Source of the DNA: Calothrix membranacea FACHB-236
GTDB taxonomy: Bacteria > Cyanobacteriota > Cyanobacteriia > Cyanobacteriales > Nostocaceae
Reading direction: 5' to 3'
Length of the DNA: 64,000 bases
Assembly: GCF_014696315.1 (NCBI RefSeq)
Contig: NZ_JACJPX010000004.1
Span: 1 to 64,000 of the forward strand
Below, piece by piece: positions 1 to 64,000 of the stretch (positions are counted from its first letter, which is position 1; the number at the start of each line of letters is the position of its first letter). The notes beneath the pieces were generated by a model. It did no database searches. It had not been told where the DNA came from and saw nothing but the letters and a program-made list of their open reading frames with translations. Position numbers and translations under genes: made by a program.

Positions 1-59
1 CGAACCCTAGCTAATGCCACTGCCAAACTCAACCTCTGCTTCATCAGGCTAATGATTAA

Positions 60-269
60 GAGGCTTGCAGACCCTTCCTAAGATGTCAAATGGGTTCTAT
101 AGGACGTAATTTACTACCCAGCTTAGAACTAGCCTATGGACTAGTATTTGTCTTAGAAGCCATAGGAATGTTGGTATCAATTTGGTTTCTTAATCGCGTC
201 AACGTCACAGAATTTCAAACCAGCACCAAAAAAGCGATCGCTTCTGTATTGGAAAGTGATTTAGATTAA
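60..269 (+). pseudogene. C-terminal remnant of a PucC/BCD-type MFS transporter
   Basis: The frame ending with TAA at 267-269 reads as a hydrophobic helix (around AYGLVFVLEAIGMLVSIWF) followed by a basic tail containing NVTEF. This resembles the C-terminal end of cyanobacterial PucC-like (BCD family) major facilitator proteins, which are linked to chlorophyll or bacteriochlorophyll. The same frame has stops at 12-14 and 57-59, and neither other forward frame continues a recognisable transporter upstream. The gene therefore appears broken or deleted just before this point, although the window edge hides the rest. A 59-codon ORF from ATG at 90 is also possible. The family assignment rests on a short segment and is tentative. 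Confidence 0.4.
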
Positions 270-271
270 GT

Positions 272-299
272 GGGCATTGGGCATTGGGCATTGGGCATT
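272..299. repeat. Heptamer tandem repeat, GGGCATT x4
   Basis: Four perfect copies of GGGCATT follow directly on the stop of the transporter remnant. Related units (CATAGGG, CATGGGG, TTACCCA, TTGGTCA, ATGCCCT) recur in several intergenic gaps of this window. They match the short tandemly repeated repetitive sequences known from heterocystous cyanobacteria. Confidence 0.9.
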
Positions 300-317
300 G
301 ATAATGAGTAATAACAA

Positions 318-395
318 TTTCCCCTTTTCCCTTTCCCCATTCCCCTTTCCCCTTCCCCTTTTCCCTTTCCCCCTTCCCCTTTTCCCCAATCCCCA
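318..395. repeat. Pyrimidine-rich low-complexity tract
   Basis: About 78 bases are made almost only of C and T runs (TTCCCC / TTTTCCC) and end 40 bases before the ATG of the next gene. The same purine/pyrimidine skew recurs near 5560-5590 and 23785-23835. No coding potential is supported. Confidence 0.75.
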
Positions 396-434
396 ATGCT
401 TGGCTGAAAGCCTGGTTTGCGCGAGAATGTATCA

Positions 435-1241
435 ATGAATGATTTTTGGAATACTATTCTTGATTTTGCCCAAAGCACCACTACCAAAGTGGGGAAGCAA
501 TTAATGCAGGATTTTGGGCGGGTGCAAGCTTTACATAAAGCTGATGGCACTTTGGTGACGCAAGCTGATAAATGGGCAGATCAAACAATTAGAGATGCGA
601 TCGCTTCTACTTTTCCTGAATACGGTATTTTAACCGAAGAAAGCGATCGCACTTTTCCCGGTACAGAATGGTGCTGGGTAATTGACCCTTTGGACGGTAC
701 AACTAACTTTACGCGGGGTATCCCCATTTGGGGGATTTCTCTGGGTTTACTGTATAAAGGAATTCCAATTTTTGGCTATGTTCATGTACCACCGCTAAAT
801 CAAACTTTTCATGGTTTTTGGGCAGGTACATCGGGATTAGCAACACCAACTGGAGCATTTCTCAATCATCACCCCATTCATACCAGCCCTGACGCTCCTA
901 GTAATAATCACTTTTTTAATCTCTGTTCTCGCAGCACCGCCGCAATGCAGCCAGATTTCCCCAGCAAAATTCGGATGCTGGGTGTAGCTAGCTATAACTT
1001 TCTCACAGTTGCTAATGGTGCAGTTTTAGGTGGGATGGAAGCCACGCCGAAAGTTTGGGACTTAGCAGGCGTTTGGGTAATTGTCCAAGCTGCTGGTGGT
1101 ACGTGGTTATCGTTAAAATCAGAGCCGTTTCCTCTCTCACCAGGAGTAGATTATAGCGATCGCTCTTTCCCTACTCTTGTAGTTAGTCGCCCAGAATTGG
1201 TTTCCGTATTTACACCATTTTTGGCTGCTGTAAAAATTTAA
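435..1241 (+). CDS. Inositol monophosphatase family protein
   Basis: The 268-residue product belongs to the Mg-dependent, Li-sensitive sugar-phosphate phosphatase superfamily, which hydrolyses inositol-1-phosphate or related substrates in the cytoplasm. Both family signatures are present: the metal site EES followed by DPLDGTTNF near residues 75-95, and the C-terminal WDLAG...AAGG segment near 205-220. ATG at 435 was chosen; an in-frame TTG at 417 only adds six residues adjoining repeat DNA. The gene is followed by a good intrinsic terminator and looks monocistronic. Substrate (inositol phosphate, histidinol phosphate, PAP or a sugar bisphosphate) cannot be decided from motifs. Confidence 0.9.
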   Translation: MNDFWNTILDFAQSTTTKVGKQLMQDFGRVQALHKADGTLVTQADKWADQTIRDAIASTFPEYGILTEESDRTFPGTEWCWVIDPLDGTTNFTRGIPIWGISLGLLYKGIPIFGYVHVPPLNQTFHGFWAGTSGLATPTGAFLNHHPIHTSPDAPSNNHFFNLCSRSTAAMQPDFPSKIRMLGVASYNFLTVANGAVLGGMEATPKVWDLAGVWVIVQAAGGTWLSLKSEPFPLSPGVDYSDRSFPTLVVSRPELVSVFTPFLAAVKI

Positions 1242-1286
1242 ACAGCTTGCCTAAAACAATTATTTTAGTTAGAGAATATACAGGCT

Positions 1287-1312
1287 AAACCCTTGCTAAA
1301 CAAGGGTTTTAT
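1287..1312 (+). terminator. Intrinsic terminator after the IMPase gene
   Basis: A perfect 9-bp stem (AAACCCTTG / CAAGGGTTT) with a 5-base loop (CTAAA) is followed by TATC. It lies 46 bases after the stop codon of the phosphatase gene. Confidence 0.75.
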
Positions 1313-1479
1313 CATATTTACCTGTTGTTCCAAATCTCAAATTCAACATCTAAGATCTCAAATTATTTGACTCTGGGCAACATCTGCAAAAATATGGCAC
1401 TTGCGTAAGTTTGAAACTCATTTATACTGTGTTTTCATTCACCTATTGAAGCATTCGCTTACTGAGTATAAATAGAGTC

Positions 1480-2064
1480 ATGTTGTCCAATATAGAATTG
1501 ATGCGAGTATTTGTTGATAATTCCATCCAAAAACAGGAAGTATTGTTGTCAAACTCTGTGTTGACAGCGCAAACAGTATATAGAAGTAACCAAGTAATGA
1601 CAAAAGCCGAAGGAGTGATTGCTACGGCTGAACTCACTAAGGAGCCACCAATATTTTCGATTAATGCGACTTCATCCCATTGGGAAATGATGAACGAAGC
1701 ATTAGCGGACTACAGTTATATTCTGACGGGAGAAATAGATCATCGGGGTTTCTATGAGTATCGATACTGCCAAATACCTAGTGGCTATAAAATGCACGGT
1801 ACTAAGTCTGTCCACTTATGGCGTGCTTGGTGGAAATACCGTAAATATGCCTTACAATTAGGTTTTTCTTTAGAACTCCTAATCAGACACAGAAATGCCT
1901 GGTATCCCATTAGAGATTTAACTATTAGTGACGGACTTCTCTATATCAAAACCCTAGGGAATGAGATAGCAGTCCATTCAGAGGATCTAGTAATTTGGTT
2001 AAGTAGAACTCAAGCAAATAATAGTGAAACATCTACTGTAATACAAGACGCAAAAAGAGAATAA
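1480..2064 (+). CDS. Hypothetical protein, 194 aa
   Basis: I do not recognise a named family. The first 50 residues are polar with no signal peptide. The middle and C-terminal part is rich in aromatic and basic residues (SVHLWRAWWKYRKYALQLGF near 110-130) and ends in a charged tail, suggesting a soluble globular protein. Composition and codon use match neighbouring genes, the ORF is long for an AT-rich stretch, and both flanking gaps lack competing frames. A second ATG at 1501 is an equally plausible start, since neither has a strong ribosome-binding site. No operon partner is apparent. Confidence 0.65.
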   Translation: MLSNIELMRVFVDNSIQKQEVLLSNSVLTAQTVYRSNQVMTKAEGVIATAELTKEPPIFSINATSSHWEMMNEALADYSYILTGEIDHRGFYEYRYCQIPSGYKMHGTKSVHLWRAWWKYRKYALQLGFSLELLIRHRNAWYPIRDLTISDGLLYIKTLGNEIAVHSEDLVIWLSRTQANNSETSTVIQDAKRE

Positions 2065-2195
2065 TTTTATACTTTAACTTATTAAAATACTAGACCATCA
2101 CAATAATTGATGTAATCTCAAATGTAGAATATATCTGTTATTGCTTTTTAGTTCGACCTTTTTAATCCGAACTATTTATTGTGGCATCAATCACC

Positions 2196-3152
2196 ATGAA
2201 AGGAATCTGGCTGGAAAACAATCAATTGCAGTTACGCACGGACATCCCAACTCCAGAACCGCCACCAGGAGAAGCCCTTGTGCGTGTATTGCGTGCAGGT
2301 ATTTGCAATACCGACTTAGAACTGCTCAGAGGTTACTATCCCTACAGTGGAATTTTAGGGCATGAATTTGTTGGTGTTGTGGAACAAGGGCCAGAAAACC
2401 TACTAAATCGGCGGGTTGTTGGCGAAATTAACGCAGTCTGCGGACATTGTCGATTTTGTCGCAGTGGCAATTCAACTCACTGCGAAAACCGCACTGTATT
2501 AGGAATTGTTAACCGTCACGGTGCATTTGCTGAATACCTCTGTTTACCAGTCGAGAATTTACATTCTGTACCGGAGAATGTGCCAACAGAAGTAGCAACA
2601 TTTACTGAACCGATAGCAGCCGCCTTAGAAATTCAGCAACAGGTAGCGTTAGGTGCAAATGACAGAGTGTTAGTAGTTGGAGATGGTAAGCTGGGACAAC
2701 TGGTAGCACAAACAATAGCGTTAACAGGTTGTGAACTTTTAGTAGTAGGCCGTCATCGAGAAAAACTGGCTAATCTAGAAGCAAGAGGCATTACAACAGG
2801 TTTAGCCACAGATGTCAAAGATAGATTTTTCGATATTTCCGTAGAGTGTACTGGGAATCCCGAAGGATTTGCGATCGCATGCCGCGCCCTACGCCCTCGC
2901 GGTACATTAGTACTCAAAAGTACCTATGCTGGCAATCTCAACTTAGATGTCTCGTCTTTGGTAGTAGACGAAATCACGCTCATTGGTTCTCGTTGTGGCC
3001 CCTTCCCCGCCGCACTGCAATTGCTAGCCACCGAACAACTAGACGTAAACCCCCTAATTCATGCCCGCTACCACCTCAGCGATGGGCTTGCAGCCTTTGA
3101 ACACGCTCAAACTCGAGGTGTTTTAAAAGTATTGTTGGAGATTGGGGACTAG
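2196..3152 (+). CDS. Zinc-type alcohol dehydrogenase family protein (MDR superfamily)
   Basis: This 318-residue medium-chain dehydrogenase/reductase has an N-terminal GroES-like catalytic domain and a C-terminal Rossmann domain. Visible motifs are GICNTDLELLRGY (catalytic zinc Cys), GHEFVG (zinc His-Glu), and the cluster CGHCRFCRSGNSTHCEN, whose four cysteines fit the structural zinc site. VVGDGKLGQL is the glycine-rich nucleotide-binding turn. ATG at 2196 is preferred over an in-frame GTG at 2181. It should oxidise an alcohol or polyol with NAD(P) in the cytoplasm; the actual substrate is unknown. At 318 residues it is a little short for the family, mostly through compact loops. Confidence 0.88.
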   Translation: MKGIWLENNQLQLRTDIPTPEPPPGEALVRVLRAGICNTDLELLRGYYPYSGILGHEFVGVVEQGPENLLNRRVVGEINAVCGHCRFCRSGNSTHCENRTVLGIVNRHGAFAEYLCLPVENLHSVPENVPTEVATFTEPIAAALEIQQQVALGANDRVLVVGDGKLGQLVAQTIALTGCELLVVGRHREKLANLEARGITTGLATDVKDRFFDISVECTGNPEGFAIACRALRPRGTLVLKSTYAGNLNLDVSSLVVDEITLIGSRCGPFPAALQLLATEQLDVNPLIHARYHLSDGLAAFEHAQTRGVLKVLLEIGD

Positions 3153-3244
3153 GGGCTGAGGATGAAGGAGATGAGGAGACAAGGTGACAAGGGGACAAGG
3201 TAAGAAATTCCAATTACCATGCCCCATGCCCCATACCCTATGCC

Positions 3245-4933
3245 CTATTCAAACAAATCCAAATCGGTTACAGCACCGAGGCTGCTAGAAGCAACTAATT
3301 TGGCATATTTTCCTAACACACCTTTGGTGTAACGGGGTTTTGGAGGTTGCCAATTGGCACGACGACGAGCTAATTCTTCGTCGGAGATGTTTAACTGTAA
3401 TAAACGTGAGGGCGCATCGATTGTAATACTATCGCCTTCTTCGACAAGAGCGATCGTACCGCCAACTGCTGCTTCTGGTGCAACGTGCCCCACTACCATG
3501 CCGTAGGTACCGCCAGAGAAACGCCCATCGGTGATTAATCCCACGGAATCGCCCAAACCAGCACCAATAATGGCTGAGGTGGGAGCTAGCATTTCGCGCA
3601 TACCGGGGCCTCCCTTCGGCCCTTCGTAGCGAATGACTAGAATATCACCTGGCTTAATTTTGCCTGCCAAAATTGCATTTAAAGAGTCTTCTTCTGACTC
3701 AAATACTTTTGCTGGCCCAGTAATTGTCGGCTTCTTAACTCCAGTAATTTTTGCTACTGCGCCTTCAGTCGCTAAGTTACCTTTCAGAATAGCTAAGTGT
3801 CCTTGAGGATACATTGGGTTATTCCAAGGACGAATCACATCTTGATCAGCAGATGGTTCTTCTGGTACATCTGCCAAGACTTCAGTGATAGTTTGACCAC
3901 TAATAGTCAGGCAATCACCGTGAATTAAGCCATGTGCTAGTAGCATTTTCATGACTTGAGGAATACCCCCAGCCTTGTGTAAATCCGTAGCCACATATCT
4001 ACCACTTGGTTTTAAATCACACAAAACAGGTACGCGCCCACGGATAGTTTCAAAGTCATCAATAGTTAATTCCACACCAGCAGCGCGCGCGATCGCCAAA
4101 AAGTGTAACACTGCATTTGTGGAACCACCAACAGCCATAATTACGGAAATGGCGTTTTCTATAGATTTGCGGGTAATAATTTGCCGGGGTAAGATTTGCT
4201 TACGAATTGCTTCTACCAAAACATCTGCCGATTTTGCTGTACTCTCAGCCTTTTCTGCATCTTCAGCTGCCATCGTAGAAGAATAGGGTAAACTCATACC
4301 CATAGCTTCAAAAGCCGAAGACATAGTATTAGCTGTATACATCCCACCGCATGAACCAGCACCAGGACAAGCGTTGCGTTCGACTTGTGTTAATTCATTT
4401 TCGTCAATTTTGCCGGCGCTATATTGACCTACAGCTTCAAAGGAACTAACAACCGTTAAATCCTTGCCGTTATAATGTCCGGGTTTAATTGTGCCACCAT
4501 AAACAAAAATAGCAGGGATATTCATGCGTGCCATAGCAATCATTGCCCCTGGCATATTTTTATCACAACCACCAATAGCCAGTACGCCATCCATACTTTG
4601 TCCAGTAACCGCAGTTTCAATTGAATCTGCAATTACTTCTCGCGAGACTAGGGAATATTTCATCCCTTCCGTTCCCATCGAAATTCCGTCACTAATAGTA
4701 ATTGTGCCGAAAATTTGCGGCATTGCCCCTGCAGTTTTTACAGCAGTTTCTGCTCTTAGTGCGAGTTGATTAATCCCCATATTACAAGGGGTAATAGTGC
4801 TGTAACCATTGGCAATACCCACAATGGCTTTATTAAAATCTTCATCCTGAAAACCAACTGCACGCAGCATTGCTCTATTAGGCGAACGCTGCACCCCTTG
4901 CGTTACAACTTGGCTTCTTAAATTCTCCGACAT
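3245..4933 (-). CDS. ilvD: Dihydroxy-acid dehydratase
   Basis: IlvD (562 aa) converts 2,3-dihydroxy-isovalerate and 2,3-dihydroxy-3-methylvalerate to the 2-oxo acids, the third common step of valine/isoleucine synthesis, using an Fe-S cluster. The three cluster cysteines are in the expected contexts: TPCNMG (C50), GGCDKNMPG (C123) and GAGSCGGM (C195). Length and the C-terminal glycine-rich region ([18 protein letters not shown]) are full family type. The start is ATG with AGGA a few bases upstream. It stands alone, without other ilv genes nearby. Confidence 0.97.
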
Positions 4934-5258
4934 CTTTTTTCCTTTCCTGCCATCATCGCAACAGTTGCGATCGTGTTAGTTGATTTTCTCATGCAGAATC
5001 AGCACGATAAAGCATGAGCCATCATTGATTATTCATTAGTTATTTAACTTAGTACAATATTGCACAAGTTCATAACACTTTAATTTAAAAAAATCTGCTA
5101 CTGTCTACCTGCTGACCTTTTACTCTTGTTGATGACAAATGCTGTGATGAAGTAATCGCCACAATATTATTACCAAGGGGTTAAATTTCTTATTCTCAAA
5201 CCGCTAGTTGTGCTTCAGATAATTGATCTAGATTTTGACATCAGCAAAAAAGTATTAG
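4934..5258. other. Intergenic, no gene seen
   Basis: These 325 bases upstream of ilvD are AT-rich. They should hold the ilvD promoter, but I could not assign hexamers or an operator with confidence. Confidence 0.5.
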
Positions 5259-5540
5259 CTAGCTGTGCTGTAAAAACTCCACTTTGGGTAATAAAGGATC
5301 GGTAACGATACCTATACCGTAAAAGCCCCAACGTTTAAGTAAATTATTTACCTGTGTACCAGGAATAGATTCTACAGCAAAGCGATTTGCTACCTCTGCA
5401 GCGTGGGTATTGAGATAGCTAAGGGCATCAAAGTGTTCTTTAAACAACAACAAATAACCCGATGTTTCAGCATCAGGACGAGCCGTTAAATAACGACCAT
5501 CAGACTTAGAGCGCACTAAATAATAGACTTCGGAGAGCAT
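5259..5540 (-). CDS. Conserved-looking hypothetical protein, 93 aa
   Basis: The product is a small soluble alpha/beta-looking protein beginning MLSEVYYLVRSKSDGRYL and containing FKEHFDALSYLN and a C-terminal GFYGIGIVTDPLLP. I do not recognise the family. A longer frame reaches 5612, but the extra 24 residues are encoded by purine/pyrimidine-rich repeat DNA (LLLLLPHPS), so the internal ATG at 5540 is chosen. It lies 97 bases downstream of the permease gene on the same strand and could be co-transcribed with it. No catalytic motif is evident. Confidence 0.65.
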   Translation of the reverse strand: MLSEVYYLVRSKSDGRYLTARPDAETSGYLLLFKEHFDALSYLNTHAAEVANRFAVESIPGTQVNNLLKRWGFYGIGIVTDPLLPKVEFLQHS

Positions 5541-5637
5541 GGAGACAGATGAGGGATGAGGAAGCAGGAGGAGCAGAGGGGACAAGGAGAAATTACTACT
5601 ACCAATTACCAATTACCAAACACATATTACCAAACAC

Positions 5638-6687
5638 CTAATTTAAATTTTCTAGGCGAATGCGTGGATCAGCGGCTTTGAGCAGTAAATCAGCGGCTAA
5701 ATTACCTACAATTAACAGTACTGCGCCCATGACTAAACTTGCCATTAATAAATACAAGTCTTGAGCTTGTAAAGCCTGTAAAGCCAATCTTCCTAAACCA
5801 GGCCAGTTGAAGAACTGTTCGGCAATAAATGCACCGTTTAATAAGCCAGCTAACTCAAAACCTAATAAGGTAATTAAAGGGTTAATAGCATTACGCAGAG
5901 CATGAACATAAATTACGCGGTTTTCTGGTAATCCTTTGGCGCGAGCTGTTTGAATGTAATCTTGACGCAGAACATCCAATAATTCGCCGCGAGTAATGCG
6001 TTGTAAACCAGCAAAGCTAGTAATTGACAGTGCGATCGTTGGTAGAATCATATGCCAAGCGATATCGAGAAATCTGCCAAACCAATTCAATTCTGAGTGA
6101 TTGATGCTAGTCATGTCACCTACAGGAAAAATAGGTGAAGTGACTTGGGCTAAAATCAGTAAGAAGAGGGCAGTGATAAAACTAGGAAATCCTTGCCCAG
6201 CGTAGCTAATTACCTGTAAAACACGATCAACCAGTTTATTTTGCTTGACTGCGGCAATGATGCCTAAGGGAATAGCGATCGCCCATGTCACAATTAAAGA
6301 AGCGATCGCTAATAGTAAAGTTGCCCTTATGCGCTCTCCTAACAGCGAAGCTACCGAGCGCTGGTACACAAAACTTGTGCCAAAATCACCTTTGCTAAAG
6401 ATGCGCCACAGCCAAAACCCAAATTGCTCCGGCCAGGACTTATCCAAACCAAACTGGCGCTTGATTTCCTCTATTCTTTCTGGGGAAATTTTGGGGTTTT
6501 GCCGTAATGTATCTACATAATCCCCTGGAGCCAGTTGAATAATGAAAAATGACAATGCAGAGGCCAAAAACAAAGTCAGTAGCGCCTGTAATAGCCTTTT
6601 CATTACATAAATAAAAGTCTCACTCGTGATTAGCCTAATTAGCCAGTCTCGACTGGTCTCCAGTGAAATTTTTGTAGAAGATGTCAT
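5638..6687 (-). CDS. ABC transporter permease, DppB/OppB type
   Basis: This 349-residue inner-membrane permease belongs to the dipeptide/oligopeptide/nickel uptake class. The N-terminal hydrophobic helix (LLQALLTLFLASALSFFIIQ) is followed by the family hallmark APGDYVD and an extracytoplasmic region. Further transmembrane helices carry the EAA-loop sequence GELLDVLRQDYIQTARAKGL and a C-terminal GAFIAEQFFNWPGLG. No binding protein, second permease or ATPase lies beside it, so its partners must be encoded elsewhere, as is common in cyanobacteria. Substrate is undetermined. Confidence 0.9.
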   Translation of the reverse strand: MTSSTKISLETSRDWLIRLITSETFIYVMKRLLQALLTLFLASALSFFIIQLAPGDYVDTLRQNPKISPERIEEIKRQFGLDKSWPEQFGFWLWRIFSKGDFGTSFVYQRSVASLLGERIRATLLLAIASLIVTWAIAIPLGIIAAVKQNKLVDRVLQVISYAGQGFPSFITALFLLILAQVTSPIFPVGDMTSINHSELNWFGRFLDIAWHMILPTIALSITSFAGLQRITRGELLDVLRQDYIQTARAKGLPENRVIYVHALRNAINPLITLLGFELAGLLNGAFIAEQFFNWPGLGRLALQALQAQDLYLLMASLVMGAVLLIVGNLAADLLLKAADPRIRLENLN

Positions 6688-6745
6688 ACGCAGTTAGTCA
6701 AAGGTGCTGGGTAAACCCCAAGTAGAGGAGGTAGGGCGTTGCAAA

Positions 6746-6788
6746 GGACAGTCGCGTGGGGGGATTTCCCGACTTGAGCGAACTGTCC
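6746..6788. repeat. Inverted repeat with GGACAGT/ACTGTCC arms
   Basis: Perfect 7-bp arms (6746-6752 and 6782-6788) enclose a G-rich then C-rich core (GGGGGGATTTCCC) that can extend pairing. It lies between apt and the permease gene, both on the minus strand. It may be a transcript-processing or termination hairpin, or a dispersed element. Confidence 0.5.
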
Positions 6789-6879
6789 GTTGGGTTTTCC
6801 CATTGTCGCAACTGCCGTCAAGTGGTATTTCAAGAGCCAAAATTCTGTAATTTTGATAATTTATACTTTTGGCTATTGA

Positions 6880-7398
6880 CTAATATTCAATCAAGGAGAT
6901 AATCGGCACATCAGGCAGATATTTACGTCCTTGTAAATCTCTTAGCTCGATAATAAACCCAAAGCCTAATAATTCGCAGCCAATCTTCTCAACTAATTTA
7001 GCTGTTGCACTCGCAGTTCCACCTGTGGCAATTAAATCGTCCACAATTAAAACTCGGCTACCTGGAGGTAATGCATCTTGATGCACTTCCAACGAATCTG
7101 TGCCGTACTCTAAATCATATTCAACGGAGTGAACTGCGGCTGGTAACTTCCCCTTTTTACGGGCGGGAATAAAACCAGCTCCTAATTTATAAGCTAAAGG
7201 AGAGCCAAAAATAAAACCGCGTGACTCCATCCCCACAACATAATCCGCATTCAATCCATTGTTTACGCACTGTTGTGCAAAGAAGTCAATAGTATAGCGT
7301 AAACCTTCAGGATCGCGTAGCAGCGTAGTAATATCTCGAAATACAATTCCAGGTTTAGGAAAATCCGGTATTTCACGAATTAGAGACTTCAAATCCAT
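6880..7398 (-). CDS. apt: Adenine phosphoribosyltransferase
   Basis: Apt (172 aa) salvages adenine by joining it to PRPP to form AMP. The N-terminus ([20 protein letters not shown]) is diagnostic, and the PRPP-binding loop [14 protein letters not shown] lies near residues 116-129. [11 protein letters not shown] matches the flexible catalytic loop. Length is typical. The start is ATG at 7398. A heptamer repeat occupies the DNA just upstream, so the promoter must lie in or beyond it. Confidence 0.96.
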
Positions 7399-7428
7399 AA
7401 AAATCGCTCTTAGGGATTAATAATTGGA

Positions 7429-7463
7429 CATAGGGCATGGGGCATAGGGCATGGGGCATAGGG
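7429..7463. repeat. Alternating heptamer array CATAGGG/CATGGGG, five units
   Basis: Five contiguous heptamers alternate strictly between CATAGGG and CATGGGG. The array is about 30 bases upstream of the apt start. The alternation suggests expansion of a 14-base unit. Confidence 0.85.
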
Positions 7464-7578
7464 CATTGTTAATTTATTTCTTGACTATTTAGCGCTGAGA
7501 TCCCCTGCTTTTTGTAGTTCCTAATCCCTCGTCCCCAGTCCCCAGCCCCCAATTCCAGATACCTGACAAATCGTACAC

Positions 7579-7666
7579 TATAATGTCATACGCTGGGGAT
7601 CGAAGCTCAAGCTTGGCGATCCATTGACGATAACTTGAATCTAACTCAAGCTAAGGATGGAATTGC
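7579..7666 (+). promoter_or_regulatory. Possible promoter and structured leader or small RNA
   Basis: A consensus -10 element TATAAT sits at 7579-7584 with no good -35. Downstream, GGATCG...CGATCC (7597-7622) encloses AAGCT/AGCTT, and CTTGA/TCAAG forms a second small stem. This could be a long 5' leader of the DUF3038 gene or an independent small RNA. No Rfam-type family was recognised, and the call rests only on the -10 box and two short stems. Confidence 0.25.
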
Positions 7667-7859
7667 ACTACCAAGTGAGGTTGATACACTTATATGTTAA
7701 AAACATAAATCTCAGTATACGGAAACCTTGGAGTTACAGAAGTAAGTAATGTATATATCAAGCATTACTACTACTGCTACAAGCCTCATGTTTTTGTATG
7801 GCTATTTATCTTAAATTAGTTTTACCTAGTCTGTCGGAAGCGCACAAGGTATCTATAGA

Positions 7860-8486
7860 ATGAATGTCTCCGCTAGTTTAACGCCATTTAACAGTCCTAC
7901 TCCCTCGTCATTGCCTATGATTCTGGATACCTTACCCGATCCGGCGACAGAGGGACAACTATGTCCCCGAAGAACTCGGGTACAAATCGATTTAATTTTA
8001 CTGGCAATTGAAGCTTTAGAACTGGGTGGTTCAGAAGCTATTTTGGCTTTTGCAGATGAATTGGAATTAAAAGCAATTATTAAAGATAGGGTAAATTTGT
8101 GGCGAATGCGTAGCTCTAATCCACTACGAAGAGCGCATATGCGTCGCCCCTTAAGTATTATGGAAGCAAAAGCCCTGGTAGTAATTGCTTGCTATATAGC
8201 TAGACGTTTGACAGTGGTTATTCGCCAGTTATTGATGATTTATCAACAAATGAATGAAAAGCAACTACCGCTGGAACAAAACTTACGGCTATCTAATTAT
8301 TTAGAGCGGTTTAGAACGCATTTTAAGAGTAGGATGAGTTCTCGCAGGTCTGGCTCATTAGCATTAACTTCTGACGAAAAATTGGATGAGCTAGCTATAA
8401 ATTTATTAGGACAACTACTCTTCTGTACTGGCACAGCTGGAATGCAGCGGTTCTGGATCAGTCTTTTTGATGGGGAAGTAGAATGA
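7860..8486 (+). CDS. DUF3038 domain protein
   Basis: The 208-residue product matches what I recall of the cyanobacterial DUF3038 family: a short Pro/Ser-rich N-terminus, CPRRTRVQIDLILLAIEALELGG near residues 35-58, then an all-helical body ending FWISLFDGEVE. No signal peptide or clear transmembrane helix is present. It overlaps the following DUF4335 gene by four bases (ATGA), implying translational coupling and joint action. Function is unknown. The start is ATG at 7860, the first in-frame ATG after a 460-base gap. Confidence 0.85.
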   Translation: MNVSASLTPFNSPTPSSLPMILDTLPDPATEGQLCPRRTRVQIDLILLAIEALELGGSEAILAFADELELKAIIKDRVNLWRMRSSNPLRRAHMRRPLSIMEAKALVVIACYIARRLTVVIRQLLMIYQQMNEKQLPLEQNLRLSNYLERFRTHFKSRMSSRRSGSLALTSDEKLDELAINLLGQLLFCTGTAGMQRFWISLFDGEVE

Positions 8487-10012
8487 ATATTCAACGTAAG
8501 TATAGTCTACCTAATTGCACGTTGCTTCTAGAAGGTTTAAGTGATGCGAGCCGGGCTGCACATTTTCAAGAAATGCGCCCAGAATTATCAATATTGGTAA
8601 ATGCAGAATGCTATTTATCTAGTTATAATCAGCCTTTAGTGGGTGGACGAGAATTTTTTGAAAGTTTGGTGAGGGCGGTTAGTGGTTATGCTCAGGAATT
8701 TTTGAGTAATGTGCCAAATCCCCAAGCTCATAATCAAGATTCAGAGTTAGTTGAGTTACAGAAAATAGACATTAACCGACACAGGTTAATTGTCCATTCA
8801 GAGGAGGAAGCTCAAGGTTTTAATTCTAACCCTAACAATCATAAAGAACCGGTTCAAGTTGATTTAAATACAGTACAGCTATTTGATTTAGTAGAAGCGG
8901 TGGATCAGTTTTTTGCTGACACGCAAACTTTACCAGAGTTATCTCTGGAATTACAACCAGTTACTAGACGAAATAGTGTTGGCAATCAAGCTGTACTGAA
9001 GCAAGCAGTACCTGCTAGTATAGGTGTTTCGAGTTTAGCAGTAGCAGCACTAGCTTTAAGCTTAATTCCATCTCCCCAATTACGTACGCCAGAGCCAAAG
9101 CCACAAAATTCGACTAGCTCAACAACACCTGATGTTACACCCAGTGCTGCGCCCGCAGCTGTTGAATCTACAGCACCCGCAGCAGCTATTACCCCTACAA
9201 CTTCCCCAAGCGCAACGCCAATACCCATAGCTGCGGTAACACCAACACCAACAGCAGAGGCAACACCAACAGCAGAGGCGACACCTACAGCAAATCCGAC
9301 ACCAACAACGACACCTGCAGTTAAAGATTTAGAAGTACTTTTAACTACAGTACCGGAAATTACAGATCCATCGAAACTACGGGCGTTAAATCGACAATTG
9401 TATAACCAAATTAATCCTGCTTGGACTAATCGTTCTGAACTATCAGATGATGTAGTTTATCGTGTAGGTGTAGCCGCAGACGGCGCAATCATTGGCTATA
9501 AAGCTGTAAATCAAAAAGCAAATGAGGAAGTACAGAAAACTCCTCTACCTAATCTACTTTATAATCCTGCCACTCGAGGTGCTATTCAGAACGAACCAAT
9601 TGCTCAATACAGAGTGGTTTTGACAAAAACAGGAGTGCTGGAAGTTAGCCCTTGGCGTGGATATGCTAAAACACCAGAAGTTGTGGGTAGCAAAATCACT
9701 GATGCTAAGACAGTGAATGCTTTAAGCCAAAAGTTATATAGTACAGTGCGCCAAAACTGGGGAGGTACGCCCACCTTTGAGAGATATTTGAAGTATCGGG
9801 TGGCGGTCAATAAAGATGGTACGCTCGCAGACTATGAGCCGCTAAATCAAGTTGCCTATGACTATGCTAGAGAAACTCCACTTCCTCAGTTGTTACAACA
9901 AGCTCAAGGCTCGAATTTAGTTGCCCCTAACGCTAAAGAACCTCTAGCTCATTTCCAACTCATCTTTCAGCCTAGTGGTAAATTAGAAATTGCTCCCTGG
10001 CGTGGATATTAA
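8483..10012 (+). CDS. DUF4335 domain protein with a duplicated C-terminal module
   Basis: The first 130 or so residues (starting MNIQRKYSLPNCTLLLEGL) match the cyanobacterial DUF4335 family. A hydrophobic segment near 175-195 (GVSSLAVAALALSLIP) could be a single membrane anchor, followed by a Thr/Pro/Ala-rich linker with PTAEAT repeats (about 200-280). The last 230 residues consist of two related modules of about 110 residues. Each has a KxxxALxxxLY-like start, a YRV segment, ETPLPQLL/KTPLPNLL, and ends in PWRGY. The ATGA overlap with the DUF3038 gene indicates coupled expression. Inference: a membrane-anchored protein with tandem extracytoplasmic modules; function unknown. Confidence 0.85.
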   Translation: MNIQRKYSLPNCTLLLEGLSDASRAAHFQEMRPELSILVNAECYLSSYNQPLVGGREFFESLVRAVSGYAQEFLSNVPNPQAHNQDSELVELQKIDINRHRLIVHSEEEAQGFNSNPNNHKEPVQVDLNTVQLFDLVEAVDQFFADTQTLPELSLELQPVTRRNSVGNQAVLKQAVPASIGVSSLAVAALALSLIPSPQLRTPEPKPQNSTSSTTPDVTPSAAPAAVESTAPAAAITPTTSPSATPIPIAAVTPTPTAEATPTAEATPTANPTPTTTPAVKDLEVLLTTVPEITDPSKLRALNRQLYNQINPAWTNRSELSDDVVYRVGVAADGAIIGYKAVNQKANEEVQKTPLPNLLYNPATRGAIQNEPIAQYRVVLTKTGVLEVSPWRGYAKTPEVVGSKITDAKTVNALSQKLYSTVRQNWGGTPTFERYLKYRVAVNKDGTLADYEPLNQVAYDYARETPLPQLLQQAQGSNLVAPNAKEPLAHFQLIFQPSGKLEIAPWRGY

Positions 10013-10081
10013 TGTTACACCTGGGTTGGTTAAAACAAGGGGAATGAGGCGAAGTCACAAACCCCAAACCCCAAATTCTAT

Positions 10082-12352
10082 TTACTTCACAATTCGTCCC
10101 ATATAATTCCCCCATAGCTGGGCTGCTTGAGCGCTACTACCAGAAGTGGGGGAATTATTGTCATTTCCTAGCCAGATACCAGTCACTAGCCGACGGCTAG
10201 GGATAAAACCGATATACCATAAGTCAACGTTTTTGTCGGTTGTACCTGTTTTACCAGCTTCTCCTAATCCCAAAGCAGCACCACGACCTGTACCTCTAGT
10301 AACTACTCCTCGCATCATAGTAGTCATTTGATCGGCTACCTCATTAGATAGTACTCGTCTATTGGCATCGGGGTCTTGGTCGAAGGAGTAAATTACTCGA
10401 CAGGTTTTTAAATCTTTGCGATCGCGGCAATCACTACTGTCTAAAATTCTACTAATGGCATGGGGTCGATTCCATACGCCCCGATTACCAATCGCGCCAA
10501 AAGCACCAGTCATTTCCAACACATCAACGACACTTTGACCTAGCACTAAACCAGGAACTGGATCGAGTGGTGATTTTACTCCTAAACGTTGAGCCATAGC
10601 TACGACTTTGTCTAAGCCAATTTCCCTTGCTAACCGCAAAGCAATCGGATTTTCGGAAAGGGCCAGTCCTGTAGACATATCTAAACTAGTACCAGCACCT
10701 GCACGGCAAGGTTTATAAGTAAAGCCTTGCCAAGTTAAAGGCGCGCAAGAATAACTTCTAAATGGTGAAAATCCTTGCTGTATCGCAGCGGTGTAAGCAA
10801 AAATTTTAAAGGTGGAACCTGGTTGCCTTTTAGCTTGAACTGCACGATTAAATTGACTTTTACGGTAATCTGTGCCTCCTACCATCGCTAAGATAGCACC
10901 AGTACTAGAATCCAGGGTAACCATTGCTCCTTGGGAAAAACCAAAACTTGCACCTGCATTGCTTACTGAATTTCGTAAGGCTGCGTCTGCTTGGGCTTGA
11001 ATTCCCAAATCTAGTTGGGTTTCAATAATATAATTGCCTTCTTTGGCTGCGCCTTCCCCCAGAATTTGTTCTAATTCTTGGAAAACATAGTTGTAAAAAT
11101 AAGGACTAAGGGTTTTAGCTTGCTGTTCGCAGACTTTAGGGCTAACTTGAACAGTGGAACGTCTAGCACGGTTAGCATCCTCCACTTTAATTTGGCCCAT
11201 TTCCACCATTCGCTTAATCACGCGATTGCGATATTCAGCGGCTTGGAGCTTATTTTGACCATCACCACAAAAATCAAAGGCGTTAGGGCCAGGTAAAATA
11301 CCTACCAAGGTTGCGGCTTCCGCCAAAGTTAAGTCTTTAGCTGACTTCTCAAAGTAATACTTAGCAGCATCCTCAAAACCAGAGGTATCCCCACCCAAAA
11401 ATACCCGATTCAAATACGTTAGTAAGATTTCATCTTTGCTGTAAAATGTCTCTAATTTGAGAGCAACCACTGCTTCCCGTAATTTTCGTCCGAGGGAATC
11501 TTGCCTACCAACATAATCGCGGAATAAACTGCGGGCAACTTGTTGGGTAACAGTACTGGCACCTTGCTGCACATCACCACTGCGACTGTTAATCAACACA
11601 GCACGCAAAATCCCCAATGGATCAACCCCAACGTGCCAATAATAACGACTATCTTCTGAGGCAATCACAGCTTTTGGCAAATACGGGCCAAAATCCTCTA
11701 ACCGCTTCATATCTACGTGAGATGTAGTTCTTGGTTCACGCAGGGGTGTAGCACCATCACGGGCGTACACAATCACTGGCGCACGGGTAGCTGTAGGTAA
11801 AGGCCTCACCGAAAATTTCAGCCATTCTACGCCAATTGCTAAAGCCACTAAAGCACTCACACCACCAACACCATAAGCAGTCCAAGTTGCTGCTTTCACA
11901 TACCAGGCTGGTGGATCGATATATTGCAGACGTACAGAAGCTGCCAGTTCTGGCGGGCCTAAGGTAAAAATATCACCGTGACGTAATTCTAAAGAACTAA
12001 TGCGTCGCTTGCCCCGATAAATACCATTAGTTGAGTTCTCGTCTTTAATCACAAAAACGGGAGTGCGTTGTGTTGAATCCCGTGATAATGATAGGTGAAT
12101 TTGGCTAACTACCGGGTTACGGATCACTATATCGCAGGATTTAGAACTACGACCTAAAACATAGCGATCGCCCAACAATGGATATACTTCTGCCTTATCT
12201 GACCCCGCATCCTGCACCAAGAGTTCCGGTACTTTAGCATTAGGTTTGAGCGCTAGTTTGGAAAAATCCACCCTAGCTTGAATCGTATGTACTGCTTGTG
12301 TCAGTTGACCAAGTATAGTTTGTGGCTTTTGGGGAGGTTGGGGGGAACTCAT
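10082..12352 (-). CDS. Class A penicillin-binding protein with N-terminal FHA domain
   Basis: The 756-residue product is a bifunctional peptidoglycan synthase. An FHA domain (about residues 60-140: GDRYVLGRSSKSCDI, NSTNG) precedes one transmembrane helix (near 155-172). Next come the glycosyltransferase-51 domain (EDSRYYWHVGVDP, QGASTVTQQVARSLF) and the transpeptidase domain with STFK (nucleophile S513), SEN and KTGTT. The periplasmic domains polymerise glycan strands and cross-link peptides; the cytoplasmic FHA domain would bind phosphothreonine peptides. Inference: synthesis is tied to Ser/Thr kinase signalling. It converges with the DUF4335 gene. Confidence 0.95.
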   Translation of the reverse strand: MSSPQPPQKPQTILGQLTQAVHTIQARVDFSKLALKPNAKVPELLVQDAGSDKAEVYPLLGDRYVLGRSSKSCDIVIRNPVVSQIHLSLSRDSTQRTPVFVIKDENSTNGIYRGKRRISSLELRHGDIFTLGPPELAASVRLQYIDPPAWYVKAATWTAYGVGGVSALVALAIGVEWLKFSVRPLPTATRAPVIVYARDGATPLREPRTTSHVDMKRLEDFGPYLPKAVIASEDSRYYWHVGVDPLGILRAVLINSRSGDVQQGASTVTQQVARSLFRDYVGRQDSLGRKLREAVVALKLETFYSKDEILLTYLNRVFLGGDTSGFEDAAKYYFEKSAKDLTLAEAATLVGILPGPNAFDFCGDGQNKLQAAEYRNRVIKRMVEMGQIKVEDANRARRSTVQVSPKVCEQQAKTLSPYFYNYVFQELEQILGEGAAKEGNYIIETQLDLGIQAQADAALRNSVSNAGASFGFSQGAMVTLDSSTGAILAMVGGTDYRKSQFNRAVQAKRQPGSTFKIFAYTAAIQQGFSPFRSYSCAPLTWQGFTYKPCRAGAGTSLDMSTGLALSENPIALRLAREIGLDKVVAMAQRLGVKSPLDPVPGLVLGQSVVDVLEMTGAFGAIGNRGVWNRPHAISRILDSSDCRDRKDLKTCRVIYSFDQDPDANRRVLSNEVADQMTTMMRGVVTRGTGRGAALGLGEAGKTGTTDKNVDLWYIGFIPSRRLVTGIWLGNDNNSPTSGSSAQAAQLWGNYMGRIVK

Positions 12353-12786
12353 CGGCTACTTACAGCACGGCTATTAATAAAGAATCGGCAAATTACAATC
12401 TTAATGGTTGTCTTACACTATTTTACTCACAACCCAAAGTAGAAATTGACTATACGGATTTTTTCAGATTAGATATTACACTTACGCAATCTATATTAAG
12501 CGTATTTACGATATTAATCGTGAACGCTTATTTACATACTCAATAATTTTTATGATGCTTCTATAATGCTGATTATATCTAGTGTTAATGTGACTCACAG
12601 GCTATGGCGATCAATTTGCTTTTGTCATCTTAGCAACTGATTATCAAAAAATAATCAATGTAAATTTTACCGCTTCAACATATCTACAACACGCTACAGC
12701 CAAAATGTACATCCCTATTTAGACAGATTTTATAATTAATTTTGTTTGTTTTAATGGGCCGAGTGTTCCGTTGAGGTTAATTCAGA
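12353..12786. other. Divergent intergenic region with a long hairpin
   Basis: This AT-rich gap separates divergent genes and must hold both promoters. At 12498-12529, AAGCG plus TTTACGAT pair with ATCGTGAA plus CGCTT (one 2-base bulge) around a 4-base loop. A hairpin between divergent genes is unlikely to be a terminator and could be an operator or leader structure. No -10/-35 pairs were assigned. Confidence 0.4.
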
Positions 12787-13464
12787 ATGAAGGGAAAATC
12801 TCTGAGCCTGATTGGTACAGCTCTAACATTGGCTTTTACTGCCAATGTTGCTGCCGCACAGTCTAGTAAATCCTCCATTGCCCAAGCTGATAGCTCATCC
12901 ACTAGTGCACCAACGGAAATCAAAATGTCACCAGAAGGTATGAAGATTCTGTGTGAATATTTTCCGCTTAATTCCCGTTGTCCTGGTGGTGCAGCAGTTA
13001 ACACTGGTACTCCTAGCACTGGTACTACAACCAGCCCCACTCCTGAGAATACAACAACACCAGGAACCACTGTTACACCAGACTCTACTAAACCTGACAC
13101 GATGACACCAGGCAGTACCACCATCCCTGGGTCTAATTCCGATACCAACACAACACCAGGGACTGCCCCTTCAGACACCACCACTCCCGCACCAGGCAGC
13201 ACAACTACCCCTGAGTCTACCCCTGAGTCTGGTAGCCCCAGTAACATTACTCCAGCAGCACCAGGAAGCACAACTACCCCTGAGTCTGGTAGCCCCAGTA
13301 ACATTACTCCAGTAGCACCAGGCAGCACTACTATTCCTGAATCTGGTACTCCTGGTAGTGTAGCTCCAGTAGCGCCAGGTAGTACAACTACTCCAGATTC
13401 TTCTAGCAACCCAAGCAGTACTACCGAACCCAGTACTACTTCACCATCCCAGCCTTCCAATTAG
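12787..13464 (+). CDS. Secreted Thr/Ser/Pro-rich low-complexity protein
   Basis: The 225-residue product starts with a clear Sec signal peptide (MKGKSLSLIGTALTLAFTAN, cleavage near AAAQ). A short conserved-looking segment with two cysteines (MSPEGMKILCEYFPLNSRCP) follows at about 48-70. The rest is a disordered region of repeated PGSTTTPES / SPSNITP units. Inference: an extracytoplasmic protein whose cysteines may form a disulphide and whose tail acts as a spacer. The opposite strand is also open over nearly the same span, but that is a by-product of the repetitive codons. A strong terminator follows. Confidence 0.82.
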   Translation: MKGKSLSLIGTALTLAFTANVAAAQSSKSSIAQADSSSTSAPTEIKMSPEGMKILCEYFPLNSRCPGGAAVNTGTPSTGTTTSPTPENTTTPGTTVTPDSTKPDTMTPGSTTIPGSNSDTNTTPGTAPSDTTTPAPGSTTTPESTPESGSPSNITPAAPGSTTTPESGSPSNITPVAPGSTTIPESGTPGSVAPVAPGSTTTPDSSSNPSSTTEPSTTSPSQPSN

Positions 13465-13562
13465 TGATTTACCCAAAGCTCACGCTCATGGTAATTAAAA
13501 ACTGATTTAGATTGTTGGCTGTTGCAATTTTAACGATATCTGTAAAAAATTGAGCTAATAAG

Positions 13563-13591
13563 AGCCTGGGAGAATTAACTTCCAGGCTTTT
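13563..13591 (+). terminator. Intrinsic terminator
   Basis: AGCCTGG (13563-13569) pairs with CCAGGCT (13582-13588) around a 12-base loop and is followed by TTTTCT. It ends transcription of the secreted low-complexity protein gene. Confidence 0.85.
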
Positions 13592-13673
13592 CTAATTACG
13601 TATTTATTAAGAGTGATTTTATATACATTAATACAGAGGGAGATGAAGAAGCAATTACGATGAAATAAAGTTT

Positions 13674-13718
13674 CACAAGCTTTACATGAAAGTGAGACTA
13701 AGATTTTTACTCAGCGCT
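13674..13718. repeat. Dispersed 45-base repeat, copy 1
   Basis: This 45-base segment runs CACAAGC...GATTTTTACTCAGC and matches 50362-50406 at most positions without gaps. Both copies are intergenic, which suggests a short dispersed element. No coding potential is seen. Confidence 0.5.
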
Positions 13719-13818
13719 TTCCAGCTACAGGAAACAAGAGAGAAATAATAAACACTCAACGAGTAAGGAAACGTGGCAGATCGGCCAGTTTATCTTTAGT
13801 TACGCCGATCAGCTTTAA

Positions 13819-14295
13819 TTACCTTGGCCTGTTATTTGAAGTTGGTGTTTTTTGCCAGGAAGCAATTAGCAAACAAACAATACCAATACTTATAAATGAA
13901 TCTGCCATATTAAATACAGCAAAATTAATCAGTCGAAAATCGAGAAAATCCACTACATAACCTAAAATAAACCGATCGATACCATTACCCATCGCTCCAC
14001 CCAAAATCAAGCCATAGCCAAGCTGATCCCAAAAGTTTAACAATGGCCCAAAGACTGCGACTCCAATTAAAACCAAACTTACTGCCAAAGATAACCAGCG
14101 CAACCACTCTACTTTGCCACTTAAAAGACTAAAAGCTGCACCAGTGTTAGTAACATATGTGAAGTGAAATATATCTGGTAATAGTGGTAGTGTTTGTCCC
14201 AATTTAAAGGTTTGTACCACCCAATATTTTGTCAGTTGGTCTATAAAAAAAGCTATGAGAGCAGCAAGCCAGAACAGTTGATTTTGTAAACGCAT
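13819..14295 (-). CDS. lspA: Lipoprotein signal peptidase (signal peptidase II)
   Basis: LspA (158 aa) is the membrane aspartyl protease that removes signal peptides from diacylglyceryl-modified prolipoproteins. Four hydrophobic helices are visible. The catalytic aspartates lie in GNGIDR and FNMADSF, and NTGAAFSLL is the conserved extracytoplasmic loop. It lies upstream of, and is convergent with, nothing on its own strand except bioY, which is transcribed first with a gap of about 110 bases. Its likely clients include the lipoprotein PstS encoded nearby. Confidence 0.95.
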   Translation of the reverse strand: MRLQNQLFWLAALIAFFIDQLTKYWVVQTFKLGQTLPLLPDIFHFTYVTNTGAAFSLLSGKVEWLRWLSLAVSLVLIGVAVFGPLLNFWDQLGYGLILGGAMGNGIDRFILGYVVDFLDFRLINFAVFNMADSFISIGIVCLLIASWQKTPTSNNRPR

Positions 14296-14403
14296 GAAAT
14301 TAGGAACTAGGGGCTAGGGATGAGGAGCTAGAAATTAGCAATAAAAAGAAAAATGAAATTTTTACCTCTATTGGCTAACCTTTAGCTTTGATTATCTTGA
14401 TAA

Positions 14404-14991
14404 TTAATAAAACATTAAATGACGTAATATATATGCTATTACCGTGACAGCACAGACTATAGTAAATTGCCCTGGCAAGACTGACCACGAATATCTCAGA
14501 ATTGCTTGCATTAATGTCAAATTTTCTGTGTCTTGCCACTGAAAAAAATAGCTAATCATCAAATAACTAATACCGCAGATGTGGACAGATAACAAGCCAC
14601 AAAGACAACTAAAAGCTAGGGTTTCTAATCTAGGTCTGGCTTTAAAGGCTAAAAAACCACAAATCCAAGCTCCAGGAATAAAACCTAGTAGATAACCAAA
14701 GTGAGCTAATTTAACATAACCTATACCGCCACCTTCAGAAAAAACTGGTAGTAAGGTTAAACCCATCACTAAATAAGCAATTTGGGATAGTGCCCCAGCA
14801 TTTTTTCCTCCTAAACAACCTACTAGTAGCACCGCACCAATTTGATAGCTGACACCTAAAGAAAAAGTTTGAATTCTATGCTGACTCCAAATCCAGGGGA
14901 AGCTAATACCATAGGCTTCAAGGAAGGTACCACCCATTGTGAGGAGTAAGCCAATCATAGACCATAATAATTGATTGGAAGCGGCAAACAT
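14404..14991 (-). CDS. bioY: Biotin transporter substrate-binding subunit BioY
   Basis: The product is a 195-residue, six-helix membrane protein of the BioY family, the S-component that captures biotin for ECF-type uptake. GGGIGYVKLAHFGYLLGFIP near residues 85-106 is the family hallmark. No ATPase or T-component is adjacent. It precedes lspA on the same strand with about 110 bases between them, so the two may share a transcript. Start is ATG at 14991; length is normal. Confidence 0.85.
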   Translation of the reverse strand: MFAASNQLLWSMIGLLLTMGGTFLEAYGISFPWIWSQHRIQTFSLGVSYQIGAVLLVGCLGGKNAGALSQIAYLVMGLTLLPVFSEGGGIGYVKLAHFGYLLGFIPGAWICGFLAFKARPRLETLAFSCLCGLLSVHICGISYLMISYFFQWQDTENLTLMQAILRYSWSVLPGQFTIVCAVTVIAYILRHLMFY

Positions 14992-15460
14992 TATATAAAT
15001 ATATAGAAAATAAGCAAGCTAAACAAGGCACAGCAAACATGACAGACAGATATTAATATGCAAATTTGATTTGTGCTAGCACTTTCAGTAGTGGCTGTCT
15101 CTTTGTGCTTTTGAGAAATTTAACTTTATCTTTGTTGGCGAATGCTCTTTGTGTAAATATGACCATACTTAGTATTAATTAATTACTCAAGCTTTATTTT
15201 AATAGCTAAATAGATGACTCACTACTAGACAATTGTTTAAAATTCAAATTCATGTGTGTTATCAATTTCCGCCTTAATTTAAGATTTTTTCTGGCTTGAG
15301 CCAACAACACTACATTAGCGAACAGCCTTTGTAAATATATACATCAGTAATTAATTCAGCATTATTGATTATACGAGAAATAAACTGGTATAAAATTTAT
15401 CAATTACTAGATACCCATATTTGAAAAATTCATCTAAAAAAGACAGAGATTTTTCACTTT
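14992..15460. other. Intergenic, AT-rich, upstream of the pst Pho box
   Basis: This stretch divides the divergent bioY and pstS genes. I see no ORF or hairpin of note apart from the regulatory site at its right end. Confidence 0.5.
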
Positions 15461-15505
15461 GTTAACCTTTTGTTTACCTTAAATTTTAACTTGTAGAGGT
15501 ATTCT
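15461..15505 (+). promoter_or_regulatory. Pho box and -10 element of the pst operon
   Basis: Three 8-base direct repeats with 3-base AT spacers are visible: GTTAACCT (15461-15468), GTTTACCT (15472-15479) and the degenerate ATTTTAAC (15483-15490). This is the layout of cyanobacterial PhoB/SphR-binding Pho boxes. A -10-like TATTCT follows at 15500-15505, ten bases after the last repeat, so the Pho box replaces the -35 element. It predicts induction by phosphate starvation. Confidence 0.85.
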
Positions 15506-15544
15506 AGAAGCGCTCACTTGGAAGTTGACTAAAATTTGACAGTA

Positions 15545-16723
15545 ATGCACTTAAGTAAAAGCGCAACTAAATATACTCGTCTCGCAGCGTCAATATCAGT
15601 GCTAGCACTGACATTTAGCTTAGCTGCTTGCGGTGGACAACAAACAGACAGCACAGCTACCAAGGAGACACCTGGTACTGCTACAGATGCTACTGCTTCC
15701 AATCCTGGTAAAACCTTGGATCTTGGGGGAAATATTAGCTTGACTGGAGCTGGTGCGTCCTTCCCTGCACCTCTGTATGCTAGTTGGTTTACTGACTTGA
15801 ACAAGAAATATCCTAACTTGCAAGTTAACTATCAATCAGTTGGTAGCGGTGCTGGTGTTGAGCAATTTATCAAAGGTACTGTAGACTTTGGTGCTAGCGA
15901 TGTTGCTATGAAAGATGAGGAAATCCAGAAGGTACCACAAGATAAAGGTGTACTTTTATTGCCTGTAACTGCTGGTGGCATTGTACTGGCTTATAACTTG
16001 CCTGATGTTCCAGAACTAAAACTTCCACGGGCAGTTTACACAGATATTTTACTGGGTAAAATTAAGTCTTGGGACGATCCTCAAATTGCCAAAGCTAACC
16101 CTGGAGCAAAGCTTCCTAATCAGCCAATCACGGTTGTATATCGTTCTGATGGTAGTGGAACAACAGGTGTATTCACAAAACACCTAAGTGCTATCAGTCC
16201 AGAGTGGAAGAGCAAGGTAGGTGATGGTAAAAGTGTAAAATGGCCTGTGGGTGTTGGTGGTAAGGGTAATGAAGGTGTAACCGCCCAAATTCAACAAACT
16301 CAAGGTTCTATTGGGTACGTAGAGTACGGCTACGCCAAGCAAAATAATATCAAGTTTGCTACTTTGGAAAATAAAGCAGGCAATTTCGTTGCATATAACG
16401 ACCAATCAGCCGCTAAAACTCTAGAAGCAGTAACTTTGCCAGAAAATCTCCGTGCCTTTATATCAGATCCAGAAGGAGCAGATTCCTATCCTATCGTGAG
16501 CTACACATGGATACTTGCTTATAAAAAATATCCTGATGCAGCAAAAAGCAAGGCAATGGAAGCTATGATCGAGTACGCTTTAACTGATGGGCAAAAGTTA
16601 GCAACTGAATTAGGATATGTTCCTTTACCTCAAAATGTAGTTACCAAAGTAGCGACTGCTGCCGATCAAATTAGTCCAGATTATAAGATTGCGGTTGGTA
16701 GTAATACCAGTGCTAGTAAGTAG
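15545..16723 (+). CDS. pstS: Phosphate ABC transporter substrate-binding lipoprotein PstS
   Basis: PstS (392 aa) captures phosphate outside the membrane for the Pst importer. The signal peptide ends in a lipobox-like FSLAAC, so the mature protein is probably lipid-anchored at that Cys. A Thr-rich linker precedes the binding domain, which carries phosphate-binding loops: GAGASFPAPLY, GSGAGVEQF, FGASD and YRSDGSGTT. ATG at 15545 is used instead of the TTG at 15536. It is the first gene of pstSCAB and sits directly downstream of the Pho box. A 213-base gap before pstC suggests processing or attenuation of the transcript. Confidence 0.97.
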   Translation: MHLSKSATKYTRLAASISVLALTFSLAACGGQQTDSTATKETPGTATDATASNPGKTLDLGGNISLTGAGASFPAPLYASWFTDLNKKYPNLQVNYQSVGSGAGVEQFIKGTVDFGASDVAMKDEEIQKVPQDKGVLLLPVTAGGIVLAYNLPDVPELKLPRAVYTDILLGKIKSWDDPQIAKANPGAKLPNQPITVVYRSDGSGTTGVFTKHLSAISPEWKSKVGDGKSVKWPVGVGGKGNEGVTAQIQQTQGSIGYVEYGYAKQNNIKFATLENKAGNFVAYNDQSAAKTLEAVTLPENLRAFISDPEGADSYPIVSYTWILAYKKYPDAAKSKAMEAMIEYALTDGQKLATELGYVPLPQNVVTKVATAADQISPDYKIAVGSNTSASK

Positions 16724-16936
16724 CGATTTTTAACTTGAAATTTAAGAGCTACATTATGGGAGCATATATTTAGTCAATTCAGTTTTGACTAAATAAATTA
16801 ATAGACTTGTCGCTTGCTTGGTGCTCCCCAATACTTAATCCTTATTTTGAGTTAAACAGGATTAATTGGCGACAATCTTACTCAATCTGGTTCTCTCCCA
16901 CATTTTTCTCGATCTATATTGTTAAAGTCAGTATTC

Positions 16937-17887
16937 ATGGCTACAAATACTCATAATCTGCTCTCAGCTATTAAAAGTCGCTCTGAAATAGATAAGTCGC
17001 TGGATCGGGGCTTTATTTGGCTGACGCGGATTTTTGCACTGGGAATTGCTGCTACTTTATTGTGGATTACGTTACAAGTTAGTATTGGAGCTTGGCCTGC
17101 CATTCAGCAGTTTGGGGCTGGCTTTCTAGCCCAGAGCACTTGGAACCCAGTTAACAACCAATATGGAGTACTACCGCAAGTTTATGGAACTTTAGTAAGT
17201 TCTTTTATTGGTTTATTATTAGCTGTACCCATTGGTGTTGGCACGGCTGTTTTATTAAGTGAAAATTTTCTGCCATCAAAAATACGCTTGGTATTAGTAT
17301 TTTTAGTTGAACTGCTGGCTGCTATTCCTAGCGTTGTTTATGGCATTTGGGGAATTTTTGTATTAGTCCCAATTATTACCAATGTGGGAAAATGGCTCAA
17401 TAGTTCCTTGGGCTTTTTACCAATTTTTAGTACTGCTCCCTCTGGCCCTGGAATGCTGCCAGCTGGAGTGATTTTGGCAATTATGACTTTGCCTATCATT
17501 ACAGCTATATCTCGTGATGCCTTGATTTCTATACCTCCGACTTTACGTCAAGCATCTGTAGGTCTGGGTGCAACCCGTTGGGAAACAATTTTTCAAGTTT
17601 TGATTCCTGCGGCTTTTTCGGGTATTGTGAGTGCTGTAATGTTGGCCCTGGGTCGGGCGATGGGAGAAACAATGGCTGTAACAATGTTAATTGGTAACTC
17701 CAATAACATTAGTCTTTCACTGTTAGCCCCAGCTAATACAATTTCTTCCTTACTAGCAAATCAATTTTCTGAGGCTAGTGGTTTGCAAGTAGCAGCTTTA
17801 ATGTATGCTGCTTTGGTTCTGTTTGTTTTAACACTCATAGTCAATATTTTTGCCGAGTTAATTGTTCTTCGTATGAAGCGAATTTAG
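16937..17887 (+). CDS. pstC: Phosphate ABC transporter permease PstC
   Basis: PstC (316 aa) is one of two membrane subunits of the phosphate importer. Six transmembrane helices are visible. The cytoplasmic EAA loop reads LRQASVGLGATRWETI, and LALGRAMGETMAVTMLIG is the family signature. ATG at 16937 (MATNTHNLL) is preferred over the upstream TTG at 16919. It pairs with PstA, whose gene starts 19 bases after its stop. Confidence 0.96.
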   Translation: MATNTHNLLSAIKSRSEIDKSLDRGFIWLTRIFALGIAATLLWITLQVSIGAWPAIQQFGAGFLAQSTWNPVNNQYGVLPQVYGTLVSSFIGLLLAVPIGVGTAVLLSENFLPSKIRLVLVFLVELLAAIPSVVYGIWGIFVLVPIITNVGKWLNSSLGFLPIFSTAPSGPGMLPAGVILAIMTLPIITAISRDALISIPPTLRQASVGLGATRWETIFQVLIPAAFSGIVSAVMLALGRAMGETMAVTMLIGNSNNISLSLLAPANTISSLLANQFSEASGLQVAALMYAALVLFVLTLIVNIFAELIVLRMKRI

Positions 17888-17906
17888 GGTGGTTGTAGGT
17901 TGAATT

Positions 17907-18788
17907 ATGACTACTAGTTATCCTGAAAGCAGCCTAACACGCGCCCCCATGTCTAAGCGGACACTGTTTAACACAGCAATGACCGCTGTTGCATTTATAT
18001 GTGGGATGTTAGCACTTTTACCTTTGTTGGCAGTGCTTTCTTATGTGGTTATTAAAGGCTTTAGCAGTCTCAGTCCCAGCATATTTACAGAATTACCACC
18101 AGCACCTCTAAGAAAGGGAGGCGGCTTTGGTAATGCAATTTTAGGTACGCTGCTGATGGTCGGGATTGGTGCCTTGATTAGTATCCCCTTTGGCGTTTTA
18201 GCAGCTATTTATTTAACAGAATTTAGTTCGGGTAAAATAGCAAGACTTGTCCGATTTGCTACAAATATTCTCAGTGGCGTTCCTTCAATTATTGCTGGGG
18301 TATTTGCCTACGGAATTATAGTTTTAACATTGGTAAAGCTCAACTTAGGTTCTTACTCAGCTATAGGTGGTGGTTTTGCTTTAGCAATTTTGATGTTGCC
18401 AATTATTGTACGTACAACTGATGAAGCTTTGCAATTAGTATCACAAGATTTACGGCAAGCATCTTTAGGTTTAGGCGCTACAAAATTTCAAACGGTGGCA
18501 CAAGTCGTATTGCCAGCAGCTTTACCGGCAATTGTAACTGGAATTACGCTATCGATCGCGCGGGCATCTGGAGAAACTGCTCCCTTACTATTTACGGCTT
18601 TGTTCTCACAATTTTGGCCGGATAGTTTATTCAAACCAACAGCTTCTCTTGCTGTATTGGTTTATAACTTCGCAATTACTCCGTTTCAAAATCTACAGTC
18701 ACTAGCCTGGGCAGCAGCGCTAATTTTAGTGTTGATGGTGCTGATTACCAGTATCATCGCACGTTGGGCAACTCGCCAAAAAGCTTAG
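17907..18788 (+). CDS. pstA: Phosphate ABC transporter permease PstA
   Basis: PstA (293 aa) is the second phosphate permease subunit. It has six hydrophobic helices, the EAA loop LRQASLGLGATKFQTV, and the family segment SIARASGETAPLLFTALF. The large extracytoplasmic domain between the first two helices is short, as is usual for PstA. Translation may begin at ATG 17907 or at the internal ATG 17949 (MSKRTLF); the first is retained. pstB follows after 55 bases. Confidence 0.96.
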   Translation: MTTSYPESSLTRAPMSKRTLFNTAMTAVAFICGMLALLPLLAVLSYVVIKGFSSLSPSIFTELPPAPLRKGGGFGNAILGTLLMVGIGALISIPFGVLAAIYLTEFSSGKIARLVRFATNILSGVPSIIAGVFAYGIIVLTLVKLNLGSYSAIGGGFALAILMLPIIVRTTDEALQLVSQDLRQASLGLGATKFQTVAQVVLPAALPAIVTGITLSIARASGETAPLLFTALFSQFWPDSLFKPTASLAVLVYNFAITPFQNLQSLAWAAALILVLMVLITSIIARWATRQKA

Positions 18789-18843
18789 GACAAGCTGAAT
18801 CTTTAGGGCACTATATTCCCTCAAACTTACACTAGACTATTTT

Positions 18844-19650
18844 ATGGCTACTAACATTAGCACAGTTAATGGTACTGACACCGTTTTACGTACAGAGAAT
18901 CTGAACATTTATTACGGCAACTTTTTAGCTGTGCGGGATATTTGGCTAGATATCCCTAAAAATCGGGTTACAGCATTTATCGGCCCATCTGGTTGTGGCA
19001 AAAGTACATTACTGAGATGTTACAACCGTCTCAATGACCTAATTGAATCTTTCCGGGCAGACGGGAAAGTTTATTATTACGATAAAAACCTGTATGCACC
19101 TGATATCGATCCAGTAGAGGTACGGCGGCGGATCGGGATGGTATTTCAAAGACCAAACCCATTTCCTAAATCTATTTACGACAATATTACTTTTGGGGCA
19201 AAAATCAACGGCTACAAAGGTAATATGGATGAGCTAGTAGAGCGAAGCTTAAAACAGGCGGCTTTATGGGATGAAGTTAAAGACAAACTGCGCCAAAGTG
19301 CTTTAGCTTTATCTGGTGGACAACAACAACGCTTATGTATTGCCAGAGCGATCGCAGTACAACCTGAAATTATCTTAATGGATGAACCATGTTCTGCCCT
19401 TGACCCCATTTCTACGCTGCGAGTTGAAGAACTGATTCACGAACTCAAAGAGAAATATACTATTGTGATCGTGACTCACAACATGCAACAAGCTGCACGG
19501 GTTTCTGATAAAACTGCCTTTTTCAATGTGCAACAGTCAGACAAAGGAGGTCGTAGCGGCTACTTAGTAGAATATGACGCGACCGAATTAATTTTCAACA
19601 ATCCGCAGCAGCAAGATACCAAAGATTATGTCAGTGGCAGATTTGGTTAA
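18844..19650 (+). CDS. pstB: Phosphate ABC transporter ATPase PstB
   Basis: PstB (268 aa) hydrolyses ATP to drive phosphate import through PstCA. Walker A is GPSGCGKST, the PstB-specific [14 protein letters not shown] segment follows, then the signature [14 protein letters not shown], Walker [14 protein letters not shown] and the H-loop VTHNMQQA. Only one ATPase copy is present and no phoU follows. A hairpin terminator closes the operon. Confidence 0.97.
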
Positions 19651-19827
19651 TAGTAGATATATGGCTAGGCGCAATCATGAGAGGTTTGCACTTATGTAAA
19701 CATTACTCTAGTAATTCCCATTAAATTGGATAAAGCGCAAGTGTGACTGTTAAAAGCTGACAGTCACTAAATTTTATCAAAATTATTGAGAATTTTTCTA
19801 ATTAATTTTTTTAACACAAAACGTAAG

Positions 19828-19866
19828 ATTCCCAGTTTTTTTCAAGAAACTGGGAATTTGGCTTTT
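19828..19866 (+). terminator. Intrinsic terminator of the pst operon
   Basis: A perfect 11-bp stem (19828-19838 with 19847-19857) around TTTTCAAG is followed by TTGGCTTTT, about 180 bases after the pstB stop. Confidence 0.8.
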
Positions 19867-19922
19867 CATAACTAATTACAACTGCTATATAATGCTGAAC
19901 AACTTTTGCAACAAAATATCCT

Positions 19923-22091
19923 ATGAGCGATATTTTTACTCGCCTGGCACCGTTTATTCAAGAATATATTTATGAGCATAATTGGACTGAATTACGTCCA
20001 GCACAGATTGCTGCTTGTAAAGTTATCTTTGATACTGATGCTCACTTGCTAGTGGCAGCTGCAACGGCTGCAGGAAAAACAGAAGCGGCGTTTTTACCTG
20101 TAGTAACTCAATTACATGAAACACCCTCAACTACCATAGGTGCATTATATATTGGCCCTATTAAAGCCTTAATTAATGATCAATTTGAGCGTCTCAATGG
20201 CTTGCTAAAAGCGGCAGATATTCCAGTGTGGCATTGGCATGGTGATGTGAGTCAAAGTCATAAAAATAAGCTGTTAAAGAACCCTAAAGGCATTCTACAA
20301 ATTACACCGGAATCTTTAGAAAGCTTATTAGTAAATAAACACAATGACTTAACTCGCTTATTTGGTGATTTACGGTTTGTGGTGATTGATGAAATTCACG
20401 CTTTCATGGGTTCGGAACGCGGTTGCCAAATTATTTGTCAATTGCAACGTTTAGCAAACATCACACAAACACAACCTCGAAGAATTGGTTTATCAGCCAC
20501 ACTTGGTGATTACTCAATGGCAGAAGATTGGTTACGTTCGGGAACAGAAAAGTTGGTAATTACACCAAAAATTGAGGCAGGAAAACGACAAATTAAACTA
20601 GCTGTAGAACATTTTTATCTTAACGATGAAGTTGATGAAATAGAAGTAACTCCATACGATAGATATTTATTTAATCTGAGTAAATCTCGCAAGTGCCTAA
20701 TTTTCGCAAACAATCGTACGCAAACAGAATCTGTCATTGCATCTTTACGGCGAATTGCTACTGAACAAGCATCACCAGACATTTATCATGTACATCACGG
20801 TAGTATATCAGCTAGTTTGCGACAACAAGCTGAAAATGCGATGCGCGAGCCGCATAATCCAGCAGTTACTGCTGCTACTCTCACTCTAGAATTAGGTATA
20901 GATATCGGTCATTTGGAAAGAGTCATTCAGTTAGATTCACCCTTATCTGTAGCTAGTTTTTTACAACGTTTAGGACGTACTGGGAGAAGAGGTGAAGCTG
21001 CGGATATGCGCTTTGTTTGTGCAGAAACTCAACCATCATTGGAAGCACCTCTCCCACAACAAATTCCTTGGCAGTTGCTACAATGTATTGCGATTATCCA
21101 ACTTTATTTAGAAGAACGTTGGATTGAACCAATTAAGCCGGTGAAATACCCGTTAAGTTTGCTATATCATCAAACAATGAGCATTTTATCAGCAACAGGC
21201 GAACTTTCACCTGCGGCTTTAGCTAAACAGGTTTTCAGCCTACCATCATTTGCAGAAATTTCTCCAGAAGATTTTAAATTATTGCTACGTTATTTAATTG
21301 ATATTGACCATATTCATAAAACAGAAACGGGTAAATTAATTATTGGTTTGGCTGGTGAAAAAATTGTCAATAAGTTTCAATTTTATGCAGTCTTTGCTGA
21401 TAATCAAGAATATACTGTGAAGCAAGGGGGAACAGAAATTGGTAGTATTTTAAAACCGCCTCCAGTTGGTAATCAATTTGCTTTAGCTGGAAGAACTTGG
21501 GAAGTTGTAGAAATTGACTTTAAAACAAGGGTAATTAATGCTAAACCGGTAGAAGGTAAAGCTAGCATTTATTGGCGTGGTGGTAGTGGAATCATCCATA
21601 CCAAAGTTTTGCAAAGAATGCGGCAAGTATTGTTAGAAGATTCAGAATATAGCTACTTACAAACTAATGCTTTGCAAGGGTTACAAAGAACTCGGCAATT
21701 ATTTATAAAAGCTGGTTTAGATAAACAGAATATATTGCAATTAGAAAAAGGTAAGTGTTGTATATTCCCTTGGATGGGAACTTTAGCTTACCGCACATTA
21801 GAAAGATGGCTCAATTACTGCTGTCGAGAATCTTTAGAAATTAAAAGTATTGGTGGGGTAAATCCTTATTATTTAATACTGAAATTAGGGAAGGATAAAT
21901 TTCCATATTTGGCTAAAGAAATTGCCGCATTGGCAGAAGAAAGAATTACACCGGATTATTTAATCAGCGAAGCAGAAGCGCCAGAATTACAAAAGTATGA
22001 TGAATTTATTCCTTACCCGCTATTACGGAAGGCTTTCATTAATGATTATTTAGATATTGAAGAATTAAAACAGCAAGTCGCACAGTGGTAA
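19923..22091 (+). CDS. DEAD/DEAH-box helicase, Lhr-like superfamily 2
   Basis: The 722-residue product has the two RecA-like helicase domains. Motif I is TAAGKTEAAF (an A-A-G-K-T P-loop), motif II is DEIHAF, motif III SAT, and motif VI QRLGRTGRRGE near residue 345. The C-terminal 330 residues look like a winged-helix plus accessory region, as in Lhr-type repair or RNA helicases, though shorter than the roughly 1500-residue Lhr. It probably unwinds DNA or RNA with ATP. It stands alone between two terminator hairpins. Confidence 0.88.
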   Translation: MSDIFTRLAPFIQEYIYEHNWTELRPAQIAACKVIFDTDAHLLVAAATAAGKTEAAFLPVVTQLHETPSTTIGALYIGPIKALINDQFERLNGLLKAADIPVWHWHGDVSQSHKNKLLKNPKGILQITPESLESLLVNKHNDLTRLFGDLRFVVIDEIHAFMGSERGCQIICQLQRLANITQTQPRRIGLSATLGDYSMAEDWLRSGTEKLVITPKIEAGKRQIKLAVEHFYLNDEVDEIEVTPYDRYLFNLSKSRKCLIFANNRTQTESVIASLRRIATEQASPDIYHVHHGSISASLRQQAENAMREPHNPAVTAATLTLELGIDIGHLERVIQLDSPLSVASFLQRLGRTGRRGEAADMRFVCAETQPSLEAPLPQQIPWQLLQCIAIIQLYLEERWIEPIKPVKYPLSLLYHQTMSILSATGELSPAALAKQVFSLPSFAEISPEDFKLLLRYLIDIDHIHKTETGKLIIGLAGEKIVNKFQFYAVFADNQEYTVKQGGTEIGSILKPPPVGNQFALAGRTWEVVEIDFKTRVINAKPVEGKASIYWRGGSGIIHTKVLQRMRQVLLEDSEYSYLQTNALQGLQRTRQLFIKAGLDKQNILQLEKGKCCIFPWMGTLAYRTLERWLNYCCRESLEIKSIGGVNPYYLILKLGKDKFPYLAKEIAALAEERITPDYLISEAEAPELQKYDEFIPYPLLRKAFINDYLDIEELKQQVAQW

Positions 22092-22099
22092 TTTTAAAA

Positions 22100-22153
22100 A
22101 ATTGTAGTAAGGAGTTTGGCTTTAATGTTAAAAACCTATTCCTTACTACAATT
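22100..22153. terminator. Long-stem bidirectional terminator
   Basis: A perfect 14-bp stem (22100-22113 with 22140-22153; AATTGTAGTAAGGA and its complement) encloses a 26-base loop. It lies between the convergent helicase gene and the small secreted peptide gene and can serve both. Confidence 0.75.
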
Positions 22154-22175
22154 AAATACTATAAAAATGAATTTA

Positions 22176-22448
22176 TTAAATATTGACCGATGGTAGCTTG
22201 CCTTGTAATAAATCAAATTTAGATTGAGTACAACTAGCACAACTGCAACCAGCTTGATCGAGGATTGTGTGAGATGCTGGAGTTACTTTTGGGGCTACTA
22301 ATTCCGAACTTGGCTGTGCAGATACTACTAGGGTGATTTGTGTAGTAGGTGCGGATTGTAGACTAGATGCTTGTGCTGGATTGGCTACCCACAGAATAGA
22401 GGCTAGAAAAACAGGCAAGGCAAGCAACATCAATTTTAGTAGGTTCAT
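22176..22448 (-). CDS. Small secreted protein with CSCASC motif, 90 aa
   Basis: The N-terminus is a typical Sec signal peptide (MNLLKLMLLALPVFLASILW, cleavage near AQAS). The mature part of about 60 residues is Ser/Thr/Val-rich and contains three closely spaced cysteines in CSCASC near residues 68-73, then a short polar tail. I do not recognise the family. The Cys cluster could bind a metal or form a disulphide outside the membrane. It is flanked by a shared terminator and a 280-base gap without other genes. Confidence 0.65.
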   Translation of the reverse strand: MNLLKLMLLALPVFLASILWVANPAQASSLQSAPTTQITLVVSAQPSSELVAPKVTPASHTILDQAGCSCASCTQSKFDLLQGKLPSVNI

Positions 22449-22730
22449 AAATTCGCAAATACAGACTATTTTTGATAGAGAATAGTTAAACCGAGATGAC
22501 TACAATCAATGACTGGTAAATTTCTCAATTGTTGCCAAGATTTCAGCATCAGAGCTAAAGTCTTTGGTTATACAAATTAAACCTGCTAGGACAGGCTTGA
22601 TAGTAATACAATTATGAAATAAACCTTTGATAAGATAGATTCCTATCAATAGACTACATTAGCCTAGATATGCTAATACAAACACTTAAGTATGTTATTG
22701 TTTTGTATTACTTAATTTATACTGAAATGG

Positions 22731-23774
22731 TCAATCAGGCAATACTCTTGACCAAATCAATAATTCTCCTTGTTCGCCACCTGCTGCCAGATAATTACCT
22801 TGAGGATGCCAAGCTAGGCAAGAAAATCCTGCTGATACACCTGTAAGAATTTGACTGACTTCTTCGGCTTTGTCCCATATACACAGCCAACCGTCAGCAG
22901 CAGCAGAAGCGAGGAGAAAGCTTTTTGGTGCAAATGCGATCGCACATATTACTTCTACATGATTAGTTAAAACTCGTGCTTCCCAGCCGAGAGAATCATC
23001 TTCTAACTTCTCCCAAACTACAATACCTTCAACGCTGGAGGATGCTAAGATTGGCGCGCCTAATTGGGTAGTAGCTTCTGACCATGCTAATTGGCGGATT
23101 TTACCAGGAAAGCCGCGCATTACCCAAGGGTCGGGGTTACCCCACTCCAAAACTGTGACGCTGCGATCCATATTCCCAGAAGCTAGGAATCTGCTATCGG
23201 GTGACCATGCCATAGCTACACTGACAGTAGGCATAGATAAGATGTATGGTTCATCATCCCAGTCTTGAGTTTGCCAAATTTTAACTCCCTGATAACCGCT
23301 AATGGCTAAGTATTGCCCATCCCTGCGCCAGTCAATCCCTAAGACTGATGAGTTATCAAAATTCAAGGTAACGACAATATCATTAATCTCTGCATCCCAA
23401 ACTTGTACATAACGCCCCAAACTAAAAGCTAGTTGGTTACTAGTGTGGTTCCAAGCTAGTTTATCAACCCAGGCAGGGGAATTTTCCAAGGTGGTAATTA
23501 ATTGATCGCCTTGCCAAATTTTTACCTGTCCATCCTGTCCGCCAATAGCTAAAAACTTGCCATCTGGGGAAAAGGCGATGCAGTCTGCTGATTTCCCATT
23601 CGCAGCTTGCAAGGTAATTAAATCAGCATCATTCCACATTATCACCTCCCCAGCCGCAGAAGTTGCCGCTAAATTTTTGCCATCAGGCGACCAAGCGATC
23701 GCAGTGACATAATCTGCAAGTAGTCCCGAAGAGTATTCTTCAAATTCCTGAGTTTTGCTAGTTGTGGTGTTCAT
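22731..23774 (-). CDS. WD40 repeat protein
   Basis: The 347-residue protein consists of about eight WD40-like blades. Recurrent elements are WSPDGKNLA, FSPDGKFLA, WSPDSRFLAS, FAPKSFLLAS and WHPQGNYLA, each followed by a strand ending in W-D/W-E or similar. It is predicted to form a soluble beta-propeller scaffold with no enzymatic domain. The longer frame to 23843 adds 23 residues encoded by purine/pyrimidine repeats (FPFPPFPSP), so ATG at 23774 is used. It follows the COG0523 GTPase gene on the same strand after a 123-base repeat-filled gap and may share its Zur-controlled transcript. Confidence 0.88.
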   Translation of the reverse strand: MNTTTSKTQEFEEYSSGLLADYVTAIAWSPDGKNLAATSAAGEVIMWNDADLITLQAANGKSADCIAFSPDGKFLAIGGQDGQVKIWQGDQLITTLENSPAWVDKLAWNHTSNQLAFSLGRYVQVWDAEINDIVVTLNFDNSSVLGIDWRRDGQYLAISGYQGVKIWQTQDWDDEPYILSMPTVSVAMAWSPDSRFLASGNMDRSVTVLEWGNPDPWVMRGFPGKIRQLAWSEATTQLGAPILASSSVEGIVVWEKLEDDSLGWEARVLTNHVEVICAIAFAPKSFLLASAAADGWLCIWDKAEEVSQILTGVSAGFSCLAWHPQGNYLAAGGEQGELLIWSRVLPD

Positions 23775-23857
23775 AGGTTGGGGATGGGGGGATTGGGGAC
23801 TGGGGAAAGGGGGAAAGGGAAAGGGGGAAAGGAAAATTACCAATTACCAATTACCAA

Positions 23858-23885
23858 ATGCCCTATGCCCTATGCCCTATGCCCT
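23858..23885. repeat. Heptamer tandem repeat ATGCCCT x4
   Basis: Four perfect copies lie in the gap between the GTPase and WD40 genes, next to a G/A-rich stretch. It is the same repeat class as the other heptamer arrays here. Confidence 0.85.
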
Positions 23886-23897
23886 ATGCTTATATTT

Positions 23898-24869
23898 TCA
23901 AACTAAACAGGCTAAGAAATCTTGTTTGAGTTTGGCTTCGTCAAGATTGCGACCGATGAAAACTAGTTCGTTTTTCGGGGTTTCATTGGTTTTCCAAGGG
24001 CGATCGGGTCTGCCATCAAAGATCATATGCACACCTTGGAAAACAAAGCGATTTTCTTCCCCGGCAATATTTAAAATGCCTTTCATGCGGAAAATATCGG
24101 GGCCTTGAGTACGTAGTAACTCGGTCATCCAATTGTTTAATTTTTGTCCATCAATTGCACCTTGTTCTACCAAAGCTACAGAATAAACTGTTTCATCATG
24201 TACATGGGCATCTTCACCTAAGAAATTTGGATCAATTTCTAAAGCGCGATCTAAATCAAAAGCTTTGACACCCAAGAGGGCATCCATTGATAATTCTGAA
24301 TTGCGGGTACGGTAGATTTTAGCTAATGCATTCATTCCCCGAATCCGCCTTTCTAGTTCTTCGAGAACATCGGGTGTGACTAAATCGGTTTTATTTAATA
24401 AAATGACATCGGCAAAAGCAATCTGTTCTTGGGCTTCGTCGGCTTCCCAATGCTGCCAGATATGTTTGGCATCAACAACTGTCACCACGGCATCTAAAGA
24501 CAGTTGGCTTTGCATATCTTCATCGACAAAGAAGGTTTGAATTACTGGTGCTGGGTCAGCTAAACCTGTAGTTTCAATTACTAAATGGTCAAACTTATCG
24601 CGCCGCTTCATTAAGTTGCTAATGATGCGAATTAAGTCGCCTCTAACTGTACAACAAATACAGCCGTTATTCATCTCAAAAATTTCTTCATCGGCATCGA
24701 TAACCAATTGATTATCAATGCCTACTTCCCCAAATTCATTGACGATCACAGCAACTTTTTTACCGTGTTCGTAGGTGAGGATGTGATTTAGTAAGGTGGT
24801 TTTACCTGCACCGAGATAACCAGTTAAAACGGTTACAGGTACAGAATTAGATGTTTCAGCAGAGATCAT
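23898..24869 (-). CDS. COG0523 family GTPase, putative zinc metallochaperone (CobW/ZNG1-like)
   Basis: The 323-residue product has an N-terminal G3E GTPase domain: Walker A GYLGAGKTT (17-25), metal-binding CICC (70-73), ETTGLADP, and the base-recognition motif NKTD. A C-terminal CobW-C domain ends EAKLKQDFLACLV. COG0523 proteins under Zur control are proposed to deliver zinc to client enzymes during deficiency. The operator 20 bases upstream of the start supports that role over cobalamin synthesis. Confidence 0.93.
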   Translation of the reverse strand: MISAETSNSVPVTVLTGYLGAGKTTLLNHILTYEHGKKVAVIVNEFGEVGIDNQLVIDADEEIFEMNNGCICCTVRGDLIRIISNLMKRRDKFDHLVIETTGLADPAPVIQTFFVDEDMQSQLSLDAVVTVVDAKHIWQHWEADEAQEQIAFADVILLNKTDLVTPDVLEELERRIRGMNALAKIYRTRNSELSMDALLGVKAFDLDRALEIDPNFLGEDAHVHDETVYSVALVEQGAIDGQKLNNWMTELLRTQGPDIFRMKGILNIAGEENRFVFQGVHMIFDGRPDRPWKTNETPKNELVFIGRNLDEAKLKQDFLACLV

Positions 24870-24888
24870 AATTTCAAAGTAATTGTAG

Positions 24889-24903
24889 TGATAATCATTA
24901 TCT
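24889..24903 (-). promoter_or_regulatory. Zur box upstream of the COG0523 GTPase
   Basis: TGATAATCATTATCT is a 7-1-7 near-palindrome that agrees with the cyanobacterial Zur consensus TGATAATNATTATCA except for the last base. It lies 20 bases upstream of the GTPase ATG. Zinc-bound Zur should repress the gene, and zinc depletion should release it. Confidence 0.85.
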
Positions 24904-24920
24904 GCCTATGATAGCGCTTG

Positions 24921-25001
24921 TTACAGTTTAGCTACACTACCATCAGCAGCTTGGGCTAAAGATTGTTTTAACCAAGGAGTTCCTTGGGGGTACGTTAGGC
25001 G
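24921..25001 (-). pseudogene. Possible 3' gene remnant, 26 codons
   Basis: On the minus strand a short frame after an in-frame TAA reads RLTYPQGTPWLKQSLAQAAD... and stops at 24921. It has a protein-like composition and uses codons as the neighbouring genes do, but has no start. It could be the end of a gene formerly upstream of the GTPase. The family is not recognised and chance cannot be excluded. Confidence 0.2.
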
Positions 25002-25149
25002 TTATGCTCAGGAATCCTACTCTTGCAATGCTGTTTTTAACTGAAAATTCCTACAAAACGCAACCGCCAGCCATCAGCAGTTGGCTGTTGTTATTTATAT
25101 TATCAAATTTGAAATTGTAGTATTTGTGTGAGAATTGCCTCTTTCTACT

Positions 25150-25180
25150 CAAACATCCTCTAAGAGGATGTTTGATTTTG
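25150..25180. terminator. Terminator-like hairpin
   Basis: CAAACATCCTC (25150-25160) and GAGGATGTTTG (25164-25174) form a perfect 11-bp stem with a 3-base loop, followed by ATTTTG. No gene clearly ends here on the plus strand, so it may close a small or lost transcript. Confidence 0.55.
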
Positions 25181-25197
25181 CATGTAAAAGTAAGTTG

Positions 25198-25226
25198 AAA
25201 AGACAAAACTGCTGGAATTATGTCTT
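25198..25226 (+). repeat. 29-base hairpin-forming repeat, copy 1
   Basis: The copy starts AAAAGACAAAACT and ends TTATGTCTT. Its AAGACA and TGTCTT arms pair. It matches 25311-25339 at 25 of 29 positions. Both copies lie upstream of the double-glycine peptide gene. Confidence 0.6.
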
Positions 25227-25310
25227 CGAGTAATTTTTCTCTATAAAACCCTAATGCATTATCCATCAAGAAAATCTTTAACTCATTGATATTTTTTTAT
25301 CTGATTAATT

Positions 25311-25339
25311 AAAAGACAAAACTCCTTTAGTTATGTCTT
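25311..25339 (+). repeat. 29-base hairpin-forming repeat, copy 2
   Basis: This second copy begins 113 bases after the first, in the same orientation. The arms are conserved and all four differences fall in the central loop. It begins 143 bases before the ATG of the peptide gene, a suitable position for an operator or leader structure. Confidence 0.6.
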
Positions 25340-25453
25340 ATCTCCTATTTTTAACTATTGAATAATCAGTTGATATCTTTGAAAATAGATTCAAGAGTTA
25401 AGCAAACAAAAGCTTAATTCCCAAACAACTTACTTATACCAGGTAAAACAATC

Positions 25454-25666
25454 ATGTCTAGAATTACAATTTCTGACTTGGCTATCGACTCCAATTCTTT
25501 CATCAATGAAGTAGCTGAAAATGAAGCTGCATTCGTAAATGGTGGTTATAATATTGAATTGGTAGGTGGTTTTCTTAAAGGTTATGGTGAATTTGCATTT
25601 AAAATAGCTGAACTATTAGCCAAGACATATTTGAAAGCCCTGAAACTTCTATTAAAGGCATCATAA
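25454..25666 (+). CDS. Putative double-glycine-leader peptide precursor (bacteriocin- or signal-like)
   Basis: This 70-residue peptide has a polar, acidic leader (residues 1-31) that ends in ENEAAFVNGG, a classic double-glycine processing site. The remaining 39 residues are glycine-rich at first and then amphipathic and Lys/Leu-rich (LLAKTYLKALKLLLKAS), with net positive charge and no cysteine. The gene has its own strong terminator and converges on an operon for a C39-peptidase ABC exporter, HlyD adaptor and SurA-like protein. Inference: the C39 domain cleaves after GG30-31 and exports the core peptide. A small antimicrobial or signalling peptide is the likeliest role, but I do not recognise a named family. 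Confidence 0.75.
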   Translation: MSRITISDLAIDSNSFINEVAENEAAFVNGGYNIELVGGFLKGYGEFAFKIAELLAKTYLKALKLLLKAS

Positions 25667-25767
25667 TTACTGTTGATTGAATTACCAGTTATTACTGAAT
25701 TAATAACCAGATGACATCTGAATTAATTAAGCAATAAAATTGGTAATTCTTCCAGAAAAATGCAATT

Positions 25768-25819
25768 AATTTCTCTAGACGCAAAACGCATTTTGTGTTT
25801 AGAGAAATTATTTTTTATT
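25768..25819 (+). terminator. Strong terminator of the peptide precursor gene
   Basis: Arms 25768-25786 and 25791-25809 form a 19-bp stem with a G-T wobble and one mismatch around CGCA, followed by ATTTTTTATT. It isolates the peptide gene as a single transcription unit. Confidence 0.9.
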
Positions 25820-25932
25820 AACCACTTAGTAATCAGCCTGAGATGAACTGAGTAAAAATCTCATTGAGACTTTCATAGATAGTTGTGAAATTTTTTCATT
25901 GGGACTGCTTGGCAATCTGCTTTACTATTACT

Positions 25933-25965
25933 AGATCCCCGACTTCTTTGAGAATTCGGGGATCT
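25933..25965 (-). terminator. Terminator of the exporter operon
   Basis: AGATCCCCGA (25933-25942) pairs with TCGGGGATCT (25956-25965), with further partial pairing of the loop. It lies just beyond the stop of the SurA-like gene, on the side where minus-strand transcription ends. Confidence 0.75.
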
Positions 25966-25988
25966 AAGCTATATGTATAATCTAAATA

Positions 25989-26774
25989 TTATGAAGCTAT
26001 CCTGAGCAATTCCTGAACTGGTTGAGAATAGGAATCTGATTCAAAATGGGGAATAATCTCTAATTGAGCAATTTGTTGTTTTAGCCAATCTGCGAATAAC
26101 TCACCCATAATCTTTAAGCATAACTGCTCGTCTAATTTTGGCTGGATGATTTCTTCTACCCAAATTAGATGTACTTTTTGTGCGATCGCAATAGGTTTGA
26201 GTAACTCTGGAGGATTAGCAATAAACACCGCTGATGCAATATCTGGTTTAAATTCGTGACGATGTTTAATTCCCCTATAACCTCCAGCGCGACGGAGTTC
26301 TGGATTTTGGATATGTTGACGAGTTACGTCTTGGAATGTGATTTCACCTTCACTGACTGCATAAAATAGTTCCCAAGCTAAATCTTCATCATCTAAGACA
26401 ACTTCATAAGTAACAGCAGCTAAATAATTGAGTTGATTTTCATAAAAGTATGGCTCAACTTTATCGGCAAATAAATGATGGGCTAATTTTACTGATATCA
26501 AGTTTCTTTCTGCTAGTTGTTCAAAATCTTCTAAAGAAAGATAATGTTTTTGTAGCCAATTCCAAGTATCTTCGGCTTTGATGAGTCTGTTGGCTGCGCG
26601 CAAAGCATCAGCCGCCTGTTGGAGTTCTTCTACCTCTACTTTAATACCTGCTTCTCTGGCTGTATTAGAGATAATTTTGTGATTGGCGATCGCTTCCAAT
26701 AAATTAGGTACTTGACAGGAAACTTTGACTTGTTCAATAATTTCCTTTTGAGATATATTCAAAATTTTTGACAT
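25989..26774 (-). CDS. SurA/PpiC-like peptidylprolyl isomerase family protein
   Basis: The 261-residue protein has an N-terminal helical chaperone-like region (to about 130) followed by a parvulin-like domain containing GEITFQDVTRQH and RRAGGYRGIKHRHEF near 150-175. The canonical substrate pocket is only partly conserved, so it may be chaperone rather than isomerase. There is no obvious signal peptide, which is usual for cyanobacterial homologues found beside peptide exporters. It is the last gene of the operon, 44 bases after hlyD. Inference: it keeps the leader peptide competent for export or assists release. Confidence 0.82.
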   Translation of the reverse strand: MSKILNISQKEIIEQVKVSCQVPNLLEAIANHKIISNTAREAGIKVEVEELQQAADALRAANRLIKAEDTWNWLQKHYLSLEDFEQLAERNLISVKLAHHLFADKVEPYFYENQLNYLAAVTYEVVLDDEDLAWELFYAVSEGEITFQDVTRQHIQNPELRRAGGYRGIKHRHEFKPDIASAVFIANPPELLKPIAIAQKVHLIWVEEIIQPKLDEQLCLKIMGELFADWLKQQIAQLEIIPHFESDSYSQPVQELLRIAS

Positions 26775-26818
26775 TTGCTATTTCTCCAATATTTTGAATT
26801 TATTTAATCAGCTATTAA

Positions 26819-28345
26819 TTACAGATTCAAACCACCTTTCTGTAATTGTTTAAATGGATCTAAGATGAAATCTATCAGGCGGCGCTGACGTACAATTACC
26901 TCGGCTGTTGCTGTTTGACCAGGGGTTAAAGGAATACGTTTGTTACCTGCTTGGATATCAGATTGATTCAGAGAAATTTCCATTTCAAAAACTTCTATTT
27001 TACCTTGGGGAGTTTCCATCAATTTGGAATCTGGTGAAAGTCGGATAACTTTACCTGTAACTACTCCATAATCTTGGAATGGATAGGCATCAAACTTAAC
27101 TTTGACGGGCATTCCTACCTTCAAAAAACCACTTTCTTGGCTAGGAATATTAGCTTTCATGACAAACGGAATGCCTTGAGGAGAAATTCGGGCAATTGTT
27201 TCACCAGTTTGGACAAATCCTCCTGGCTTTTTAATCGGCATATTAAAAATTACACCATTAAGAGGTGATTTTACTAATCGTTGTGCCAATTGGATTTTGA
27301 TAGAAGTTATTTGGCTTCCAGTTTGGGCTATTTCTGATTTCAGGCTGGTAATTTGGGTTTGCATATCTTTCAGTTGTTCCTGATTTTTTAACAAAGCCAA
27401 TTTACCTGCATGGACTACAGTTTTATAACTATTTTGTTGTTCTTGTAGCCGCAATTTTGCTTGCTGAATATCTGCCTGGGCTTGACGCATTATTCCCTGA
27501 TAACGGTTTTTTTCTTCTTGAAAGCGTAACTTTGCTTGTTTGACATCTGATTCGCTTTGCTCGAATAGTCTTTCACTTTCATCAGCAATTTTTTCTAGTT
27601 CCACAACTTTAATCTGAGGCACTGCACCCTGGTTTCCTAATGGTCGATAACGTTGAATTTCTAATAAATCTCTTTGCCAACGACTGGTAGATAATTTATA
27701 GGCAGTCTGAGTAGAAATTTGGTTTTGTTCAGCCTGACTAACTAACGCTAGTTTCTCCAGTTTTTGTAAATTATAAGTACTCTGTCTCGCATCTAAATTT
27801 TGCTGTGCCTGATTAACTTGGGCAAGTTTTTCTAACTCTTGTGATTGATTTTGTTGTTCTTGTACACCAATTGCTAATCGTAATTGGTTTTTTAGTACTT
27901 CTAGTTGTGCTAGTCGATTTTTTAATCCTTCTAACTTTGCTTGTCCTTGTTGTAAATCAGTTTTTAGAACATTAGAATCTAGTTCTACGAGTAACTGGCC
28001 AGCTTTGACAGTTTCCCCTTCTTTCACCTTGACAGCAATAATATTGCCAGCAGCTTGAGAGTCTAATCTGAGAGTTTCACCTAATGGTTCAATACGACCT
28101 CTAGCGCTTCCTGTCTCATCAACTTGAGACAACATTGCCCAAGGTAAAGCGATCGCACTAAAAACCACCAGCAAATATAATAAGGATCTTGTCCAACGTC
28201 TGGGTAAGGCATCTAGTAGTTCTTCTGTACCGTAATGCCAATCGTGAGCATGATCTGCTATGGCATGATTGTCTTCGATGCTTGTTGATTTATTACTTGC
28301 TTGCTCAGTTAATATCGATGATGAATTACTAGCAGTATTAGGCAT
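26819..28345 (-). CDS. HlyD family periplasmic adaptor of a type I-like exporter
   Basis: The 508-residue protein has a cytoplasmic N-terminus, one transmembrane helix (about residues 54-72), and a biotinyl-lipoyl-like half (GRIEPLGETLRL, VKEGETVKAGQLLVELD). A long Gln/Leu/Lys coiled coil follows (about 120-350), then the second lipoyl half and a beta-barrel with a conserved-type PGQTATAEV segment. It bridges the ABC exporter to the outer membrane. A longer frame to 28471 overlaps the transporter stop; the ATG at 28345 gives a normal HlyD start and a 122-base spacing. Confidence 0.93.
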   Translation of the reverse strand: MPNTASNSSSILTEQASNKSTSIEDNHAIADHAHDWHYGTEELLDALPRRWTRSLLYLLVVFSAIALPWAMLSQVDETGSARGRIEPLGETLRLDSQAAGNIIAVKVKEGETVKAGQLLVELDSNVLKTDLQQGQAKLEGLKNRLAQLEVLKNQLRLAIGVQEQQNQSQELEKLAQVNQAQQNLDARQSTYNLQKLEKLALVSQAEQNQISTQTAYKLSTSRWQRDLLEIQRYRPLGNQGAVPQIKVVELEKIADESERLFEQSESDVKQAKLRFQEEKNRYQGIMRQAQADIQQAKLRLQEQQNSYKTVVHAGKLALLKNQEQLKDMQTQITSLKSEIAQTGSQITSIKIQLAQRLVKSPLNGVIFNMPIKKPGGFVQTGETIARISPQGIPFVMKANIPSQESGFLKVGMPVKVKFDAYPFQDYGVVTGKVIRLSPDSKLMETPQGKIEVFEMEISLNQSDIQAGNKRIPLTPGQTATAEVIVRQRRLIDFILDPFKQLQKGGLNL

Positions 28346-28467
28346 AGTAGAGTGGTGAGTTAGCTCAGATTTTCTGAAATAATAAACTGCTATTTTGCTT
28401 GTGTATTGGCGACAAAATTGCAGAAAAATTATGCTGAATATATGCACCAAAAAGTCTGACTTGGCAA

Positions 28468-31182
28468 TCAAACTGCTTGGGCAAGTTGTTGTTGATTTAG
28501 GTAGTAGTAATGACCTTTTTTAGCGATTAATTCGTCATGAGTACCGCTTTCTATTAATAAGCCGCGATCCAAGACCAAAATTAAATCAGCATTGCGAATT
28601 GTAGAGAGGCGGTGGGCAATAATTAAGCTAGTACGCCCGCATAATATTGTGTTTAAATTGTTCTGAATGATGCGTTCTGACTCTGCATCTAAATGACTGG
28701 TAGCTTCGTCAAAAATTAATAAGCGCGGATTACCTAATAAAGCACGTGCAATTGCTAGACGTTGGCGTTGTCCACCAGATAGCATTCCACCACCTTCTCC
28801 GATTTGGGTTTCGTAACCCATTGGTAATTGTTGAATAAATTCATCTGCACCAGCTAAACGCGCCGCTGCGATAATTTCTGCTAAAGAAGCTTCTGGAACG
28901 GCGATACTAATATTTTCGCGAATTGTACCGCCAAATAAAAACGTATCTTGATCGACAACACCAATTTGAGAACGTAGCGATCGCAACGCTAAACTATTGA
29001 CATCATGACCATCAATGAGAATTTTGCCGTCTGTGGGTGGATATAAACCTAAAATTAGTTTGGCTAGGGTGGTTTTTCCGGAACCGCTACGTCCTACCAA
29101 GGCTACTGTCTGTTCTGGTTGAATTTCAAAACTGAGGTTCTCTAGGACATTAATATCACTATCGGGATGATAGCGGAAGCTCATATTCTCAAAGCGAATA
29201 TGACCGCGGATTGCTGATAAAAATTGACGTGGTTGATGGTGTAAATCTTCTTCGGGTTCGGCTGCAAGTACATCATTAATTCGTTCTGTAGAAATAATTA
29301 CTTCTTGTAATTCATTCCAGAGAACTGTGAGACGTTGAAAGGGATTAATGACGTTACCTAACAACATATTGAAAGCAACTAATTGCCCAATTGTGAGTTG
29401 ATTTTGAATTACTAACCAAGCGCCAAACCAGAGTAATCCTGTAGTGGCTAAAGTTTCAATGGTCGAACTAAAAACTTGCATTCGGTTACCAATTACTTGA
29501 CCACCAAACATTTTTTTAGTCAAATTATTCAGTAATTCTTCCCAACGCCAGCGCACAGTTTGTTCAATTGCCATTGAGCGAATAGAACGAATACCTGTGA
29601 GAGATTGTATTAAATAACTATTCTCCTTAGCTAAAGCCTGAAAAACTTCTCGACTAATCCGGCGAAAAAAGGGTGTAGCAACCAGTGCCAAAATTAAAAA
29701 TGGTGGTACGATTGCCAGGGCTAGCAATGCCATTTGCCAGCTATACCAAAACATTAATCCTACATAGATAAATACTGTCAATAAATCCAAAATAATTGAC
29801 AGTGCTTCACCTGTAAGAAAACGCTGAATTTTCTGATTTTCTTGCACGCGAGAAACAATATCACCGACGTAGCGCGACTCAAAAAATGCTAAAGGTAAGC
29901 GGAATGTATGTTTAATAAAACCTACCATTAACGCTACACCGATGCGGTTAGCTGTGTGATCTAGTAAGTATTGTCTGAGTCCGTTGAGGGCGACACGGAA
30001 TAAACCAAAAATCACCAAACCGCAACCTACAGCAGTTAAGGTGAGAGTGCTACCTTGAACAATTACTCTATCCAAAAGTAATTGAGTAAATAGAGGTGTA
30101 ATTAATCCAAATAACTGGATAAATACAGAGGCGATAAAAACTTCTAGTAAGACTAACCAATGAGGTTTAACTAACTCAAATAACTGCCAAAATGGTGTAT
30201 TAGCTTCTTCGCTTTCTTTGAAGAGGGCGGTAGGTTGCAATAATAAAGCATAACCAGTCCACCCAGATTGAAATTGAGTATGGGTAAGGGTACGTTGACC
30301 GATCGCCGGATCGCCCACAATTACCTGTTTTTTGGTAACCTCATAAACGACAATATAATGATTACCTTCCCAATGGGCGATCGCAGGTAGTGGTTGTTGA
30401 GCTAATTTATCTAGGCTAGCTTTAACTGGACGGCTAGCAAAACCAATACTTTCAGCGGCTGTGGCTAAACCTCGCAGTGAAACCCCGACGCGGTTGACGT
30501 TAGCTAACTCTCGCAATCTATTGATACTAAAGCGTTTACCCCAATAGCGCCCTAGCATAACTAAGCAAGCTACACCACAATCAGTAGCGCTTTGTTGTTC
30601 AAAGAAAGGATAGCGTTTAGTTAGCTGTGCCCATAAATGTCTGGCTTTGGTGTGAGGCGTGGGGAAATAAGCCCGTTGTTGCTGCTTTTTTGGGGTGGAT
30701 TGTGTGGGAAACGGGATAACATTGGGAATGGAAGATTGGCGATTATCTTGATGTTCCTGGGAATTAGACAACTGTGCCAATTGCTTTGCACGGGCTAAAA
30801 GGCGATCGCAGATTTTGGGATATTTAGCCATCAAAGTCTGCAATATCTCTATGTTGAGATAACAGAGTTTTAAATTTGTTGAAGCCCTCGCCGCATAAAA
30901 GCTCAAGTTTTCTTTAGTAAATAAAGTGATTTCACCAAATGATGACCCAGCTGCAAGAGTAGAAATTAAGTTACCATCAATATTTAGTAATCTGACTTTA
31001 CCCGTCAAGACTAAGTAAATTCCAGCTTGAGCATCTTTTGATTGCCAAAATAGTTTTGCTACGGCTGGTTCCACAATTTCAATTTTTGTCCAGCAAGTCT
31101 GCAATTCTCTCTCTGTTAGCTTTTCACCCAAATTATGATTTAGTAATTGACCTAATTGTTCTTGAGAAAAATTTGTTGTCAT
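28468..31182 (-). CDS. ABC exporter with cyclic-nucleotide-binding-like and C39 peptidase domains
   Basis: This 904-residue fusion has four parts. Residues of about 30-150 form a cNMP-binding-like domain (GIYLVLTGKVRLL, GSSFGEITLF). Residues of about 195-320 form a C39 double-glycine peptidase with catalytic C202 in SATDCGVAC, the His in WEGNHYIVVY and the Asp in VGDPAIG. A six-helix exporter domain spans about 340-620. The nucleotide-binding domain has GRSGSGKTT, LSGGQRQRLAIARA and LLIFDEATSHLD. It should cleave GG leaders and export the product using ATP. A regulatory ligand for the N-terminal domain is possible but unproven. The gene starts 21 bases after the HTH gene. Confidence 0.96.
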   Translation of the reverse strand: MTTNFSQEQLGQLLNHNLGEKLTERELQTCWTKIEIVEPAVAKLFWQSKDAQAGIYLVLTGKVRLLNIDGNLISTLAAGSSFGEITLFTKENLSFYAARASTNLKLCYLNIEILQTLMAKYPKICDRLLARAKQLAQLSNSQEHQDNRQSSIPNVIPFPTQSTPKKQQQRAYFPTPHTKARHLWAQLTKRYPFFEQQSATDCGVACLVMLGRYWGKRFSINRLRELANVNRVGVSLRGLATAAESIGFASRPVKASLDKLAQQPLPAIAHWEGNHYIVVYEVTKKQVIVGDPAIGQRTLTHTQFQSGWTGYALLLQPTALFKESEEANTPFWQLFELVKPHWLVLLEVFIASVFIQLFGLITPLFTQLLLDRVIVQGSTLTLTAVGCGLVIFGLFRVALNGLRQYLLDHTANRIGVALMVGFIKHTFRLPLAFFESRYVGDIVSRVQENQKIQRFLTGEALSIILDLLTVFIYVGLMFWYSWQMALLALAIVPPFLILALVATPFFRRISREVFQALAKENSYLIQSLTGIRSIRSMAIEQTVRWRWEELLNNLTKKMFGGQVIGNRMQVFSSTIETLATTGLLWFGAWLVIQNQLTIGQLVAFNMLLGNVINPFQRLTVLWNELQEVIISTERINDVLAAEPEEDLHHQPRQFLSAIRGHIRFENMSFRYHPDSDINVLENLSFEIQPEQTVALVGRSGSGKTTLAKLILGLYPPTDGKILIDGHDVNSLALRSLRSQIGVVDQDTFLFGGTIRENISIAVPEASLAEIIAAARLAGADEFIQQLPMGYETQIGEGGGMLSGGQRQRLAIARALLGNPRLLIFDEATSHLDAESERIIQNNLNTILCGRTSLIIAHRLSTIRNADLILVLDRGLLIESGTHDELIAKKGHYYYLNQQQLAQAV

Positions 31183-31203
31183 TCTTGTTTTGATATTCCA
31201 AAT

Positions 31204-31827
31204 TTATCTATTAATGTGAACTAGATTGAATGATTGATATATATGAGCATCACTATGAGATTGTAAGTCACTGATTCTCACACCAGTAGCCTTGAGTTCT
31301 TGAGAATCTACTTTTTTAGATAAGCGTTGTTTTTGAGTAGCTAAACCCATATCTTTGAGTAAGCGATTAATGTGGCGATTGCTAATCTCAATGCCAAATT
31401 CAGTAGCCAAATGTTTGCTTAACCATTGAGATGTCCAACTACTAAATGCATAACCATAATTGCGGGGGCTATGACTGAGCAATTCTTTTAATCTGGCTAT
31501 ATATTGTTGATTTACTGTTTTTGGTCTACCGATTGGTTTTTGTTGCCATTGCTCCGCTAAACCTGCTTTGGCAATAGTAATCCAGTAACGTGCCATTTCC
31601 TGAGAACAACCTAAAAGCTGGCAAATTTCTGTTTGGGATTTGCCCATATCTGCCAACAGCATAATTTCTAATCTCTTACGATATTCTGGTTGCAGATTCG
31701 CTTGTAAATTTTTTAATAAATGCTGATGTTGTTCGGGTGTGAAAAACTTATTTCCCGGATTTTCAAATTTATTTTGTGACATCCAATTTACCGCTAAATC
31801 TAAATAATGTCCCAATACATCTACCAT
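31204..31827 (-). CDS. Helix-turn-helix protein resembling the N-terminus of IS630-type transposases
   Basis: The 207-residue product contains two DNA-binding units. A helix-turn-helix lies near residues 60-95 (KSQTEICQLLGCSQEMARYWI), and a winged-helix segment near 115-160 (SQWLSKHLATEFGIEISNRH). These resemble the N-terminal region of IS630/Tc1-type transposases, but no DDE catalytic domain follows and the frame ends in a short polar tail. It is the first gene of the exporter operon (21 bases to the next start). Inference: a domesticated transposase DNA-binding module acting as the local regulator. ATG at 31827 is preferred over the start at 31851. Confidence 0.75.
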   Translation of the reverse strand: MVDVLGHYLDLAVNWMSQNKFENPGNKFFTPEQHQHLLKNLQANLQPEYRKRLEIMLLADMGKSQTEICQLLGCSQEMARYWITIAKAGLAEQWQQKPIGRPKTVNQQYIARLKELLSHSPRNYGYAFSSWTSQWLSKHLATEFGIEISNRHINRLLKDMGLATQKQRLSKKVDSQELKATGVRISDLQSHSDAHIYQSFNLVHINR

Positions 31828-31851
31828 TGTGCTGTCCTGAAGATTGCACAA

Positions 31852-32882
31852 ACTATTGAGAAATACTCAAACTTTTTTATCTCATTTACCTCTGAAAATC
31901 TACTCTCTCTATTGATGAATCGATTACTTTATGAGACAAGATTGTAAACTCGCTTTTTTACAAGAGTAAGCACAGCGTCTCACAGAGAAAAACGCCAAGA
32001 GGAGAAGGTAATCATTCAGTAAAATTTCATATAAAATTGGTATAAGAAATAATTAACTGTCAATAATTATCTCTGTTAATTTATGCCATTGTTCAACAAC
32101 AAATAGGAACACTAGGACGTAAAAATTACAACATAGCAGTTATGTTTAACTGTCATGCTGGGTAGTTGTAGATGCTCAACCCATATTCTTTTTTGGTCAA
32201 CAGATTTATGTAATTAGTAGCTATCTGAAAACCAGTTAATTGTGGTAGCAACAAAGCATCAAACTGTGTATTCACGCACTATATTGTTGTAGTCTCTCAT
32301 CTGAAAGAATGTCAAGCCTGAATTGCATGAAAAATCTGATTTTTAACGATTATTTCTGTTAATTGAACAAATTTATAGCCATCAAAGTCCTGAAAATAGG
32401 CAGTGATATTTGTGCATCTATCTAAAGATAGATATTAAATTAAAATATTGTATGTATTAATTTAGACTGAATTTTTGTGCAGAAAAATCTGCAATATTTT
32501 TGGAAATTTTAGCTGCAAGTTCTTGTGAATTGTAACTTACAAAAGTTAGCTTGATGCAGAATTAAGGTGACAACTAAGCTGATTAATGAGCGAAGAATCA
32601 GATAAAAAATCACTTTAAAATAATTTGCATACTTAATTTAGAAATTTAAATAGCAGAAACATAGCCAAATTAAAAACAAAAATTAAAACATAATTTAATT
32701 TACCTAATTAATTTATATTTTCAATACATACATTATTTAGAAGGACACAAATACTTCTGTGTCCTTAACCATCTGTTGCCATCACCAGAAACATAACCGT
32801 ATAATTGCTAGCTCTGAGATAATTGATTTCATGGTCTTTCCTGACAACAGCGCTGAATACACACGAAAATATTATTTCGGGT
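31852..32882. other. Gene-free 1-kb AT-rich region
   Basis: No ORF with coding character was found on the plus strand, where only frames of under 25 codons start with ATG. AAGGACACA (32741-32749) pairs with TGTGTCCTT (32758-32766) as a hairpin without a T-run. The region should contain the promoter of the exporter operon at its left end. It could carry regulatory RNA, but I have no positive evidence. Confidence 0.5.
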
Positions 32883-33788
32883 TTAATTGAGTAAAAAAGG
32901 GAGTACGGCTTCGAGAACTTCTGCGGGGTATTCTTCATGTAAACCTAAAGAACCAGGAAGCACAACGTTAGTTACTCCAGGTAACGCCGCCATTGCTTGC
33001 ATTTCGGCTGTTGATTTGGGCGGGCCAGATTCGGAAATTATCATCATTAGTGGCACAGAAAGCGATTGCATCAATGCCAGAAACTCAGATTGCTCGTGTA
33101 CTGCATCGATGTTACCAGTCACAAAGGCCGCAGATGCAAATCGCGCTCCTGGTTTTTGAGTGGTTTGCCATTTCTTTTCCATGAAATGAGGAGTCAGTCT
33201 CGCCGGATCAACGAAGACATGGCGACGGTACATAAAATTTAAAAAAGATGGCAGAGTATTAAGTTTGTAGAGGAATTGACCCACAATAGGCGATCGCACT
33301 AATCCTCTCACCATCCCTGCAATTTGAGGATTTGCCCCCATTGTAGGTAAAGGCCCGCGCCAAGTGGGAGCCACCAACACAATTTTGGCAAAAGCAGTCG
33401 GCTGTTTGACAGCTAATTGCAACACATAAGTAGCAGCATGACCAGCAGCTAACACATTAATTGCTGTGTTAAATACAGAGTTAACAAAATCTGCTAAAAA
33501 TTGCTGATATAACTCTGGACGGTAATCTAAGCTGGGGCGAGAAGATTCGCCAAAACCAGGCCAATCTACAGCGACAACTTGAAAATGGGGTGCTAATAAC
33601 CTCGCTAATTCACCCATTTCTTCACGAGTGGAAACACTGCTGAAAGCTGGGAGTAGCAAAAGTGGCGTACCTTGTCCCAGGGTTTCGTAAACCACCCGCA
33701 AAGATTGGTTTTCCCAATTCCAGAGAAATTCTTTAACTACTCCACCAAATCCAACAGCGTTATCAGTTGATAATAAATTGGTAGACAT
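32883..33788 (-). CDS. Alpha/beta hydrolase-fold protein lacking the nucleophile serine
   Basis: The 301-residue protein has the hydrolase fold: an oxyanion region near LLLLPAFSSVSTREE, DWPGFGESSRP after strand 4, and a late His in GSLGLHEEYP. At the nucleophile elbow, where GHSxG is expected, it has G116-H117-A118-A119-T120, so both the serine and the second glycine are replaced. It is therefore probably not a serine hydrolase; it may bind a ligand or partner, or use another chemistry. Its gene begins 24 bases after sufE ends, suggesting joint transcription, though a functional link is unproven. Confidence 0.85.
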   Translation of the reverse strand: MSTNLLSTDNAVGFGGVVKEFLWNWENQSLRVVYETLGQGTPLLLLPAFSSVSTREEMGELARLLAPHFQVVAVDWPGFGESSRPSLDYRPELYQQFLADFVNSVFNTAINVLAAGHAATYVLQLAVKQPTAFAKIVLVAPTWRGPLPTMGANPQIAGMVRGLVRSPIVGQFLYKLNTLPSFLNFMYRRHVFVDPARLTPHFMEKKWQTTQKPGARFASAAFVTGNIDAVHEQSEFLALMQSLSVPLMMIISESGPPKSTAEMQAMAALPGVTNVVLPGSLGLHEEYPAEVLEAVLPFLLN

Positions 33789-33812
33789 GAGTTTTTACTC
33801 GGCACTCAGTAT

Positions 33813-34247
33813 TTATTCTTCTAACTTACATTCCAGCGCTTTTTTTTGCATAGTTTTAAAAATATTATAAAAACCGTTAGCGCGGGAAGGTGTGAGGCTA
33901 ACATTTAAACCAGTGTCTTGAATAAAATCTGGTGTTAGTTGGACAATTTCTGTAGGAGATAAGCCATTTAACCCTTCAATTAATAGTGCTACTAAGCCCT
34001 TAGTTAATTGAGAATCCGAATCTCCTTGATATTTAACTTTCCCATCCTCCAAGCTGGCGGTGACATAAACCTGAGAAACGCAACCAGGTACTTTATTTTC
34101 TGCTACCTTGTCAGCTTCTGGGAACTCTGGCAACTTTTGAGCATACCAGATGAGCTGTTCATAGCGCCGCTTTGGGTCAGAAGCGCGTTGAAAGCGTTGC
34201 ACAATTTTAGCAAGAGCAGGTGGTAAAGAGTTTGTAGAAGAAGACAT
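33813..34247 (-). CDS. sufE: Cysteine desulfuration protein SufE
   Basis: SufE (144 aa) accepts persulfide sulfur from the cysteine desulfurase SufS and passes it to the SufBCD scaffold for Fe-S cluster assembly. The acceptor cysteine is C56 in VPGCVSQVYV. The N-terminal IVQRFQRASDPKRRYEQLIWY segment and the loop GDSDSQLTKGLVALL are typical. Length is normal and the start is ATG at 34247. Confidence 0.95.
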   Translation of the reverse strand: MSSSTNSLPPALAKIVQRFQRASDPKRRYEQLIWYAQKLPEFPEADKVAENKVPGCVSQVYVTASLEDGKVKYQGDSDSQLTKGLVALLIEGLNGLSPTEIVQLTPDFIQDTGLNVSLTPSRANGFYNIFKTMQKKALECKLEE

Positions 34248-34375
34248 AAAAGCAGCTGCAAATAAATCAGTCTTCTCTTGAGTGTAAATTATCTAGAGTG
34301 CGATCGCGTTTATCATGAGCATTTGCCAAAACTTGCTTTTCCCATTCCCCTTTTACCTTTTCCCCCTTCACCTAT

Positions 34376-35038
34376 CTATTCTGCAAACATTTGCACTGCA
34401 TAAATCCGCCCATCTACACCAGTTGCAATTCCATAACCAAATTTGGTGTATTGAACAGCGAGAAGATTTTCTCGATGTCCATTGCTGTACATCCAACCAC
34501 GTTGGAATCTTTCGGCTTCGCCGTAGGTTAAGCCAAAACCCTGTGTATTGCTTTGTAGAATATTTTCAGCAACCCCTTTACCGCGAGTACCACCCAGTGC
34601 AAGATAGCGATCGCGCGGACGTTTACCTTCAGGAGAGATATGACTAAAATAATTGCGCGCTAGCATATCTTCTGCATGACGTTGGGCTACTAGGGAAAGA
34701 ATTGTATCTTGGCGCAAAGTTGGTAAATAATTTAAATCGCGATCGCGATTTACTAGTTCTAGGGCAAATTTTCTGATTTCTAGGAGAGAACGCAACTGTT
34801 CAGCATTCCAGATTGTAGCTTTTGGCTTACCTATGTTCCAGTCTGCCCCACCATCACCATTGTAAAGACCCGCAGCTAAAACTTTTTCTAATGAGAGTTC
34901 ACTCCAGAAATAGTTAATATCTAACGGCTGTCCTCGTAAAGCCTGGTTAACAAAATGGAAAGTTGGTCTGGAAATAATTAGCGCTGTAAATAAAAGAAAA
35001 TATCGCCACCAAATATCAACTTTGCTTCTTGTCCTCAT
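34376..35038 (-). CDS. CAP (SCP/PR-1) domain protein, membrane-anchored or secreted
   Basis: The 220-residue protein starts with a basic stretch and one hydrophobic helix (about residues 12-27), an uncleaved anchor or signal. The C-terminal CAP domain (about 90-220) has the family motifs AQRHAEDMLARNYFSHISPEG, GVAENIL, and WMYSNGHRENLLA, including the His/Glu residues that line the CAP cavity. It is expected to act outside the cytoplasmic membrane. The molecular role of bacterial CAP proteins is largely unknown. Confidence 0.9.
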   Translation of the reverse strand: MRTRSKVDIWWRYFLLFTALIISRPTFHFVNQALRGQPLDINYFWSELSLEKVLAAGLYNGDGGADWNIGKPKATIWNAEQLRSLLEIRKFALELVNRDRDLNYLPTLRQDTILSLVAQRHAEDMLARNYFSHISPEGKRPRDRYLALGGTRGKGVAENILQSNTQGFGLTYGEAERFQRGWMYSNGHRENLLAVQYTKFGYGIATGVDGRIYAVQMFAE

Positions 35039-35249
35039 TTTTACTTATTCACGCTTTGGGGATGCACAAATTACTGCATAACTACAGTGGCATAATGACT
35101 AATTTGCCGCCAGCTAGTCAGCAGTATTACTGATATTTTGCCAGAAAAGCTTGTCATAGGGAATGCTTGCGATCGCTCTTGACGATTTTTGACTGGGCTG
35201 AGTTAAGGTATAGGTCGTAACTTTAATTACCGAAAACCTTACTGTGAAT

Positions 35250-35918
35250 ATGCAGTTCAAGAACATCCTGGTAGCATCTTCTCTGTTGATTACTAGCTTT
35301 GCTATTCCTAACGCCGTTAGCGCCCAAAATCGCGGAACTCCCGGCCAGTTTGATTTTTACGTACTGACTTTATCATGGTCACCAGATTACTGTGCCAAAA
35401 ATGGCGATCGCGATCCACAGCAGTGCAAAGCAGGTAAAAAACTTGGTTTTGTATTACATGGTTTGTGGCCCCAATACCAAAAGGGTTATCCAGCTAATTG
35501 TTCCTCGGAAAAATTACCGAAAAAATTAAAGCAAGAGTTTGCGGGTTTGTTTCCCAGTGCAAAACTTTATGACCATGAATGGGAAAAACATGGTACTTGT
35601 TCGGGTAAAACTCCTAAAGAATATTTAAAATTATCAAAACAGTTAAAAAATTCTGTGGCGATTCCTACAGCTTATAATCGTCCAAGCAAACCTTTCCGCA
35701 CTACTATTGATGGATTACAAAATGCATTTGCTAGTGCTAATCCAGAATTAAATACTAATGCTATAGCGCCTTATTGTTCTGGTTCCGGAAGATTTTTACA
35801 AGAAGTATTCTTTTGCTACTCTAAAGACGGTCAACCTGGTGTTTGTAGTGAAGAAGTTCTCAAACGGTCTCGCACCAGCTGTGGACAAGCAGATTTTTTG
35901 GTGAGAAATGTTAGGTAG
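35250..35918 (+). CDS. Secreted ribonuclease T2
   Basis: The 222-residue enzyme has a Sec signal peptide (cleavage near VSAQ). The two active-site segments are intact: GFVLHGLWPQ (CAS1, catalytic His) and HEWEKHGTCSG (CAS2, Glu and His). Several cysteines fit the family's disulphides. RNase T2 enzymes cut RNA through 2',3'-cyclic phosphates and here probably scavenge RNA outside the cell or in the periplasm. ATG at 35250 is used; a GTG two codons upstream is possible. Confidence 0.95.
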   Translation: MQFKNILVASSLLITSFAIPNAVSAQNRGTPGQFDFYVLTLSWSPDYCAKNGDRDPQQCKAGKKLGFVLHGLWPQYQKGYPANCSSEKLPKKLKQEFAGLFPSAKLYDHEWEKHGTCSGKTPKEYLKLSKQLKNSVAIPTAYNRPSKPFRTTIDGLQNAFASANPELNTNAIAPYCSGSGRFLQEVFFCYSKDGQPGVCSEEVLKRSRTSCGQADFLVRNVR

Positions 35919-35963
35919 TCAAGAGTCAAGGGTCAAGCGTCTAGCATTTCTTGACTCTTGACT
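35917..35963 (+). terminator. 14-bp inverted repeat, probable terminator
   Basis: AGTCAAGAGTCAAG (35917-35930) and its exact complement (35950-35963) enclose 19 bases. The left arm begins within the RNase T2 stop codon. No T-run follows, so termination strength is uncertain; the sequence belongs to the GTCAAGGGTCAAG-type repeats seen elsewhere in the window. Confidence 0.55.
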
Positions 35964-36008
35964 GATTATGATATGCTCCAGTGTGAAGGTTAACTATTAG
36001 CATTAGCC

Positions 36009-37631
36009 ATGAACCCTGAAGCAGTTTATCGTAGCATTCTCACGCCTTTAACATTTATTAAACGCAATGCTAAAGTATATAGTCATAAAGTTGCGATTAT
36101 ATATAAACAAAAACGCTTCACTTACGGTGAATTTGCAGAACGGATAAATTGTTTAGCCTCAGCTTTGCATCATGGGGGACTAGAAAAAGGCGATCGCGTC
36201 GCCTTTTTTTGTTTCAATACTCCCCCGATGCTAGAAGCCCATTTTGCTGTGCCTTTAGCTGGTGGTGTTTTAGTATCTATTAATACGCGTTTAGCACCAC
36301 AAGAAGTTGCTTATATATTAAATGATTGTGGTGCAAAGTTTTTATTTGTTGATACAGAGTTAGCAAATATTATTCGACCGATTCAAGATAGTTTAGATAC
36401 TGTCAAACAGATTATCAATATCCGTGACTTAGAAGAGTTTGAGCCTTTAGCAGGTGAAGATTACGAAGCATTTATCCAAACTGGTAGCAATGCAGAATTA
36501 CCTTGGATAATTGCTGATGAAATGGAGACAATTTCTATTAATTATACAAGTGGCACTTCTGGCAAACCCAAAGGTGTAATGTACTCCCACCGTGGCGCAT
36601 ATCTAAATTCTTTAAGCGAAATTATTGAAACCACATTAACGCCTAACTCAGTTTACCTCTGGACTTTACCCATGTTTCACTGCAATGGTTGGTGTTTTAC
36701 TTGGGCGGTAACTGCTATAGGTGCTACTCATATTTGTTTGCGTAAATTCTACCCTGGCACTGTTTGGAATTTAATTGCACAAGAGAGTGTCACACACTTA
36801 AATGCTGCGCCTGTAGTTCTAATTTCACTATTAAATCATCCCAACTGTCCCCAAGTTTTAGCAGCACCTCTTACCATTACAACAGCAGGCGCACCACCAT
36901 CACCAACTTTAATTGCCAAAATTAGCGCCATTGGTGCAAAAATTATTCACGTTTATGGTTTGACGGAAGTATATGGCCCTTATACAGTTTGCGAATATCA
37001 ATCAAATTGGGAAGATTTAGATATTGCAGAAAAAGCCAAACTTATGGCGCGTCAAGGCGTACCTTATATAGGTGCAGATGGTTTGCGGGTTGTAGATAAA
37101 AATATGCATGATGTTCCTGCAGATGGTCAAACAATGGGCGAAGTGGTGATGCAAGGAAATATGGTGATGACAGGTTATTATAATGACCCCAAAGCCACAG
37201 AACGTGCATTTCATGGGGGATGGTTTCATAGTGGTGATTTAGCGGTAATGCACCCAGATGGTTATATTGAAGTTCGTGATCGCATGAAAGATATCATCAT
37301 TACTAGTGGTGAAAATGTCTCTAGTATTGAAGTTGAACAATGCCTTTACCGTCATGAAGCAGTATTAGAATGTGCTGTGATTTCCATACCTCATGCTAAA
37401 CGTGGTGAGGTTCCTAAAGCCTTCGTTACCCTCAAAGAAGGAATGCAAGTTACAGAACAAGAATTAATTCAATTTTGTCGCACTCAAATTGCTGCTTTTA
37501 AATGTCCTAGTGCGATTGAATTTACTTCCCTACCAAAAACTAGTACTGGCAAAATTCAAAAATATCTTTTACGTGAAAAAGAATGGGTAGGTCATGAAAA
37601 AAAGATTTTCGGGGCTGAGGTTGACTGTTGA
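36009..37631 (+). CDS. Acyl-CoA synthetase (AMP-binding family)
   Basis: The 540-residue enzyme activates a carboxylic acid as acyl-AMP and transfers it to CoA. The P-loop-like motif is YTSGTSGKPKGVMYSH, followed by VYGLTEVYGPYTVCE, the hinge GWFHSGDLAVMHPDGYIEVRD, and the catalytic lysine in PKTSTGKIQKY. It most resembles medium-chain or aromatic acyl-CoA ligases of the plant AAE type rather than the longer FadD/AAS. The substrate is not determinable. It starts at ATG 36009 and ends directly against the convergent DUF2243 gene with no spacer. Confidence 0.93.
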   Translation: MNPEAVYRSILTPLTFIKRNAKVYSHKVAIIYKQKRFTYGEFAERINCLASALHHGGLEKGDRVAFFCFNTPPMLEAHFAVPLAGGVLVSINTRLAPQEVAYILNDCGAKFLFVDTELANIIRPIQDSLDTVKQIINIRDLEEFEPLAGEDYEAFIQTGSNAELPWIIADEMETISINYTSGTSGKPKGVMYSHRGAYLNSLSEIIETTLTPNSVYLWTLPMFHCNGWCFTWAVTAIGATHICLRKFYPGTVWNLIAQESVTHLNAAPVVLISLLNHPNCPQVLAAPLTITTAGAPPSPTLIAKISAIGAKIIHVYGLTEVYGPYTVCEYQSNWEDLDIAEKAKLMARQGVPYIGADGLRVVDKNMHDVPADGQTMGEVVMQGNMVMTGYYNDPKATERAFHGGWFHSGDLAVMHPDGYIEVRDRMKDIIITSGENVSSIEVEQCLYRHEAVLECAVISIPHAKRGEVPKAFVTLKEGMQVTEQELIQFCRTQIAAFKCPSAIEFTSLPKTSTGKIQKYLLREKEWVGHEKKIFGAEVDC

Positions 37632-38126
37632 TTATTCTGCTACTTTTCTACTTTTAATCATCAACCACCCGCACAAAATAAGTAGTACCCCAAATATTAA
37701 AAATCCTATATCCCACGCTAACTGATTTGGCCCTGGTTTCACATGATGAATACCCAAAATTTGATGATCGATTAGCCCTTCCACTACATTAAACAATCCA
37801 AAACCAAGGAGTATAGAACCCATGAAGATTTGAGATGACCAAGGAACATCTTCACGCCCACCGGCACGCCATAATAAAGCTACTCCAACTACTGTGAGTA
37901 ACCAGTCCAAGGCATGAAATAAGCCATCCCAGATCATGTTCAAATCTATATTTGAGTCATTAGTCAGTGGTCTAACATTACTTAACATATGATGCCATTG
38001 GAGGATTTGATGCAGCACTATGCCATCTACAAATCCCCCTAAACCTAAACCAAGAAAAATGCCGGCAGCAATCAGCGGTTTCGGCTGCTTGAGTACCTCA
38101 CTATTCGCCTCCATCCTCAACCTCAT
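37632..38126 (-). CDS. DUF2243 membrane protein
   Basis: The 164-residue protein has four hydrophobic helices. The DUF2243 hallmark GGFVDGIVLHQILQWHHML is in the first helix and a related GLIDHQILGIHHV in the third, which suggests an internal duplication with paired histidines. The function is unknown; His pairs in membrane helices could hold a metal or heme. The gene abuts the acyl-CoA synthetase stop tail to tail. An internal start at 38114 (MEANSE) is also possible. Confidence 0.9.
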   Translation of the reverse strand: MRLRMEANSEVLKQPKPLIAAGIFLGLGLGGFVDGIVLHQILQWHHMLSNVRPLTNDSNIDLNMIWDGLFHALDWLLTVVGVALLWRAGGREDVPWSSQIFMGSILLGFGLFNVVEGLIDHQILGIHHVKPGPNQLAWDIGFLIFGVLLILCGWLMIKSRKVAE

Positions 38127-38295
38127 AAATTAGCATTTTTACTACCTTAGAACTTTCGCTAGAGGCATATCTTCTATCTAGAGGCAAATGCTAGCGTTTA
38201 TTTTAAAGTGGAAAATTTCCTGCTAGGGAGTTCTTGCAGACTCTAATTACCATCTACAGGCATGATATAAATTGATATTCAAGAGCAATTTTCAA

Positions 38296-38775
38296 ATGAC
38301 TATTTACTTTTACAAGGTTTGGCAGCCTTATGGCTGTTTTTCTAACTTTTCTCCTCATGGAATTCAAATTCAGGGTACTTACTGGGCAACTGTTGAACAT
38401 TATTATCAAGCACAAAAGTTTGTTGGCAGTATCGATGCAGTAATTATACCAGCGATCCATAATGCCCCAACCCCAGAAGAAGCTGCTGCTTTAGGGCGAT
38501 GTAGTAGTCGCCAACTCCGTTCAGACTGGGATATTGTTAAAACTCAGGTAATGCGAGAAGCCGTATTGAAAAAGTTTCTCACTCATGCTGAGATTCGAGA
38601 CATACTGTTAAACACAGGAAATGAAATCATAGTAGAGGATTCACCTAATGATTACTTTTGGGGCTGTGGTAAAAATAAAACTGGTCAAAATCAGCTTGGT
38701 AAAGTTCTCATGAGCGTACGTGAAGAAATCCGCAAGCTAGTCTCTGTGACCGCACTTACCGAAAATTACTTGTGA
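38296..38775 (+). CDS. NADAR family protein (YbiA-like)
   Basis: The 159-residue protein belongs to the NADAR/YbiA family. Seen motifs are FSNFSPHGI, WATVEHYYQAQKF, a central ALGR-like segment and the C-terminal NDYFWGCGKNKTGQNQLGKVLM. Family members act on riboflavin-pathway intermediates or remove ADP-ribose from modified bases. No ADP-ribosyltransferase toxin lies next to it. ATG at 38296 is preferred over a non-ATG upstream extension. Confidence 0.93.
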   Translation: MTIYFYKVWQPYGCFSNFSPHGIQIQGTYWATVEHYYQAQKFVGSIDAVIIPAIHNAPTPEEAAALGRCSSRQLRSDWDIVKTQVMREAVLKKFLTHAEIRDILLNTGNEIIVEDSPNDYFWGCGKNKTGQNQLGKVLMSVREEIRKLVSVTALTENYL

Positions 38776-39269
38776 CTTTAATTACAAAATAATAGTGAAA
38801 TTTTGATTTAAGGGGAAATCAGTAAATTCTCCTTAAATCCTCTTAAAATTAATATTTTTAGTAATCAAAAATTCTTTTTTATCTCAAAATTAATTTTGAT
38901 ATTTGTATTTTTTTATACTTAAAATTGAAAATAAATTAACATTTTCTAATTTGCATAATATTACCGTATGCATCTACAAGAGCAAAGATATAAAATAAAT
39001 TACTTAATAATTAACTTTTTCTTAATCTTTCACCCTCAAAACCTGAGATTTCTTCTGAGAAATCAAAGTAGCCGTGAGTTAGCTAGACCTTGTTGATACC
39101 GCTTGTCTCTGCTTCTATTAAGTGTGGTAAGCCTCCTCAATGCAGGTCTAAAAATTTCTTCTTTGCTATGGAAGCAATTCCATAAAATTTTCAATCAAAT
39201 TCTGCTAACCAAATTTAATTAATATCAGGGTTTAAGAGTTTTATACAATTCTTTGCGTGTATATAACTA
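38776..39269. other. Intergenic region with a weak hairpin
   Basis: GATTTAAGG (38805-38813) pairs with CCTTAAATC (38831-38839) and could end the NADAR transcript, though no T-run follows. The remaining 430 bases are AT-rich and hold the promoter of the photoreceptor kinase gene. No other feature was recognised. Confidence 0.4.
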
Positions 39270-42071
39270 ATGCTATTTACTAATAAAACTGGTGCGGTGC
39301 AGCAAACCTTTGACCCAGAAAGTTTACTGCACCGAATGACTAATCAAATTAGGCGATCGCTTGAACTTCCAGACATCTTAACAGCTACTGTTGCCGAGGT
39401 GCGGTCATTTTTAGGTACAGACCGGGTGATGGTCTATCGGTTTGATGCAGATGAAAGTGGTGAAGTGATTGCTGAAGCTATCTATGAACAGCGTCTACCA
39501 TCTCTTTTGGGACTACACTTCCCTGCAAATGACATCCCACAGCACGCCAGAGAGATGTTTATAGCCATACGGCAACGGGCTATTGTAGATGTATCTACAG
39601 GAAAAATCGGTTTATCGCCCCTATATTCATCAGCTACTGATCCATTTCTACAAACAGAGGATATCTACTATCGACAGGTAGACCCATGCCATATTCAATA
39701 CTTAACTGCTATGGGTGTACAGGCTTCGCTAGTAGTGCCGATATTACACCGCAACCTCACAGATAAATCAGCAAAGCCTGAACTTTGGGGATTGTTGGTA
39801 TCGCATCACAGCCAACCTCGAACTATTTGCGAGTCGGAACTAAAAGTTATACAACAGGTTAGCGATCAGGTAGAAATTGCGATCGCTCAAAGCAATCTCC
39901 TCAGTGAAACCCGTTTTCAACGACAACAAGAAGGGATTATTAACCAAATCAGTATCTTGTTGCATCAACTACCAACAATTCAATTGCAACAAGCGCTTAA
40001 GGCAACTATTAATGCGTTTGGTGGTATCGGTGGTAGGCTTTACATCGAACAAAGTGGAGAACTTTACACTTGGGGCGACCAACCGAAATTACCTTATGAG
40101 TTGGAAAATAGCGTCATCGAACAGCATCCCGTATGGCAAAATTGGATGGCTGAATCTAAAGCCAGGCAGATTTGGGCAATTTCCGACCTTTATCAAGAAC
40201 CCCATTTCCGAGTTTTAGCCTTAGCCTTCAAAGCAACTCCAATTCGGGGATTATTGGTAATTCCCCTACATTACCGCCAAAATTTTATTGGTGTTTTAAC
40301 CATTTTTCGCCCAGAATTTGACACCGAAATCTTGTGGGCGGGACGCTGTGAGCAAAATCAGCGACAACAACTACCCCAGCTTTCCTTTGAGGTTTGGCGA
40401 GAAGAAAGAAAGGGACAAGCACCCCAATGGAAGCCAGAAGATATCTTTCTCGGACAAGCCTTGTCTTATCATTTCTCTATGGCAATTCAGCAGCAGCAAA
40501 TGTACCAAGAGGTGCAAGGCCTCAATAATAACTTAGAACAACGTGTAAAAGAACAAACTGCTGAAATCGAGAAATCACTGCATTTTAGCAAAATCATCAA
40601 GCAAATCACCGAGCAAATACGCAGTTCATTAGATTTAAATATCACCCTCCAAACCATAGTCAGGGAAGTGCGATCGCTGCTCAATTCCGATCGGGCGTTA
40701 ATTTACAAAATATTCAGCGAATCTGATGGTTATGTGATTGTAGAAGAGATTCATGGTAACTATCCATCAGCTTTGGGAACCACAGCCCCCCAAGAATGTT
40801 TTCCTGATGAGTATGCTCGTCTTTACAATCAGGGAAGAGTACGGGCAATTAATGATGTTTCCAGCGCTGGCTTGAGTGATTGTCATCGCGAGTTTTTGGA
40901 GAATCTGCAAGTACAAGCCAACTTAATTATTCCCATCAAAATGGGTACGCAACTATGGGGTTTACTCATTGCTCATCAATGTAATGCACCTCGAAATTGG
41001 CAAGATGGGGAAATTGAGTTAATGCTACAACTAGCCGATCAGGCTGCGATCGCAATTCAGCAAGCACAACTTTATGAACAAAGTCATGCTGCGGAAAATC
41101 AAGCTAAAGCTAAAGCAGAACAGTTAGAGCGGACTCTACAAGAACTGCAACAGACACAAACACAATTGATTCAAACCGAAAAAATGTCTAGTTTGGGACA
41201 GTTAGTTGCAGGGATAGCACATGAAATTAACAACCCTGTTAACTTTATTTACGGTAACCTCACTTACGCCAATGACTACACCCAACAATTACTACAGCTT
41301 TTACAACTCTATCAATCACATTATCCCGAACCAGATAGTGAAATTCGTTTAGCAGAAAAAACCATTGATGTTGGGTTTGTCGCAGAAGATTTACCCAAAA
41401 TTATCTCCTCTATGCAAGTAGGGGCTGAAAGAATCTACTCAATAGTGTTGTCTTTACGCAATTTCTCTCGTCTAGATGAAGCAGAATTTAAGCCTGTTGA
41501 CTTACACGAAGGAATTGACAACACTTTATTGATACTCCAACATCGGCTCAAATCCAATACCAATTTTCCTGGTGTCAGGCTAATTAAAGACTATGGCGAT
41601 TTACCATTAGTGAAATGTTATGCCGGACAAATGAATCAGGTATTCATGAATCTTGTCACAAATGCCATAGATGCTTTAGAAACACAAATTAAACACGATC
41701 AATCTCTCATACCTTCAATTTGTATTTCCACGAGAGTTTCTGCAGATAAATCCTTTATCCTGATTCGTATTGCCGATAACGGCACAGGCATGACAGAAGA
41801 AGTGAAAAAGCGAATTTTTGACCCGTTTTTCACAACTAAGCCTGTGGGCAAAGGTACAGGTCTTGGACTCGCTATCAGCTACCAAATTATTGTAGAAAAG
41901 CATGGTGGCATCATAGAGTGTGTGTCAGAACCAGGTAAAGGTACAGAGTTGTGGGTAGAGTTACCCCTTAATCCACTATGTAAAGTCAATAACTATGGTG
42001 TCCATTGTATGAAATTAAACTCTGAAAGATGGCAGATTAAATCTGATTTTCAAAACTTAAACAATAAATGA
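39270..42071 (+). CDS. Bilin-type multi-GAF sensor histidine kinase (knotless phytochrome/cyanobacteriochrome)
   Basis: The 933-residue soluble kinase has three GAF-type domains. GAF1 (about 25-205) is phytochrome-like, with [12 protein letters not shown] and a bilin-attachment C140-H141 in DPCHIQYL. A second GAF/PHY-like domain spans about 225-410. GAF3 (about 450-605) looks like a cyanobacteriochrome domain with C538-H539 in SDCHREFL and an additional C510 in QECF. The kinase core has H651 in AHEINNP, the N-box [10 protein letters not shown] and GTGLGLAI. No receiver domain or neighbouring response regulator is present. The architecture recalls All2699 of Nostoc PCC 7120. A light-sensing role is strongly suggested. 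Confidence 0.93.
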
Positions 42072-42860
42072 GTTATTACTCATTGAATTCAAAAATTGGA
42101 GAGGCGATAATTGGTGTTTTCCCAAAAATAATTCATATTTCGTTAATATTTGTGAGCAGGAAAAGTAAATTTTAGTATCCAAAAATTCTCAATTAATCTC
42201 CAAATGTTAATCTAATAATTGAAGCTAAGAAGCTTACCTGGCAGATATAACAGCTGCATTTGGAGTTAAATTAAGAGGTAAAAACGCTGTTTGATTTACA
42301 TCTGTCTCGTCAAAGAAACATCAACACCCAACACGAAAACTGATATTTCCTCAACTACTTAAATTCAGGGGGCGCTGTCACTGATTCTCATTACTTTTTA
42401 ACTAAAGTGGTGAAATCGTAGTACATCCCTGGCTAGGATACATAATTAGAGGAAAGCATTCAGCGAGTAGAAGCTTGGGTGTTGTTGTTTTTAAAGAGAT
42501 ATTTGAGTACGAATTCAAAATTCCCAATTAGCCAAGCCATAGGCAACAAGGGTTTGTCAGCTTAGAACTGTTGCTAAATTTTGAATAATTTGTATTAAGT
42601 ATTTCCAGATAGCTAATAATTATAAAATCTCTCTTGTCTATCCCCTAACAGAAGTGCCCCTATTTTTCAAGTTAGTCAATCATGGGAAAATCCCACCAAA
42701 AGGGCATGAAAAGCTTTCTTCCAGCAACAGTCAACAGTTAACAATATTTTCAAGCTAGTAGATTGCATCTTTCAAGTTTTGTAATCATTTGCGATCGCTT
42801 CCGAATTATTAAGCTTACACTTTGGATTCTAGATATGAAGTCATTGAGAGGCCACTAAAG
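42072..42860. other. Intergenic, 0.8 kb, no gene seen
   Basis: AT-rich sequence without a credible ORF lies between the photoreceptor kinase and the next hydrolase gene. GAGAGG at 42846-42851 forms a ribosome-binding site for the ATG at 42861. Nothing else was recognised. Confidence 0.5.
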
Positions 42861-43790
42861 ATGCCTACCGATTATATTCTCTTTGTCCACGGTGTAAAAA
42901 CTCATGAGAGACCAGGATTTGAGAGCTTATGCAATATTTTGTTGAATCGCATTCAAAATTCTATCAGCGATAAGTCTAGAGTTGTGAAGCCGATTTATTT
43001 TTTCTGGGGAGATCTGAATTTGGCTGCACAAAAAGAATTAGCTGCTGGATTAGAAGCTTCTCCTAAATGGAAAGATTTTTGGTTTAGAGATTTTCGCAAA
43101 GAACAGATTCTTGAGTTTGTAGGTGATGCTGCTCTTTACTTAAGCCGCCATGTTGGTACACAGGTAGTAAAAAGATTCAAGTCTGAGGCTTTCAGTGTAC
43201 TAAAAGGTGGTGACACTGGCGATCGCCTCCATGTAATCACTCATAGTTGGGGTACAGTGATTTTATTTGACATTCTCTTCGCGCGTCGCTGGGAAGATCC
43301 CATACTTGATGCTGATGTTCGCCAAATTGTTCAAGAACTGCGTAATATCCTCTTTGGCTTAGATCCCAATCCTCAATCTGGAATCCCCCTAGCTAGTATC
43401 CACACAATGGGTTCACCACTGGCGCTGTTCAGCCTTTTGAATATTAGCGGTAATATTAATGGAGTCAGCACCCATGATTTAACACCTCAACTCAGTACTT
43501 TTTTAGAAAAGCTCTATAATTTGCGTCAAAAGCCTGTTCCCTGGCGCAATTACGCCCACCCAGGCGATCCAATCGCCTACCCTTTAGAAGGCATAATGCC
43601 AATGCTTTTAGGTAGCAGCACTCGTTATGTCAATACCCAAGATGTAATTACAGACAAAGGTAATATTTTTAACCGTCCTTTTAGCCAAAGATTAATCCCA
43701 TTATTTTGGGGTGGCGAAGCGCATGGAAGCTATTGGGATAATCAATTAGTTGGTAAAACTATTAGTGAAGTCATTCAAACAGCAACTTAA
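42861..43790 (+). CDS. Alpha/beta hydrolase-like protein (lipase/esterase fold)
   Basis: The 309-residue protein begins MPTDYILFVHGVKTHERPG, with the oxyanion HG motif. The nucleophile elbow is THSWGT (Ser in H-S-W-G), the acid is probably in HPGDPIAYP and the His in GEAHGSYW. It lacks a signal peptide and resembles uncharacterised intracellular lipase-like proteins. ATG at 42861 is well supported by GAGAGG nine bases upstream; a TTG at 42822 would add 13 residues. The substrate is unknown and the gene is monocistronic. Confidence 0.82.
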   Translation: MPTDYILFVHGVKTHERPGFESLCNILLNRIQNSISDKSRVVKPIYFFWGDLNLAAQKELAAGLEASPKWKDFWFRDFRKEQILEFVGDAALYLSRHVGTQVVKRFKSEAFSVLKGGDTGDRLHVITHSWGTVILFDILFARRWEDPILDADVRQIVQELRNILFGLDPNPQSGIPLASIHTMGSPLALFSLLNISGNINGVSTHDLTPQLSTFLEKLYNLRQKPVPWRNYAHPGDPIAYPLEGIMPMLLGSSTRYVNTQDVITDKGNIFNRPFSQRLIPLFWGGEAHGSYWDNQLVGKTISEVIQTAT

Positions 43791-43886
43791 GCTATAGCAA
43801 AAGTAGCGAGGTAACAGGGAATAAGAGATAAAAGTGTACCTAGCTTTGCAAAAATCAAATAGGATTCCTATAAATTGACACGACAA

Positions 43887-43930
43887 GAGGGGAAAATCAA
43901 ACATTGTCTATTCCCCTCCTTCTGTTTTTG
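43887..43930 (+). terminator. Probable terminator of the hydrolase gene
   Basis: GAGGGGAA (43887-43894) and TTCCCCTC (43911-43918) form an 8-bp stem with a 16-base loop, followed by CTTCTGTTTTTG. It lies about 100 bases after the hydrolase stop. Confidence 0.6.
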
Positions 43931-44110
43931 AGTATGTGTTTAGCAAGTATAGTAAAGCGTTACACACTCTACAGAATTAAGCTTGAGTTTCTCCATCACC
44001 TCTAAATATATTTATTTCTACTTTAATAGGTAACGACATTGACAGTCTGTATCTAGCTAGATCGCATATTAGTAAATTAAGTCGGCATTTAAAGCGATTA
44101 GGAAAATCCT

Positions 44111-44305
44111 TTGAATAAGAACTTAATAGCTTTTATAGCTAGTTTGATTTTTAGTATTGGAGCAGCAATTATTCTCGAAGCTATAGTCAAATCCCATAAG
44201 ATACCTACATTTACAACTTTAACTATAGCTATTGTAGGCAGTTATATTTTGATGATGTTAAGTATAATACACAATTGCCTCGCTCACTCTAAGAAGAATA
44301 AATGA
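44111..44305 (+). CDS. Small membrane protein, 64 aa (TTG start)
   Basis: Two hydrophobic helices (about residues 5-23 and 34-54) are separated by a short polar loop with VKSHKIPT, and the C-terminus is basic (HSKKNK). The start would be TTG at 44111, with AGGA ten bases upstream. No family was recognised. The ORF could be a real small membrane protein; its length and non-ATG start keep confidence moderate. Confidence 0.45.
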   Translation: MNKNLIAFIASLIFSIGAAIILEAIVKSHKIPTFTTLTIAIVGSYILMMLSIIHNCLAHSKKNK

Positions 44306-44738
44306 GCTTTTGAGTATTTTGTCTCACACCCATTTAAAGAAAGTTAGCGACCGATACATACTGAGCAAGGCACAAGATTTTTAGCTCTTTACCTGTCTGT
44401 CACATTGTTTTTACAACTAGTAAAACAATTAGTATAAAATGCTATTTTTTAACAAAAATTAATCATATAAAAATGCCACCCCAAGGAGTGTTTGGAGTGA
44501 CCTCAAGCCCTAAGATGATGTATTACACACAAAATTATTATGTGCCAACTACTAGTGTGATTTACTCTACCAAAAGAAAGTTACTTCAAAGATGTATATC
44601 TATCGTAAGTATTAGAGCTTTTTGAATGGTCTTGCAACCCAAAAATGCTGGGTGAAGTCTGGGGAGAGAGAAAAGGGTAAGGGATAAATAAACCTTTCCC
44701 CTTTAACCTTTATCCTGCCAGTTCCCTTGGCGAACCTC
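44306..44738. other. Intergenic, no supported gene
   Basis: A 50-codon ATG frame (44473-44625) exists but has no clear ribosome-binding site or recognisable product. No hairpin of note was seen. Confidence 0.4.
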
Positions 44739-46862
44739 CTATTTATCCCCAGTAAAATCAACAACTATTGGTGGAATATTGCTTTGTCCGTTTGTGGTTG
44801 TTTGGGGTTTGACTATCGGTTGTGGATGTAATGGGGTTGGTAATGCCTCACCTGGCTTGGCAGTTTGATTCCACAAAATCATTGATAGTAGACCATCAAC
44901 TAAACCATTCGTGCTGCCATTACTACCACCAACAAGGATATCTGGAATCAGGCGAACATTGCGATCGCCAATAATTTGCATCAGCTGCATGGCCGTATAA
45001 CCTTGTGGCCCCAATGCTTCCACACCAGAGCGGTAGGTTTCGGCTTTCGCATTACCTGTAGCGCGGATACCTTCAGCTTCAGCCATTGCACGGAGTTTTG
45101 TACCCTCAGCTTCACCATTAGCTTGCTTAATTTGCGCTTGCGCTTTCAAGTCAGCGATGTGGACACTCTGCTCTGATTTCACCATTTCTTGCTGAATATC
45201 AGCGAGTGCTGTTTCCCGGACGAGTTGTTGTCTTTGGGTTTGCGCTGCTTGTTGCACTTCGTAAGTCTTGCGTTGTTCTTCGGCAATTTTCCGGTCTGTC
45301 TGAGTTTGCATGAGAGTTGCTGGTGGCTGAATATCACCAATTAAGGTGTCTATTGCCTGTACGTCATAAGCGCGAATTGCTACTTTAATATATTCAGCAG
45401 CTTCGGCTTGACGTTCACTTCTCGCAGTCAGAAAATCAAGGACTGTACAGTTTTGGGCAGAGTTACGGAAATAGTTACCAATGGTTGGTTCTAATACATG
45501 GTCTACGAGGTTTTGCATGGAACCAACACGGGAAATTACCTTGGGAGCATCTAAAGCACCAACGTGGATAATTTGCGCTACTTCTAAATCGAAGGCGAAC
45601 CCATCACGCGATCGCACTGTCAGCGAAGCTAGTTTAGCATCATAGCTGTGGCGTTCGGTGCGACCTGACCAGTTTAAAACTATGTTGGTCGTAGGCACCA
45701 GTTCAATCTTCATGATCCGGGAATTGAGGGGGTGCTTACCAGGATAAAGTGGTTCAACCCACACACCTTTATGTCCTTGGTTGACTAAGTTCCCGTGGGT
45801 GAAGGCTGCACCACTTACGTCTTCTTGAGCTTTACCTACGAAAGAAATTACCACGCCCACATAGCCGATGGGAATTTCTGTCATTGGCACTTGTTCAACT
45901 TGCACAAACCAAGGGTTCAAGTTCCACGAACCAGAAAGGAGAATCTGCTCTTGCAAGCCTCTGCGTCCACCTGCATCGATAAATTTCTGTCCATTCTGGA
46001 AGTTGTCATGTCCCCCAATTGTCGGCCCTGCTATTTCTCCACCAGCAATTGGTAAACCATCTAGAGTTGTGACGATGCCAACTTTATCAGATGACACACT
46101 GTACACCCGCAAATGTTCTGGATTCATGCCATGAGCAGAAGCGTTCGATGCCATGATCACTTTAAACAAAGCGGTGTTGATGCGGTAAGTACCTGCCGTC
46201 AAAAAGCCCATTTGACGGCCTTTTTCACCACCGTGGGTGAGGAATTTCCGTGCATCTTGGAAATTATCGCAATCGACAATTTTACCTAAAATGCGTTCTG
46301 GAGGGTTAGATGCACCATCTGCCGCTACAATCAAGGCGATTTCACCTTGAGGTACAACTACCACCGATTCTTTCCGCACAGAATATTGCCAAGGCCAATA
46401 ACCCCAATGCCAACCAGGAGCTAGGGTATCTGCCTGCAAACCAGCTTCCCCATTAAGAGCAATTAACCGCCCTGCGGGGAGTCCACGACCAGATAAGGTA
46501 AACTTCCTGACGACAATGCCAACTTCTCGTTCGCCAATCACCACCAAGCCGCCAAAGAACAAGGGGACAAATACAATTACACCTCCCAAAACAATAATTG
46601 GGATGAGTCCCCCAGGCAGCATTTGCATTACCTGATATTGAGTATTATTACTCGGTAACTGGGCAACGATAGGTTGTTGCTGTGTAGGTTTGACTGAAAC
46701 TGAGGCGATATCGTTTGTTGTAAACGTTTTTGTGGGTGTTGCCTTAGCAATATTGGCATAATTTACACTGCCAGCGATCGCTAACGATGCGACAACAGAT
46801 CCAGCAAAACGAGCTAATTTATTTTGTTTCCGCTTACCAAAAGAAGATTGAAAGCTGTTCAT
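44739..46862 (-). CDS. SPFH/band 7 (flotillin-like) membrane protein
   Basis: The 707-residue protein has a hydrophobic N-terminal segment, a second membrane helix near 85-108 (GLIPIIVLGGVIVFVPLFFGG) and a long SPFH domain. The domain starts GEREVGIVVRKF and includes VVPQGEIALIVAADG and IPIGYVGVVISFVG. An Ala/Glu-rich coiled coil follows (about 500-610: AQIKQANGEAEGTKLRAMAE), with a Pro-rich tail. Such proteins form oligomeric membrane scaffolds. ATG at 46862 has AGAAGG nine bases upstream and is preferred over the frame start at 46883. It has no NfeD partner nearby. Confidence 0.88.
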   Translation of the reverse strand: MNSFQSSFGKRKQNKLARFAGSVVASLAIAGSVNYANIAKATPTKTFTTNDIASVSVKPTQQQPIVAQLPSNNTQYQVMQMLPGGLIPIIVLGGVIVFVPLFFGGLVVIGEREVGIVVRKFTLSGRGLPAGRLIALNGEAGLQADTLAPGWHWGYWPWQYSVRKESVVVVPQGEIALIVAADGASNPPERILGKIVDCDNFQDARKFLTHGGEKGRQMGFLTAGTYRINTALFKVIMASNASAHGMNPEHLRVYSVSSDKVGIVTTLDGLPIAGGEIAGPTIGGHDNFQNGQKFIDAGGRRGLQEQILLSGSWNLNPWFVQVEQVPMTEIPIGYVGVVISFVGKAQEDVSGAAFTHGNLVNQGHKGVWVEPLYPGKHPLNSRIMKIELVPTTNIVLNWSGRTERHSYDAKLASLTVRSRDGFAFDLEVAQIIHVGALDAPKVISRVGSMQNLVDHVLEPTIGNYFRNSAQNCTVLDFLTARSERQAEAAEYIKVAIRAYDVQAIDTLIGDIQPPATLMQTQTDRKIAEEQRKTYEVQQAAQTQRQQLVRETALADIQQEMVKSEQSVHIADLKAQAQIKQANGEAEGTKLRAMAEAEGIRATGNAKAETYRSGVEALGPQGYTAMQLMQIIGDRNVRLIPDILVGGSNGSTNGLVDGLLSMILWNQTAKPGEALPTPLHPQPIVKPQTTTNGQSNIPPIVVDFTGDK

Positions 46863-47106
46863 AATGTGTGCCCTTCTGGGCAACTAATTATCTAACGTAT
46901 CACTTCACTGGGGCGGGGCGAAATTTCTTAAACTTGGTGTAATTTTTTTAGCAAAATAAATATACATTTGATGAGTTTGCTGCTAGCACTAAACTCAAAA
47001 ATGTTTGTTATGTAAACACTATTTATCAGTGACTCAAATTTTGATTATCTCTTGTGTAGTAACGAACCTAGCCTCATGGCGAATACTACCAGATGTGAAG
47101 ATACAG

Positions 47107-47135
47107 TTAAGGGTGGACAAATCGCCCACCCTTAA
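47107..47135 (-). terminator. Hairpin after atpC
   Basis: TTAAGGGTGG (47107-47116) and its exact complement (47126-47135) enclose a 9-base loop, 27 bases beyond the atpC stop. No T-run follows on the minus strand, so it may also stabilise the 3' end. Confidence 0.65.
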
Positions 47136-47161
47136 TTGTTGCTAAATTGCTGAGTAAAATT

Positions 47162-47575
47162 TTAGACCAAGCCGCCAGCCGCTTGAAACCGAGCGCGGGC
47201 GCGTTTAAAGGCTTGGGTTGCTTGAATTTGAGCTTGGCGATCGCCTGCTGTTACCTGATTCAGCTTTGTTTGTGCTTGATTATAAGCAGTCCGGGCTTCT
47301 TCTAGGTCAATAGCGTTGCCACGTTCAGCACCATTTACCAGAATGGTGACTTCATTTTCTTCAATTTCGGCAAAGCCACCCAAAAGCGCGATCGCTTGCC
47401 AATCTTGATTTTTGTTCGCACGTACGCGCATTACGCCTGTATCCAGGGCGGTCAACAGCGGTGCGTGTCCACTCAAGATACCTAACTGACCAGTGGTGCT
47501 GGGTAGAATTACTTCTTCAGCTTCGGCATCCCACACAGTTTTATCTGGAGAAATTACACGAACGGTTAATGTCAT
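47162..47575 (-). CDS. atpC: ATP synthase epsilon subunit
   Basis: The epsilon subunit (137 aa) links the gamma rotor to the F1 head and inhibits ATP hydrolysis. The N-terminal beta-sandwich ([40 protein letters not shown]) and the C-terminal helix pair (about 88-137) are typical. ATG at 47575 is chosen; the 14 extra residues of the longer frame come from repeat-like DNA. It follows atpD on the same strand after 88 bases. In cyanobacteria beta and epsilon form a separate operon from the other F-type subunits. Confidence 0.95.
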
Positions 47576-47663
47576 TTGTCTGTTGTCCTTTGTCTTCTGT
47601 CTTTCGTAATTTGCCATTAGTCACTAGGACTGATGCTAATGACTAATGACCAATGACCAATGA

Positions 47664-49139
<1,476 letters not shown>

Positions 49140-49261
49140 TCAGATAGGGTCGTAGACGACATAATATGAAGTAATGTCACTTTTCAGATTAACACTGAAC
49201 GACCCCCTTATCCGCCATAAATTGATTGTTAAGACTTGGAGTTGGGAATTGGGGATCGGTA

Positions 49262-49296
49262 CATAGGGCATGGGGCATGGGGCATTGGGCATTGGA
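49262..49296. repeat. Heptamer array CATNGGG, five units
   Basis: Five units run CATAGGG, CATGGGG (two), CATTGGG and CATTGGA in order, upstream of atpD. The change in the fourth base along the array shows step-wise divergence. Confidence 0.8.
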
Positions 49297-49321
49297 GAAC
49301 AAACTAAATTTCGATATTTGA

Positions 49322-49349
49322 GTAGAGACGCGATTAATCGCGTCTCTAC
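49322..49349. repeat. Perfect 28-base palindrome
   Basis: GTAGAGACGCGATT is followed immediately by its exact complement. Similar GTAGAGACGCGATTAATCGCGTC elements are, as I recall, dispersed in Nostoc-type genomes. It lies between the divergent atpD and SirB1-type genes. Confidence 0.85.
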
Positions 49350-49481
49350 AACTGTTGAGTGTTGACCTTGGTAATAAATTCCGTTTTCAAATTTTGTGAA
49401 TATCCCTAAGATAAAGAGAGGTACGGAAAACTGCTGTCAGTTGACCCGCTTCAACTTCATACCTCCACCGAGTAATTGCTT

Positions 49482-50300
49482 ATGAATTTCTCGTCAGCGC
49501 GACAATATTTTTACCAGGAGATTCAGCAGCCTGACGAGCATATCGACCTGGTAAAGGCAGCTTTATATATTGCCCAGGAAGAATATCCTCACCTAGATTT
49601 GGAAGAATACCTCAATGCCTTTGAGACAATGGCATTGGAGTTACAAGAACGCTTACCTGATTCACCCTACCCAATGCGGGTAATTCAAACTATTAATCAA
49701 TATCTCTACGATGACTTGGGATTTGCGGGAAATAAAGCAGACTACTACGATCCACGCAACAGCTTTTTAAATGATGTGATTGATCGGCGGCTAGGGATAC
49801 CTATCACCTTGGCATTGGTTTATATGGAAGTGTCCCGCCGGATTGATTTCCCTATGCAAGGTGTAGGAATGCCTGGACATTTCCTCATCCGCCCAAATAT
49901 TGCAGAGATGGAGGTTTTTGTCGATGCATTCAATGGTGGTGAAGTTTTATTTGCCCAAGATTGCCAGGATAGGCTGTCTCAGATGTTTCAGCAACCGGTG
50001 GAGTTAAAGCCAGAATATTTAGCCACCGTGAGTCATCGGCAGCTATTGGCACGGATACTCACAAATCTCAAGTTTATTTACCTCAAAAAGCAAGACTTAG
50101 AAAAAAGCCTCGCAGCAGTAGAGCGAATTTTACTATTGTTTCCTGGCGTAAGTTTAGAATTACGCGATCGCGGTTTAATTTACTATCAACTCGGTTACTA
50201 CCCCCAAGCGGCTGACGATTTGCAAACTTATCTGGCAAAAGTTCCTGATGCTAAGGATTCCGGAGCGATTCGCCGCTTACTTGCCGAATTGGGTAGATAA
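49482..50300 (+). CDS. SirB1 family protein (transglutaminase-like plus TPR)
   Basis: The 272-residue protein has an N-terminal transglutaminase-like fold (about 30-180: DDVIDRRLGIPITLALVYMEVSRR, GMPGHFLIRP). TPR-like helices occupy about 190-265 (LTNLKFIYLKKQDLEKSLAAVERIL). The usual catalytic Cys-His-Asp triad is not evident; the motif around GVGMPGHF keeps the His. Function of SirB1 proteins is poorly known. ATG at 49482 is used; a TTG lies two codons upstream. Confidence 0.9.
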   Translation: MNFSSARQYFYQEIQQPDEHIDLVKAALYIAQEEYPHLDLEEYLNAFETMALELQERLPDSPYPMRVIQTINQYLYDDLGFAGNKADYYDPRNSFLNDVIDRRLGIPITLALVYMEVSRRIDFPMQGVGMPGHFLIRPNIAEMEVFVDAFNGGEVLFAQDCQDRLSQMFQQPVELKPEYLATVSHRQLLARILTNLKFIYLKKQDLEKSLAAVERILLLFPGVSLELRDRGLIYYQLGYYPQAADDLQTYLAKVPDAKDSGAIRRLLAELGR

Positions 50301-51326
50301 ATCTTGACTATCAATCGGGATTGAACGGTAGCAGAGGAAGATTTCCTAATACAAGAAATTGCACAAGCATTGCATAAAATTGAGGCTGGGATTTTTACTC
50401 AGCACTCAACACGTTCAAGCTAGGCCAATCAGGATAAAAGCTCTTTCCTCTAGCCCCTAAGCCCTATTTTCAACACAAAGCAGTAAAGAGGAACAAGGAA
50501 ACTAACTATACAATTCTTCTCTGCTCCCTTTTAAAAGACACCATGTCTAAATTGGTATACAGATTTGTCAGTTTTTATACCATATAGGAAAATTTTATCT
50601 CATTGGTATTTGTAAGCTTTCATTATTTATATCCCAATCACAAATCGAGATAAACCTGTATGGTTTGATATTTCCAGAAGCATCTATATCTCAAGACTTT
50701 TACTACCAAATAAAAGCCCAGGATTTTGATTAAATCTCTTAGAGTGCTAGGAAGAATGGGTCTTTAAAGGATTGTTAAAGTTTTGTTAACAAAAATAAAT
50801 ATTAATTTAATATTAAGTTTATAAGATTAAAAAAACAGAGATTTAATATAAAAGATTCACTAAATGTAAATTTCTATAATAGTTAATTTCTGACACAACT
50901 ATGCAATTTGCGGAGAATCATATAATATTTGATTATTCACAAAAACATACTGTTTACAGTATATTTTCTATTGTGATTAACTATGCAGCAGAGCATTCAA
51001 AATGTCTAAATTAGATATGATGCTCAATATTTAAGTGTTGTTTTATCTGTTAAATTTAGGCTCAAATCTCTGCTAATTAATATCCCAATAATTCACTGGG
51101 ATGTTTTTTCATAGTTATTAATATCTATCCAATTAACTTTAGAGATATTTATACAAATATCTCTAAAGTTAAGAAATTATGACTTACTACTAACAATATT
51201 GGTAATTACAAAAAAATAAATATTACAGCAAATCTAAGTACGTAAAATATCAAAATAAAAATAAATTAAAATACTTAGATAGAAAAATCATGCTGATTAG
51301 TTATATATTAAATCAGGTTATTGATT
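50301..51326. other. Gene-free 1-kb AT-rich region
   Basis: Apart from the dispersed repeat at 50362-50406, the stretch is very AT-rich (runs such as TTAAGTTTATAAGATTAA) with no credible ORF or RNA gene. It must contain the promoter of the GGDEF-EAL gene, but no -10/-35 pair was assigned. Confidence 0.5.
50362..50406. repeat. Dispersed 45-base repeat, copy 2
   Basis: This copy aligns without gaps to 13674-13718. The sequence GATTTTTACTCAGC is identical in both, and differences cluster in the first 30 bases. Confidence 0.5.
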
Positions 51327-54002
51327 ATGCAATTTTCCAGGGTATTACTACAAGCTAAAAATACGCCATCTACCATAACAGAAACTACTATGCTCGTCTT
51401 GATGGTTGGTTTATGCATCTACTTAGTGGTCAGAATAATTGCCTTATATATGGAAAATTATCGTTCACGAAAAGTTGCAAATCTCCGCAAAAGTTTTTCT
51501 AGGAAAGTTTTAGAGAGAAATACACAAGAAATCGAATCAATCACGCAGGAAAACACTAATTTATTTCTCATAAATAAACCATCTCCAGCAGTCAGAACAA
51601 ATGAAACTAATCAATTAAGTCAATCTGTAAAAGAATTGGCTTCTAATTGTGACACTTGTTATCTAGAAGCGCTGGCTTCTATTGAACAGTCGTTGCTGAA
51701 TTTTGATAACCAACTCAGATGTTATACAGAAATTCTGCAAACTTTAGGAAAAGCTTGTCAGGTTAGTCGTGTATACATATTTGAAAATCATTTTTCTGAT
51801 GATGGCGATTTAATCATGCATCTACAAGCTGAGTGGTGCGCTGAAGGTATCCCATCCAAAATTGAAAACCACCCCTGGCACAAGCTATCTTATACAAAAT
51901 TCTGCCCACGCTGGTTAAAGCTATTAGCACGGGGTGATATTGTTGCTGAGATAGTAAAAGAATTGAGTGAAACAGAACTTCAGGCTTTAAAGCTACAGGA
52001 TGTTCTGAAAATATTGATTTTACCCATTATCGCTAAAGGTAATTTTATTGGTTTTATTGGTTTTGATAAATGTGAAGTAACACAGATTTGGGAAGCTAAA
52101 GAAACAGCATTTTTGCAAGCGGTAGTAGGTGCGCTTTCCCTAGTACATGATCGTTTATTAGCAGATCATGCCCTAAAGACGGCAATTTTAGAAACCCAAG
52201 ATTCTGCTTATCACTTAGAGAATGTAGTTCAAGAACGTACAGCAGAGTTGCACAGAGAAATTGCGGAGCGCAAGCGGATACAAACCGAACTAGAAAAATC
52301 ACTGTCTTTGCAATGGGCGACCTTAGAATCTACCGCCGATGGAATTTTAGTTATAGATAATCAAGGTAAAATTGCCGGCTTTAATCAAAAGTTTCTCCAG
52401 ATGTGGCGTATTCCCGAGTCCTTAATCACTTCTGGAAATTACAAAGAAGTGCTGAGATTAGCGATGAAACAGCTAGAAGCGCCAAAACAGTATTTTGCTA
52501 CAATTAGAGAATTATACTTTAACCCTGACACACAGCTTTATGATGCGATCGCCTTTAAGGATGGCAGAGTCTTAGAGCGTTATTCCCAACCTCAGCGCAT
52601 TAACGGCAAAATCGTCGGTAGAGTCTGGAGTTTTCGAGACATCACAGCTCATAAGTTAGCAGAAGCCAAAATCCGTCATCAAGCTTTACACGACTTGTTA
52701 ACAGATTTACCGAACCGCGTGCTATTTAATGAGCGACTTTCAGAGGCCTTAGCACAAGCACAGAAAAATCGTAGCAAACTAGCGGTGTGTTTTTTAGACT
52801 TAGACCGCTTCAAAGTCATCAACGATACTTTAAGTCATGCTGTTGGCGATCAATTATTGCAAATTGTGGCTCAACGTCTTATAGACTGTCTGCGGGATAT
52901 TGACACTATCGCGCGCTGGGGAGGTGATGAATTCACCCTAATTTTGCCAGAAATTAACGACACTCAAGAAGTTACCAAGATTCTAGAACGCATTTTGGCA
53001 GCTTTTAAACCAGTATTTGAAATCGAAAACTACCAGTTGCATATCAGCGTCAGTATTGGTATTGCTCTTTATCCGATGCATGGACAAGATGCCGAAACTT
53101 TGATTAAACATGCTGACATAGCACTATATCGTGTCAAATCTCAAGGACGAAATCATTACCAGTTCTATAATTCAGCCATAAATTCTGGTTCTTCAGAATT
53201 GTTAACTTTAGAAAATAGTTTGCACTCTGCCTTAGAACGCCAAGAATTTGAAGTTTACTATCAACCACAGGTCAATATCACCACAGGTGAAATTACCAAA
53301 ATAGAAGCTTTACTGCGCTGGCGACATTTAGAACTAGGTTTAATTCCACCCGCAAAATTCATTCCTCTTGCAGAAGAAACTGGATTAATTATACCGATTG
53401 GGGAATGGGTGTTAAGAACTGCTTGCGCTCAAAATAAAGCTTGGCAAGAAGCGCTAAATTTACCATCGCTTTCTGTTGCTGTGAATCTTTCTGCACGTCA
53501 ATTTCAGCAACCAAACTTAGTGACTATGGTGCAGCAGATATTGTCAGAAACTCAATTAAACCATAAATGTTTGGAGTTAGAAATTACAGAAAGCATAGCC
53601 ATGAAAAATGTTGAGTTCACTAAAAGAATTTTAAGTGAATTACACGCTTTAGGTGTTTCTATCTCTATAGATGATTTTGGTACAGGATATTGTTCTCTCA
53701 GTTATCTCAAAAATTTTCCGATCCATTGCTTAAAAATTGACAGATCTTTTGTGAGAGATTTGTCTGATGATAATCATGATGCTGCCATCACAACTGCAAT
53801 TATTGCTTTAGCACATGGATTAAAGCTTGCAGTTGTGGCTGAAGGTGTAGAAACAGAAGAACAACGCAATTTATTACGACTTCTAGATTGCGAACTCATG
53901 CAAGGCTATCTATTTAGCCGTCCTCTATCAGCTGAAGACACTACAAGATTACTACAAAAGTCTAAATCCCGTCGTCTTAATCCTTCTTTTTTAGTAGCTT
54001 AA
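51327..54002 (+). CDS. GAF-PAS-GGDEF-EAL cyclic-di-GMP signalling protein
   Basis: The 891-residue protein has a membrane helix near 22-42, a GAF-like domain (about 120-265), a short coiled coil, a PAS domain (about 330-440), then GGDEF and EAL domains. The GGDEF motif is intact (532-536) with an RxxD inhibitory site (RDID, from residue 523) five residues before it. The EAL domain keeps E660 in EALLRW, LEITES, DDFGTGY and AEGVE. Both cyclase and phosphodiesterase activity are therefore possible. It is monocistronic. ATG at 51327 is used; the frame opens at a TTG two codons earlier. Confidence 0.95.
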
Positions 54003-54078
54003 AGTAAGTTGTCATTGGTCATTTTTCATTGGATTATTCACTCATCCAACTTTGATGTTGACCTTTGACCTTTGACTA

Positions 54079-55605
54079 TTAAAAATACTCTACCCTGGCA
54101 TCTAAACCATAAGAGCGTAACAGTTTAGATAAATTCTCGGCTTCTGTTCTATTCCCAAATCTACCTGCATTCACATAATCTCCTAAGCCTGATTTCTCTA
54201 CAACCGGATTAGCTATATACTGTCTGACTTTGTTGAGAGTATCAGTATTATGAATCGGAACGATAACCACATAGCGATTCTGATTATTATTAGCACCAGT
54301 ATCGACAGGAGATGTATTTAAACCTAATGCTTGCCAGGTTTGTGCATCAACATTTCCAGTGGGATTGATTCTAGAATATTGCTGGAATGCGTACACATAA
54401 GACCTAGTATTTTCACCATAATAACCATCAGGATTTGTATTAAAAAATCCTAATTGCAATAAACGCTGTTGGACAGCTTTCACATTCTCGCCACTATCGC
54501 CAACTGTGAGATAATCCCTGGTTTGTGGGGGAGCTTGATAAGCTTGTCTATTCTGCACAACGCCACGTACTGCTTGCAAAGCTTGTGTATCAGCTACTCC
54601 ATCAACAGCTAATTGGTAATCTCGCTGGAATCGGAGTAGGGCATCCCTAGTCAAAGGGCCAAAATTGCCTGTAGGATTAGCTTGCAAGTATCCTAACTGT
54701 CGTAAACCTTCTTGTAGTTCTCTAATTTGTTGCGGCGCAAGACTAGTTGTGTTTGGTATGACTGGATTAGAAGGACTACTAGTAGGAGCCAGCAGTCTGT
54801 TCCAAGTTTGTCGATTTGTAATTCCATCAGCAGGTAAACCAGCATTGCGCTGAAATGCAATTACAGCATCTTTGGTAATCGGGCCAAATTTACCAGTAGG
54901 ATTAGCCTGAAAATAACCCAGTTGTTGTAACCGCTGTTGTAACCTAGTTACTGCCGGGCCTTGGCTACCTTCCAACAAAATTGGATATTCCCCTCCGGCG
55001 CTGGGTATATTAGAGGGTGCTTGTCGAGGTCTTGTAGAGTTTCGCGAAGATTGTTGAGAGCGAATTAACGCTTGCTGAGTTTGCGGGCCAAAATAGCCTG
55101 TTATTGGGCCTTGAAAATAGCCTTGGCGTTGTAAACGTTGTTGCAGTTTCACAACTTCTGGCCCTCTGCTACCTAGCCGCAGATTACCACTGCTACTATT
55201 ACTAGCGATTCTACCTCGGCAGGCTTGTTGAAGCGATCGCGCAGTGCTATCACCCACAACTCCATCAGCAGGTAGCCTATTAGCCTGCTGGAATGCAATC
55301 ACCGCCTGCTGAGTTATGGAAGCAAATTTCCCGCTAACTGGGCCACGAAAGAAACCTAACTTTTGCAAGCACTGCTGAATGTTCGTGACTTCAGCGCCAT
55401 TACTTCCTACTTTCTGTACTGCTAAACTTTGCCCAGCGACACTGAGAAGTGACAAGGTTAATGCTACAGGTAAAAAACGCATCGCCAAGGCGCTAGACAG
55501 ATTTGTCCAATTCCAGAATCTCAAATTAGCTGGGACAGGAACAATCTCTAGGGTTGCGGATGCTTCGTAGACTGCGGCGCTATGTAGATCACCAATGACT
55601 TCCAT
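54079..55605 (-). CDS. Peptidoglycan-binding protein with five PG_binding_1 repeats
   Basis: The 508-residue protein has a cytoplasmic N-terminus and a hydrophobic segment at about 38-60 (AMRFLPVALTLSLLSVAGQSLA). Five repeats of the peptidoglycan-binding type 1 fold follow (about 68-130, 143-190, 215-270, 290-345, 365-425). Their recurring features are LQQRLxxLGYFxxxPTGxFGxxTxxAVxxFQ. The last 80 residues resemble a SPOR-like module (DYVNAGRFGNRTEAENL). It is expected to act at the cell wall; no catalytic domain is present. The second repeat is degenerate. Confidence 0.9.
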   Translation of the reverse strand: MEVIGDLHSAAVYEASATLEIVPVPANLRFWNWTNLSSALAMRFLPVALTLSLLSVAGQSLAVQKVGSNGAEVTNIQQCLQKLGFFRGPVSGKFASITQQAVIAFQQANRLPADGVVGDSTARSLQQACRGRIASNSSSGNLRLGSRGPEVVKLQQRLQRQGYFQGPITGYFGPQTQQALIRSQQSSRNSTRPRQAPSNIPSAGGEYPILLEGSQGPAVTRLQQRLQQLGYFQANPTGKFGPITKDAVIAFQRNAGLPADGITNRQTWNRLLAPTSSPSNPVIPNTTSLAPQQIRELQEGLRQLGYLQANPTGNFGPLTRDALLRFQRDYQLAVDGVADTQALQAVRGVVQNRQAYQAPPQTRDYLTVGDSGENVKAVQQRLLQLGFFNTNPDGYYGENTRSYVYAFQQYSRINPTGNVDAQTWQALGLNTSPVDTGANNNQNRYVVIVPIHNTDTLNKVRQYIANPVVEKSGLGDYVNAGRFGNRTEAENLSKLLRSYGLDARVEYF

Positions 55606-55994
55606 AAAATCGAGGGTTTGGTATTTAGTGTTGGGTATTGGGGACTAGGAATTGGGGATTGGGTAATGGGCAATTGGTAATAGGCCTAAACACCAAATGC
55701 CAAACACTAAACCCCAAATGCCACATTTTTAAGTCAGTCCATTAGTTTTGGTTTGGGAATAACCTAGAATGAAAATCTTTTTTCTTTAGCCCCTAGCCCC
55801 TAGTCCGTGAGGAATTTTGGCTACCAGTATACTATAGGATAACTAGGAAGAGAAACTAAATTAATACATTATCGAAAAAAGAAACCTGGAAAGAAAAACT
55901 TCGCCAGGTTAATCGATGGAACCACTCTTTAATTTTGATTGCGATAAATTAATTTCAGTTACGATGCAGAAATTTAGCAGCCTGTTTTCCGTAT
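55606..55994. repeat. Intergenic repeat-rich DNA
   Basis: The stretch 55615-55725 is a patchwork of GGGTATTGGGGACTAGG-like and CCAAATGCCAAACACTAAACC-like repeats. The rest is AT-rich. No gene is supported; a plus-strand frame from 55916 merely overlaps the SH3 gene on the other strand. Confidence 0.55.
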
Positions 55995-56516
55995 TTATTG
56001 GTCTTGTTCTGGCTGTTGTACTTCTGCGTTGTCTTCTAATTTTTCAGTATTACCTGCTTTCACCCAGCCTTCCTGATTGGTATCTTCCTGGCGGATTTTT
56101 TGCCATAATTTATCGTCGCTTTCCTCTAAAACGATCACTTTTTGATTAAAACCAACGCCACCCACACGTTCCGCATCTTGTTTGGGTTCGGCTCGCAAAC
56201 TCAAGCCTTGAGCCCAAGTAACTTTTCCTTGGTAAGCTCCTGGTGGTAATGGTTTTGGTGATTCTTCAGTTTTAGGTGTTTCTGTAGCTGTAGGAGTTGA
56301 GGTGCTTTCTGGTTTAGCTTCAGTTTTGGTGGCTGCTGCTTCAGTTGCTTTGGGAGATTGGGTTCGCTGTGAAGGATGATCGTTGGCAAAAATTGGCTTG
56401 GTAGGTGGTATAGCAGTTCTATTCATGAAATAGAGTGCAGTAGCAACACCAGTACCTATTAAGATAGCGATCGCCAACAGAAACCCGAGTATAAATTTAA
56501 GTAAGTTAGAAAACAT
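55995..56516 (-). CDS. Membrane-anchored SH3-domain protein
   Basis: The 173-residue protein has an N-terminal transmembrane helix (about 8-31: FILGFLLAIAILIGTGVAT). A Thr/Glu/Pro-rich linker follows (about 45-95), then a bacterial SH3 (SH3b) domain (about 96-155: GLSLRAEPKQDAERVGGV, GWVKAGN). SH3b domains commonly bind peptidoglycan. Together with the preceding wall-binding protein it may serve envelope maintenance; no enzyme domain is present. Confidence 0.85.
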   Translation of the reverse strand: MFSNLLKFILGFLLAIAILIGTGVATALYFMNRTAIPPTKPIFANDHPSQRTQSPKATEAAATKTEAKPESTSTPTATETPKTEESPKPLPPGAYQGKVTWAQGLSLRAEPKQDAERVGGVGFNQKVIVLEESDDKLWQKIRQEDTNQEGWVKAGNTEKLEDNAEVQQPEQDQ

Positions 56517-56543
56517 ATTTTATAACCTCATTACCAATCGTCA

Positions 56544-56599
56544 ATTGTCCAGAGTCAAGGGTCAACGGTCAAGGGTTAAAAATCTAGACTCTGGACAAT
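56544..56599 (-). terminator. 13-bp inverted repeat between ycf46 and the SH3 gene
   Basis: ATTGTCCAGAGTC (56544-56556) and its exact complement (56587-56599) enclose GTCAAGGG-type repeats. It is the only strong hairpin in the 290-base gap and could end the ycf46 transcript. Confidence 0.5.
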
Positions 56600-56806
56600 G
56601 CAAATTTTAGATTTTAGATTGCTGATTTTAGATTGTTTGGGATTCTGCAAACTAGTAACTTAGATACCCCGCCAAGTTAAGGTGGAACAAATCCGGAGAT
56701 CTAAAATTTAAATTCCTTGGGCCAAGTACTAAACCTTGTTGGGGTCAATCTACAATCCAAAATCCAAAACTAAAATCGATTGACTAACCTATTATTGCAG
56801 CTGGCA

Positions 56807-58318
56807 TTAGCGTAGCTTACCGAAGGTATCGCTTAACGGCGTTTGTTTTGATGCTAACCGCGCTCGTCCAGCTGCAGCCCATTCTTGTAGTTGCTGAATT
56901 TGCTCTACAGCGGTTCTGGCCAGGGGTATAATCTGACTGGCAGCTTCTAAAATATCGTCGTTGGTAAAGTCGCGATTTTGACTAAATCCAATATGCATCG
57001 CTTCAATTAAAGTTTGCTCAATCTCTGCTCCAGAAAAATCGGGTGTTTCGTATGCTAGCCTGTCGATGTCATAACTTTTCAAGTTATGGGGGCGCAGTCG
57101 GGATAAATGGACATTAAAAATTGCTTTTCTCTCTTCTTGGGTTGGTAAACCAACAAAGAATATTTCATCAAATCGCCCTTTCCGCAACATTTCTGGTGGT
57201 AAGGCTTGGATATCGTTAGCGGTGGAGACCACAAATACAGGTGAAGTTTTTTCTGCTAACCAAGTAATAAATGTACCAAATACTCGGCTTGTAGTTCCTG
57301 CATCACCTTTACTACCAAGTCCAGAAAAGGCTTTATCTATTTCATCAATCCACAAAATACAAGGTGCTAAAGCCTCAGCTACTTGGATCATTTGGCGAGT
57401 ACGGGATTCTGATTCTCCCACCAAACCACCAAACAACCGCCCAACATCTAAGCGTAATAAAGGTAAATGCCAATGATGAGCGATCGCTTTTGCTGTTAAG
57501 GATTTTCCAGTCCCTTGAATTCCCACCAACATTAAACCACGGGGATGTGGTAAGCCATACTGTCGCGCTCGTTCGGTAAATGAACCACCCCGTCGCAACA
57601 GCCAATCTTTGAGGTTATCTAGTCCGCCAATATCAGAAATTTGCTCGGTAGCAGGGTAAAAGTCCAAAATTTGGGTTTGGCGAATAGTTTGGCGCTTTTC
57701 TTCCAAAACCAGATCCACATCTTCTGGTTGCAATTCACCGTGAGTAGCGATCGCTTTTGCCAAAACCCGGCGAATTCTCTCCATAGATAGCCCTTGACAA
57801 GAGCGCACCAAATCATCTACGACTTTCCTGGGAAGAGAGTTACCAGTCGTTTGTAGCAAGCGTTCCACCTCTTTTTGAATTTCGGTGGCGGCTGGTAACG
57901 GAAATTCCACAACTGTCAGCACTTCGCTTAAGTCGTCCGGAATCGCAATCCGGGGCGATAGAATCACAATATTTTTCGGTTGCGATTTGAGAAGTTTGGC
58001 TAGGTTACGAAGTTTGCGCGCGATCGCCACATCTTCTAAAAAGCGATGATAATCCCGCAGAATCATTACCCCTGGTGCTGAAGCTGGTAACTTTTCAATA
58101 AATTCCAAAGCTTGCAGTGGGTTGCGCCGCCCAAAACCCTCATCATTGGGGTTCCCCTGATAGCCATCCACAAAATCCCAAGTATATACAGGACGATTAC
58201 CTTGGTTGGCTGCTTCTTCTCGAATCGCAGTTTCTACCCGTTCCTCTTCATAAGTAGGAATATAAATCAAAGGATAGCGGGCGCGTAGCAGCAGTTTAAA
58301 CTCTTCACGAAAGCTCAT
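56807..58318 (-). CDS. ycf46: AAA ATPase Ycf46
   Basis: The 503-residue protein is the cyanobacterial homologue of algal plastid Ycf46. An N-terminal degenerate AAA region (about 1-210) precedes an active AAA module with Walker A GIQGTGKS, Walker B ILWIDEID and the arginine-bearing RKGRFDEIFFVGLP. Ycf46 has been linked to regulation of inorganic carbon use in cyanobacteria. The start is ATG at 58318. Confidence 0.94.
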   Translation of the reverse strand: MSFREEFKLLLRARYPLIYIPTYEEERVETAIREEAANQGNRPVYTWDFVDGYQGNPNDEGFGRRNPLQALEFIEKLPASAPGVMILRDYHRFLEDVAIARKLRNLAKLLKSQPKNIVILSPRIAIPDDLSEVLTVVEFPLPAATEIQKEVERLLQTTGNSLPRKVVDDLVRSCQGLSMERIRRVLAKAIATHGELQPEDVDLVLEEKRQTIRQTQILDFYPATEQISDIGGLDNLKDWLLRRGGSFTERARQYGLPHPRGLMLVGIQGTGKSLTAKAIAHHWHLPLLRLDVGRLFGGLVGESESRTRQMIQVAEALAPCILWIDEIDKAFSGLGSKGDAGTTSRVFGTFITWLAEKTSPVFVVSTANDIQALPPEMLRKGRFDEIFFVGLPTQEERKAIFNVHLSRLRPHNLKSYDIDRLAYETPDFSGAEIEQTLIEAMHIGFSQNRDFTNDDILEAASQIIPLARTAVEQIQQLQEWAAAGRARLASKQTPLSDTFGKLR

Positions 58319-58522
58319 AAGTAGCTGTTAGTGTTATTAGTTCTTATCCCATTGTTAAAGGTTGTATTGTCTCTCACAACTAATAACTAAAAACAACAAC
58401 AGCCAGAAACTTAGCAAATCTTTTGCTGCGATGCGTAATAGCTTATTTTTGCTGGTTAAAATATCTTTAATGAGCGCCAAGCGCTCAAATTCAACACAAA
58501 AAGTAACTACCAAGTCTAGCAA

Positions 58523-59029
58523 CTATCCCGGAAGTTGCTTTTTCAAAGCCTCTAAACCAGCCCAACGGCTATCAACTGACTTTTGCGAACTCTCAGCCGC
58601 AGTACTCAAAATACCAGGGCAATTAAGGTCACATAGCTGGCGCTGAGGGAATTCTAAACACATCTGCTCATACAACCATTCACCAGGATAAAAATAGCCA
58701 TCAGGCGGTAGAGTTTCAACCAAATCTTCAACTGCTACTTCCCGTTCTAATGGCAAGTCGTTGATTTGATTAGCTGTTACGTCTAACCAAATAACTTCCT
58801 GAGTATCAACTACCAAACGCTGATTGTATTGTTGTAAACAGCGGTTACAAGTACAAGTAATAATCGCTTCTGCCTGAGTGGCTACTTCTAAGTAATTACC
58901 TTGATGCTGTACGCGAATCACGCCACGAACAGGAGTCAAAGTGTCCAAACCAGGCAGAAAATCCTGAACTTGAATTTCCTCTGTCCGCTCCGGGGCTTTG
59001 GTGAGCTGCGGAATAAAAATTGCGTCCAT
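58523..59029 (-). CDS. DUF177 (YceD) family protein
   Basis: The 168-residue protein belongs to the YceD/DUF177 family, tied to large-subunit 23S rRNA accumulation in bacteria and plants. Two Cys pairs, CTCNRC near 60-65 and CDLNCPG near 133-139, may bind zinc. In many bacteria the gene precedes rpmF; here it lies instead after the yidC-jag cluster and before ycf46. Confidence 0.9.
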   Translation of the reverse strand: MDAIFIPQLTKAPERTEEIQVQDFLPGLDTLTPVRGVIRVQHQGNYLEVATQAEAIITCTCNRCLQQYNQRLVVDTQEVIWLDVTANQINDLPLEREVAVEDLVETLPPDGYFYPGEWLYEQMCLEFPQRQLCDLNCPGILSTAAESSQKSVDSRWAGLEALKKQLPG

Positions 59030-59194
59030 AGGATTTGTGAGATATCCTCACGAAACGAAATTTAGTTTAACTACCAGCAAAATTGCTGATATTTAGATCT
59101 TTATTTTAGCTTTTAGTGAGGGTTGCCAAGAGCCAAGGGTCAAGGGTCAAGGTTTTTCCTAGTACCTAGCCCCTAATGCCCATTACCCAATCCC

Positions 59195-59710
59195 CTAAGG
59201 CTCGAGTGCCGGACGAACTACAAGATGACGATGTGGTTCTTTGCCGCGGCTAAAGGTTTCTAAATCTGCAAATTCTTTTAAAAATGTGTGAATTTGCCGC
59301 CTTTCAGCCGAACTTAGGGATTTTATTTCTACTTCTCTGCCTGTGGTTCGCACTTCCTCAGAAGCTGCTTCTGCCAATGCGCGGATTTCAGCTTCTCTTT
59401 TGACTCGGTAGCCATTCAACTCAATGGTATAAGAAGCTTGCTCTTCTTGTGGTTGGTTGATGTTCAGTACTGAATTAGCTAGATACTGAACTGCGTCTAG
59501 TACTGAACCATCGCTACCAATTAAAGTTCTAATTTGCTCAGGGTTGAGGTTCGTTTCATCAATTGTCAACCAGTAGTTATCTGGTTCTTCGGAGTCGCCG
59601 CCCTGAGGTTGAGCAGGTTCTAAATTCCCCCCAACCTCAGCAGATACCCCAGTAAGTAGCAGCAATGTTTTTAACCATTGCTGCCCTCGCTGCATGGGAC
59701 TGTTGCTCAT
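59195..59710 (-). CDS. jag: Jag/KhpB-type KH-R3H RNA-binding protein
   Basis: The 171-residue protein has a KH-like domain (about 50-105: IGSDGSVLDAVQYLAN) and a C-terminal R3H domain (about 110-165: MSSAERRQIHTFLKEF-like, with SLSSAERRQIHTFL). The N-terminal Jag-N domain of Firmicute KhpB is absent, as in other cyanobacteria. It starts at ATG 59710, two bases after the yidC stop, so the two are tightly coupled. The family regulates cell division or envelope genes in Firmicutes; the cyanobacterial role is unknown. Confidence 0.88.
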   Translation of the reverse strand: MSNSPMQRGQQWLKTLLLLTGVSAEVGGNLEPAQPQGGDSEEPDNYWLTIDETNLNPEQIRTLIGSDGSVLDAVQYLANSVLNINQPQEEQASYTIELNGYRVKREAEIRALAEAASEEVRTTGREVEIKSLSSAERRQIHTFLKEFADLETFSRGKEPHRHLVVRPALEP

Positions 59711-59712
59711 GA

Positions 59713-60861
59713 TCAATTTGTAGCCTTTTTCTTAGAACTTTTGGGCTCAAATGGCAATGCTTTTTGATCTGCCACTGCTGCTTCTTTTTCTTGGGTTGCT
59801 ACGATTTTTTGCAATTCTTCCGGTAAGGGTTCGCGGGAGAGAATAAAGGTTTGCAGAGTTTGGAAGATATTCCCAATTACCATATACATCAAAACCCCAG
59901 CTGGTAGTGGGAAGAACAAAAACATCCCCGAAAAGATCACAGGGGTGATTTTGTTGACCGTATCTTGCTGTGGGTTACCACCGCTAGAATTTTGCCCGGA
60001 AAGAATTTGGCTAACGTAGAGACTGATACCAAAGAAAATCACCATCGCCACAATATCCCAGTGGATTGTGCCGTCGGGATCGGTTGCGCCGACTCTACCT
60101 AAAGCATCAATGAACAGAAATCCTTTATCTGCTGCTAGTCCGGGGATGGTACCTTGAATGGTGACATCTCCAGGCTCTAAGGCTTCTATATTGCCTTCAG
60201 CGTCAATTTTAATTCTGTCTTCGCCTTTGACAACTTTCCATTCAGGAGACAATTTATTGTTTTCTGGGTGTTCTGCCAAAAGCACCTGAAATGGTTTGCC
60301 TTCAAGGGTCTGATATTGTATTTTAGTTTTTTCCCCAACCGCTAATTTATTGCCTCCAGGAAGGATAGCCGTAATACGGCTGTGTTCCCCATCAGCAATG
60401 TAGATGTTTTGGGGGGGAGTAGCAAAGGCTTGGGGTTGAATTCGTTCGATTTGTTCTGCGGGAAAGACTTGTAAGTTAACGCTGTAGTTGACTCCAGCAA
60501 AGGGTGAACCCCGCAAAGTCGCAAACAACGCCAACAATACTGGCATTTGCAGCAGCAGTGGTAAACAGCCAGCCAGAGGGTTACCAAATTCTTTCTGGAC
60601 ATTAACCATTTCCTCTTGCTGCTTTTGCGGATCGTCTTTATAACGCTCCTTGATTTCTGCCATCCGCTTTTGCATCAGAGGCTGAACAATCCGCATCCGC
60701 CGCATATTCCGGATGGAACCAGCACTCAGGGGATAGAGCGCAAAGCGGATTATCAATGTTAAAGCAACGATCGCCAATCCATAGCTAGGCACAATACCAT
60801 AGAAAAAATCTATGATTGGCAGCATCACGTTGTTCGAGAGAAACCCGATACCAAAATCCAT
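59713..60861 (-). CDS. yidC: Membrane protein insertase YidC (Oxa1/Alb3 type)
   Basis: YidC (382 aa) inserts proteins into the thylakoid and plasma membranes, alone or with SecYEG. Five or so hydrophobic helices are visible. [17 protein letters not shown] and [20 protein letters not shown] are the family core. A charged periplasmic domain of about 120 residues (130-250) is inserted between helices, and the tail is Lys-rich (SKKKATN). The start is ATG at 60861. The position in rpmH-rnpA-PH-yidC-jag is conserved in cyanobacteria. Confidence 0.96.
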
Positions 60862-61130
60862 TATTCTGAATTCAACCTGAGGTACTGTAAACTAACTGAA
60901 TCTAATTTATCTAAATCAAGATCGGTCTGCGACTATCATCCACTACGGATAGCCGCACATGATATTAACAATTGAATGTTAAAGTCAACGAGCTTTTTTA
61001 AGTGCTGAGTAGGGAAGATGATAGAGACTAAACAAGCTGAGTGATTGCTTTTATCATTTATTTCTCTGATTCAAGCCTTTTTTGGGCGTTGAACTCAAGA
61101 AATTCAGACTCAGCACTATGAGTTAATTAA

Positions 61131-61520
61131 CTACTTAGCAGCCGCGCTATATTCGGGATTTTTAGCAACAACTTTTTCGTTAATATATTCATAAACTTCC
61201 CGGAAATTAGGAATAGCCCGCATTTCTAGACGGCTACCATTTCTGAGGGTTAGCACCATATCCCCCCACAAGCCAATAGCACGGGGAACTTTGACGATTT
61301 TGACAATTTCTGCGTAAATTACGTCAGTGCGATCGCGTCCCATCCAACCCCCAGTCACAGTTACTCGGCGATCGGTGATGCGGTAGCGTAGCCACAAAGC
61401 TCTGACAATTGCCCCAACTGCCAATGGAATCCCGATGACAGTTAGCCCAAACAGCAGGTTAAGAATTAAATCCCCAACGTGAGGGCCACCTTCATAATAA
61501 ATTTCTTCACGAATGCCCAT
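61131..61520 (-). CDS. PH-domain membrane protein
   Basis: The 129-residue protein has two closely spaced hydrophobic helices (about 15-45) and a bacterial PH-like domain (RITDRRVTVTGGWMGRDRTDV, AIGLWGDMVLTLRNGSRLEM). It overlaps the rnpA stop by 14 bases, so it is translationally coupled with rnpA in the conserved rpmH-rnpA-yidC cluster. The function is unknown. Its position suggests a role with membrane protein insertion, but this is inference only. Confidence 0.85.
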   Translation of the reverse strand: MGIREEIYYEGGPHVGDLILNLLFGLTVIGIPLAVGAIVRALWLRYRITDRRVTVTGGWMGRDRTDVIYAEIVKIVKVPRAIGLWGDMVLTLRNGSRLEMRAIPNFREVYEYINEKVVAKNPEYSAAAK

Positions 61521-61935
61521 TGAGTACCTCGGCTTGTGCTAACAACTGCTCTAATTCTTGCAGAAATTGTTGGCTTACGCACTCTCGTTCTGCTGCCGTT
61601 GGTTTCACAACTACCACTAACCGCCATCCAGGTGACAATTTGGGCAACAACTGATGCAAAGCTACTGTTATCTGCCGCTTAATCCGATTGCGGATTACTG
61701 CACGCTTGCTGACTTTTGTGCTAATGGAAATACCAAATTTTGTACTATCCAGATGCTTGGAATCAGCATCAGTTAGTTGTGTAGTCTCAGGGGCAGTATC
61801 CAAAGGAGACTTTTTGGAAGCCGACGGTTTCAAGGCCCTTAATGTGAAATAAGCACCATGTCGCCGAATTCCTTCTCGGAAAACTGCCTGGAAATCTTTT
61901 CGGGATTTTAGCCGATTCGCCTTGGGCAAAGCCAC
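61507..61935 (-). CDS. rnpA: Ribonuclease P protein component
   Basis: The 142-residue RnpA binds RNase P RNA and matures tRNA 5' ends. The family start ALPKANRLKSRKDF and the RNA-binding signature RAVIRNRIKRQI (about 79-90) are present. A 20-residue insert near 38-65 (SASKKSPLDTAPETTQLTD) makes it longer than usual. The start is GTG at 61935, 25 bases after the rpmH stop. Confidence 0.95.
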   Translation of the reverse strand: MALPKANRLKSRKDFQAVFREGIRRHGAYFTLRALKPSASKKSPLDTAPETTQLTDADSKHLDSTKFGISISTKVSKRAVIRNRIKRQITVALHQLLPKLSPGWRLVVVVKPTAAERECVSQQFLQELEQLLAQAEVLNGHS

Positions 61936-61960
61936 AGATGCTATTTTCGCCTAATGTGCC

Positions 61961-62095
61961 CTAAACGCTCAAACGATGACGGCCTTTTTTCCTTCTAGCG
62001 CGAATGACATTTCTGCCGTCTGGTGTCCGCATTCTAGCGCGAAACCCAGAAGTCCTTTTCCTCTTACGGTTAGTACCGCCCAGCGTTCTCTGCAT
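61961..62095 (-). CDS. rpmH: 50S ribosomal protein L34
   Basis: This 44-codon gene reads [20 protein letters not shown]..., then [20 protein letters not shown] and ends RLSV with TAG at 61961. That is a full-length bacterial L34. AGAGGAGGA lies seven bases upstream of the ATG as a strong ribosome-binding site. It heads the conserved rpmH-rnpA-PH-yidC-jag run on the minus strand. dnaA, often beside rpmH elsewhere, is not present here. Confidence 0.97.
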
Positions 62096-62360
62096 ACAGT
62101 CCTCCTCTTAGGTGATGCTTATAAAAAGTCACAATCTCTTATTTTATCACTATTACAGGTAAAAGGTAGAGATTCCGGTAAATGGTCAAGGGTCAATTAA
62201 TTTGAGATTTTGGATTTTGGATTGATCCCAACTACAAGAGTGTGGGGATAGGCGGATTTTAGATTTTAGATTTGTCCTGCCCCTTGTGGGTGGAACATGA
62301 ACCAAAAAATTTAAAATTGGCACCGTCAAAAGTCAAGGGTTAATTGGCATTTGTTTCCTA
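62096..62360. other. Repeat-rich intergenic DNA upstream of rpmH
   Basis: GATTTTGGATTTTGG- and GATTTTAGATTTTAG-type direct repeats (62202-62265), together with GTCAAGGGT elements, fill much of the gap. The promoter of the rpmH cluster is expected just upstream of 62100 but was not assigned. Confidence 0.4.
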
Positions 62361-62388
62361 TTACCCATTACCCATTACCCATTACCCA
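62361..62388. repeat. Heptamer tandem repeat TTACCCA x4
   Basis: Four perfect copies of TTACCCA end three bases before the stop of the DUF2808 gene. Confidence 0.9.
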
Positions 62389-62390
62389 AA

Positions 62391-62903
62391 TTAATTAATA
62401 CTCAAAACCCAAGAACCCACATAACGCAACATTGGGACATCACCAGGTGAGAGAACTTGGCAGTTGAAATAGTACACTCCCCCAAAGGTAGGGTTCTTCA
62501 CGTTAGATAACACCACTTCCACTTTGCTACCTGCTGGCACTGGTTCTTCAGGAAAAATTTCGATTACCCGTCCTTCCTTATCCCACTTCACTTCAGATAC
62601 AGGAACAGATTTGCCTTTGACTTTCACCTCAACCTGTTTAGGATCAAAATTTCCTTTGTAATAATCAGGGTAGGTAATAGCAAATTGAGCTACAGCCAAT
62701 TTCATTTTTTGGGCGGGAATTCTTAAAATATAACGATCCCAACCATCAGCTTGTCCGCCAAAGTCTAAACGGTAGGGCAGTTGATTTTCAGATTTAATCC
62801 CACTAAATAGTGTTAATCCTGGTAAACCCTGTGCCCAGCTGACAGCTTGGAAACCTGTCAACAAGCAGCTAGTCACCGCTAAAGTAGAAAGTAAACGTCG
62901 CAT
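62391..62903 (-). CDS. Secreted DUF2808 protein
   Basis: The 170-residue protein has a Sec signal peptide (MRRLLSTLAVTSCLLTGFQA, cleavage near SWAQ). The body matches the cyanobacterial DUF2808 family (DRYILRIPAQKMKLAVAQFA, ITYPDYYKGNFDPKQVEV, VVLSNVKNPTFGGVYYFN). It is predicted to be an all-beta extracytoplasmic protein of unknown role. It stands alone between repeat arrays. Confidence 0.92.
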   Translation of the reverse strand: MRRLLSTLAVTSCLLTGFQAVSWAQGLPGLTLFSGIKSENQLPYRLDFGGQADGWDRYILRIPAQKMKLAVAQFAITYPDYYKGNFDPKQVEVKVKGKSVPVSEVKWDKEGRVIEIFPEEPVPAGSKVEVVLSNVKNPTFGGVYYFNCQVLSPGDVPMLRYVGSWVLSIN

Positions 62904-63050
62904 AATTAAGGCTCCTCACTATCAACTAGTAAGCTTGGTTATCTAAATAACTAAAAATTTAGTATTCGTAACTAAACTTTACTACTGAATTTCTAAAAAT
63001 AGACGTTAAAAGGCAATAAAAAGTGTCATATGGTTTTGGGGCATAGGGCA
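62904..63050. other. Intergenic, AT-rich, upstream of the DUF2808 gene
   Basis: No ORF or clear hairpin was seen. It should contain the DUF2808 promoter. Confidence 0.4.
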
Positions 63051-63120
63051 TTGGTCATTGGTCATTGGTCATTGGTCATTGGTCATTGGTCATTGGTCAT
63101 TGGTCATTGGTCATTGGTCA
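63051..63120. repeat. Perfect heptamer array TTGGTCA x10
   Basis: Ten perfect tandem copies of TTGGTCA occupy exactly 70 bases, the longest array in the window. It is flanked by CACCAGTC-type repeats. Being 7 bases per unit, one added or lost copy would shift any overlapping reading frame. Confidence 0.97.
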
Positions 63121-63692
63121 TTAGTTATTTTTCCCGAGTCACCAGTCACCAGTCCCTAGTCACCAGTCCCCAATCCCTCATCGGGGATCGGAATTGTGTT
63201 GCTGAATATGTATAAATGTATCTGAATTGTAAGACCTTTGTTATAAAAATTGAGAGATACAAACAGCGATCGCCTGTTAAGTTGGGCTAGATTGATAAAA
63301 ACACGCGTGAATCCAAGTAGTTGCCATCAAAATTTACTTTGGGCAGAATCAAGTTTTTTCTAAATGGATGCATATTGCAATATGTCATAGAGGAATACAA
63401 AATTTTTAAATCCCTAAAATAAGCTGAAGAGACAGATGCACAATTTGGGAATCAACATAGGATGTGCAGTATGTAGGCCTATCTTAATTATCTAAAATTG
63501 TTAGCATCTGTTGAGTAGCAAGCTGAGCCTTGGCCTAGGAAGTGATGAGTAAAACGACAAAGGGTCAAGATGCAATCTATAAAGTAATGCAATGGCTGAA
63601 ATGACCAGCCTATGCGGTATGAGAGCGGGGAATCATTCAGCAAAAAATTACAAAATTTGCAGATATTTAGGTATTTATCTCCAGGAGATTTC
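63121..63692. other. Intergenic leader of pntA
   Basis: Repeats continue to about 63180 (CACCAGTC, CCCCAATCCC). The rest is gene-free, with AGGAGA seven bases before the pntA ATG as ribosome-binding site. A minus-strand frame at 63488-63766 overlaps pntA and is not supported. Confidence 0.45.
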
Positions 63693-64000
63693 ATGAGAAT
63701 AGCAGTAGCTAAAGAGATAGAAGTTGGTGAGCGTCGTGTAGCTTTAATTCCGGATGTTGTTGCCAAATTGGTAAAACAAGGTTTAGAAGTTTGGGTGGAA
63801 ACAGGCGCGGGAGAGCGCTCATTTTTTAGCGATTCTGCCTATGAAGCAGCAGGAGCGAAAATTATTGGCGATCCCGCTACGTTATGGGGCGAAACAGATA
63901 TTTTATTGAAAGTTAGTCCACCACAAGAAAGAGAAGATGGACGTTCAGAAATTGATTTTCTCAAAGCAGGATCTGTCTTAATTAGCTTCTTAAATCCTTT
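63693..64000 (+). CDS. pntA: NAD(P) transhydrogenase subunit alpha (5' part)
   Basis: The reading frame from ATG 63693 is open to the window edge (102 codons). It reads MRIAVAKEIEVGERRVALIP, then GLEVWVETGAGERSFF and DILLKVSPP, matching the N-terminal NAD-binding domain of PntA, which is related to alanine dehydrogenase. The enzyme couples hydride transfer from NADH to NADP with proton entry. AGGAGA upstream supports the start. pntB genes would be expected beyond the edge. Alanine dehydrogenase is the main alternative, but the VAKEIEVGERRVALIPDVV start favours PntA. Confidence 0.85.
   Translation, partial: MRIAVAKEIEVGERRVALIPDVVAKLVKQGLEVWVETGAGERSFFSDSAYEAAGAKIIGDPATLWGETDILLKVSPPQEREDGRSEIDFLKAGSVLISFLNP

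What the first reader, a model, noticed from the sequence alone, without database searches (positions are those of the whole stretch)
25454..31827. Candidate exported-peptide (bacteriocin or signal) system with an unrecognised precursor
A 70-residue peptide with a GG leader (GG at 30-31) and a cationic, Cys-free 39-residue core faces an operon for an HTH regulator, a C39-peptidase/ABC exporter, HlyD and a SurA-like protein. C39 exporters are known to cut GG leaders. That this exporter serves this peptide is inferred from proximity. The peptide matches no family I recognise, and lack of Cys argues against lanthipeptide chemistry.
Basis: partly seen in the sequence, partly recalled or inferred. 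Interest (0 to 1): 0.78.

Follow-up and report, generated by a model that had tools for sequence, protein, structure and literature searches.

The report
Cyanobacterial double-glycine peptide export cassette
A filamentous cyanobacterium carries a small peptide gene with a conserved export tag and a fast-changing payload beside a cutting-and-exporting machine, whose DNA-binding first gene ends in a stretch resembling the start of that tag, a lead for how export and gene control might be linked.

Summary
In detail: a 70-aa GG-leader peptide (25454-25666, +) faces an HTH / cNMP-C39-ABC / HlyD / PpiC-SurA-like operon. The pairing is more than proximity. In 192 family genomes close homologues occur in 17 (own included), all beside this cassette in the same facing arrangement; their exporters form one branch, 98/95. 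The leader is near-invariant while the core can be replaced: against a same-genus relative, leader and promoter DNA are 96% identical and the core 50%, the level of shuffled sequence. The cassette is the known cyanobacterial 'bacteriocin' group I kind (Wang 2011); the peptide is an unnamed, Cys-free, probably helical precursor type. 'Cationic' is not conserved.

Two further features, not met in my literature searches: (i) a palindrome GACAWAAYT-N5-ARTTWTGTC, twice upstream of the peptide and overrepresented family-wide; (ii) the IS630-like HTH protein, lacking a catalytic domain, ends in a disordered tail resembling the leader's start, [IV]xIxDL in 60 of 63 such proteins against 1 of 468 others. 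I propose that regulator and precursor share a docking partner, coupling export to transcription. Export by this cassette is well supported; the peptide's role and the docking idea are untested.

The parts
25454..25666 (+). GG-leader precursor peptide, 70 aa (leader 1-31, core 32-70)
   Evidence: leader conserved, core variable; close homologues in 17 of 192 family genomes, own included
25463..25480 (+). N-terminal leader motif ITISDL (residues 4-9)
   Evidence: I4 and L9 invariant in 18 rows, D8 at least 90%
25541..25546 (+). Gly-Gly, predicted C39 cleavage site after G31
   Evidence: N29-G30-G31 invariant in 18 rows; cleavage inferred
25202..25224 (+). distal palindrome GACAAAACT-GCTGG-AATTATGTC, candidate operator
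25315..25337 (+). proximal palindrome GACAAAACT-CCTTT-AGTTATGTC, candidate operator, starting 113 bp after the distal one
25989..26774 (-). PpiC/SurA-like protein (261 aa), no strongly hydrophobic N-terminus
   Evidence: Rotamase_2 E 1.3e-4 (below cut-off); TIGR04500 60.5 bits (below cut-off 180)
26819..28471 (-). HlyD-family adaptor
   Evidence: TIGR01843 223 bits, over cut-off
28468..31182 (-). cNMP-binding + C39 peptidase + ABC exporter (904 aa), 'long type'
   Evidence: PF00027, PF03412, PF00664, PF00005 all over cut-off; motifs
31204..31851 (-). IS630-type double-HTH DNA-binding protein without catalytic domain, first gene of the operon, about 25 bp before the exporter
   Evidence: (matches 1-120 of 299 of the IS630 model, below cut-off)
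31258..31281 (-). leader-like C-terminal tail VRISDLQS of the HTH protein (residues 183-190 of 207)
   Evidence: (region 165-207 low confidence, as for disorder)

Best explanation
The 70-aa peptide is a precursor that the facing cassette matures and exports: the C39 domain cuts after Gly31, and the ABC/HlyD pair (with a TolC-like channel elsewhere) releases a 39-aa, probably unmodified, hydrophobic helical core; the cytoplasmic PpiC/SurA-like protein would handle the precursor. The core changes by replacement while leader and promoter stay fixed, which fits a peptide under diversifying selection, most likely an antagonistic (bacteriocin-like) or self-recognition peptide rather than a structural one. 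The gene is probably controlled through the twin palindrome, with the cassette's HTH protein the leading candidate to bind it. Shown by sequence: co-inheritance, conserved leader, replaced core, palindromes, HTH tail motif. Inferred: cleavage, export, regulator-operator pairing, biological role. The confidence given is for maturation and export by this cassette; for the antagonistic or self-recognition role alone I would say about 0.5.
For: Close homologues in 17 of 192 family genomes (own included), 17 of 17 beside the SurA-like gene in facing orientation; the 17 best SurA matches are those same 17 genomes, though rank 18 is only 6 bits lower; in a 57-row exporter tree the 18 exporters of this type make an exclusive branch, 98/95. 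Across 59 cassette loci, pattern-defined GG precursors within 5 kb of the 3' end: 106 on the facing strand, 0 on the same strand; 44 of 53 loci with >=4.5 kb downstream have at least one, and 26 of 35 when loci chosen through the peptide are left out. Window vs L041: leader DNA 96%, upstream 250 bp 96%, SurA-like gene 94%, core 50% (shuffled core mean 55%). No Cys in 19 of 19 cores. AlphaFold: helices 6-28 and 34-69, mean pLDDT 67, pTM 0.32. Palindromes (<=2 mismatches) 56 in those loci, 1.05 expected from shuffles.
Against: No immunity gene seen beside the peptide: the only other ORF upstream looks unconserved by eye, unusual for a bacteriocin. The genome has 11 C39-domain matches, so another exporter could serve it. 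Core charge ranges 0 to +5. The core model has moderate confidence. 9 of 53 cassettes lack a pattern-defined precursor within 5 kb. No expression or product data.
Confidence: 0.8

Rival explanations
1. The core is a biofilm-matrix or cell-surface protein, like EbfG1-4 of Synechococcus elongatus, which also carry GG motifs and need the C39 protein PteB for efficient secretion.
For: PMC4997328 and PMC9981879 (passages) report GG-motif proteins of a cyanobacterium acting in biofilm, with amyloid-forming members. No immunity gene seen here.
Against: Predicted helical 39-aa core, replaced between close relatives while leader and promoter are fixed; a structural component would be expected to keep its sequence.
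Confidence: 0.2
2. The core is a cell-cell signal (pheromone) read by a receptor of the same strain; core replacement reflects specificity groups.
For: Leader fixed, core swapped at an otherwise conserved locus; single small precursor in the window; no immunity gene seen.
Against: No receptor or histidine kinase was seen among the proteins scanned (4 of the cassette, 10 neighbours); the regulator in the operon has a leader-like, not core-like, tail.
Confidence: 0.3
3. The regulator's leader-like tail is coincidence or an offshoot of the HTH fold, and the palindrome is bound by an unrelated regulator.
For: The HTH domain itself holds a related string (IEISDRHI), the best-scoring window in 12 of the 49 HTH proteins among the top 80; the window's own tail (11.3) scores below every leader (lowest 12.9) and below two unrelated proteins (11.5). 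Palindromes also precede precursors in loci with no HTH gene in the fetched stretch of about 6 kb either side. Two A1-type loci (L043, L044) have no palindrome. None lies before the HTH/exporter operon of the window.
Against: The strict motif is in the last 40 residues of 60 of 63 HTH proteins and 1 of 468 other ORFs of the same loci; it follows a less conserved linker and persists where the linker is shortened (L240, L246); 0 of 5 homologues without a cassette have it.
Confidence: 0.5

Closest known systems
Group I cyanobacterial bacteriocin gene clusters (Wang, Fewer, Sivonen 2011, PMC3140520; abstract, section 6 and passages seen)
   Same: Long-type CAP_ED-C39-ABC exporter, HlyD and SurA-like gene, with short double-glycine precursors nearby; group I reported in all but one of 58 genomes
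   Different: The main text holds none of the words helix-turn-helix, HTH, regulator or palindrom-; it reports 0.35 precursors per group I cluster. I did not see its Table S3, so whether this precursor type is listed there is unknown.
EbfG1-4 / PteB of Synechococcus elongatus (PMC4997328, PMC9981879; passages seen)
   Same: Small GG-motif proteins whose efficient secretion needs the C39 cysteine of an exporter
   Different: The paper states that mature EbfG proteins have no homology to proteins of other cyanobacteria; role is biofilm; I did not compare sequences
HetC of Nostoc PCC 7120 (PMC10986499; passages seen)
   Same: A peptidase-containing ABC exporter of a heterocyst-forming cyanobacterium
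   Different: Its substrate is unknown and the authors found no GG-leader gene near hetC; not compared by sequence here
Class II bacteriocins with GG leaders (recalled)
   Same: GG leader, C39-ABC plus accessory protein, short core without lanthionines
   Different: No dedicated immunity gene seen; Gram-negative host with HlyD; no activity data
IS630 transposase DNA-binding domain (NF033545)
   Same: HTH protein matches its N-terminal 120 positions
   Different: No catalytic domain; present with the exporter in 49 of 49 testable loci; leader-like tail

Membership tests
Group I cyanobacterial bacteriocin cluster (Wang 2011) | Long-type exporter: CAP_ED/cNMP + C39 + ABC | tested here: met
   all domains over Pfam cut-off
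Group I cyanobacterial bacteriocin cluster (Wang 2011) | HlyD and SurA-like (rotamase) gene in the cluster | tested here: met
   HlyD over cut-off, rotamase match below cut-off but E 1.3e-4
Group I cyanobacterial bacteriocin cluster (Wang 2011) | Exporter falls in the group I clade of their tree | not tested
   their sequences were not used
NHLP / Nif11 (N11P) precursors | Leader matches the family models | tested here: not met
   window peptide: no Pfam or NCBIfam model at E <= 1; 18 members against NCBIfam: two unrelated models matched one member each, no precursor model. That these libraries hold the NHLP and Nif11 models is recalled.
Lanthipeptide (LanM type) | Cys in core and a lanthionine synthetase nearby | tested here: not met
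   no Cys in 19 cores; none among the cassette proteins and 10 neighbours
Class II bacteriocin | GG leader cut by a C39 exporter | tested here: inconclusive
   leader and exporter present and co-inherited; cleavage not shown
Class II bacteriocin | Dedicated immunity gene | tested here: inconclusive
   no conserved small ORF seen next to the peptide, judged by eye; elsewhere in the genome not sought
Class II bacteriocin | Antimicrobial activity | not testable with these tools
   needs assay
TIGR04500 peptide maturation protein | Score over curated cut-off (180 bits) | tested here: not met
   60.5 bits over residues 24-240: related, not a member
IS630 transposase | DDE catalytic domain | tested here: not met
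   215 aa; matches only model positions 1-120 of 299, 79.3 bits against a cut-off of 100; exporter starts about 25 bp later

The most novel reading that the evidence does not exclude
The cassette's DNA-binding protein carries a mimic of the export leader's N-terminal docking motif ([IV]xIxDL) on a disordered C-terminal tail. Precursor leaders and the regulator compete for one partner (exporter, its cNMP domain, or the SurA-like protein), so the amount of unexported precursor sets how much regulator is free to act at the palindromes upstream of precursor genes: secretion-coupled transcription in a peptidase-containing ABC exporter, widespread in cyanobacteria.
Probability: 0.3. Interest if true: 0.85.

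Novelty: new variant of a known kind. Interest (0 to 1): 0.62.

Why it matters
Group I cassettes were reported in all but one of the 58 cyanobacterial genomes examined in 2011, with only 0.35 precursors per cluster assigned (PMC3140520), and I found nothing in print on how they are controlled. This work ties one exporter branch to one precursor type, shows that the core can be exchanged while leader and promoter are kept, and gives two testable handles: a palindrome that may help find further precursors, and a leader-like tail on the cassette's DNA-binding protein. If the tail works as proposed, export load would feed back on transcription in this exporter class.

Tried and rejected
Own-genome search for paralogues of the peptide: only itself by sequence at E <= 1; one weak leader-only match (E 0.02) at another cassette by profile. 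A sample of 386 phylum genomes: only the own genome at E <= 1e-4 (none of the other 16 carriers matched there, so the sample seems not to hold them), which (10 loci, tblastn-confirmed) suggests a narrow spread; plasmid collection: no match. RNA-hairpin reading of the palindrome: set aside because the two arms are not fully complementary in the window group, which fits a DNA site better; not tested formally. A palindrome upstream of the HTH/exporter operon: none found in the window at up to 4 mismatches; only a half-site resemblance by eye. Solved-structure search for the HTH protein: best E 0.039; fold search: no match at E <= 0.001, weak paired-domain resemblance (Pax-6, E 0.45). PADLOC: matches only for the ABC exporter, mad3 and mad8 models. 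The B-type second precursor was sought beside the window peptide and not found. ORF 25051-25269 (-) was rejected as a gene by eye: indels in relatives break the frame. Pattern-defined precursors within 350 bp of distinct palindrome places are 18 of 48 against 199 of 2000 random positions in the same loci; by eye more places have precursors that the pattern misses, but I rest on the counted figure. The first control for the tail had not been cleared of HTH proteins and was redone.

Literature searches: seven, three of them aimed at a regulator, repeat or docking. Passages were read in PMC3140520, PMC4997328, PMC10986499 and PMC9981879, and one whole section in PMC3140520; every other paper was seen as a listing only.
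Full report
WHAT IS THERE. The peptide ORF (25454-25666, +, 70 aa) and the facing operon are as described. The exporter has cNMP-binding, C39, ABC membrane and ABC ATPase domains, all over the Pfam cut-offs, with the expected catalytic and nucleotide-binding strings (motif identities recalled). HlyD passes TIGR01843. The SurA-like protein is a weak PpiC relative, nearest TIGR04500 but far under its cut-off, without a strongly hydrophobic N-terminus. The HTH protein matches only the DNA-binding part of the IS630 transposase model. Ten further ORFs between 16.9 and 37.6 kb, of 22 ORFs of 130 aa or more listed from 14 to 43 kb (four of them the cassette), are ordinary: transporter parts, helicase, WD40, CobW, hydrolase and so on.

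DOES THE EXPORTER BELONG TO THE PEPTIDE? In 192 family genomes the peptide has matches at E <= 7.1e-12 in 17 genomes, own included (18 matches, two in G022); the next match is at 2e-4. In all 17 the SurA-like gene lies within 1.5 kb and faces the peptide. Larger stretches of the 16 relatives all hold the four genes. The 17 best matches to the SurA-like protein are in the same 17 genomes, but the 18th is only 6 bits lower, so I relied on a tree of the exporter: of 57 rows, the 18 loci with this precursor type (these 17 plus a named Tolypothrix contig, L104) form a branch of their own with support 98/95. The tool's shuffle test there compared them with only three other labelled rows and adds little. 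In a 386-genome phylum sample only the own genome matched; plasmids gave none. Weak matches in other genomes were only partly examined; those read are other GG-leader precursors.

GENERALITY OF THE ARRANGEMENT. Of 60 loci fetched, two had no SurA-like gene (L056, L057) and one duplicated another (L101); with the window and L104, 59 were scanned. They were picked by best peptide or SurA match, not at random. A leader pattern, written, found 106 precursors within 5 kb downstream of the SurA-like gene on the facing strand and none on the same strand; 8 and 3 lay upstream. Six loci had under 4.5 kb downstream; of the other 53, 44 had at least one precursor and 9 none. Without the 16 A1-type loci and two (L055, L058) chosen by a weak peptide match, it is 26 of 35.

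CORE REPLACEMENT. In the alignment of 18 homologues M1, I4, L9, S13, S15, F16, N18, E19, E24 and V28-G31 are invariant in the leader and only G45 in the core. Between the window and L041 of the same genus, leader DNA is 96% identical, the upstream 250 bp 96%, the SurA-like gene 94%, but the core 50%; shuffled cores average 55%. Nearer relatives (L039, L040) keep the core at 94-95%, and L104 at 74%. Cores have no Cys in 19 of 19 and charges of 0 to +5. The model shows a leader helix and a core helix, mean pLDDT 67, pTM 0.32.

PALINDROMES. The window has two copies, 25202-25224 and 25315-25337; the own genome has no other exact copy, and its four other matches at two mismatches are at the level of the reversed control (five). 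Among the 18 loci of this type, 15 have at least one copy with at most two mismatches; L043 and L044 have none and L052 ends too soon. Over 59 loci there are 56 copies against 1.05 expected. Over 106 precursor upstream regions, 24 have a copy with at most 3 mismatches of 18 where 0.1 is expected, at 97-147 or 201-230 bp before the ATG; 15 of the 24 are A1-type loci and 9 others, and 82 regions, many of them later genes of tandem arrays, have none. The motif was defined on some of these loci, and relatedness is not removed. Exact copies occur in 80 of 192 family genomes and the reversed control in none. In a 386-genome phylum sample exact copies occur in 29, the HTH family (E <= 1e-25) in 55, both in 27; the two exceptions are small genomes of a family (f31) where the reversed control also matches, in five genomes. 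Outside the family but in the order, 3 of 13 genomes with the HTH family have it and 0 of 49 without (Fisher 0.0076); the 13 include G318 and G327, whose fetched matches are without a cassette. In G477, of another family, two copies lie about 240 bp before two GG precursors of an HTH cassette. Against: palindromes also precede precursors in loci without an HTH gene in the stretch fetched, one with a radical-SAM-like gene, and only 18 of 48 distinct places had a pattern-defined precursor within 350 bp, against 199 of 2000 random positions in the same loci (p 3.5e-7).

THE REGULATOR'S TAIL. An HTH gene is present in 49 of 49 cassettes with at least 800 bp upstream of the exporter; the gap is exactly 25 bp in 23 of them and 21 to 401 bp in all but L044, where the measured hit was a neighbouring copy although one also lies before the exporter. 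Its last 40 residues carry [IV]xIxDL in 60 of 63 proteins, and in 1 of 468 other ORFs of 150 aa or more from the same loci. Of the three misses L113 ends before the tail, L115 has ILIGDLKA further from its end, L182 was not resolved. These 63 are homologous, so this is one evolutionary event, not 60. A leader weight matrix from 63 unique leader 8-mers was run over 441 other proteins (179,968 windows): the 31 best proteins were 30 HTH proteins, 29 of them at the tail, and one precursor interrupted by an assembly gap. But 12 HTH proteins scored best at a related string within the HTH domain, and the window's own tail (11.3) lies below the lowest leader score (12.9) and below two unrelated proteins (11.5), so chance likeness is not excluded. 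In A2 the motif is more conserved (0.78) than the linker (0.56), about as the HTH domain (0.82), and the model gives residues 165-207 low confidence, as for a disordered tail. In 20 further loci, 11 of 15 cassette-linked HTH proteins have a loose form of the motif (misses L229, L231, L236, and L244 unresolved), and 0 of 5 homologues without a cassette do; of these five, two are transposase copies of one genome and two look broken or cut short.

MECHANISM. Shown by sequence: co-inheritance, leader conservation, core replacement, palindromes, tail motif. Inferred from knowledge of C39 exporters (PMC10986499 passages): cleavage after GG and export. Inferred and untested: HTH binding to the palindrome, docking competition, and the peptide's role.

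KNOWN OR NEW. The cassette matches group I of Wang et al. 2011 by gene content (abstract, section 6 and passages read); I did not place it in their tree. The precursor type has no model in the libraries searched. I met no report of the palindrome or the tail in seven searches, three aimed at such things, in a library limited to open papers; Table S3 of Wang et al. was not available to me.

Noticed in passing
L113, L114, L115 (own genome, contigs C78, C7, C120): Three further cassettes with HTH, C39-ABC, HlyD and SurA-like genes in the own genome with other precursor types, including Cys-rich ones in L114; the genome has 11 C39-domain matches.
   Followed up: partly
L063, L067, L068, L069, L072, L076, L077, L079, L080, L091: A second SurA-like match lies downstream and facing the first in these cassettes; where identity was seen it was low (about 24-26% in L187, L188).
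   Followed up: no
L143/L188 (G003, near cassette L063) and L142 (G141): A palindrome lies 190 and 125 bp before a 387-aa gene; cassette L063 had no pattern-defined precursor within 5 kb; the surroundings of L142 were not looked at.
   Followed up: no
L153/L183: Twin palindromes about 120 bp before a GG precursor followed by a gene with a CxxxCxxC radical-SAM-like string (naming recalled).
   Followed up: no
L042, L043, L044, L046, L047, L052, L053, L054: These eight loci carry a second conserved precursor (core like NPFSIFANTLLKAFAAYLIYLIVTD) between the A1-type gene and the SurA-like gene, perhaps a two-peptide product.
   Followed up: partly
L050:13693-14319: The HTH gene of this locus has an in-frame stop although precursor, palindromes and exporter genes are present.
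   Followed up: no
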